Below are positions 1 to 36,853 of a stretch of 36,853 nucleotides of DNA, piece by piece. Source of the DNA: an uncultured Brachyspira sp. (GTDB taxonomy: Bacteria > Spirochaetota > Brachyspiria > Brachyspirales > Brachyspiraceae); contig NZ_CALXYQ010000031.1 in assembly GCF_944393015.1 (NCBI RefSeq), positions 1-36,853 of the forward strand, given 5' to 3'. A program made the translations under genes and the position numbers. How positions within the stretch are numbered: position 1 is the stretch's first letter; each line of letters starts with the position of its first letter. The notes beneath the pieces were generated by a model. The model searched no databases. It saw only the letters and a list, made by a program, of their open reading frames with translations, and was not told the DNA's origin.

Positions 1-98
1 AAATCATCTACGAAAGAAGCTGTATCTGTGATTTTACTTTTGTCTGAGATGTTTAATTGATTAGCAACAACATCTTTAATTTCATCGATTAATGCCAT
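1..98 (-). CDS. acpP: Acyl carrier protein, N-terminal part (runs off left edge)
   Basis: Partial gene; the first 32 residues are visible, beginning MALIDEIKDVVANQLNI. Acyl carrier protein carries growing acyl chains on a phosphopantetheine arm in the cytoplasm. The Ser of the DSL attachment motif would lie just beyond the window edge, so it cannot be seen. The ATG at 96-98 is preceded by a strong ribosome binding site (AAGGAG, about 7 nt upstream). It lies directly downstream of fabG on the same strand with an 80-bp gap, the usual fabG-acpP order of fatty acid synthesis clusters, which supports the call despite the short visible part. Confidence 0.85.
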   Translation of the reverse strand, partial: MALIDEIKDVVANQLNISDKSKITDTASFVDD

Positions 99-178
99 TT
101 TTAATTCTCCTTAAATTTATTGTTTATTATTAATAAAGTGCTTTTAAACACATTATATGCTTTTAATTATATAATTAA

Positions 179-928
179 TTACATTGACATTCCGCCGTCA
201 ACTGCTATTACTTCTCCTGTGATATAATTGCTCATATCAGAAGCTAAGAATAATACCAAATTAGATACATCTTCAGGTGTTCCTAATCTTTTTAACGGTG
301 TAATGCTCATAATTCCTTTTACAGTGTCTTCAGGCAAGACTCCTGTCATATCTGTTTGTATGAATCCTGGAGCTACTGCATTTACACATATATTTCTAGG
401 GGCAAATTCTTTAGCCATAGATTTTGTCATTCCTATGATACCAGCCTTAGCAGCAGCATAATTAGCCTGTCCTGCATTTCCCATTTTTCCTATAACGCTG
501 GATATATTGATTATTTTACCTTTTCTTGCTCTAAGCATATTTTTAGCTGCTTCTCTTGACATATAGAAAGTACCTGAAAGATTTGTTGATATTACATCAT
601 TCCAAGCATTATCTTCCATTTGAAGTACTAACATATCTTTAGTAATACCTGCATTATTTACAAGTATATCAATAGAGCCGAATTTTTCTATAGTTTTAGC
701 AACTACTTCCTTACAAGATTCACTTGATTTTGCATCATGTTGAATTGCTAAAGTTTCTACATTGAAAGTTGATTTTATTTCTTCAGCTGCTTGAGAGGCT
801 TTTTCAAAGTTTGTAGCAGTGATTACAACATTAACTCCTTCTTTTGCTAGAGTTTCTGCTATTTTTTTACCTATTCCTCTGCTTGAACCTGTTACTATAG
901 CTGTTTTATTTTTAAGATTTAAGTCCAT
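179..928 (-). CDS. fabG: 3-oxoacyl-[acyl-carrier-protein] reductase FabG
   Basis: Short-chain dehydrogenase that reduces 3-oxoacyl-ACP to 3-hydroxyacyl-ACP with NADPH in fatty acid elongation. Seen: Rossmann glycine motif TGSSRGIG at residues 13-20, NNAG at 91-94, Asn116, and the catalytic Ser144-Tyr157-Lys161 with the same spacing as in E. coli FabG. The PGFIQTDMT segment and the C-terminal GEVIAVDGGMSM are typical of FabG. Length 249 aa is normal. The ATG follows AAGGGT at good spacing. acpP lies immediately downstream on the same strand, so the two are probably co-transcribed. FabG is preferred over other SDR enzymes because of this context. Confidence 0.95.
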   Translation of the reverse strand: MDLNLKNKTAIVTGSSRGIGKKIAETLAKEGVNVVITATNFEKASQAAEEIKSTFNVETLAIQHDAKSSESCKEVVAKTIEKFGSIDILVNNAGITKDMLVLQMEDNAWNDVISTNLSGTFYMSREAAKNMLRARKGKIINISSVIGKMGNAGQANYAAAKAGIIGMTKSMAKEFAPRNICVNAVAPGFIQTDMTGVLPEDTVKGIMSITPLKRLGTPEDVSNLVLFLASDMSNYITGEVIAVDGGMSM

Positions 929-1000
929 ATTTACCCTTTTTGAATATGTAAAGATATATAAATAAACAAAAAAAATTTTTATTAGTTAAATATATATTAT

Positions 1001-1029
1001 ATTAAAACAAAATATATTGAATTTGTCAA
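1001..1029 (-). promoter_or_regulatory. Candidate promoter of fabG-acpP
   Basis: On the minus strand TTGACA (1024-1029) is followed after 17 bp by TTTAAT (1001-1006). A perfect TATAAT (996-1001) also lies nearby but at a 22-bp spacing. It is about 75 bp upstream of the fabG start in an AT-rich intergenic stretch. Inferred from sequence only. Confidence 0.45.
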
Positions 1030-1052
1030 GCTAAAAATATCATTTTAAAATT

Positions 1053-1079
1053 TTCGACTTTTTTGGTTTAAAAGTCGAA
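1053..1079. other. 10-bp perfect inverted repeat upstream of fabG
   Basis: TTCGACTTTT at 1053-1062 is repeated as its reverse complement at 1070-1079, separated by a 7-nt loop. It sits between the phosphohexomutase terminator and the fabG promoter. It could be a second weak terminator or an operator; no U-tract of quality follows it on either strand. Confidence 0.35.
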
Positions 1080-1100
1080 GTATATGTGATTTTTGTTTAT

Positions 1101-1136
1101 AAAAAACTCCGGAATGATAATTTTCCAGAGTTTTTT
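1101..1136 (-). terminator. Rho-independent terminator of the phosphohexomutase gene
   Basis: A 13-bp stem (1101-1113 with 1124-1136) and a 10-nt loop lie 22 bp past the stop codon of the gene at 1158-2570. On the minus strand the only irregular pair is a G-U wobble (C-A on plus), and the descending arm ends in six Ts, so it is oriented to terminate minus-strand transcription. Confidence 0.8.
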
Positions 1137-1157
1137 ATTTTTCTTGATTAATTATGT

Positions 1158-2570
1158 TTACTTTTTAGTTTTTTTAACTGCTTCTTTTTTTGGTTTAGTT
1201 TCTTTAGCAGGCTTGGCAGGGCTTTTTATTCCTTTTATCATATTCATAGCTGCAGTAATTAAGTCTTTAGCCTCTTTTTTGCTTTTAGCCTCAGCAATGA
1301 TTCTTACTATAGGCTCTGTATTTGATGAGCGTACATGAAGCCAGCCTTCTTCTAAATCTATTTTTATTCCATCAATAGTTGTTATTTTGGCTTTAGGGTA
1401 CTCTTCTTTAACTTGTTTTAAGAATTTATCTTCGTCTATTTTGGATACTTCCAATTTTTCTTTAACAATTTCATATTTTGGTATTTCATTTACAAGTTCT
1501 GTTATAGTTTTTCCTGTTTTAGCCATTAATTCCAATATTAAAGCTATACCCAAAAGAGAATCTCTTCCCGGAGTAACAGCAGGAACTATTATTCCTCCAT
1601 TTCCTTCTCCTCCGAAGTATAATTTATTTTTTACAACATGAGAAGAAACATTTATTTCTCCTATTTTTGTACGATCAATTGAGTACCCTTTTTCTTTAGC
1701 TAAATCATCTATCATTCTTGAAGTAGATAGGTTTACAGCCGCATTTCCTTTACCAACTAGCCATAAATATTTAGCACATAAAGCCAAAGTATATTCTTCG
1801 CTTATGATAGTACCGTCATCAAGAACTAATGCGAGTCTGTCAGCATCAGGGTCTTGAGTGAATCCTATATTAACTTTATTCTTTTTAACTAAATCAGATA
1901 AACTTTTCATACTTGCAGCAGATGGTTCAGCAACATGTGCGAATTTTCCAGTATGCTGATTATTTATAGATACTTCTTTTACTCCTAATGCTTTAAGTAG
2001 TGGAGGAGTAGCAAATAAACCTGTACCGTTAACATAATCGCATGCCACTTTGAAATTAGCTTTTTTTATTTTTTCTACATCTATCCATCTTAATATTCTT
2101 TTAATATGTTCTTCTATAGCATTATCTATTTTTTCATAAGTACCTGTTTCTAATGCTTTAACGAATCTTGACGCTTTTTTATCATAAAGTTTCATAAGTT
2201 CATTAACTGATTTTTCATCCAAGAAATGTCCGCCTTTTCCTATAAGTTTTAATGCATTCCATTCTATAGGGTTATGGCTTGCAGATATCATTATACCGCC
2301 ATGAATTTTAAGCTTTTCTACCATATATAATGCTGTAGGCGTAGGAGTTATACCTATATCTATTACATTTATACCTGATGCAGTTAATGTTGCTACAACG
2401 GCATTCAATATAGATTCTCCTGTTATCCTTGTGTCTCTTGCTACTAAAACTTTTGCTTTCTTTGGAAAAAGACATGCAAATGCTGCTGTATAATCTACTA
2501 CGGCTCTTATATCTAAACCGTCTCCTATTATTCCTCTGATTCCTGATATACTTGTTTTTAAAGTAGGCAT
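1158..2570 (-). CDS. glmM: Phosphohexomutase, phosphoglucosamine mutase/phosphomannomutase family
   Basis: Alpha-D-phosphohexomutase interconverting sugar 6- and 1-phosphates; in the GlmM role it makes glucosamine-1-phosphate for peptidoglycan. Seen in order: catalytic phosphoserine loop SASHNP with Ser98; metal loop DPDADR at 240-245 (classical form DGDGDR); sugar-binding loop GGEGNGG at 320-326; phosphate-binding loop RSSNTEP at 414-420. From memory, DPDADR plus GEGNGG plus SNTEP matches the GlmM-like group seen in Bacteroidetes rather than the E. coli GlmM form (GEQSGH). The last 20 residues are a Lys-rich tail outside the fold. Start ATG has a CAGGAG site upstream. Substrate choice between glucosamine, glucose and mannose phosphates cannot be settled from sequence, so the symbol is tentative. 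Confidence 0.8.
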   Translation of the reverse strand: MPTLKTSISGIRGIIGDGLDIRAVVDYTAAFACLFPKKAKVLVARDTRITGESILNAVVATLTASGINVIDIGITPTPTALYMVEKLKIHGGIMISASHNPIEWNALKLIGKGGHFLDEKSVNELMKLYDKKASRFVKALETGTYEKIDNAIEEHIKRILRWIDVEKIKKANFKVACDYVNGTGLFATPPLLKALGVKEVSINNQHTGKFAHVAEPSAASMKSLSDLVKKNKVNIGFTQDPDADRLALVLDDGTIISEEYTLALCAKYLWLVGKGNAAVNLSTSRMIDDLAKEKGYSIDRTKIGEINVSSHVVKNKLYFGGEGNGGIIVPAVTPGRDSLLGIALILELMAKTGKTITELVNEIPKYEIVKEKLEVSKIDEDKFLKQVKEEYPKAKITTIDGIKIDLEEGWLHVRSSNTEPIVRIIAEAKSKKEAKDLITAAMNMIKGIKSPAKPAKETKPKKEAVKKTKK

Positions 2571-2676
2571 TTAAAACTCCTGAAATATATTCTTTAATTA
2601 TAAAAATTATAAATATACAAAAAGTAAAATATTATTGTTTATATTTTAACAATACTATAATAATTTTCAATTATTT

Positions 2677-3909
2677 TTATGCATGATGATTCATATTGGT
2701 TACTCTATTAATAGCGTTTTTATACTCTGCCATAAAGCTTCGTATATCCGTTATATTTATATAATTATCTTTAGATATTGATATTGCTCTTATTTTATTT
2801 AATTCTCTTTTTAGAGTGTCTTCATTTTTTATATTAAGCATAGTTTTTATATCATTTACTTTATATGGAAGGTTTATAGAATCAATATTATTAGGCAATG
2901 TTTCAGTTTTCACAATATAATATAATGTTATTAATAGTTTAGCTAGCATATCATCTGTATTAAGTGCTATGATTTTTAATATTGTGTTTCTGATCTTTAT
3001 GCTTAGCATTCTTATATAATAAAGTTTGATAGAATTATCATTTTCTATTATATTAAGTAACTCTTCTTTTTTTAAAACTTTTAGTACAGAATCTTCAAGT
3101 ATAATGGCAGATGTAGATAAAGGCTGATATTCCAAAGCAGGATTATACCCATCTATTATGCTATTTTTAGAGTATATGCTTCTTGTAATTTGATGCAAGT
3201 TTACAACATTATATATACCTATTTTGCCTGATTTTATTATATATAATTTATCGCTTCCTCCTAATTCTGTATATAAACAGTATCCTTTCTTATAATGAAA
3301 TACATTGTCTTTTTTTGATAATGGTTCTTCAATAGGTTCTATATTAGATAGTTTATTTTTTACATCATTAATATTTTCTTTATCATTTGGAAATCTTTTT
3401 ATATACTCATTATACAATTTATAAGCGGCATGATCAAAACCATTTTTACTATAAACATGGGCCATGTTAAGAATTTCTTCTTTTGTTTTTCCTTTTATTA
3501 TTTCTTTGCTTTCTGATATAAGTAAATAATATCTTCCAAGCCATGTTTCTAATGAAGAATTTAAATATTCATATATTTTTATTGTTAAATCTCTATTTTT
3601 TGTATTAATTATTTCATCTAAATTTAATTCTATAACTTCCATATCCTCTAATGCTTTAATATTATAGAAATAAGGTTCATTAAGTACAACATTTATTAAT
3701 CCTAATATGTCTCCTTTATTAAATTCTATATTATAGTCTAAAGTTCCGTAAGATATGGCTTTGCCTTTAGTTATGATATAAAAAGAATTTTTAGGACTTT
3801 GATTCTTTATAAAAATTATAGATGATTTTTTAAAATTTAAAATATTGTATTTATTCATAATTTTACCCAAATAATGCTTTATTCTAGCTTTTTTTACATT
3901 ATTAGTCAA
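2677..3909 (-). CDS. Regulator-like protein with two cyclic-nucleotide-binding-type domains
   Basis: Seen: a first CRP-type beta-barrel (about residues 27-105, with the KGxxLGLINVV-like turn), a helical stretch resembling one TPR unit (143-172), a second CRP-type barrel (203-290) and a C-terminal region (318-392) resembling a winged helix of the CRP family. Neither barrel shows the classical phosphate-binding Arg-Ser/Ala motif, so cAMP binding is doubtful; the domains may sense something else or be structural. No membrane segment. The start shown is TTG with a poor ribosome binding site; an in-frame ATG at 3856-3858 (393 aa) preceded by GGGT is a good alternative. It follows tag by 18 bp on the same strand, so co-transcription is likely. 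The role is unknown. Confidence 0.65.
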   Translation of the reverse strand: MTNNVKKARIKHYLGKIMNKYNILNFKKSSIIFIKNQSPKNSFYIITKGKAISYGTLDYNIEFNKGDILGLINVVLNEPYFYNIKALEDMEVIELNLDEIINTKNRDLTIKIYEYLNSSLETWLGRYYLLISESKEIIKGKTKEEILNMAHVYSKNGFDHAAYKLYNEYIKRFPNDKENINDVKNKLSNIEPIEEPLSKKDNVFHYKKGYCLYTELGGSDKLYIIKSGKIGIYNVVNLHQITRSIYSKNSIIDGYNPALEYQPLSTSAIILEDSVLKVLKKEELLNIIENDNSIKLYYIRMLSIKIRNTILKIIALNTDDMLAKLLITLYYIVKTETLPNNIDSINLPYKVNDIKTMLNIKNEDTLKRELNKIRAISISKDNYINITDIRSFMAEYKNAINRVTNMNHHA

Positions 3910-3927
3910 TATTGTAATTAATATTTC

Positions 3928-4482
3928 TTATTTGTTATGATAACTGCAATTAATCGAATGATCATTTACAATTCCTATAGCCTGCATATAACTATAAATT
4001 ATTATGCTTCCTGTGAATTTAAATCCTCTTTTTATCAAATCTTTGCTTATAGTATCGGATAATTCATTTCTTGCTGGAAGAGGGCTTTCATCATCTAATT
4101 TATTATCTATTTGTTTTCCATCGGTAAAAGACCAAATATATTTATCAAAAGTGCCGAACTCTTTTTGTACTTCTATAAATTTATTAGCATTTACTATTAG
4201 AGCATTTATTTTTCTTTTATTTCTTATTATTCCTTTATTATTTAAAAGTTCATTTATTTTTTTATCATCATATTGGGATATTTTTTTATAATCAAAATTA
4301 TCGAATGCCTCTCTCATATTTTCTCTTTTATCAAGTATGCATTTCCAACTTAATCCTGCCTGCATATTTTCAAGTATAAGCATTTCAAATAATTTTCTTT
4401 CATCATGGCATATTTTGCACCATTCTTCATTATGATATTTAATTTCTATTTCGCTTTTAGCCCATTTGCATATTTCTGACAT
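3928..4482 (-). CDS. tag: DNA-3-methyladenine glycosylase I
   Basis: Base-excision repair enzyme that removes 3-methyladenine from alkylated DNA. The 184-aa protein aligns end to end with E. coli Tag. Seen: zinc ligands Cys5, His17, His175 and Cys179, catalytic Glu38 in LENMQAGLSW, GIIRNKRKI, and KRGFKFTGSIIIYSYMQAIG followed by VNDH. Oddity: where the family normally has EWG.P after the first His ligand, this protein has EWCKICHDE, adding a CxxC pair (Cys22, Cys25). Upstream lies the inverted end of a MITE-like element (4519-4546) carrying a promoter-like pair pointed at this gene, about 30 nt from the start codon. Confidence 0.93.
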   Translation of the reverse strand: MSEICKWAKSEIEIKYHNEEWCKICHDERKLFEMLILENMQAGLSWKCILDKRENMREAFDNFDYKKISQYDDKKINELLNNKGIIRNKRKINALIVNANKFIEVQKEFGTFDKYIWSFTDGKQIDNKLDDESPLPARNELSDTISKDLIKRGFKFTGSIIIYSYMQAIGIVNDHSINCSYHNK

Positions 4483-4517
4483 AATTAAAAATATTTCCTA
4501 TATGTAATATATTTGGT

Positions 4518-4546
4518 AATATACCTAAACAATTATATTTTGTCAA
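4518..4546 (-). promoter_or_regulatory. Outward promoter in the left end of a MITE-like element, facing tag
   Basis: Reading leftward, TTGACA (4541-4546) is followed by a 17-bp spacer and TATATT (4518-4523). The predicted transcript would start near 4511, leaving a leader of about 29 nt before the tag ATG at 4482. It is part of the inverted repeat itself. Activity is inferred. Confidence 0.5.
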
Positions 4547-4850
4547 TTGATGCACTTTATGTAAATTGTATCTACTTTTTTGCCGCACACGCTCTGCGGA
4601 CTTCGTCAAAGTTTTTATCCTTCGGATACGCTATGCGAAAAACGCAATTGTTAGAACTTTATATTAAAAATATATGTATTAAATGTAGGGTGTAACCTAA
4701 ATTTGGACTAAAAATGCAGTTGTTTTGGTTCTCGCCGAAGGCGGGCTGTGCCTTATACCAATAAAAGAACTGGGGTATGGGGCAAAGCCCCAGATATTAA
4801 AAACAAAATATAACTTTATTTTTTGACAAAGTATAGTTGTTTAGGTATAT
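4519..4850. mobile_element. MITE-like element, copy 1
   Basis: A 332-bp non-coding element filling most of the 375-bp gap between tag and the next gene. Its ends are 28-bp inverted repeats (4519-4546 and 4823-4850) agreeing at 26 of 28 positions; they start ATATACCTAAACAA and finish TTTGTCAA. Inside are small hairpins: CCGCA/TGCGG, TATCC/GGATA and CGC/GCG near 4580-4640, a conserved block GGTGTAACCTAAAT at about 4688, and GC-richer palindromes near 4730-4795. No open frame of note and no transposase. Both ends read outward as promoters. TA is a possible target duplication, since each end abuts TATA, but this is uncertain. Confidence 0.65.
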
Positions 4851-4857
4851 ATTAAAT

Positions 4858-5358
4858 TTATTCTATATTTATCGACACTTCATCATTATCAGCTTTTATA
4901 TTATAATTACCTTTTTTTAATTCTGAAGAATAATTATCTCTTTGTCCAAATATATTAACTATTTTTTCTCCATTGTATTCTATTACGCACCAATTCTTTA
5001 TGTTACTGATATTTATATAGTATTGATTATCGCTTTTATATATTTCTATATTTTTATAAACATAAATATCTTTGATTTTATTATCTTCTTCTCCTCTTGA
5101 AGCTAATGGAGTTAATTTACTGAAATAAAGCATATAATCGATTATACTGTCTTTTATATTGATGATTGGTTTTATTTTAGATTCTTTAAGCATATTAGAA
5201 TCTTCTATATTTTCCATAAGAAATAAATCGTTTTTAAGAGAACTTACTTCTCTTTGCAAATCAGCATTCGATTCCAACTCTTCTAAAAAGTCATCAGATA
5301 CTTTAATGCCATTAACATAGTTTATAATTTCTTCTTCTGTATAATTATATTTGCTCAT
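4858..5358 (-). CDS. Small cytoplasmic protein, anti-sigma-factor-like
   Basis: 166 aa. The first 45 residues (IINYVNGIKVSDDFLEEL and on) resemble the N-terminal helical part of anti-sigma factors, which usually reads like a short Y..G.ls.ee segment; there is no zinc-ligand Cys/His set and no membrane helix. The C-terminal half is beta-rich and unassigned. It starts one base after the stop codon of the sigma-like gene, with its ribosome binding site (GGAT) inside that gene, so the two are tightly coupled. An anti-sigma or co-regulator role is inferred mainly from this pairing. Confidence 0.55.
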   Translation of the reverse strand: MSKYNYTEEEIINYVNGIKVSDDFLEELESNADLQREVSSLKNDLFLMENIEDSNMLKESKIKPIINIKDSIIDYMLYFSKLTPLASRGEEDNKIKDIYVYKNIEIYKSDNQYYINISNIKNWCVIEYNGEKIVNIFGQRDNYSSELKKGNYNIKADNDEVSINIE

Positions 5359-5359
5359 A

Positions 5360-6238
5360 TTATAAATCCGATAAATTATTAAAATGTTCTTTTAAACTAG
5401 CTTTTATTTTGTTTATAATCTTTGTAACTGCATTGTTTGTAATATTTAAAAGTTTTGCTATAAACTCATAAGGAACATTTATTTTTATAGAATGCAGCTT
5501 CTTAATATAATTTTGTTTTTTGCTTGCTAAATGCACTGTGAAAAGTCCTCTTTTATTATTAATTTCTATTTGTGCATTTATCTTTGCTATTTTATCCTGC
5601 TGTTTTATTATTTCATTATATTTTTTTATATATGTTGCTCTTGCTTTTTCTATTATTGAATATGCTTCTTCATAATTAATATTAAAATATTCCATTAATG
5701 GCTGTATTATAAGATTTATAAATAATTCTAAATTATGTATAAAGAATGCTATTGAATCTCTATCTGTGAATTCTTTTTCTATATAATTGAACATATTGAG
5801 TGAAAGTTTTTCTATATTGCTTTCATTATAGTTATTAGTATATTCATTCATAACATAGGATTTGCTGTCATAAAGCACATCATGCAAAGTTAATGCTTCT
5901 TTACCGCATAATGGGGCATCTATTGATATTTCCTGTTTTTTATATTTATCTTTTCTTTTTTTATGATCTAAGAAATTTAAATAATGACTTCTTAATGTAT
6001 ATGTAAACCAAGTGATAAATTTAGCATCTGTTTCATTATATTTTATTATTATATTATCTATTCTTTCTATATAATATGAGTAGAATTCTAAAGCTTCATC
6101 ATGAAACACACCGAAAACTTTTCTAGGATAATTATAAATATAATTAGATAAATGTTCATTAATTTCTTTTAAAGCCTCAATGCTTCTGGTGGCTTTATAT
6201 TCGAGAATCAGCTTTTTTATAAATACATCATCTATCAT
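5360..6238 (-). CDS. Divergent sigma-70-like factor
   Basis: 292 aa. Residues about 35-100 resemble sigma region 2 (acidic and aromatic helices ending in FITWFTYTLRSHYLNFLDHK, like the region 2.3-2.4 of ECF-type factors). Residues about 250-288 form a helix-turn-helix like region 4 (VPYEFIAKLLNITNNAVTKI). The middle stretch of about 100 residues is longer than in typical ECF factors. It probably recruits RNA polymerase to a special promoter set. Two ATGs are adjacent; the second (6236-6238) is chosen because GAGG lies 6 nt upstream of it and only 3 nt from the first. It overlaps the end of the DUF721 gene and is followed after one base by an anti-sigma-like gene. Confidence 0.55.
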   Translation of the reverse strand: MIDDVFIKKLILEYKATRSIEALKEINEHLSNYIYNYPRKVFGVFHDEALEFYSYYIERIDNIIIKYNETDAKFITWFTYTLRSHYLNFLDHKKRKDKYKKQEISIDAPLCGKEALTLHDVLYDSKSYVMNEYTNNYNESNIEKLSLNMFNYIEKEFTDRDSIAFFIHNLELFINLIIQPLMEYFNINYEEAYSIIEKARATYIKKYNEIIKQQDKIAKINAQIEINNKRGLFTVHLASKKQNYIKKLHSIKINVPYEFIAKLLNITNNAVTKIINKIKASLKEHFNNLSDL

Positions 6239-6692
6239 CATTATCCTCGTATTTTAATATATTGGCAAATATTTCTTTCATTCTTTCATCTTTTATGCCT
6301 GATTCTTTTATAGTATTCTCTATCCATTCCTTATGTTCTTTTGTTAATTCTTTTTCTTCTTTAATATTTTGGTTATTAGTATTTTCTATTTTTCTATTAT
6401 TATTGACTTCACCGATTCTTGTTTTTAATTCTACTACTTCTATATTAGTTTCTTTCTTTATATTTTTGAATATATTATTCCTATTCATAAATATTTCATT
6501 AGCCCATACACTGTCTGTTATGGTTACAGTAAGAACAGCATTTCTATAAAATGAAGGATAGCATATTTTTGAAAGAACTTCTCCCATAATATCATCCCAT
6601 TTTTGAGATATTTTGATATAATTTGCTAGATTTATATTTTGATATAGCTTTCTATCTGAATATTCTTCCAATGTATTTTTTATAGTATGCAT
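6228..6692 (-). CDS. DUF721 (DciA-like) protein
   Basis: 154 aa. Residues about 20-95 match the DUF721 pattern: W..IMGEVLSK, a hydrophobic VLTVTITDSVWANEI strand-helix, then a helix and VVELKTRIG. DciA proteins of this family help load the replicative helicase in bacteria lacking DnaC/DnaI; whether this copy does so is inferred. The C-terminal third is charged and Asn/Glu-rich and probably disordered. It has a GGGGAT ribosome binding site and overlaps the sigma-like gene downstream, so the three genes 4858-6692 form one operon. Confidence 0.7.
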   Translation of the reverse strand: MHTIKNTLEEYSDRKLYQNINLANYIKISQKWDDIMGEVLSKICYPSFYRNAVLTVTITDSVWANEIFMNRNNIFKNIKKETNIEVVELKTRIGEVNNNRKIENTNNQNIKEEKELTKEHKEWIENTIKESGIKDERMKEIFANILKYEDNDDR

Positions 6693-6712
6693 TTATAAAT
6701 CCCCATAATATA

Positions 6713-6740
6713 ATAATACAATAATTTTTTATATAATCAA
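6713..6740 (-). promoter_or_regulatory. Candidate promoter of the DUF721-sigma-anti-sigma operon
   Basis: On the minus strand TTGATT (6735-6740), 16-bp spacer, TATTAT (6713-6718), about 20 bp upstream of the DUF721 start. Weak match in very AT-rich DNA. Confidence 0.3.
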
Positions 6741-6756
6741 TATATTTAATTATAAT

Positions 6757-7701
6757 TTAATTAGCATTTTGTTGTGTATTTGTTTGATAAACTGTAATAT
6801 TTGTTTCTGTAGTAGTATTGCTTATTGTTGTATTTGTTATAATGTTATTTGTGTTTATCATATTATTATTAGTATTTATAAAATCATTTGTTATTATAGT
6901 ATTTGTATTTATGATATTGTTTGTTGCTAAAGTATTTGTTGCTGATTCCATTATGTCTATTTCTATTGGCTTAGCTTCTACATCTTCATCATAAGTTATT
7001 GGATTTGTATTTATTTTAGGTTTATCTTCAACGGCTATATTTGTGTTTCCTGATATTCTAGCTAATATATTTTTATTTCTATCTATAGAGTCTTTTAATC
7101 CTCTATAATTTGGATTAATTTTATATGCTTCCTCATAAGTATTAAGTGCGGAACTGAAATTTTTATCTCTTTCATAAGTAGCGGCAAGATTCACCATATA
7201 TACTACATTATTCGGACTGTAAACAGTAGCTTTTAAAAATGATGATTCAGCCTGTTTATAATCTTCTACATATAAATATAAAAGCCCAAGAAAATTATTC
7301 ATATAGGCATCATTAGGCTTTAAACTTATAGAATATCTTATTGAATCTATAGCTTTATTTGTATCTCCTAATTTGTAAAGAGCATATCCTTTTTGGAAAT
7401 GCAGTTTAGGAGAAAAGCTATTTACTATTATACCGTTTCTGGCTGCTCTAAGCATATTAGTATAATCTTTCAGGTTCATATAAGAATTAGCTAAATTTTC
7501 AAAATATTCTATTTTAAGAATGGGGGAATATTCTATTTCATATTCAAATAATTCAGCAGCTTTTTTATAATTTTTTGCATTATAATATCTGTATGCATTA
7601 GATAAATTTTTCCTATCATATTTGAAAGCATCATTTGTCTGAGAATACAATGATAATGCAATTAAAGAACAAAGTATAAGAATTATCTTATTAACGTGCA
7701 T
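6757..7701 (-). CDS. Exported TPR-repeat protein with Asn/Thr-rich tail
   Basis: 314 aa from the ATG at 7701. It begins MHVNKIILILCSLIALSLYS, a clear signal peptide, so the mature protein is periplasmic or surface-facing. Four to five TPR units follow (about residues 30-200; for example NYKKAAELFEYEIEYSP and DYKQAESSFLKATVYSPNN). The last ~55 residues are almost only Asn, Thr and Ile, probably disordered. A longer reading from 7731 would add ten residues before the signal peptide and overlap the upstream gene by 41 bp; the chosen start overlaps it by 11 bp and fits the signal sequence better. Likely co-transcribed with the gene at 7691-8533. Probably a scaffold for protein interactions; the partner is unknown. 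Confidence 0.7.
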   Translation of the reverse strand: MHVNKIILILCSLIALSLYSQTNDAFKYDRKNLSNAYRYYNAKNYKKAAELFEYEIEYSPILKIEYFENLANSYMNLKDYTNMLRAARNGIIVNSFSPKLHFQKGYALYKLGDTNKAIDSIRYSISLKPNDAYMNNFLGLLYLYVEDYKQAESSFLKATVYSPNNVVYMVNLAATYERDKNFSSALNTYEEAYKINPNYRGLKDSIDRNKNILARISGNTNIAVEDKPKINTNPITYDEDVEAKPIEIDIMESATNTLATNNIINTNTIITNDFINTNNNMINTNNIITNTTISNTTTETNITVYQTNTQQNAN

Positions 7702-8533
7702 CTTTTTTGAAACTTTGCAGCCTGAAATCATTTATCATGGCATTAGCATAAGCTATAGTAGCATCGTACATTTCTTCTTTAGTTTTTCCTTTGAAGAATT
7801 TATATACTCTAGGAGATTGTACATTTAAATAATCAGGAAGAACTATTTCTCCATCGCTGCTTGCTTTAAGTGCTAGCTGTTTTATATTAGTCATTTTTTC
7901 AATGAATGCATGCAAGAAAAATCCTGATTCTTTAAGTATGAATTGTTCTGCTCTGCTTGAGTTATCTCCATTATCTAAAGCGAAAACATAGTCAGAAAAT
8001 ATCTGAGGCACTTTGCTTTCACCAACAGGAATTATGAATTTCTGGAATTGATTATCATAATCTTTTACAGCAGTTTCTACTACATAATCGCTTGCAGGTC
8101 CGCATGAAAAGAATCTGATAACAGAAAAACAATTGTACAATTCTTTGAAAGCACCGTATAAATGGCAAATTTCTTGATCTGCTTTAGGATGCATATCTTC
8201 CAAAGGATATTTTTCTGTGGCACTTTTGAATTTCTCTATCATATTATCTACTTTACTCATAAAAGAATTTTCTTTAGCCTTTTCTTCTTCAGCTTTTTTT
8301 CTTTGTCTTTCTAATTCTCTATCTCTTAAAGTAGTTTTTATATCTTCTAGAATTTTTATTTCAACTATTAAAAAATTTGATAAATCTTGTCTGTTTTGTA
8401 ATGCTTCTCTGTATCTATCATTAAAACTATTTACATTATATATTTTGCTTCCGTATTTTTCAGCACCTTGTTCATATTCAGATCTTATTTTTGTTAAAGT
8501 TGCATTAATTTCTTTATCGCTTAAACTAGCCAT
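7691..8533 (-). CDS. Protein of unknown function with N-terminal coiled coil
   Basis: 280 aa, no signal peptide and no membrane segment. Residues about 60-110 are a charged coiled coil (RELERQRKKAEEEKAKE). The C-terminal two thirds form a globular region containing FFSCGPASDYVVETAVKDYD, with no motif I recognise. It has a G-rich ribosome binding site (GGGGGT). Its 3' end overlaps the start of the TPR gene by 11 bp, so the two likely work together. Unbroken and with codon use like its neighbours; clearly a real gene, function unknown. Confidence 0.7.
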   Translation of the reverse strand: MASLSDKEINATLTKIRSEYEQGAEKYGSKIYNVNSFNDRYREALQNRQDLSNFLIVEIKILEDIKTTLRDRELERQRKKAEEEKAKENSFMSKVDNMIEKFKSATEKYPLEDMHPKADQEICHLYGAFKELYNCFSVIRFFSCGPASDYVVETAVKDYDNQFQKFIIPVGESKVPQIFSDYVFALDNGDNSSRAEQFILKESGFFLHAFIEKMTNIKQLALKASSDGEIVLPDYLNVQSPRVYKFFKGKTKEEMYDATIAYANAMINDFRLQSFKKDAR

Positions 8534-8781
8534 TAAAAAACCCCCATTATGAAAAAATATTTGTTCATTATGTAAAAAACGATTACAAATTATCTGTTAT
8601 CATAATATATCGAAAAATCCAGATAATAAATTATACAATTTTTTTAAAATAAATCTAGTATAAAAAATATTATGTATATTATACTTATTTTAGCTTGTCA
8701 TATATAAATATGTTTTTATATTGATAATTTAGTAAGTATATATTATGTTTTAGTGAGTATTATTGTTTTGTAAGGTATATT

Positions 8782-9169
8782 TATGTTTGAGGCATCTTTT
8801 TCTATTGATGAAATAAAATTTAAGAATATAGATTTTAAATGAGTGAATTTAGAAATATTTTTAAGAGTTAAAAATAATTTTTTATGGATATCGAATTGAA
8901 TGATATTTATATTTCTTTATATAAAGAGTGTGTAAAGTCTAGTGATAAAATAGGGGAGGGCAGATTACAAAAAATTATTATCTATGTGCCAAAGAAGAGC
9001 ATCAAGTAAAATTGAATATAAAAGTATATTATTCAGGTATTATGATTAATACCATACCAGCTTTGATAAAAAAAGGATTTTTATGTGCACTGGATATTGA
9101 TATATACTTTAAAATTGCATTTTTAAAAGGGCATAAAAATATTGTAGAAACAAAATTTTTTTCGCTATA
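8782..9169 (+). pseudogene. Possible decayed coding remnant
   Basis: The 654-bp gap 8534-9187 has no intact gene. Its left part (8570-8780) shows nothing but AT-rich DNA. On plus, short peptides in shifting frames suggest a decayed gene: MFEASFSIDEIKFKN from about 8783, MDIELNDIYISLYKECV from about 8884, then in another frame about 70 residues ending KGHKNIVETKFFSL near 9169. The segment LKGHKNIVE resembles the end of an ankyrin repeat. The evidence is weak and each piece could be chance. Confidence 0.25.
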
Positions 9170-9187
9170 AAGCCTGAATATATAATA

Positions 9188-10459
9188 TTACTTATCTATC
9201 ATAATATTAAGTATTTCTACATCTGTACTTTTCATACCATCTTTAGCCATTCTTCCTATGCTGTCAATGGTAGCTTCTATATCATTTTTTACAAGTCCAT
9301 CTCCGGCTTTAAATACTTTTCCGTCTCTTGCCAAATTAAAAGCTAATATACCGCAGTCAATAGCTTCTGCAATCTTTGAAGCACATGATGACTTAGCACC
9401 ATCGCAAACCATACCGCCTATAGTACATAAAGCATTTGTAATAGTGTCGCAAATAATTTTATAATCACAGTCATGTAAATATGCTATTGCTGATGCAGAA
9501 CCTGTAGCAGCACATACAACCCCGCAGAATGCTGATAATTTACCTATATGTTTCTTTTGCAGTATAGCTATTAAATTGGAAAGCACCAAAGCTCTGTAAA
9601 GTTTTTCTTCGGATACTTTCATTTCTTCAGCATATTTTATAACAGGAATAGATACTGTTATACCTTGATTGCCGCTTCCTGAATTAGTAACTACCGGCAT
9701 AGAACAGCCTCCCATTCTAGCATCAGAGCCTGCTGAAGCGTAAGCCTTAGCTATGTTTCTTATATCATCTCCATAATATTTCATCAATGTTTTACCTACG
9801 CTAGAGCCATAATCATTTTTTAAACCTTCTTCTGCTATACTGTAATTAAGTTCTATTTGTCTTTTTATAATATCTTTAATATCATCTATATTAACTTCAT
9901 TGGCAAAATTGAGTATTTCTTTTATGCTTAATGTTTCTCTTGGATCTTCTTCTTTTTTATTTGAAGAATTGTCAGAATTTAATAATTCTTCGCCATTTTT
10001 ATTGATTCTTGTAATATTTGTATGAGCGTTTTTTATTTCTACTAAAGCATTTGTATCTTTATATTTTGCTTCTATTATGATATGTAAATTTTCATCGCCT
10101 TCTATTAATTCGCAAGTACAAAATTCTTTATTATTTAAAAGTTCTTTAGTTTTATTTATATCTTCTTGCTTTATAGTGGATAATACTTCAAGATTTTTAC
10201 TGGCATCTCCTCCCACCAAGCCTAAAATAGCTGCAGTATCTATTCCTTTTAAACCTCCTGAATTGGGTACAGTTACACCTTTTACATTTTTTATTATATT
10301 ACCACTGCATTTGACAGTAATATGTTCCGGCATATTTTCTATTATTTCTCTGATTTTAGCACCGGCAAAAGCTATTGCTATAGGTTCTGTACATCCTAAA
10401 GCTGGTATTAATTCTTCTTTTAATATATTTATGTAATTACTGTATAAAGTTTTATCCAT
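9188..10459 (-). CDS. cyuA: L-cysteine desulfidase family protein (CyuA/YhaM-like)
   Basis: Family of oxygen-sensitive iron-sulfur enzymes that split L-cysteine to pyruvate, ammonia and sulfide. Seen: PALGCTEP with Cys23 near the N-terminus, the glycine/serine-rich core GSDARMGGCSMPV and NSGSGNQGI, FCGVVCAATG (Cys312, Cys316) and GGMVCDGAKSSCASK (Cys352, Cys359). These Cys clusters are where the family places its [4Fe-4S] ligands. The 423-aa length is normal. Cytosolic. It is alone and divergent from the galK-like gene. Other members are annotated serine dehydratase alpha-chain-like, so the substrate is probable rather than proven. An anaerobic lifestyle fits the enzyme. Confidence 0.82.
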   Translation of the reverse strand: MDKTLYSNYINILKEELIPALGCTEPIAIAFAGAKIREIIENMPEHITVKCSGNIIKNVKGVTVPNSGGLKGIDTAAILGLVGGDASKNLEVLSTIKQEDINKTKELLNNKEFCTCELIEGDENLHIIIEAKYKDTNALVEIKNAHTNITRINKNGEELLNSDNSSNKKEEDPRETLSIKEILNFANEVNIDDIKDIIKRQIELNYSIAEEGLKNDYGSSVGKTLMKYYGDDIRNIAKAYASAGSDARMGGCSMPVVTNSGSGNQGITVSIPVIKYAEEMKVSEEKLYRALVLSNLIAILQKKHIGKLSAFCGVVCAATGSASAIAYLHDCDYKIICDTITNALCTIGGMVCDGAKSSCASKIAEAIDCGILAFNLARDGKVFKAGDGLVKNDIEATIDSIGRMAKDGMKSTDVEILNIMIDK

Positions 10460-10680
10460 AGAATTATATCCTACTGTATTTATATTGGTACATTATATTA
10501 TTGTTTTTTATCAAAATCAATGATTTTAACAATTATTTATTTTAGTTTTCAAAAAAATTTACGATTTATAGTTTGTATAGTTTAATATAAAATAATATTT
10601 TTTTACAATAACTGTATTTATACTATTGATTTTTTTTATTTTATGATATTTAATAACAGATAATTTTTGAGAGATTTAGT

Positions 10681-11862
10681 ATGATACCTAGATTACATTT
10701 AAAAATAGTAGCAAGATTTAGAGAGGTTTTCGGACATAAAGGTGATACAAAACTTTATTTTGCTCCGGGAAGAGTTACAGTTATAGGAGAGCTTATAGAT
10801 TATTCAGACGGAGATACTATAACTTCTGCTATAGATAGAGGAACATATATAGTAGCTAGAAAAAGACCTGATAATAAAGTTAATATATATGCTCATTCTT
10901 TTAAAGCTAGAAAGTCATTTACATTAGATGATTTAGAAAAGAATAAGGAAGATGAATGGGCTATTTATTTCAAAGGTGTTTTTTCTGTACTTTTGGAAAA
11001 AGGGTACAAAATACATGGTATGGATATATTTGTCTATACTGATTTACCTTTTAATACATCTTTGGCTTCATCTAGTTCATTATGTGCTTGTTTGACTTTT
11101 GCCGCTTTGGACATAAATAATATTAAAGATGTAGAACCTATTGAAATGGCAAAATTATCTTATGAAGGTGAAATAAAGTATGCATCTCATAGAACATCTT
11201 TAAGTGATCATGTTACTATATTCTTAGCTAAAGAAAATACATTATTTTTCTTTAATATGAAAACACTTAAATATGAATATTTTGATTTCAATTTAGGTGA
11301 TTACTGTATGGCTGTTGTTAATAGTAATAAGAAAAGAACTTCCAGCGACAGTGAATATAATGCTAGAAAAAGAGAATGTGAAAATGCATTGAAGAAACTT
11401 AAAGAAAAGAAAAGTTCTTTAAAATCTTTATCTGATTTGAAAGTCAAAGATGCTGATTTTATTAAAGAAACTTTACAAAATAAAGAACAAAGAAGAGCTT
11501 TATATGTTTCTGCTGAGCAGGATAGAGTAAATCAGGCAGTTAAAGCTATTAAAAAAGGTTCTGTTAAGGACTTGGCTAATTTGATACTTAAAACTCATGA
11601 TGGTTTAAGTAAATTATATGAGGTTTCTACTGCAGAATTGGATATTTTAGTTGAAGAAGCTATGAATATGGATGGAGTTTTGGGTGCTAGAATGATAGGA
11701 ACTGGTTTCGGAGGAGGAGTTTTATTATTCCTTAAGAAAACTGAAGTTGAAAATGTTATAGAAAATTTATACACTCATTATAAAGAAAGAACTAGAAGAG
11801 ATGCTGATGTTTATATATTAAAATTATCCAGCGGTACTAGAATTCTGCCTACAGAAGAATAA
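10681..11862 (+). CDS. Galactokinase-like GHMP kinase with altered active-site motifs
   Basis: 393 aa, the usual galactokinase length and domain order. Seen: motif 1 GRVTVIGELIDYSDG (29-44; galactokinases have GEHTDY), the ATP loop LPFNTSLASSSSL (121-134; usually LPxGxGLSSSASL), Asp176 in LSDH near the expected catalytic Asp, and motif 3 ARMIGTGFGGG (336-346). The sugar-contacting His of GEHTDY is Leu here and the glycines of the ATP loop are lost. It may therefore be a kinase with another substrate, or a non-catalytic sugar sensor like yeast Gal3. GAGAG lies upstream of the ATG. No other galactose genes are adjacent. Confidence 0.7.
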   Translation: MIPRLHLKIVARFREVFGHKGDTKLYFAPGRVTVIGELIDYSDGDTITSAIDRGTYIVARKRPDNKVNIYAHSFKARKSFTLDDLEKNKEDEWAIYFKGVFSVLLEKGYKIHGMDIFVYTDLPFNTSLASSSSLCACLTFAALDINNIKDVEPIEMAKLSYEGEIKYASHRTSLSDHVTIFLAKENTLFFFNMKTLKYEYFDFNLGDYCMAVVNSNKKRTSSDSEYNARKRECENALKKLKEKKSSLKSLSDLKVKDADFIKETLQNKEQRRALYVSAEQDRVNQAVKAIKKGSVKDLANLILKTHDGLSKLYEVSTAELDILVEEAMNMDGVLGARMIGTGFGGGVLLFLKKTEVENVIENLYTHYKERTRRDADVYILKLSSGTRILPTEE

Positions 11863-11916
11863 TTTTTAATAAAAATTTTATTATAGATAAAAAATAATTG
11901 TGTTTTTGGTGCAATT

Positions 11917-11957
11917 CATTACAAGAACTAGCTTATATTTAAGCTAGTTTGTATTGT
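11917..11957. terminator. Long hairpin after the galK-like gene
   Basis: CATTACAA, then AACTAGCTTA (11926-11935), a 4-nt loop, TAAGCTAGTT (11940-11949), a bulge, and TTGTAATG. It is a 10-bp plus 8-bp stem, 55 bp past the galK-like stop. It lacks a clear T-tract and its right arm merges into the first unit of the repeat array, so it may be part of that array rather than a terminator. Confidence 0.4.
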
Positions 11958-12540
11958 AATGATAACCCAAGATATAAACTAGCATGTTTTAGGTTTAGTT
12001 ATAATCTATAGTAGGCGAGTTTATATTGTAGCAATAACCCAAGATATAAACAAGCATTTTTTAGATTTAGTTATAATCTATTGTTAGCGAGTTTATATCA
12101 TAGCAATAACCCAAGATATAAACGAGCAGATTATAACTTTAGTTATAATCTACTGTCAGCGAGTTTATATTGTAACAATAACCCAAGATATAAACGAGCA
12201 GATTATAATTTTAGTTATAGTTTATAGTCGGTGAGTTTATATTATAATAGTAACCAGATATAAACAAGCATGTTTTAGGTTTAGTTATAATCTATAGTAG
12301 GCGAGTTTATATCGTAACAATAACCCAAGATATAAACGAGCAGATTATAACTTTAGTTATAATCTACTGTCAGCGAGTTTATATTATAATAGTAACCAGA
12401 TATAAATAAGCATGTTTTAGGTTTAGTTATAATCTACTGTCAGCGAGTTTATATCGTAACAATAACCAAGATATAAACGAGCAGATTATAACTTTAGTTA
12501 TAATCTACTGTCAGCGAGTTTATATCGTAAAATAATAGGA
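11942..12540. repeat. Tandem array of ~72-bp palindromic repeats before prfB
   Basis: Eight full units starting at 11942, 12015, 12087, 12159, 12231, 12301, 12373 and 12443 (lengths 73, 72, 72, 72, 70, 72, 70, 71) and a partial ninth from 12514 that runs into the prfB ribosome binding site. Each unit has a first hairpin built on GTTTATATC / GATATAAAC around a CAATAACC loop. The common type adds a second, perfect hairpin GATTATAAC-TTTA-GTTATAATC; another type replaces its left arm with CATGTTTTAGG. Every unit contains TTATAAT or a close variant. The region 11863-12547 has no open frame. Function unknown; leader RNA, operator array or plain variable-number repeat are all possible. Confidence 0.85.
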
Positions 12541-12547
12541 ACGTTTT

Positions 12548-13652
12548 ATGACATTATCAGAAATTAAAGGTATAGTATCTAATATTAAAGAACAATCAGA
12601 AATATTAAGGGGGTATCTTTGACCCGGATTCTATTTATAAGAGGGTTAAAGAGATAGACGAAATATCGGCTAAAGATGATTTTTGGAATGATAATATAGC
12701 AGCTCAGAAACTTATGAAGGAGAGAATGCTTCTTCTTGATAAGATAGAGCCTGTTGAAAATTTGATAAAAAATTCTAATAATATATATGAATTGGTTGAA
12801 ATGGCTATAGAGTCAAATGATTCTGAAATGGAAAAAGAATTAGAAACTGAATGCTTAGAATTGCAGAAAGTTTTTGAGGAATTGGAAACAAAGAATTTAT
12901 TTTCAGGTGAATTTGATAGTAAGAATGCATATTTAACTTTGAATGCAGGAGCAGGCGGTACAGAAAGCTGCGATTGGGCTTCTATGCTTTCAAGAATGTA
13001 TGTAAGATTCTGTGAAAGACACGGCTTTACAGTTGAAACCACAGATGAACTTCCAGGTGATGAAGCAGGAATAAAACAGATAAGTTTTTATGTTCAGGGG
13101 CTTTATGCTTATGGATATTTACGTTCAGAAATAGGTGTTCATAGACTTGTAAGAATATCTCCTTTCGATGCTAATGCTAAAAGACATACTTCATTTGTTG
13201 CTGTTAGTGTTATGCCTGATATAGATGAAGATATTGAAATAGAAATAAACCCTGCAGACTTAAGAATAGATACTTACAGAGCTTCAGGAGCAGGCGGACA
13301 GCACGTTAATAAAACTTCATCAGCTATCAGAATAACTCATATACCAACTAATATAGTTGTTCAATGCCAGGCAGAAAGAAGCCAGCATAACAATAAAGAT
13401 ATGGCTATGAAAATGTTAAAGGCGAAACTTTATCAATTAGAAAAAGAGAAATTGGATAAAGAAAAGCAGAAAATAGCGGGAGAGAAAACAGATATAGCTT
13501 GGGGCAATCAGATTAGAAGTTATGTATTCCAGCCTTATCAGATGGTAAAAGATTTAAGAACAGGATGCGAGAGCGGAAATATGAACTCTGTAATGGATGG
13601 GAATATAGATGAATTTATATCTGCTTATCTTAAACAGCAAATAAAAAAATAA
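12548..13652 (+). CDS. prfB: Peptide chain release factor 2, with programmed +1 frameshift
   Basis: RF2 recognises UGA and UAA and releases the peptide at the ribosome. The gene is in two frames. Translation starts at ATG 12548 (AGGA upstream) and reads 24 codons to CTT at 12617-12619, then meets an in-frame TGA at 12620-12622. The site AGGGGGTATCTTTGAC is the classical RF2 frameshift signal: an internal Shine-Dalgarno-like AGGGGG three bases before CTT. After a +1 slip the frame continues from GAC at 12621 to the TAA at 13650, giving 367 aa. Seen in the main frame: SPFDANAKRHTSF (codon recognition region) and GAGGQHVNK, with the GGQ at residues about 249-251. The frameshift makes RF2 control its own level. 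Confidence 0.96.
12608..12623 (+). promoter_or_regulatory. RF2 programmed +1 frameshift site
   Basis: AGG GGG TAT CTT TGA C: an internal Shine-Dalgarno-like element, slippery CTT-T, and an in-frame UGA followed by C. It is autoregulatory: low RF2 gives slow UGA decoding and more frameshifting. Confidence 0.96.
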
Positions 13653-13735
13653 ACTGGCAATATAGTATTCTATATTTAATGTAATTTTAATTGTATTCAA
13701 ATAAATGGAAATTATTAATAATATTATGTTACTTA

Positions 13736-13764
13736 TTGACATTTTTATATAAATAGTATATTGT
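13736..13764 (+). promoter_or_regulatory. Promoter of the first beta-barrel protein gene
   Basis: TTGACA (13736-13741), 17-bp spacer, TATTGT (13759-13764); start codon 28 bp downstream with GGAG between. Strong -35 and optimal spacing. Confidence 0.65.
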
Positions 13765-13791
13765 AAAATAAATAAGAAAATGGAGAATATT

Positions 13792-14361
13792 ATGTTAAAA
13801 AAGATTACACTTGTATCTCTTATGATTGCCATTTTAGTTGTTGCTGTTCCTAAGAAAGCTTCTGCTGCTTACTCTGATGGGGCTGCAATAGGAGCTTCTT
13901 TATTTTTTGGATATCCTAACCAAGGTTTAACATTAGTTGGTCAATTTGATGGCGTACCTTTAATGTTTGGTGTTCAGGCTGTAGCTAATATACTTGATAG
14001 CCGTTATCAATATTTTGGTGTAGGTCTTACTATGGATTGGTGGGGATTAAAAATACCTTTGGGTCAGGCAGGAGAATCTGATGTTCATTTTTATTTAGGA
14101 CCAGGACTTGCTGCTGATTTTGCTTTCGGTTCAAATGGTATATGGGCTATCAATGCTGGTTTGAGAATGCCTATAGGTTTCTCATTCTTAATCAAAAAGC
14201 AATGGGAAATTTTCTTAGAGCCTGCGCCTGTTGTGAATGTTATACATGCTGATGGTAATGGTTTCTCTTTACTTGGACTTCATTTCGGTAATGAGAGTCA
14301 TTGGTATCTTGAGCATTTCTTACATCTAACATTCCAATTCGGATTTAGATACTGGTTCTAA
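13792..14361 (+). CDS. Small outer-membrane beta-barrel protein, paralogue 1
   Basis: 189 aa from ATG 13792, chosen over the ATG four codons earlier because GGAG (13782-13785) lies 6 nt before it and it yields the same length as its neighbour paralogue. Signal peptide with cleavage near KASAAY (residue 23). The mature part alternates hydrophobic and polar residues in about eight amphipathic strands with Trp/Phe/Gly-rich turns, and ends FRYWF, the aromatic C-terminal signature of outer-membrane barrels. No enzyme motif. It is closely related to the protein at 14488-15057, sharing WWGLK, YLGPG/YFGPG, RxPxGxSF and WEIFLxxxPxxNVI. Probably a surface or outer-membrane protein; the exact role is unknown. 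Confidence 0.75.
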   Translation: MLKKITLVSLMIAILVVAVPKKASAAYSDGAAIGASLFFGYPNQGLTLVGQFDGVPLMFGVQAVANILDSRYQYFGVGLTMDWWGLKIPLGQAGESDVHFYLGPGLAADFAFGSNGIWAINAGLRMPIGFSFLIKKQWEIFLEPAPVVNVIHADGNGFSLLGLHFGNESHWYLEHFLHLTFQFGFRYWF

Positions 14362-14384
14362 TATTATTTATTTAGAATATTTAT

Positions 14385-14420
14385 AGCTCCGTTATTTTAT
14401 TAGCGGAGCTTTATTTTTAT
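14385..14420 (+). terminator. Rho-independent terminator after paralogue 1
   Basis: AGCTCCG (14385-14391) pairs with CGGAGCT (14404-14410), followed by TTATTTTTAT. It lies 24 bp after the stop codon. Confidence 0.85.
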
Positions 14421-14487
14421 TATAATTTTTTCACTTTTTTATATTATTTTTTATATTTATATAAAGTAATAATTAGGTTTTGTTTAT

Positions 14488-15057
14488 ATGTTAAAAAGAG
14501 TAATAACTTACAGTGCTTGTTTTATAATTTTCATTTCTTTTTTCTCTATGTCTAAATTGTATGCTGATTATCCTAATGGTGCAGCTGCAGGATTTTTCTT
14601 GAGATTTAGTTTTCCAAGTCAGGCTTCTTTAGGTGTAACAGGAAAGATTGATAATTTTCCATTGATGTTTAGCGGTATATTAAATATAGGTATATCAACT
14701 AAAGTTTGGGCTTGGTTCGGACTTAGTGCTAATGCTGATTGGTGGGGCTTAAAATATCGAATAGGAAAGGCAGGCGACTCTGATGCTTGGCTTTATTTTG
14801 GTCCCGGAGCTGAAGCTATTGCAGAATTTGGAAATAATTATTGGAATTTGGGTTTAGGTTTTAGGCTTCCTTTAGGAGTTTCTTTTATAGTTGATAGAGA
14901 TTGGGAAATATTTTTACAGATTTCACCAGGGCTTAATGTTATAGCTGTGGGCAGTGATGGTTTTGGAACTTTCGGCTGGTACCCTAGTCATACAGGCTGG
15001 ACTTTTGCTAAATTCTTCAGGTTCTCGGGTGATTTCGGATTTAGATATTGGTTCTAA
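14488..15057 (+). CDS. Small outer-membrane beta-barrel protein, paralogue 2
   Basis: 189 aa. Signal peptide (to about SKLYADY, residue 28), then a barrel-like sequence matching paralogue 1 along its whole length, ending FGFRYWF. Conserved between the two: Y.(D/N)GAA, the FP.Q/YPNQ turn, DWWGLK, GPG, RLPLGVSF and WEIFLQISPGLNVI. It is separated from paralogue 1 by a terminator, so it must have its own promoter or depend on read-through; no convincing promoter was seen. It probably arose by tandem duplication. The two may differ in surface-exposed loops, where they are least alike. Confidence 0.75.
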   Translation: MLKRVITYSACFIIFISFFSMSKLYADYPNGAAAGFFLRFSFPSQASLGVTGKIDNFPLMFSGILNIGISTKVWAWFGLSANADWWGLKYRIGKAGDSDAWLYFGPGAEAIAEFGNNYWNLGLGFRLPLGVSFIVDRDWEIFLQISPGLNVIAVGSDGFGTFGWYPSHTGWTFAKFFRFSGDFGFRYWF

Positions 15058-15068
15058 TAACATAATTA

Positions 15069-15106
15069 AAAAGGGCTATTCTAATATAAGAATAACCCTT
15101 TTATTT
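15069..15106. terminator. Bidirectional terminator between convergent genes
   Basis: AAAAGGG-TATTCT pairs with AGAATA-CCCTTTT around a 6-nt loop, with A-tracts and T-tracts on both sides. The single irregular pair is a G-U wobble on minus and C-A on plus, so it is best for the minus-strand gene pgsA, but it serves both. Confidence 0.8.
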
Positions 15107-15122
15107 TTTATATATTTATTTC

Positions 15123-15680
15123 TTATTTTTTATTTGATTTTCCAGTTATTAAAGGCATATAATCAAAGAATGAATATATAGTTATTATTGTAACAACTAA
15201 TAAACTATAATATGTTATTTGCTCATAAGGAAGAGATATTTCTGTATATTTCAATATTTTTAAAAGGAATATTATAACTACAGCAGCCGCTCTTGATGCA
15301 GTTTTTAATTTACCGCTGAATTTGGCAGCAACAGCAAAGCCTCTGAGTCCCCCTAATATTCTTATAAACATTGAAAACATATCTCTGTAAAGTGAAATTA
15401 TATACATCCATATAGGCATAGAACCTTCATAAAGAAATATTGTAAACATTGTTATATGAAAGACCGTATCAGCAAAAGGATCCAGAACTTTTCCTAAATC
15501 ACTTACAAGATTAAATTTTCTAGCCATAGCACCGTCTAAAGCATCTGTTATTTCTAGTATAATAAGAAATATTAATGCTAATACTGCACTTATAATAGAG
15601 TTATAAAAGTAAAGAAATATAACTAGAGGTGATAAAACTATTCTGCTTATGCTTAGTAAATTAGGTATTTGCTGTTTCAT
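15123..15680 (-). CDS. pgsA: CDP-alcohol phosphatidyltransferase, probable PgsA
   Basis: Integral membrane enzyme that transfers a phosphatidyl group from CDP-diacylglycerol to an alcohol; as PgsA it makes phosphatidylglycerol-phosphate from glycerol-3-phosphate. Seen: the family signature D(x)2DG(x)2AR(x)8G(x)3D(x)3D with Asp46, Asp49, Gly50, Ala53, Arg54, Gly63, Asp67 and Asp71. Five to six membrane helices; the N-terminal IPNLLSISRIVLSPL is typical of PgsA. Length 185 aa fits. It lies 38 bp downstream of the DUF4340 gene on the same strand. Phosphatidylserine or cardiolipin-type activity cannot be excluded. Confidence 0.85.
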   Translation of the reverse strand: MKQQIPNLLSISRIVLSPLVIFLYFYNSIISAVLALIFLIILEITDALDGAMARKFNLVSDLGKVLDPFADTVFHITMFTIFLYEGSMPIWMYIISLYRDMFSMFIRILGGLRGFAVAAKFSGKLKTASRAAAVVIIFLLKILKYTEISLPYEQITYYSLLVVTIITIYSFFDYMPLITGKSNKK

Positions 15681-15718
15681 AAATTACTTCCTTAAAAATA
15701 TATTAAATTTTTATTAAT

Positions 15719-16741
15719 TTATTGCTGCAAATTTTCATCTAATCTCATATCATCTTCTGACATATCCATATACGGATCATTTTCATTATTCATTTCTTGA
15801 TCATCATCTTCAGTTTTTATATAATAACTTCTGTCACGCATAGCTGCTGAATATATATTATAATCAACTTCATATATTATACCGCTTTTAGGTTTTACAT
15901 ATACTCTATTGTCATTATTATCATATACTAATTGATATTCTATTTTTGTATTATCTTCCATATATATAGTAACAGTAGTATCAGGTATTCTGAATAATCT
16001 GTTTAAATATTTTAGCATATTTTCATCATATACAAAACCTATAGCTTTAACTAAAGCTAATGCTTCAAAATCTCTATATGCTTTATTCAAATTGATTTCT
16101 TCATCTACTCCATCAACAACCCAATTAGTTTTGTTTTCTTTTCTTATGGTATTTGTATAATCTCTTATACTGCTTTCTGTTTTTACTACAGAATCTATAT
16201 AAATAGTTTTATCAAATATTTGCTTATCTCTAAGCATATCAACAGTTTTCTTTAATGCTTCTATATAAATAAGCTCTACACTGAAATATTCATCATTATA
16301 TTTAACATAGTATTTTTCTTCATCGGCAGTTTTATTTCCAACGAATATTTTATATTCTTTATTACCCTCCCAAACAGTGAATTCATTGCTTGGATTTTCT
16401 AAACCGAATGAATCTAATTCAGAAAGATTTGTTATAATAGTGTCAATATTCAAAGTATTGAAGTTTTTAACATTTGCAAAAGCCTCTAGCTGATCTATTT
16501 TATAATTATTAGCAGGGGCTATTACTTTCCAAGTTTCATCTATTTTTTCTACTATTATTGGTTCTTCAGCATATTTTAATTCATATTTTGTAACATTTGT
16601 TTCATTAAGTTCAAAAAGCTGTTTTCTAGGTTTATTTGCCTCTATTTTTTCGCGGCTTTTTTTAGTTGTTAGAAATGCTGCAACGCTTATTACCGCTAAA
16701 GCTATGAGTAAAAGTATAATTTTTGTAACATTTTTATTCAT
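15719..16741 (-). CDS. DUF4340 protein, accessory to an ABC exporter
   Basis: 340 aa. One N-terminal membrane anchor (residues 7-24), then a periplasmic beta-rich region with the DUF4340 pattern: WKVIAPANNYKIDQLEAFANV, LDSFGLENPSNEFTVW, and YKIFVGNKTADEEKYYVKYN, repeated in a weaker second half. Such proteins are commonly encoded after GldA/GldF-type ABC transporter genes, as here, and are thought to be accessory subunits. The last 40 residues are Asp/Glu/Met-rich. AGGA lies 8 nt before the ATG. It follows the permease gene by 43 bp. Confidence 0.8.
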   Translation of the reverse strand: MNKNVTKIILLLIALAVISVAAFLTTKKSREKIEANKPRKQLFELNETNVTKYELKYAEEPIIVEKIDETWKVIAPANNYKIDQLEAFANVKNFNTLNIDTIITNLSELDSFGLENPSNEFTVWEGNKEYKIFVGNKTADEEKYYVKYNDEYFSVELIYIEALKKTVDMLRDKQIFDKTIYIDSVVKTESSIRDYTNTIRKENKTNWVVDGVDEEINLNKAYRDFEALALVKAIGFVYDENMLKYLNRLFRIPDTTVTIYMEDNTKIEYQLVYDNNDNRVYVKPKSGIIYEVDYNIYSAAMRDRSYYIKTEDDDQEMNNENDPYMDMSEDDMRLDENLQQ

Positions 16742-16784
16742 TTTATTTATCCTATAAGTTTATAATTTCTTTTAATATCGTAAA

Positions 16785-17510
16785 TTATTTTCTATTTTCT
16801 AGCATAATATTTGCCAAATAAAGGAATATTACTGTAACTGATATAAAGTATATAATATCTCTTAAATCCAATACTCCTCTTGCAATATTAGCAAAATGAT
16901 AATCACCGCTTATTACTTCTATAAAATTAACAGAAGCAGGGAAAAGCAAAGTTAAATATCTCAAAAACATATTTAAAGATATCATAATTGCAAGCCCTAC
17001 AATTAAAGCTACTATTTGATTCTTTGTTGTAGATGAAGCAAATATGCCTATAGCACATAAAGCCATAATAAGAAATACGCTTCCTATATATCCTGCAATA
17101 ACAGGTCCCATATCTAATCTGCCCAAAAAAGTTAATGTGATGGGGTAGAGTATAGTAGGTATTAAAGCAAAAAGCATAAATATTACAGCCGAAAAGAATT
17201 TACCTAGTATAATTTCTAAGGTAGAAACTGATTGAGTGCTTATAAGCTCATAAGAACCGCTTGAAAACTCACTTGATAATAGCCCCATAGTGATAGGCGG
17301 AATTATAAGGGATAGTATCAAAGGCAGAATGCTGAAAAAATCCTGCATATCATTTTGCTGAAGTATAAAGAATCTTGAGAAGAAATATACTCCGCTTACA
17401 ATTAAAAATATTGCTGAAAATATATATGCTATAGGTGAAAAGAAAATATGTCTCAATTCTTTTTTCAATATAACATTAGATTTATTTATAGTATAACTTA
17501 TTGACTGCAC
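16785..17510 (-). CDS. ABC-2 type transporter permease (GldF-like)
   Basis: 241 aa with six predicted membrane helices and the ABC-2 family features: KKELRHIFFSPIAYIF at the N-terminus (amphipathic coupling helix), SSEFSSGSYELISTQ after TM2, and LGKFFSAVIFMLF. Starts at GTG (17508-17510), directly after the stop codon of the ATPase gene, with AAGGAG 8 nt upstream inside that gene; this makes the GTG start convincing. It forms the membrane channel with the ATPase at 17511-18458. Substrate unknown. Confidence 0.85.
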   Translation of the reverse strand: MQSISYTINKSNVILKKELRHIFFSPIAYIFSAIFLIVSGVYFFSRFFILQQNDMQDFFSILPLILSLIIPPITMGLLSSEFSSGSYELISTQSVSTLEIILGKFFSAVIFMLFALIPTILYPITLTFLGRLDMGPVIAGYIGSVFLIMALCAIGIFASSTTKNQIVALIVGLAIMISLNMFLRYLTLLFPASVNFIEVISGDYHFANIARGVLDLRDIIYFISVTVIFLYLANIMLENRK

Positions 17511-18458
17511 TTATTTATCTCCTTTTGTTAAAGTATGGAATACTTCTTCTAGATTTTCTCTTTCTCTGAACATTTCATATATTATCCAATCTGTACTCTT
17601 AATAACTGTATAAATTTTTTCTCTAGGCTCTTCTTCATTAGAATATATTGTGATGTCTTTTAAATCTCCATTATCTTCCGCTTTAACATCATAAATACTT
17701 TCTATTTTCTTTAATTTTTCTATTATTTTATTTTTATCATCATTTGTCTTTATAGATAATTTTATTCTTACAGATGTTTTATTATTTTCTTTGTTATTTA
17801 AAGTTAAATGTTTAGGGTCAGCATCGGCAATAACATTACCCTGATTAATAATTATAGCTCTTGAACAAGTAGCTTCAACTTCGCTTAATATATGTGTAGA
17901 TATAAGAACAGTTTTTTCTTTGCCCAATTCTTTTATAAGCTCTCTAATCTCTACTATTTGGTTAGGGTCAAGTCCGTTAGTAGGCTCATCTAATATAAGT
18001 ATTTTAGGGTCATGTATAATAGCTCCAGCAATACCTACACGCTGTTTATAACCTTTTGAAAGCTCTCCTATTGATTTTGATATAACATCTTTGAGACTGC
18101 AGGCATCAACAACATAATGAAGTCTTTCGCTTAATCTGCTTCTTTCAAGCTCCTGAATCTCAGCCATATAAACAAGATAATCAAATACACTCATATCATC
18201 ATAAAGCGGTGCTGATTCAGGCAAATATCCTATAACCTTTTTTACTTCTCTTTCATTATTTAATATGCTTTTTCCGTCAATAATAGCATTTCCGCTAGTA
18301 GGAGAGAGGTAGCAAGTTAATATTCTTAAAGTAGTGGATTTTCCTGCTCCGTTTGGTCCTAATATTCCTACAATTTCACCTGATTTTATCTCAAAACTTA
18401 CGCCTTTTAAAGCATGAAAATCACCGTAGTATTTGTTTAAATTCTCTACTGATATCAT
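17511..18458 (-). CDS. ABC transporter ATP-binding protein (GldA-like)
   Basis: 315 aa from ATG 18458, chosen because AAGGAA lies 7 nt upstream; the longer open frame would need a TTG ten codons earlier. Seen: Walker A GPNGAGKST (34-42), Q-loop region, signature LSKGYKQR (133-140), Walker B ILILDEPTNGLD (from 153) and the H-loop STH (His189). The C-terminal 90 residues are the extra regulatory domain of the ABC-2 type ATPases. It powers the adjacent permease in export of an unknown substrate. Operon order: ATPase, permease, DUF4340, pgsA. Confidence 0.9.
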   Translation of the reverse strand: MISVENLNKYYGDFHALKGVSFEIKSGEIVGILGPNGAGKSTTLRILTCYLSPTSGNAIIDGKSILNNEREVKKVIGYLPESAPLYDDMSVFDYLVYMAEIQELERSRLSERLHYVVDACSLKDVISKSIGELSKGYKQRVGIAGAIIHDPKILILDEPTNGLDPNQIVEIRELIKELGKEKTVLISTHILSEVEATCSRAIIINQGNVIADADPKHLTLNNKENNKTSVRIKLSIKTNDDKNKIIEKLKKIESIYDVKAEDNGDLKDITIYSNEEEPREKIYTVIKSTDWIIYEMFRERENLEEVFHTLTKGDK

Positions 18459-18641
18459 TTTATTCCTTTTTATTTTTGTATATTGCAAAAAATTAAATCA
18501 TTATTCAAAAATATATTAATAATAAGTAGAAAAACATTATAATATATATAAAGTAAAAAAACAATTATTATTTATATAATAAAAAATATATATTTTTTTA
18601 TTTGTTTTAGAATAAATATTTTTATATAATAACAGCTTTTA

Positions 18642-18670
18642 TTGACAAATAGAATAAAATTTATTATATT
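18642..18670 (+). promoter_or_regulatory. Promoter of ravA-viaA
   Basis: TTGACA (18642-18647), 17-bp spacer, TATATT (18665-18670), about 32 bp before the ravA start codon. Confidence 0.6.
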
Positions 18671-18701
18671 GTAATTATCAAACTTTATATGGATATATAA
18701 A

Positions 18702-20399
18702 ATGTCTAAAAAAAATCATAATATTAAAAGTCAGGAAAATAAAAATAGCAGTATTGATATTTTTACACTTATAAAAAAACTTTCAGAAGGTTTATATGAA
18801 AAAGAAGAAGCTATCAGCTTAACTCTTTTATGTGCTTTGGCTGGAAAATCAGTATTTTTATACGGTCCTCCCGGTACTGCTAAAAGTTTGATAGTAAGGA
18901 GAATAGCTTCAGCATTTAAAGACTCTAAATATTTCGGTCAGCTTATGAATAGGTTTACTACCCCTGAAGATGTATTCGGTCCTGTGAGCCTATCAAAATT
19001 AAAAGAGGATAAATTTGAAAGACAAACAGAAGGTTATTTGCCTAAGGCTGATTTTGTATTTTTAGATGAAATTTGGAAAAGCAGTCCTGCAATATTAAAT
19101 ACATTATTAACTATAATAAATGAAAAAGTATACAGAAACGGAAGTCAGGAAGAGAAAGTACCATTAAAGGCATTAGTTTCGGCAAGCAATGAAACTCCTC
19201 CTAAAGGTCAGGGGCTTGAGGCAATGTATGACAGATTTATAATGCGTTTATTTGTTGATACTGCTAAAGATGTTGATAATTTTGTAAAATTAATATCTGA
19301 TAAAGATGTTTCTTTCGATGCTGATTTAAAAGAAGAAGAAAAAATATCCACTGAAGATTGGTTAAAATTTCATAAAGATATAGATGATGTATCTGTATCT
19401 GATGAAGCTCTTGATATAATATGCTCCATAAAATACGAAATAGACGAATATAATAAAGGCAATAATGAAGCTATATATATTTCTGACAGAAGATGGAAGA
19501 ATATTGTTTATATATTAAAAGCAGCTGCATTTTTTTCAGAAAGAAATACTGTTATGCCTGTAGATTGTTTTTTAATAACTCATTGTATATGGACACTTGA
19601 AGAAAATATTGATGCAGTGAAAAAAATAGTATTAGAGGCCATAAAATTTTTTTCAGCTTCAGATATAGATATATTTGATGAAAAAATTGAGGACATAAAA
19701 AATAAGTCTAAAAATTCTCAAAATAGCATCAGCACTAATTCAAGTAATAATAATGATTTAGAATTTGAAACAGTATCAATAAAAGGAAAAAAGTTTGTAA
19801 AACTGCCTTATACATATCAAGAATATTCATCTCTTTCCGTATTAAGAAATGCTTATGCAACTCCTAATGGTGGAAATTTGTATGTTCCTTTGGACAGATT
19901 AAATAGTAATAATAATTCTAATTTTAATCCATATAATGAAAATGGTGAAGAAATTTCATCAATTCAATGTAATTATTTAGGTAATTTTGCCCTAAAGATA
20001 AAAAATAATGTAAAAAATGATACAAAAAATGATATTCAAAATTTAGTTTTCTCTATATATGGATTATCAAATTTTATAATATTGAAAGATGAAAATGGAA
20101 AAGAAGTATCTGAAACTACATGCAGTCTGCCTGTTAAAAATAGTGTCAATAATACAGCTAATAATACTGTATCAGTAAATAATTCAAACTTAAAAATAGA
20201 ATGCAATGATTTAATAAACAATATTGATGATTATATTAATAGTTATGAAAATTATTTAAAAAATAATATTAATCATATATATTCTGTATTTTTAAGCGAT
20301 GAAAATAATCGTTTAATGGCTGAAATATACAATGAAAATATATCTGAATTAAAATCTAAGGTTATAGAGCTTGAAAAGATTAGAGAGTCTTTAAAATAA
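18702..20399 (+). CDS. ravA: MoxR-type AAA+ ATPase RavA
   Basis: 565 aa. MoxR AAA+ ATPase that works with a von Willebrand A partner as a chaperone-like pair. Seen: Walker A GPPGTAKS (55-62), the TTPEDVFGP segment (86-94), Walker B FVFLDEIWKS (118 onward), sensor 1 SASNE (160-164) and the arginine finger region MYDRF (175-179). Residues 330-565 are an Asn/Lys-rich C-terminal part with a beta-rich section (about 345-480), corresponding in position to the C-terminal domains of E. coli RavA but hardly alike in sequence; the protein is also longer than E. coli RavA. viaA begins two bases after its stop codon, which fixes the identification. Confidence 0.85.
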   Translation: MSKKNHNIKSQENKNSSIDIFTLIKKLSEGLYEKEEAISLTLLCALAGKSVFLYGPPGTAKSLIVRRIASAFKDSKYFGQLMNRFTTPEDVFGPVSLSKLKEDKFERQTEGYLPKADFVFLDEIWKSSPAILNTLLTIINEKVYRNGSQEEKVPLKALVSASNETPPKGQGLEAMYDRFIMRLFVDTAKDVDNFVKLISDKDVSFDADLKEEEKISTEDWLKFHKDIDDVSVSDEALDIICSIKYEIDEYNKGNNEAIYISDRRWKNIVYILKAAAFFSERNTVMPVDCFLITHCIWTLEENIDAVKKIVLEAIKFFSASDIDIFDEKIEDIKNKSKNSQNSISTNSSNNNDLEFETVSIKGKKFVKLPYTYQEYSSLSVLRNAYATPNGGNLYVPLDRLNSNNNSNFNPYNENGEEISSIQCNYLGNFALKIKNNVKNDTKNDIQNLVFSIYGLSNFIILKDENGKEVSETTCSLPVKNSVNNTANNTVSVNNSNLKIECNDLINNIDDYINSYENYLKNNINHIYSVFLSDENNRLMAEIYNENISELKSKVIELEKIRESLK

Positions 20400-20400
20400 T

Positions 20401-21885
20401 ATGCTGGATATATTAAGTTTTTTATTTAAAAAAGATGATATTAAAAATCAATTATATACTGAATTTCCGCAGTACGCTGAATTATTTGAAGATGAAGAGT
20501 TTTCAAGGGAACTCGATAAAAAAATAAATGATTATAATGAAAATTTAGATAAAGAGCTTTCATCTAACAACCCTTTGAAAAATGAATATGATAAATATAA
20601 TAATGCATATTCTTCTTTTAAAAATAATGGTGCTGATGAAAACCGTATTTTAAATGATATAAATAATTATAAAAATTTTGATAAAAATGCCGATTATAAT
20701 TTTTATAATAAAAAATTAAATGATATAAAAAATAAACATAAAGAAGAATATAATAATATCAATAACGATTATAATGCTTTAGAAAAAGTGGTTTTGAATG
20801 ATTGGAAAAATTCTTTAGATAGAGAATATACTAAATGGGCTTTGGATAAAATAGATGAAAGAAGAAAAGAGTTTTTTAAAGATATTAAAAATCTACTTGA
20901 ATATTTAAAAGACATAAAAGAAATTAAAGAATCATTAGGAGATGAAACAGGTGAGCTTTTTGATTTGAGTCTTGGGAAAATTGCAAAAAGAGATATAAAT
21001 TATATAAAAAAACTAGCAAACTTTCTAAAAAATCATAAAAATATAAAAGAACTTTGCGATATGCTTGGCAGATTTATGAAAGCAGAGGAAAGCATAAAAA
21101 TAGAAAAAGTTTTAAGAAAAGAAACTTTTAAAACCAAAAAAATAGATACTAACTCTCAGGAAGAAATTGTAGGCATAACTTATTCTAGGGATATACATAA
21201 TATACTTCCTCAGGAAAAACTTCTTTTAGCTGAAGGAGTACTTGAAACTCTATTCGGTATTAAATATTTTGAGAATAGACTTTTAACTTTCAAGAAAGAA
21301 GGATATATTGATTCATTTTATGAAAAAGATATAGAAGAAGAGATGCAGGCTAAAGAAGACGATAAAAAAGGTCCTATTATAATATGCGTTGATACAAGCG
21401 GTTCTATGAGCGGAGTACCCGAAACTGTTGCAAAGGCTGTTACATTATATTTGGCTACTCGTGCAATGAAGCAGAAAAGAAGTTGTTATCTTATAAATTT
21501 CAGTACTCAAATAGAAACTATGGATTTAACATATCCTAATACTATGGATAATTTAATTGATTTTTTGAGATTAAGTTTTGATGGAGGGACAGATGCTGTA
21601 CCTGCATTAAGGCATGCTATAAAAACTATGAATACTGAAAATTATAAAAAATCTGATTTGCTTTTTATTTCTGACTTTGTATTTAATAGTTTTACAGATA
21701 AAGATTATAAATTGGCTGAAGAACAAAAGAAAAATGAAAATAGATTTTATTCTCTTATAATAGGAAGTACTCCTATGTTTAATGTGGAAAACAGCATATT
21801 TGATTATAATTGGTGTTATGATTCTTCAAGAGGTTCAGTTAAAGAGATTACAGGCAATATGTATTCGAGTATATTCGGACATTAA
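20401..21885 (+). CDS. viaA: VWA-domain protein ViaA, partner of RavA
   Basis: 494 aa. The first ~320 residues are helical and highly charged, like ViaA. The C-terminal von Willebrand A domain (about 322-494) has the metal-binding MIDAS motif DTSGS (Asp331, Ser333, Ser335) and the later FDGGTDAVPAL threonine. Cytoplasmic, no signal peptide. In E. coli, ViaA stimulates RavA ATPase and the pair acts on respiratory complexes and membrane; that role here is an extrapolation. Translation starts one base after the ravA stop codon, so the genes are coupled. No terminator was recognised after it. Confidence 0.85.
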   Translation: MLDILSFLFKKDDIKNQLYTEFPQYAELFEDEEFSRELDKKINDYNENLDKELSSNNPLKNEYDKYNNAYSSFKNNGADENRILNDINNYKNFDKNADYNFYNKKLNDIKNKHKEEYNNINNDYNALEKVVLNDWKNSLDREYTKWALDKIDERRKEFFKDIKNLLEYLKDIKEIKESLGDETGELFDLSLGKIAKRDINYIKKLANFLKNHKNIKELCDMLGRFMKAEESIKIEKVLRKETFKTKKIDTNSQEEIVGITYSRDIHNILPQEKLLLAEGVLETLFGIKYFENRLLTFKKEGYIDSFYEKDIEEEMQAKEDDKKGPIIICVDTSGSMSGVPETVAKAVTLYLATRAMKQKRSCYLINFSTQIETMDLTYPNTMDNLIDFLRLSFDGGTDAVPALRHAIKTMNTENYKKSDLLFISDFVFNSFTDKDYKLAEEQKKNENRFYSLIIGSTPMFNVENSIFDYNWCYDSSRGSVKEITGNMYSSIFGH

Positions 21886-21941
21886 TAATATATTAAAATA
21901 TAATAAAATCACAAAAAATATCAAAATTTTATATTATTTTC

Positions 21942-21969
21942 TTGACTGTTATTTTATTCATTGTATTAT
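21942..21969 (+). promoter_or_regulatory. Promoter of rnc
   Basis: TTGACT (21942-21947), 16-bp spacer, TATTAT (21964-21969), 29 bp before the rnc ATG. Confidence 0.5.
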
Positions 21970-21998
21970 AAATACAATATTTTTGGGCAGACTTGATT

Positions 21999-22733
21999 AT
22001 GAATATAGATAGAATCTTAAATAATTGTCAGACAGCTATAAAATATGAGTTTAGGAATAAAGATCATCTATTAGAGGCTATAACTCATAGAACTTATGCT
22101 AATGAATCTAAAAAGAAAATGAAATATAATCAGAGATTGGAGTTTTTAGGTGACTCTGTACTATCTCTTATTATTTCAGATTATCTATTTAAAAAATATA
22201 ATAGCAGTAAAGAAGGTTTATTGTCTAAAGTAAAATCCTCTTTAGTATCGCAGAAGAGTTTGGCTGATATTTCAAAAGAGCTTAAACTTGGAGACTTTTT
22301 ACTTTTAGGACATGGTGAAGAGGCTTCAGGCGGAAGGTATAGAGATAATATGCTTGAAGATTTATTCGAGGCTATAGTAGGTGCTATATATTTAGATTCA
22401 GGAATTACAAGTGCATCCAAATTTGTTATGCGTGCTTATAAAGAAAGACTTAAGAATTTGGATATTGAAAACTTTGATAAAGATTATAAAACTATATTCC
22501 AAGAGCTTATACAGAAAAAACATAAAACTAGTCCTATTTATAAATCCTATGAATATTATGATGATAATAATCATGAGATGTTCAAAGCTGAAGTTTATGT
22601 TAATGATAAAAATTTTGCTTTGGGAGTAGGTAAAAGTAAAAAAGAAGCGGAAACTAATGCTGCCAAAAAAGCATTGGATAAAATAGAAATGGCTAGTATG
22701 GCAATAAAGAAAAATAAAAAAATTAATAAGTAA
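21999..22733 (+). CDS. rnc: Ribonuclease III
   Basis: 244 aa from ATG 21999; a TTG two codons earlier is less likely. Cuts double-stranded RNA in rRNA processing and mRNA control. Seen: the signature RLEFLGDSVL with Glu48 and Asp52, and EDLFEAIVGAIYLD with Asp121 and Glu124, matching the four key acidic residues of E. coli (Glu41, Asp45, Asp114, Glu117). The residue before RLEFLGD, usually Glu, is Gln. A double-stranded RNA-binding domain occupies residues about 160-232 (KTIFQELIQKK to KKEAETNAAKKAL). The Lys-rich C-terminal tail is unremarkable. Confidence 0.93.
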   Translation: MNIDRILNNCQTAIKYEFRNKDHLLEAITHRTYANESKKKMKYNQRLEFLGDSVLSLIISDYLFKKYNSSKEGLLSKVKSSLVSQKSLADISKELKLGDFLLLGHGEEASGGRYRDNMLEDLFEAIVGAIYLDSGITSASKFVMRAYKERLKNLDIENFDKDYKTIFQELIQKKHKTSPIYKSYEYYDDNNHEMFKAEVYVNDKNFALGVGKSKKEAETNAAKKALDKIEMASMAIKKNKKINK

Positions 22734-22812
22734 TAACTAAAATATTAAAATACTAAAAATATAAATTTAGTATTTTAAGTAATGTTAACATAATAAGTGA
22801 GCCAAAATATAT

Positions 22813-22860
22813 GGTAACTTTAGTTGTCATCTATTGTAGCGTAGGCGAACATAGCAATAA
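22813..22860 (+). repeat. Single degenerate copy of the prfB-leader repeat, upstream of rpe
   Basis: Shares with the 72-bp repeat, in order: AACTTTAGTT, ATCTATTGT, TAGCG and CATAGCAATAA. It ends 11 bp before the rpe start codon, merging into the AAAAGG ribosome binding site, just as the last partial unit of the array merges into the prfB site. Confidence 0.55.
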
Positions 22861-22871
22861 AAGGAAATGTC

Positions 22872-23519
22872 ATGAATAATATTATAATAGCACCATCAAT
22901 ACTTACAGCATCATTTACAAATTTAGAAGGAACTATAAAAGAGCTTGAAGAAGCAGGAAGCGATTATCTTCATTTGGATATAATGGACGGAGTATTTGTT
23001 CCGCAGATTACATTCGGAGCAAAGGTCGTTTCTGATATAAAAAAAATAAGTAAAATACCTTTAGATGCTCATCTTATGATAGTTAATCCTGAAAAGCATA
23101 TTGATGATTTTGCTAAGGCAGGCTGTGATATTATAAGCGTTCATTTTGAGGGTAATATACATATACATAGATTAATTTATCAGATAAAAGCACATAATAT
23201 AAAAGCTGGTATTGTTCTTAATCCTCATACTAGAGTTGATGTAATAGAACCTATCATTGATGATATTGATTATTTGCTTATAATGAGTGTAAATCCGGGA
23301 TTCGGCGGACAAAAATTCATTGACTCATCTATAAAAAAGATAGAAGAAGCTAAAAAGTTGATAGGAAATAGGGATATAATTTTGGCAGTTGACGGCGGAG
23401 TTAATTTAAAAACTTGCGGTAAAGTGTTAGAAGCAGGAGCTAATTTCCTTGTGGCAGGAAGTGCAATAATTGACAGTGATAATAAAAAAGATACTATTAA
23501 TAAATTAAGAGGAAATTAA
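22872..23519 (+). CDS. rpe: Ribulose-phosphate 3-epimerase
   Basis: 215-aa TIM barrel that interconverts ribulose-5-phosphate and xylulose-5-phosphate in the pentose phosphate pathway. Seen: APSIL at the N-terminus, metal ligands His34 and Asp36 in HLDIMDG, His67 in DAHLM, Asp174 in AVDGGV, and the phosphate-binding NPGFGGQ (141-147) and VAGSAI. All expected catalytic residues are present. AAAAGG lies upstream of the ATG. A MITE-like element begins 7 bp after the stop codon. Confidence 0.95.
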   Translation: MNNIIIAPSILTASFTNLEGTIKELEEAGSDYLHLDIMDGVFVPQITFGAKVVSDIKKISKIPLDAHLMIVNPEKHIDDFAKAGCDIISVHFEGNIHIHRLIYQIKAHNIKAGIVLNPHTRVDVIEPIIDDIDYLLIMSVNPGFGGQKFIDSSIKKIEEAKKLIGNRDIILAVDGGVNLKTCGKVLEAGANFLVAGSAIIDSDNKKDTINKLRGN

Positions 23520-23525
23520 TTTTAT

Positions 23526-23842
23526 ATATACTAAAAATTTTTAAGTTTATCAACCGATGCACTTTATATAGAATTATCAACTTTTTTGCCGCACACGATC
23601 TGCGGGCTTCGCTAAAGTTTTTATCCTTAGGATACGCTACGCGAAAGGCTATATTTGATGAAGTCCACCTTCGCCCTGCAAGGTGTAACCTAAATTTTAG
23701 GTATTAGTATACATTTATTATATATTGTAATAATATAAGGTTGTAGGACTTGCGTTTTTTGCAACTTTTTTGTGCGTCAAAAAAGTTGATAATAAATATG
23801 CAAAAATATCAAAATTGACAAAATATAATTGTTTAGTATAAT
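23526..23842. mobile_element. MITE-like element, copy 2
   Basis: 317 bp. Left end 23526-23553 is the second end type (ATATACTAAAAATTTTTAAG then TTTATCAA); right end 23815-23842 is the first type, reverse complement of ATTATACTAAACAA and TTTTGTCAA. The interior is homologous to copy 1: GATGCACTTTAT, CCGCACACG.TCTGCGG, AAAGTTTTTATCCTT, GGATACGCTA.GCGAAA and GGTGTAACCTAAAT. The TATCC/GGATA hairpin is kept while its loop changes from TTC to TTA. It has no coding capacity and fills most of the 396-bp gap between rpe and the TPR gene. Confidence 0.65.
23815..23842 (+). promoter_or_regulatory. Outward promoter in copy 2, facing the TPR gene
   Basis: TTGACA (23815-23820), 16-bp spacer, TATAAT (23837-23842): both hexamers are perfect. 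It is 73 bp upstream of the TPR gene start. A second candidate, TTGACT (23869-23874) with 18 bp to TATACA (23893-23898), lies between it and the gene. Confidence 0.55.
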
Positions 23843-23915
23843 CATAATACATATGTCATAAATATTTATTGACTTAGTTTTGATATAGAGCTTATACAAT
23901 ATAATAAAGGAAAAA

Positions 23916-25925
23916 ATGGAAGAATTAGATAATATCGATAATAACAATAAAAACAAAGAAGAAAATTTAGATTCTCCAAAAGTATTTATAAATAATGCTC
24001 AAATTCTTGAATCAGGACAAATATTAATAACTCCTCCAAAACCAGATGAAAAAACTTTTGAAGATTGGAAAAGAACATCAGATGAATAAGCTGGTAAAGG
24101 CGAATATGAAAAAGCTATAGAAGCATATTTTAGAATACTTTGGACTGATCCTAATAATACAGAATATTGGGAGCATTTAAGTTATTTATACTTAAATGGC
24201 GGCAGATATAAGGATGCAGTATATGCTATATCAGAATGTCTAAAATTAGATACTAATAATCATCAGTATTTATATAAACTTGGGGGATTGTATATATTAA
24301 ATGAAAATTATAAAGAAGCAGAAGATTATACATTAAAAGCTTTAAAATTAGATCCTTTAAATTATAAGTATTTTCAAAGGCTTGGAATAGTTTATTATTA
24401 TATTAATCAATATGATAATGCTTTAAGTTTAATTTTAAAATCTATAGAATTACAAAATGATGATTATAATAATTTGCTTTTATTAGCTTATATTTATGAT
24501 GCTAAGAGCGAATATGATGAAGCTATAAAATCTATATTAAAATATTTAGAGCATACAGAAAAAACATCATATAATAAATGTTTCGGATATCAATATCTTT
24601 CTATACTATATATTAAAAATAAGCAGTATGATACAGCAATAGAAACATTATCAAAAAATTTAGATTTGTTTCCTAATGATGATTTTAATTATTACTTGCT
24701 TGCAAATATTTATATTTTAACAAATCAATATAAAGAAGCTATAAATGCAGCATCAAAAGCTATTGATTTAAATAAAGATAATTTTTGTAATTCGCATATA
24801 TTAGCTAATGCATTTTATAGAAATAAAGATTATGATAAATCTATAGAAATATTATTGAATACATTAAAATTATTAAAAGAAAATCATAAAGAAGAAAAAT
24901 TACCAAATATTAAAGCTATAAGACTAAAAAATAGAATACTGGAATTGAGTGATAGATCTATAGAAGAGCTTTGTAAAAATTTAGATTTAGATGAAAAAAA
25001 TTATGATTATTATCATTTGTTAGGAAAAGCATATAACAAGATTGGAGAGTATAATAAATCAATATGTTTTTTCTTACTAGCGTATGAATTAGATAATGAA
25101 AATATTTATAATCTTCATTGGATTGGATCTACATATAATCAAAATAAAAATTATAATGCATCAATAAATTTTTTATTAAAAAATATAGATTTAAGCAGCG
25201 GCATTATAGATAGTTATTATTGGCTTGCTGATTCATATTATAATATAGGCGAATATGAGAAAGTTATAAAGAATTCATTAAAAATAGATAATTTAAAAAT
25301 AGATGATGACAATATAAAGTACTTATTAATATTGGGAAAATCTTATTATAAATCAGAAAACTATAAAAAGGCTTCTTCTGTTTTATCTAAAGTATTAGAA
25401 AAAGATGAAAACAATTTGGAGATTTTAACTCTATTAGGAAAATCATATAGTGCTATTAACAATCATAAAAAAGCAATAGAAATGTTTGTTAAATATGATA
25501 GTTTAAATCCTAATGATACGGATAATTTAAAATCTTTATCAAAGTTGTATTATGATAATGAAGAATATAATAATGCTATAAATATTTTTTTGAAATTAAC
25601 AGAATCACATCCTGATGAGTCAGAATATTGGTATTATTTAGGTAATTCACTAAAAAATACTAATCAAAATAAAGAAGCCAAAGAAGCGTATAAAAAAGCT
25701 TTGAAAATAAATCCTTATAATCAAACATATAAAGAAGGTTTAAAAAGCGTAAGACCAAATTTTTTAAAGTCTGCATCTAGTTTAGTAACAATTTTTTTCA
25801 TTTTGGTTCTTATTGTATGCGGTATATTTTTGTTCAAAGCAAAAGCTAATCTTGGTATGGCATTACCTTTATTTACAGTAATTTTTGTTCTAATGTTTAA
25901 GACAGTTTCGTTATTAAAAAAATAG
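23916..25925 (+). pseudogene. TPR-repeat membrane protein gene interrupted by an in-frame TAA
   Basis: ATG 23916 (AAAGG upstream) opens a frame of 57 codons that ends at TAA 24087-24089; the same frame then continues without interruption for 611 codons to 25925. The full product would be 669 aa: a disordered N-terminus, at least a dozen TPR units (GKGEYEKAIEAYFRI right after the stop; NYKEAEDYTLKALKLDPLN; NQNKEAKEAYKKALKINPYN) and two C-terminal membrane helices. The TAA falls at the start of the first TPR unit. After it, the first in-frame ATG lies in KAIEMFVKYD near 25480, so re-initiation could not restore the protein except from a rare codon such as TTG 24288. A single base change would repair it. 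Otherwise undecayed, so the mutation is recent, or an error, or read through. Confidence 0.75.
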
Positions 25926-25958
25926 TAAATAATATTTGTTATTAAAAAATCTAAGAAT

Positions 25959-26219
25959 ATATACCTAAACAACTATATTTTGTCAATTTTTTATTTTTTA
26001 TGAATGTAAATTATATTTTTTATAGAATAAAATATTATTCCATATTGTTTAAATATATCTTACAATTAATATAAATTATTAATTTTGTACAATAATAAGT
26101 AATCAACTGCACATATAGTGGACGTTTGATAAGATTAAATAGTACCGTGCTGGAAGATGCTGCGAAGCATACCTACGGTAGCAGCTCGCGGTTGACAAAG
26201 TTAAAAATTTTAGTATAAA
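25959..26219. mobile_element. MITE-like element, copy 3
   Basis: 261 bp between the TPR gene and rarD. Left end 25959-25986 is the first type (ATATACCTAAACAACTAT...); right end 26192-26219 is the second type. The interior does not match copies 1 and 2. It has a GC-richer patch near 26140-26190 with the hairpin ATGCT-GCGA-AGCAT and TACCG/CGGTA around it. No open frame. Left and right ends again read outward as TTGACA plus TATA-type boxes. Confidence 0.6.
26192..26219 (+). promoter_or_regulatory. Outward promoter in copy 3, facing rarD
   Basis: TTGACA (26192-26197), 16-bp spacer, TATAAA (26214-26219), about 130 bp upstream of the rarD start codon, with no other clear promoter between. Confidence 0.45.
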
Positions 26220-26350
26220 CTCTTTAATCTCATATAAAAAAGTTTTATAAAGTATAAGATTAAATTTTTTATAAATATTTGAATTTAATATATTGAAAAT
26301 ATTTTTATTAAATTTTATTATTACCGTCAAAAAATATGTGGGATATATTG

Positions 26351-27208
26351 ATGTCAAATAATAATAATAAATCTATTTTACTAGCTTCGGCAGCGTATAT
26401 AATATGGGGGCTTCTTCCTCTTTATTGGAAATCAGTTCAGAATTTTGATTCAGCTTTTGTTTTAGGTTTAAGGGTTATAACTACTTTTATATTTACTTTA
26501 ATAATTATTATATATAAAAAGGCTAATCTTTATAAAGGAATTAAGCCTTTAATAGCTATAATAATTGCAGGAATTTTTTTAGGACTTAATTGGTATTTAT
26601 ATATTTACACCGTTAATTCAGGACATGTTCTTGAGGCAGGACTTGCTTATTATATAGCACCTATTTTAAGTATATTAGTAGGTATTATAGTTTTTAGAGA
26701 GAGAAAAACTCCATTGGAATATGCAGCAATTATTTTAATGTTTGCTGGAATGATTTATCAAACAATAACTCTTGGAAAGCCTCCTATAATGGCATTTTTT
26801 ATAGGCCTTACTTTTTCAATATATGGCTTATTCAAAAAACTTACTATATATTCAAGCTGGGAGAGTTTATTTTTAGAAACTACTGCTATATTAATTCCAT
26901 CAATAATTTTAAGTACAATATATTTTCCTAAAACTCCTCAGCCTATTCATACTTGGGTATCATTGATGTTTGCAGGAGTTGCTACAGGAATACCATTGTA
27001 TTTATATGCCAAAGCAGCTAAAGGGCTTCAAGTTTCTACTCTTGGATTTCTTCAGTTTTTACTTCCATTTTTTGCTACTTTACTTGCAATTTTTGTATAT
27101 AAGGAAGAAGTTAATTTGAATAGGGCTATTACTTTGGCTATAATAATATTAGCGGCGATTCTTTATGCTATTTCTATATTTAAAAATTCTGCTAATAAAA
27201 ATAATTGA
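26351..27208 (+). CDS. rarD: RarD-like EamA-family permease
   Basis: 285 aa from ATG 26351, chosen because GGGA lies 7 nt upstream; an ATG five codons earlier has no ribosome binding site. Ten predicted membrane helices as two five-helix EamA halves. Seen: YIIWGLLPLYWKSV at the start and LNWYLYIYTVNSGHVLEAGL with YYIAPIL, the best conserved parts of RarD, and a later LGFLQFLLPFFATLLAI. Inner-membrane exporter of unknown substrate. RarD proteins were first linked to chloramphenicol sensitivity, which does not establish the natural cargo. It lies between two MITE-like elements. Confidence 0.88.
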   Translation: MSNNNNKSILLASAAYIIWGLLPLYWKSVQNFDSAFVLGLRVITTFIFTLIIIIYKKANLYKGIKPLIAIIIAGIFLGLNWYLYIYTVNSGHVLEAGLAYYIAPILSILVGIIVFRERKTPLEYAAIILMFAGMIYQTITLGKPPIMAFFIGLTFSIYGLFKKLTIYSSWESLFLETTAILIPSIILSTIYFPKTPQPIHTWVSLMFAGVATGIPLYLYAKAAKGLQVSTLGFLQFLLPFFATLLAIFVYKEEVNLNRAITLAIIILAAILYAISIFKNSANKNN

Positions 27209-27210
27209 GT

Positions 27211-27550
27211 ATATACCTAAACAACTATATTTTGTCAAAAATAAATTTATATTTTTGTTTTTATATCTAGGGCTTTGACCCATACCCCACTTCTTTTGCG
27301 ACCGAAGGAAGTGCCTGCGACTGAAAGAAGTACCTTTAGGTATGGTATTGCCACAAATAAGCTATATCCTAGACAAGCTCGGATACACTTGGTGAAAGGC
27401 TACATTTAGGCTTTAATTTAATAAATTATTTTACATGTAAGACAATTTTAGTATTATTTAGTACTAATTTTATACTTGCACTTTTTGGTTCTTTTTGCGG
27501 CGGGAAAAAGAACAACAAAAAATTGACAAACTTAAAAATTTTTAGTATAT
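27211..27550. mobile_element. MITE-like element, copy 4
   Basis: 340 bp filling the 347-bp gap between two convergent genes, starting 3 bp after the rarD stop codon. Left end 27211-27238 is the first type, right end 27523-27550 the second type (TTGACAAACTTAAAAATT then TTTAGTATAT). The interior has GGGCTTTGACCCATACCCCA, an inverted relation to the GGGGTATGGGGCAAAGCCCC block of copy 1, a GGATAC..TTGGTGAAAGGC stretch recalling copy 2, and a hairpin TTCTTTTT/AAAAAGAA around GCGGCGGG. No open frame. Confidence 0.65.
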
Positions 27551-27555
27551 ATTAA

Positions 27556-28302
27556 TTATTTTTGTATTCTCTTTCTAAAATATCCTGATAAATCAACGGG
27601 AGTTTCCTCAAGCCATGATGACATAATGCATTCATATTTACCTTTGCTTTTGCTTAATTTGTAAATTTGATATTCAACTCTGTCGTTTCCGCCGTCAATA
27701 GTTTCTCTTGACTCAACTAGCATTTCATATATTCCGTCTCCATCAATATCTTCAAATATATTATCCATTTGAGTGATAACAGAGCTTTTCATAGAATTAA
27801 TTTCTTTATAAAAAACTACATCAGCAATAAATTTTACACTAGCACCATCTATTCTAAACATATACATGTATATATCTCTATCTGTACCATCATCATTTAT
27901 GATATAGTACTTTATTATTCCTATTTCATTTTTTTTATCATAAAAATTTTCTAAATCAATAGCAGCATTTTTTCCTAATCTGTCTGTTTTATAAGAAAAT
28001 TCTTCATTGTCTTTATTGTATATGTATATTTTATCTCCCTGAGCAGAAGATACTAAAGCTATAAATTCATTACCTTCTTTAGGAAGAACATCAGCAATAA
28101 CTATAGAATATACTTTATACCCTTTGCTTTGTAATTCTGATTTTAATTTTTCAGCCTGACTATATTCAGCATTATTTATATTGTCGCTTTTATAATAAAC
28201 AATTTCTCCATTGCCTGAAAGATTAAATAAACTTTGCACATCAATAGAGTAAAGAGGCATAGTTAATATTAAAGAGATTATAATTGATAATATTTTTTTC
28301 AT
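27556..28302 (-). CDS. Exported protein with a calcium-loop-like motif
   Basis: 248 aa. Signal peptide MKKILSIIISLILTMPLYS, then a periplasmic or outer-surface protein rich in beta structure. Residues near 187-198 read DIDGDGIYEMLVE, like the DxDxDG calcium loop of FG-GAP/VCBS-type repeats, which suggests metal binding in a beta-propeller-like fold; only one or two such units are seen. No family assignment. It is 23 bp downstream of the gene at 28326-28985, so the two exported proteins form an operon. Confidence 0.65.
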   Translation of the reverse strand: MKKILSIIISLILTMPLYSIDVQSLFNLSGNGEIVYYKSDNINNAEYSQAEKLKSELQSKGYKVYSIVIADVLPKEGNEFIALVSSAQGDKIYIYNKDNEEFSYKTDRLGKNAAIDLENFYDKKNEIGIIKYYIINDDGTDRDIYMYMFRIDGASVKFIADVVFYKEINSMKSSVITQMDNIFEDIDGDGIYEMLVESRETIDGGNDRVEYQIYKLSKSKGKYECIMSSWLEETPVDLSGYFRKRIQK

Positions 28303-28325
28303 AATTTAGCATCCGTTTTATTTTA

Positions 28326-28985
28326 TTATTTGTAAGTTTTTATATCAACAAATTCTATTTCAGAATTCACCTTTCCGTCAGAACTTTTATATTTAATTAT
28401 TTTAGGTAAAGTATAATCATCTACTTCTTCATATGAAATATTAACATCATATATTTTAGATTTTTTATTATAATATTCTGCTCTTTCTATTATATAAGAT
28501 TCTTTATTTACCGTGTAAGTTACACTGTAATTTTCATTTTCTCCTTTTGCTCTCAAAGTTATCTTATATTCATCTTTTTTATCTTCTATATTTTCAAAAG
28601 TAATTTTTTTTGATAGAGAACTATAATCATTGTTATTTCCAACTAAAGCATAAAATCCAACAGTTTCTAAAGCTCCTTCAAATACAGAAAACATATTTCT
28701 ATAAAAGGTGTCCACATTTTCAAGTATTAGGGTAGGTTTATATCCTTTTTCAAAAGTGAATCTCAATTTTATATCTTCTTTAGTTTTTGTATAACTTTTT
28801 GCAGGAATAGTATCTATTTGTCTTTGTACTATTTTTCCGTCTATATAGGCTTCAAATTTTCTTGGATAAATTGCAGAATATTTTTCTTTCATTTTTTCGT
28901 ATATATCCTGAAAATTTGCATCTTGAGAATATGCATAAGTATATGCAATACATATTGTGATTATTATTAATACTATTTTTCTCAT
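28326..28985 (-). CDS. Exported protein, possibly LolA-like
   Basis: 219 aa. Signal peptide (MRKIVLIIITICIAYTYAYS), then an all-beta region. The run of antiparallel strands with RAEYYNKKSKIYDVNISYEE, YTLPKIIKYK and VNSEIEFVDIK recalls the lipoprotein-carrier (LolA) fold or related outer-membrane lipoprotein-sorting proteins. The match is by pattern only, no key residue proves it. Located in the periplasm and co-transcribed with the gene at 27556-28302. Confidence 0.6.
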   Translation of the reverse strand: MRKIVLIIITICIAYTYAYSQDANFQDIYEKMKEKYSAIYPRKFEAYIDGKIVQRQIDTIPAKSYTKTKEDIKLRFTFEKGYKPTLILENVDTFYRNMFSVFEGALETVGFYALVGNNNDYSSLSKKITFENIEDKKDEYKITLRAKGENENYSVTYTVNKESYIIERAEYYNKKSKIYDVNISYEEVDDYTLPKIIKYKSSDGKVNSEIEFVDIKTYK

Positions 28986-29134
28986 ACTCTTACTATTCTC
29001 GTAATATTTTTAATTAGCAATAATAAAAAATAATTATATGTTTTTTGTAAATTTTATATAGAAAAATAAAATTTAAATGTTATTATTATTAAATTAACAC
29101 TATTTTATACTAAAACTATTCATACATTAAAATC

Positions 29135-29163
29135 TTGACTTTAATTTTAAAGTTTGTTATACT
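29135..29163 (+). promoter_or_regulatory. Promoter of the 29199-32508 gene group
   Basis: TTGACT (29135-29140), 17-bp spacer, TATACT (29158-29163); both hexamers are near consensus, 36 bp before the start codon at 29199. Confidence 0.65.
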
Positions 29164-29198
29164 TGCAGTATAAAAAATATAATTTATGGTAAGTATTT

Positions 29199-29504
29199 AT
29201 GAGCGAAGAACAAAATGAACAATTGTCAGAAACAGGCATATATTGTGCCAATTGCAGATATTGCGTTTTATTCAGAAAAGCTAGCGGTATAGACGGTAAT
29301 CAATATTTGCTAAGAGTAAAATGTGCACAAGAGCAATGGCGCAAAAAACTTGGCGAAGAAAAAATGTACAAGTATTTTACAGTTGCTAGAAGAACTGTAG
29401 AAAAATGCGATGACTATAAGGAAATGGGTGATTTAAGAAGTTTCCTTAAGACTTTGCGTAAGAGTTTGCCTGTACGTGATGAAGTATATACTATAAAGAA
29501 ATAA
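29199..29504 (+). CDS. Small Cys-rich protein, possible metal binder
   Basis: 101 aa, cytoplasmic. Cysteines at YCANCRYCVLF (residues 16, 19, 22), then VKCAQE (42) and EKCDDY (70). The CxxCxxC cluster plus later Cys suggests a zinc or iron-sulfur site. The rest is basic (RKKLGEEKMYKYFTVARRT). I do not recognise a named family; it seems to be a short conserved spirochaetal type of protein, but that is an impression. First gene of a likely operon with the lipoprotein 10 bp downstream. Confidence 0.65.
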   Translation: MSEEQNEQLSETGIYCANCRYCVLFRKASGIDGNQYLLRVKCAQEQWRKKLGEEKMYKYFTVARRTVEKCDDYKEMGDLRSFLKTLRKSLPVRDEVYTIKK

Positions 29505-29514
29505 TGGATTTTTA

Positions 29515-29949
29515 GTGAAAAAAAGTTTTATTTTTTTAGTTGCGGTTGTTTTTTTATTGATTTCATGTGCTTCAGCTGTTAAAATTTCTGTAGAGGAAGA
29601 ACAGTATCCTAGAATAATAGCTGAAAAAGGGTATACTGAATTTGGTAATAAAAATTATAAAACTGCTATAGCCTATTATCAGTACATAATAGATAATTTT
29701 GATAGAGAAAATTATGCTAAGGATGTGGCTTGGGCTTACTATGAAATAGGTTTTTGTTATTATTATCAAAAAAAGTATGAGGAAGCTTTAAAATATTTTG
29801 ATATAGTTCTGAATAATTTTACAGTTTTGCCTCCTAAAATTTTGGCTCAAAAGGTTATGCAGGATATTTATGAAGAAAAGCCTAAATTAAAACCTATGGA
29901 AGTCATAGAAGAGGAAATAGAAGTTATTGAAGAAAATATAGACTCATGA
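29515..29949 (+). CDS. TPR-repeat lipoprotein
   Basis: 144 aa, GTG start with GGAT upstream. N-terminus MKKSFIFLVAVVFLLISCAS has a lipobox (LISC, Cys18), so it is lipid-anchored after cleavage. Residues 30-115 hold two TPR-like units (NYKTAIAYYQYIIDNF; KYEEALKYFDIVLNNF), like the N-terminal repeats of YfiO/BamD-type or tol-pal system proteins. The Glu-rich tail is disordered. Its stop overlaps the next start as ATGA (29946-29949), showing translational coupling to the large membrane protein. Confidence 0.75.
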   Translation: MKKSFIFLVAVVFLLISCASAVKISVEEEQYPRIIAEKGYTEFGNKNYKTAIAYYQYIIDNFDRENYAKDVAWAYYEIGFCYYYQKKYEEALKYFDIVLNNFTVLPPKILAQKVMQDIYEEKPKLKPMEVIEEEIEVIEENIDS

Positions 29950-31673
29950 GAAAAGAAAGTAGCATCACTAAGAGTATTATATTAAGTTTCCTATTGCTTA
30001 GTATTTTAAGTTTGTTTATTATCCTTTTTGTGTATATTTTGTATAGCAGAGGGGAAGGGGAAGATTATTCTCTTACAACATATATACTATACAGTTTAAT
30101 ATTCTTTAAAAGCTATATTCCTTATGTAATAGCGTTATCAGTTTATTTGTCATTTTTTAAAGCTAAATATTTATATCAGGAAAGTATATCGAAGGTTATA
30201 GCTTATCCTATAGGGCTTATTGTATTACTCGTCTGCTTTTATGCTATATATGATTATTCTTTTACTAATTACTTTATATCTAAACTTAAAGAGCATAATA
30301 GTATTAGAGATGCAAAAATATATTATGAATATGAATTAACATTAAAAAATAGAGCTTATGAAGCGGCAAAAGAAGAATTGATGGCTGGCAACTTAGATGC
30401 AGCATCTAGTTTAGCTGAGGAAGCATTATTTTATGATAAAAATGATGGAAATACTCTTTTGCTTATAAAATCCATACAAAAAGAAAAAATGATTAAAGAA
30501 GCTAAGATTCATGAGGATAAATTTAATAATATAAATAATTTAATGAGTCTTGGTACAAGAGAGTTTAGCCTATCTAATTATAATGCGGCAAATAACTATT
30601 TTAATCAGGTGCTAGAATTGGATAAGAATAATCCTATGGCGCTTTATTATATGAATAGAATCAGTATAGCTATGAATAGAAAGCCTCTTTATTATGGTAA
30701 TGCTACACCTCAGGAAGCTTCTATATATTCAAGATTATCAGAAACTATTAATATGTATGAAAGCGGATATTTATGGAAGGCTTATGATAATATTTCTAAG
30801 CTTTATCTTAATTATCCTAATATAGCTGAAATAAATAATTATTATTCTATTATAAGAGATGCCATAACTAGATATAATTTCTTTATTAAGGAAGCACAAG
30901 AGGTTAGAGAAGCATATATAAATAATCCGGATTTGCTTAAATATTCTTCTGTTTTTAGTCATAATGGTATAAATATAATGTTAAGTAAGAATGTTTTCTT
31001 ATCTTCATCTACAAGTGCAATGTTTAAAAATAGTTTGTATATATTTGATGTTTCACTTATGGAATTAGATGATGAATTGAAAATTGTAAGATGTGAGAAT
31101 TTCTTATTTGGAAAGATAGCTGATTCTTTCAATACTACTAATAATACTAAAAATATTATATTAAAAGCATATTTTGATACCAATAAAAATGAATATATAT
31201 ATAATGATGCTATTAGTAAGGTTATTCCTATTAATATATCATACAGCACATTAGATATTATAAAAAATTATACTTCTTTGAATTTGAGATATGTGAATTT
31301 ATTAGAGTTATTTACTTTAAGAAAAGAAATTCAAAAATTTGGATATTCTAACAAGGATATTAATTTCGAGCTTTTAGTAAAAAATATAGAACCTATAGCT
31401 TATTTATTATTATTTATGATAATAGCATATTATTCATTCAGATTTAGATTGGCAGCATCTACTGATAAATTCCATTTTTACAATAGAATTACAGGTGTTT
31501 TAGGTACATTATTATTTGTTGTAGTTTATAAAGTTTTAATAGATTATCTTGGAATGCTTATGTTAATGGCATCACATATTACAATAAGTGTTTTAATTGC
31601 TGTTGTGGTATTTGCATTCCTTATACTATACGTTATATTCCAAATGGCTAGAATTCCTAGAGATGTTAGATAA
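29946..31673 (+). CDS. Large membrane protein with three helices at each end and a TPR-like middle
   Basis: 575 aa. Helices at about 10-33, 43-70 and 85-108, then a soluble helical segment with TPR-like units (about 130-260; NLDAASSLAEEALFYDKN and NYNAANNYFNQVLELDKNN), a mixed region to about 470, and three C-terminal helices (about 480-500, 513-540, 541-565). The three-plus-three layout recalls LptF/LptG permeases, but sequence support is slight. It is translationally coupled to the preceding TPR lipoprotein, which suggests that the two form one envelope complex. rsmA overlaps its 3' end by 11 bp. Confidence 0.65.
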   Translation: MRKESSITKSIILSFLLLSILSLFIILFVYILYSRGEGEDYSLTTYILYSLIFFKSYIPYVIALSVYLSFFKAKYLYQESISKVIAYPIGLIVLLVCFYAIYDYSFTNYFISKLKEHNSIRDAKIYYEYELTLKNRAYEAAKEELMAGNLDAASSLAEEALFYDKNDGNTLLLIKSIQKEKMIKEAKIHEDKFNNINNLMSLGTREFSLSNYNAANNYFNQVLELDKNNPMALYYMNRISIAMNRKPLYYGNATPQEASIYSRLSETINMYESGYLWKAYDNISKLYLNYPNIAEINNYYSIIRDAITRYNFFIKEAQEVREAYINNPDLLKYSSVFSHNGINIMLSKNVFLSSSTSAMFKNSLYIFDVSLMELDDELKIVRCENFLFGKIADSFNTTNNTKNIILKAYFDTNKNEYIYNDAISKVIPINISYSTLDIIKNYTSLNLRYVNLLELFTLRKEIQKFGYSNKDINFELLVKNIEPIAYLLLFMIIAYYSFRFRLAASTDKFHFYNRITGVLGTLLFVVVYKVLIDYLGMLMLMASHITISVLIAVVVFAFLILYVIFQMARIPRDVR

Positions 31674-32508
31674 TTTATATTCAAAAAGAGAAGTTACAGA
31701 ATATTTAAAAAGTAAGTCCATATTTCCAAATAAGAACAGAGGACAGAATTTTTTATGCGATAGAAATATAGCATACAATATTGCAAATACTGTTCCAAAT
31801 AATTTATCAAGAGGGAAATACGCTTTAGAAATAGGCGGAGGACTTGGGGCTTTAAGTAATATGCTCCATGATATATATAAAGATAATCTTACAATAGTAG
31901 AATATGATAATGCTTTATATAATCATTTAATAGAAAAATTCAATGATGTTAATATAATACATAAAGACATATTAACATTCGATATATCTAATTCAGAAAA
32001 TAAATACGATGTATATGGAAACATACCATACAATATAGCAAGTCCTATAATGGAATGGCTTTTACATGAATCTTATAATAAATGGAATTATGCTGTATTT
32101 ATGGTTCAAAGTGATTTTGCTCAAAGACTTATAGCGAAAGAAAATACGGAGAATTATTCTTCTTTAACTTTATTTGCTAATTTTATGTCTGATATTAAAT
32201 TGGAATATAATGTTTCAAAAGATGTTTTTTATCCGATTCCAAAGGTTACTTCATCTATTATAAGTATTACGCCTAAAGAAGTTGATATTGATATTATAGA
32301 AATATTTAAATCTGTTTCAAAAACTTTATTTCATAATAGAAGAAAAACCATACGTAATAATTTTATTAGTTCTCCATATTTGAATATAAATAAAGATCAT
32401 ATTGATGAAATATTAAGTAAGGCAAATATTGACGGCAATATAAGAGGGGAAACTCTGCCTATAGATAAAGTTACAGAACTTTCTAATATAGTAAAGCAAT
32501 ATATTTAA
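31663..32508 (+). CDS. rsmA: 16S rRNA dimethyladenosine transferase
   Basis: 281 aa from ATG 31663; the longer open frame begins inside the upstream gene and adds a hydrophobic stretch foreign to the family. Dimethylates two adjacent adenosines of the 3'-terminal hairpin of 16S rRNA in ribosome assembly. Seen: FPNKNRGQNFLCDRNIA (the K..GQNFL start typical of the family), SAM-binding EIGGGLGALSNML, acidic IVEYD, and catalytic GNIPYNIASPI (NLPYNISS in E. coli). HNRRKTIRNNF is the typical C-terminal segment. It overlaps the upstream gene by 11 bp and the next, convergent gene by 4 bp. Confidence 0.93.
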   Translation: MLDNLYSKREVTEYLKSKSIFPNKNRGQNFLCDRNIAYNIANTVPNNLSRGKYALEIGGGLGALSNMLHDIYKDNLTIVEYDNALYNHLIEKFNDVNIIHKDILTFDISNSENKYDVYGNIPYNIASPIMEWLLHESYNKWNYAVFMVQSDFAQRLIAKENTENYSSLTLFANFMSDIKLEYNVSKDVFYPIPKVTSSIISITPKEVDIDIIEIFKSVSKTLFHNRRKTIRNNFISSPYLNINKDHIDEILSKANIDGNIRGETLPIDKVTELSNIVKQYI

Positions 32509-33062
32509 TTATTTGTATTATCTAAAATTCTTACAGATTTAATGATATTTTCTATTTCTTTATCATCTTTTTTACTATTAGCATTATACATACACATTAT
32601 TTGAAGTACGCCATTATTATGAATCATAGTAAAAGATTTATGATAAGTTTCATTAGGTCCGTAATAGAAGCTGCTTAAAATTTTATATGAATTAGGTATA
32701 TTTTCAGGCATTTCTTCAGATAATACTTGGAATTCTTTTATAGAAGGATGATTTCTTAAACCATTTATTATCTTATTTTTAGCATTCTCTAAATTTATAC
32801 TGCCGCTGTAAACAGGTTTGTATTTAGTATATACCACAGTATATATACCTGTATTTCTTTCCACTCCATAAGATTCATTAAACTCTACAGAGTTATCTAT
32901 AGCTACTGTTCCGTCTAAAAATCCAACTTTAAAATCTGCCGGTACATCTACAGCTATATCTGTTAGAGTTATAGTTTTAGTTCTTTGACCGCATGAAGAA
33001 AGTAATAATATAACAGAAATTATTATTAGTGTAGTAATGAATTTTTTTAATGTTTTACTCAT
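32505..33062 (-). CDS. Lipoprotein of unknown function
   Basis: 185 aa from ATG 33062; a second ATG six codons upstream (33080) is possible and neither has a clear ribosome binding site. Basic N-terminus MSKTLKKF, hydrophobic stretch, and lipobox LSSC with Cys near residue 24, then a soluble domain (VPADFKVGFLDGTVAI, and YKILSSFYYGPNETYHKSF) of a type often seen in small secreted proteins that handle stress or signalling; no family recognised. Its stop codon lies inside the end of rsmA (4-bp convergent overlap). Confidence 0.65.
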   Translation of the reverse strand: MSKTLKKFITTLIIISVILLLSSCGQRTKTITLTDIAVDVPADFKVGFLDGTVAIDNSVEFNESYGVERNTGIYTVVYTKYKPVYSGSINLENAKNKIINGLRNHPSIKEFQVLSEEMPENIPNSYKILSSFYYGPNETYHKSFTMIHNNGVLQIMCMYNANSKKDDKEIENIIKSVRILDNTNN

Positions 33063-33228
33063 ATTAATATTATATATCATATTATATATTTTTAAAGTAA
33101 AAATTTTATATATTTATTTTTTTTTTATAAAAATAAAAAATTATTTTTAATTATTAAATTATTTTTTTTATATTTAAATATATAGTAAAATATATTTAAT
33201 TTTGAATGAATTGAAAGGATATTTTATA

Positions 33229-34662
33229 ATGAGAAAAACAAAAATAATAGCAACTTTAGGTCCAAGATGGTCTAGTGAAGATATGGTAAGAAAGATTATA
33301 GAAAATGGGGCAGATGTATGCAGGTTAAATTTTTCTTTTGGAACTTATGATGAACATTTGGAAAGAATTAATATAATAAGAAAAGTTTCAAATGATCTTA
33401 AAAGACCAGTGGCAATATTGGCAGATTTACAAGGTCCTAAAATAAGAATAGGTAAATTAAAAGAGCCTATTACTGTAAAAGAAGGTGATATAGTAAAACT
33501 CAGCGGATACAAAGAAACTAATGATGAAAGCATTATACCAACAACCCATTCTAATATTGCTCATGATGTTAAATCTGGTTCTATGCTTTTAATAGCTGAT
33601 GGTACTATACAGTTTATAGTTGAATCCAGTGATGAAGCTTCGAAACTTGTTGTATGTAAGGTTATAACAGGAGGTACTATATTAAGCAGTAAAGGAATCA
33701 ATCTTCCTGGAGCACATGTTACAACAGAGGTTCTAACTGAAAAAGATGTAAGTGATGCTTTATTTGCTGCTAAGAATGGCGTTAATTATTTGGGAATGAG
33801 TTTTGTAAGAAAGGCTGAAGATGTTATCAGACTTAGAAAGATATTAGATGATAATAATCTTCAAGATGTAGGTATTGTTTCAAAGATAGAAAATACAGAA
33901 TCGCTTGAGAATTTAGAGGAAATTATAAAGCATTCAGATGGTGTAATGGTAGCTAGAGGAGATTTAGGTGTTGAGATACCATTTGGAGAAGTGCCTGTTT
34001 GGCAGAAAAAGATATTAAGAATGGCTAATGATATAGGAAAGATTACTATTATAGCAACTCAAATGTTAGAGAGTATGACTAAAAGCCCTGTGCCTTCAAG
34101 AGCTGAGGCAAGCGATGTTGCTAATGCTGTTTTAGATGGTACAGATGTTGTTATGATGTCTGCTGAAACTGCTTCAGGAGATTATCCTATAGAGTCAGTT
34201 AAAGCTATGGTTTCAATAGTAGAGGCAGCTGAAAAATCTGTTATAAGGTATTCGCATGAAAATATGACTTATTTAGACAGAGGTGTTAATGATGCTCTTG
34301 CTGATAGTGCTTCTTATTTATCATATTGTTTGGATAACAAAGTGATAATTGCTCTTTCAAGATCAGGATATACTGTTAAAAACTTATCTAAGAAAAGACC
34401 TAAAACTCCTATAGTTTTTATGTCTGCTGATACTGATTTATGTAACAGATTAGCTATATGTCATAATGTGTATACTATACTCATGCCTGAAGATTTGAAT
34501 TTCAGTGCCGGTATAAGTCATGGCGGTCAAATTGATATACTTGAAGATACATTAATAAAACATAATTTAGCTAATCATGGTGATAAGGCTATACTTGTCA
34601 GCGGAAGCAAATGGCAGGGTAGATGGCAGGAAAACAGCGTACGTGTAGTTGTTGTGCACTAA
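33229..34662 (+). CDS. pyk: Pyruvate kinase
   Basis: 477 aa from ATG 33229 (AAAGGA 10 nt upstream); a TTG nine codons earlier is rejected. Last step of glycolysis: phosphoenolpyruvate + ADP to pyruvate + ATP. Seen: TKIIATLGPRWSS, RLNFSFG (Arg, Asn, Ser of the K+/substrate site), DLQGPKIRIG, SKIENTESLENL, VARGDLGVEIP (Mg2+ Glu/Asp), the signature IATQMLESM and PSRAEASDVANAVLDGTD, MMSAETASGDYP. Oddity: the His usually after the Ser in NFSHG is Phe. The C-terminal allosteric domain is complete. It is followed by a strong terminator. Confidence 0.95.
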   Translation: MRKTKIIATLGPRWSSEDMVRKIIENGADVCRLNFSFGTYDEHLERINIIRKVSNDLKRPVAILADLQGPKIRIGKLKEPITVKEGDIVKLSGYKETNDESIIPTTHSNIAHDVKSGSMLLIADGTIQFIVESSDEASKLVVCKVITGGTILSSKGINLPGAHVTTEVLTEKDVSDALFAAKNGVNYLGMSFVRKAEDVIRLRKILDDNNLQDVGIVSKIENTESLENLEEIIKHSDGVMVARGDLGVEIPFGEVPVWQKKILRMANDIGKITIIATQMLESMTKSPVPSRAEASDVANAVLDGTDVVMMSAETASGDYPIESVKAMVSIVEAAEKSVIRYSHENMTYLDRGVNDALADSASYLSYCLDNKVIIALSRSGYTVKNLSKKRPKTPIVFMSADTDLCNRLAICHNVYTILMPEDLNFSAGISHGGQIDILEDTLIKHNLANHGDKAILVSGSKWQGRWQENSVRVVVVH

Positions 34663-34687
34663 TTTATATATATTATATGGTTTTTTG

Positions 34688-34720
34688 AGGATTACTATTT
34701 AAGTATAGTAATCCTTTTAT
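34688..34720 (+). terminator. Rho-independent terminator of pyk
   Basis: AGGATTACTAT and ATAGTAATCCT form an 11-bp stem (34688-34698 with 34705-34715) with a 6-nt loop, followed by TTTATTTTTT. It begins 26 bp after the pyk stop codon. Confidence 0.88.
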
Positions 34721-34818
34721 TTTTTATAAGATCTATTTTTAATCCGCCCTATAAGTTTTTTAATAATATATGTTATTTTTATTTTATATTTCTTTTGAAT
34801 TTGAATTTGTTTTTATAG

Positions 34819-34979
34819 ATGCCCGCCCAAGTTTTATGAAGAATTATTGCTGTTATTTCCGCACGTTGAATAAAATTTATAATATAATTAACTTAAAATT
34901 GCAATTTAAATTATAAATATAGATTTGCTTACCGTGCGGTTGAATAAACAAAAAATATAATAAAAATTTGGGTGGGCAT
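34819..34979. repeat. Nested inverted-repeat element with CCCGCCCAA ends
   Basis: Part of the 528-bp gene-free gap between pyk and radA. ATGCCCGCCCAA (34819-34830) is matched by TTGGGTGGGCAT (34968-34979), one mismatch in 12. Nested inside, CCGCACG (34859-34865) pairs with CGTGCGG (34933-34939), each followed by TTGAATAAA. Related GC-rich motifs lie nearby: CCGCCC at 34743, GGGTGGGAT at about 35047, and CACCCGCCCAAGCG at about 35151. These stand out in DNA that is otherwise about 80% AT. No open frame. The rest of the gap shows nothing further. Confidence 0.55.
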
Positions 34980-35190
34980 GCTTTTATAAATTAAGTAAAA
35001 AAATTAATAAAAACTTTTGTATGTAATTGAAATTAAAAAGTGTAGAGGGTGGGATTTCAAAATTAGCTTTAAAAATATATTTATATTCCTGCACTTTATT
35101 CTTTATTGATTTTTATTGAAATTCTAATTTAGTTTAATTAGGATATAAAGCACCCGCCCAAGCGTTTTTTAAATTTATAATGTAACTTCA

Positions 35191-36582
35191 TTAATTTCCA
35201 ATCCCGAGCCTTTTTACGGCTTCTGAAATATGATCTATACCTATGATTTTTATATCTCCCGGATTTTTAATTTCTTTTACAGCCCTTTTAGATATGTACA
35301 CTTCTTTAAGAGAGAATTTCTGCATCTCTTTTATTCTTCTTTCTATGAATCTAACCGGCCTTACTTCTCCTGAAAGCCCTAATTCTCCAATATAAGCAGT
35401 AGTTCTCTGAATTGATATTCCTGACATACTTGAAGCTATTGCCATCGCTATTGCTAAATCGCTTGCAGTCTCTTTAACATTAAGACCATTGGCTACGTTT
35501 ATGTATACATCTTGATTTGAAAGATTTAAATGTGCTCTTTTTTCTAGTATCGCTATTATAATAAGAAGTCTGTATTGATCATAACCTATAGTAAGCCTTC
35601 TAGGATATCCAAATGCACTGCTTCCAACTAATGCTTCCTGCTCAACGCAAAATACTCTGCTTCCTTCTATTACAGGAGTTATAACATTTCCAGCGAATAC
35701 TGACTCATTAACACCTCTTGTAAATACTCTAGAAGGATCTTTAACTTCCATTAATCCTCTTTCTGCCATCTCGAATATACCAACTTCATCAACAGCCCCA
35801 TAACGATTTTTAACCGCTCTTAATATTCTGTATATGCCTTTATCATCTCCTTCAAAATATAATACGCAGTCTACAATATGCTCTAATATTTTAGGACCTG
35901 CTATAGTACCTTCTTTGGTTATATGTCCTACTAAAAATATTGTTATGTTTTTTAGTTTAGCAGTTTGCATCAAAGCCCAAGCACAGTTTTTTATTTGTGC
36001 CGGTGAGCCTGCTATACTGTTTGTAGACGGACTGTATATAGTTTGTATGGAGTCTATTATAGCAAGCGATGGAGTATCATCTAATAAAGTATTTATTATA
36101 TTATCACAGTTTGATTCTGAAGATATTAAAAAGTCAGAGTCTTCTAATGTGAGTCTGTCTGCTCTTAATTTTATTTGTTCAAGAGATTCTTCACCTGTGA
36201 AATAATAAACTTTTTCATTTTTAGCAATATTAGATGCAGTTTGTAAGAGTAGGGTGGACTTACCGATTCCGGGCTCTCCGCCTATTAATATAACGCTTCC
36301 CTGTACTATTCCTCCGCCCAATACTCTGTTAAGTTCATCTATATTAGTTGATATTCTAGTTCTATCATTAGTTTTTATTTTTTTTAGAGGAGTTAATGAA
36401 GCCTTGTCAGAACTTGATGATGTTGAAGTTCTTTCTCTTATGGATTTATTAGTATCCTGAGAAGGTTCTGTAAAAGGTTTTAAACTATTCCAAGAACCGC
36501 ATGAAGGACATTTGCCCATCCAATTAATAGTGCTTTCCCCGCAATTATCACATACGAATATAGTATTATTTTTCTTTGCCAT
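35191..36582 (-). CDS. radA: DNA repair protein RadA
   Basis: 463 aa, RecA-like ATPase that helps process recombination intermediates (branch migration). Seen: N-terminal zinc finger with Cys11, Cys14, Cys25, Cys28 (CDNCGES...GKCPSCGSW), a Ser-rich linker, Walker A GEPGIGKST (102-110), Walker B region LAIIDSIQT (173-181), the RadA signature KNRYG (258-262), and a Lon-like C-terminal domain (about 290-463; DVYINVANGLNVKETASDLAIA split by one residue pattern). Normal length, no missing elements. Single gene; no ribosome binding site is evident before the ATG. Confidence 0.94.
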   Translation of the reverse strand: MAKKNNTIFVCDNCGESTINWMGKCPSCGSWNSLKPFTEPSQDTNKSIRERTSTSSSSDKASLTPLKKIKTNDRTRISTNIDELNRVLGGGIVQGSVILIGGEPGIGKSTLLLQTASNIAKNEKVYYFTGEESLEQIKLRADRLTLEDSDFLISSESNCDNIINTLLDDTPSLAIIDSIQTIYSPSTNSIAGSPAQIKNCAWALMQTAKLKNITIFLVGHITKEGTIAGPKILEHIVDCVLYFEGDDKGIYRILRAVKNRYGAVDEVGIFEMAERGLMEVKDPSRVFTRGVNESVFAGNVITPVIEGSRVFCVEQEALVGSSAFGYPRRLTIGYDQYRLLIIIAILEKRAHLNLSNQDVYINVANGLNVKETASDLAIAMAIASSMSGISIQRTTAYIGELGLSGEVRPVRFIERRIKEMQKFSLKEVYISKRAVKEIKNPGDIKIIGIDHISEAVKRLGIGN

Positions 36583-36659
36583 ATTTTTATTAATTCTATA
36601 GTTTATTTTTTATTATAATTTTTCTATTTATTATTTTTACTAAAAAACTTGTTCTCCAT

Positions 36660-36853
36660 TTATGGTTTAGTAAATAAATTTACTAAATGCTCACAAGTTT
36701 TTTATTTCTTTAATTTATTTATAAAAAATTATTCGCTTAAAATATATAACAAATAAATTTGTTATATGCTCATAATTTTTTTATTTCTTTAATTTATTTA
36801 TAAAAAATTATTCGCTTAAAATATATAACAAATAAATTTGTTATATGCTCATA
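36660..36853. repeat. 79-bp tandem repeat with variable palindromes, running off the right edge
   Basis: One full unit (36702-36780) and most of a second (36781-36853) are nearly identical, period 79 bp; an older, diverged unit end precedes them. Each unit holds a palindrome of two 10-bp arms around AA: TATAACAAAT / ATTTGTTATA in the two good units, TTTAGTAAAT / ATTTACTAAA (from 36666) in the older one. TGCTCA follows every palindrome. It lies upstream of radA (gap 36583-36853) and continues past the window. No open frame. Confidence 0.75.

Follow-up and report, generated by a model that had tools for sequence, protein, structure and literature searches.

The window analysed here, the whole 36,853-nt stretch of a draft contig from an uncultured Brachyspira sp., carries galK (galactokinase, 10681–11862, plus strand, with Pfam GalKase_gal_bdg and GHMP kinase domains) and prfB (release factor 2, 12548–13652, plus strand, with Pfam PCRF and RF-1), and a tandem array lies between them at 11942–12535 on the same strand. 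Tandem Repeats Finder (TRF) gave 8.3 copies at a period of 72 bp (score 733, some units being 70–71 bp), and also reported higher-order periods of 142 and 214. Reading along the sequence, the galK stop at 11862 is followed by the array, whose last half unit reaches the AGGA at 12537–12540, and the prfB ATG at 12548 starts seven bases further on. The initial annotation, which placed eight and a half 72-bp repeats in the leader or promoter region of prfB and let them run into the ribosome binding site, agrees, as to an array in the leader of prfB or between the two cistrons, with the TRF result, the sequence and a covariance model (R1, described below), by which the array consists of eight hairpin units and a ninth, half unit that merges into the Shine–Dalgarno sequence. 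Within prfB, an in-frame TGA at 12620 belongs to a CTT-TGA frameshift site preceded by AGGGGG (+1 site TATCTTTGA, 12614–12622).

The hairpin array between galK and prfB

The natural unit of the array is a hairpin inside a hairpin, with P1 (GATATAAAC/GTTTATATC) around P2 (AGATTATAAC/GTTATAATCT). Single units folded far better than their shuffled versions (z = −5.2 and −5.7), thus the fold is not due to chance, and the hairpin potential ascribed to every unit in the initial annotation takes this nested form. P1 kept 9 of 9 pairs in all eight units, and P2 was complete (10/10) in four, the remaining four having 6–7 of these 10 pairs. All units lie on the plus strand and were placed by R1, with pairing counted in each. 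P2 is degenerate in unit 1 (11962–12042, 7/10 pairs, with TAGC for GAGC), unit 2 (12034–12114, 6/10), unit 5 (12248–12328, 7/10) and unit 7 (12390–12470, 7/10). Units 3 (12106–12186, 79.3 bits), 6 (12320–12400, 77.2 bits) and 8 (12461–12540, 81.9 bits) are intact, and unit 4 (12178–12258) has all 10 P2 pairs and GTGA for GCGA in its core; in unit 8, P1 to P1′ spans 12470–12526 and the tail runs into the AGGA. Amplification probably copied two and three units at a time as blocks, with broken units among them, since unlike and like units alternate along the array and TRF also finds the periods 142 and 214. The array cannot be blamed on the draft assembly, because similar arrays occupy the same place in a one-contig genome (G019) and a two-contig genome (G012).

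The TATAAT-like box that the initial annotation noted in each unit is incidental: it is simply the P2 arm GTTATAATCT, other families of the element have no such box, and promoter-like matches in the array region stood at chance level (9 against 7.0 ± 2.2 expected). An array of TATAAT promoters was therefore rejected. No plus-strand terminator was predicted in the array.

The galK–prfB spacer measured 19–48 bp in ten element-free congeners, 213–686 bp in the seven prfB loci with hairpins (the window counted in) and 92–181 bp in a few decayed or intermediate loci; four prfB loci that are cut by contig ends or have no clear spacer were kept apart from these ranges. Such short gaps where the element is missing suggest cotranscription of prfB with galK, and, as ten congeners have prfB 19–48 bp after galK, prfB expression in the genus does not require the array. 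The number of units before prfB ranges from 0 to 8 from species to species, so the expected variation in copy number, proposed for strains, was found at the species level, the level of our sampling.

Fold and families of the dispersed element

The unit belongs to a non-coding element of ∼75 nt, for which we built two covariance models, R1 from an alignment of 21 diverse copies and R2 from 108 members. In the source genome R1 gave 54 matches at E < 0.02 and R2 gave 92 at E < 0.01 (∼90 places), E-values that are rough, with members of one family being non-independent. With R1, 14 of 20 congeners held 17–70 copies per genome and the other six held 0–2, and none was found in 12 genomes of other genera. 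A plain DNA search likewise recovered further copies elsewhere in the source genome and in 16 congeners, and no copies in genomes of other genera. The element is present in most Brachyspira species sampled, and the named records that carry it are from Brachyspira only. Rfam returned no match in the window at the gathering threshold, nor any at E ≤ 1 for seven element loci, a scan of IMG/VR for a phage origin with one exact pattern gave no match, and the literature searched contained no account of such a repeat or riboswitch in Brachyspira. The prfB array is one local expansion of a genus-wide dispersed hairpin-repeat family; hence, with dozens of copies elsewhere, it is probably not a switch specific to prfB. 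Of the congeners with the shortest galK–prfB gaps (loci L059, L060, L062, L064, L070 and L072), most (G001, G006, G009, G014 and G018) carry 0–2 copies genome-wide, and thus a single Brachyspira clade may hold the bulk of the family.

Two more sites lie in the window itself. A single element at 22787–22865 (plus strand, R1 and R2) occupies the gap between rnc (RNase III) and rpe, genes assigned by Pfam and context, and its tail abuts the rpe Shine–Dalgarno sequence; with the RNase III gene beside a long hairpin, autoregulation by cleavage may occur. A second tandem array of another family with another stem (36672–36853, minus strand, period 79, 2.3 copies by TRF, with R1 and R2 matches at 36710–36789 and 36809–36853) is cut by the contig end. 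On the same strand as this second array, 35191–36582 is a gene with a RadA-like domain set. A different repeat of ∼300 bp (locus L015, 2103–2415; G000:C56:4102–4415) lies outside the long ORFs called at that locus and has many genus-wide matches at 70–75% identity.

The consensus fold comprises P1 of 9 pairs, a GA/GA step, a GC/GC step, a 3′-side bulge of 7–8 nt, P2 of 10 pairs, a short loop and a single-stranded tail, AGCAATAATA. In the 21-copy alignment, double-sided changes occurred at 11 of 21 pairs, and 94.8% of cells paired, compared with 83.1% after shuffling and 29–43% after sliding. Among 99 distinct members there were 304 double-changed cells against 62 in shuffled controls, in an alignment that was fitted to the model and leans towards structure. 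On the element strand G-U pairs exceeded A-C mismatches (117 versus 24; 62 of the G-U pairs represent one inherited U-G pair, without which the count is 55 versus 24), and this excess indicates that the element strand is constrained, whether as RNA or as single-stranded DNA. A K-turn was rejected by reasoning from the consensus fold, in which the GA/GA step stands two GC pairs away from the bulge and the geometry that defines a K-turn is lacking.

Stems are unrelated across families (A, GATAAAC/GTTTATC; B, AAAAAATC/GATTTTTT; C, AAAAATTGT/ACAATTTTT), and the same holds for the P1 ends, which read ATAAAC/GTTTAT in family A. Family D has an extra GCC/GGC step, and families E and F could also be told apart. 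Despite the unrelated stems, GAGC...GCGA recurs, as does the A-rich tail in most families, and what the repeat conserves is a fold and not a sequence. Family A has TTTAAAG as its 5′ flank and AGCAATAATA as its 3′ flank; TTATTATTGCTA, the inverse of the tail, is found ∼60 nt upstream of some family A copies and is missing from others. Members occur singly, in tandem or nested in one another, and at several loci families B and C are nested in family A at one point, between CAGCTA and GTTTATCGC.

Position relative to genes and duplicated gene ends

Mapped elements lie mostly between called ORFs. In codirectional gaps the majority point with the genes, and some elements are antisense or convergent. 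Among 70 sites, a start codon with a Shine–Dalgarno sequence followed within 40 nt in the sense direction 21 times and in the antisense direction never, several of the 21 being orthologues; in most of these 21 the tail abuts the Shine–Dalgarno sequence directly, and this arrangement is seen in about a dozen distinct genes. Other elements come after stop codons. This non-random sense placement, 21 against 0, could reflect a leader function.

At four loci (an M28 peptidase gene, a terS-like gene, moxR and a locus in genome G008) about the last 15–80 bp of the host gene is repeated after each tail, so that N hairpins are accompanied by N + 1 gene ends. Comparing the last with the first gene end, we counted 6 synonymous and 0 non-synonymous codon changes at the G008 locus, and 14 synonymous and 7 non-synonymous changes over six loci, where random change would be 18–33% synonymous. 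As the changes are mainly synonymous, at least some of the last copies were coding until recently. This is explained if an allele bearing an array recombined into one that lacked the element, and insertion of a cassette with a foreign gene end would also account for it. In genome G008, two near-identical tandem arrays were also seen (L256, G008:C1:2731995–2732748, 111 bp × 7; L257, G008:C1:2210920–2211475, 156 bp × 4), and in L257 the final 20-odd codons of a host gene are copied in each 156-bp unit.

An orthologous site after a small gene illustrates the differences between species: G012 has family B inside family A, G013 has C inside A, and G002, G022, G024 and G018 have no element. Empty and occupied sites were compared at the prfB, terS-like and M28 peptidase loci. 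In G002 and G022 this small gene lies immediately before a terminase-like gene. Over loci L226–L242, a terminase-like large subunit comes directly after the 157-aa gene in G002 and G022; in others, elements or a rearrangement lie between the two; the 157-aa gene locus is possibly part of a prophage or a gene transfer agent.

Origin of the array and rival readings

We hold it probable that the array arose by local tandem amplification of a Brachyspira-specific, dispersed, fold-defined non-coding repeat that is mobile or recombining. In this process the element would have entered the short galK–prfB gap in part of the genus, its tail would have come to rest against the prfB Shine–Dalgarno sequence, and slippage or unequal recombination would then have multiplied the block in tandem, broken and intact units alike. 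Any effect of the array on prfB would be secondary. Spread through the genome would probably proceed by recombination of hairpin-bearing DNA, aided by genetic exchange between strains that would also carry copies of host gene 3′ ends; such mobility is deduced from sampling at the species level, which is blind to recent movement within species. The B. hyodysenteriae genome paper gives a gene transfer agent, which moves ∼7-kb fragments between strains, as the main route of gene acquisition (PMC2650404). That agent would supply the exchange by which repeats spread.

The main rival is a cis-acting RNA leader, in which the hairpin with its free AU-rich tail would control translation or stability of many genes, prfB included, and the array would multiply the effect. 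Its best evidence is the placement before Shine–Dalgarno sites, 21 sense against 0 antisense with the tail against the Shine–Dalgarno sequence in about a dozen distinct genes, together with the strong covariation and the sense-strand G-U excess. Nevertheless, many copies follow stop codons, sit in convergent gaps or run antisense to the genes on both sides, the genes concerned are unrelated in function (prfB, rpe, a TPR protein, an M28 peptidase, an FkbM methyltransferase and phage-like genes), P2 is broken in half of the prfB units, the element is absent before prfB in many congeners, and no Rfam family matched at E ≤ 1, so that we regard this reading as unlikely overall. The initial annotation had gone further and treated the array as special to prfB, with a copy number that could tune prfB expression. 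The position directly before the Shine–Dalgarno sequence of an autoregulated gene and the unequal copy number among species would suit such a role, but tens of other loci have the same element next to genes of many unrelated kinds, upstream or downstream of them, half of the units are degenerate, the intact frameshift site does not depend on the array, and element-free congeners keep prfB 19–48 bp after galK; we give this proposal very little credence.

Alternatively, the element could be moved, in an integron-like or target-primed manner, by a dedicated enzyme able to recognise how single-stranded DNA or RNA is folded, with the gene 3′ ends as target-site duplications or cassettes. This would accord with units that vary in sequence and keep structure and 3′ tail, with nested insertion at one point, with host sequence of about 15–80 bp duplicated after the tail, and with the chiefly synonymous changes between first and last gene ends (all six in G008). 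Searches for a partner among 26 Brachyspira genomes yielded no consistent candidate, whether RAYT, reverse transcriptase or integron integrase. The Y1 (IS200-like) transposase PF01797 was found in none of the 26, with 5 of 14 control genomes positive; reverse transcriptase PF00078 was found in only 7 of 26 and not in G012, G003, G019 or G010, which hold 47–70 copies of the element (70 in G012); and the best match to integron integrase TIGR02249 scored 91 bits against a cut-off of 265, with similar sub-threshold matches in all 14 controls. The same N + 1 pattern arises when an array that already exists enters an empty allele by homologous recombination, and we consider a dedicated enzyme improbable. 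In a broader form, the repeats might represent a fold-defined class of bacterial mobile element, in which some machinery would recognise tail and core, insertion would occur at gene starts and ends, families would nest at one hairpin point, and host gene 3′ ends would be captured and replaced; this we put forward tentatively and consider unlikely.

Four known systems come closest to the element. REP, BIME and REPIN sequences are short extragenic palindromes of high copy number, located mostly in unidirectional and convergent gaps and plausibly transcribed (PMC3733652). The Brachyspira element is likewise a high-copy extragenic palindrome (92 matches at E < 0.01, the mapped ones mostly between ORFs), but it is larger (∼75 nt), has an internal GA/GA-GC core with a bulge, is arranged head-to-tail in one orientation, and comprises families with unrelated stems; moreover, no GTAG/CGTC tag was found at the hairpin base in family A flanks, and no Y1 transposase in the 26 genomes. 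MITE-like repeats such as RUP, ERIC/IRU, Correia and bcr1 of Bacillus cereus are dispersed, non-coding, hairpin-forming, species-variable and sometimes nested, all of which applies here. Unlike them, the Brachyspira element may lack consistent terminal inverted repeats, with the inverse of the tail upstream of some family A copies, and target duplications that are short and of fixed length, its duplicated flanks varying from about 15 to 80 bp; no parent transposon was found, and the element keeps its structure while its sequence changes. Integron attC sites are fold-conserved, sequence-variable hairpins with a bulge or internal loop and resemble the element in these respects; membership was rejected, as RYYYAAC/GTTRRRY ends and a cassette array are absent and integrase matches stay below the curated cut-off. 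Type III toxin–antitoxin arrays are tandem structured RNA repeats before a gene, like the prfB array in layout, and were rejected because the downstream gene is prfB and no toxin, and the repeats are dispersed genome-wide. Overall, the Brachyspira element behaves like dispersed hairpin repeats of the REP, bcr1 or MITE type, without REP tags or a known partner, and is defined by its fold.

Tens of nested, recombining copies per genome alter the picture of the genus Brachyspira. The repeat sites are ready multi-copy typing markers, and the N + 1 pattern of gene ends is a testable record of element and gene-end exchange. Moreover, that covariation preserves the fold of a dispersed repeat raises the question of whether these sequences are selfish DNA, an RNA leader, or both.
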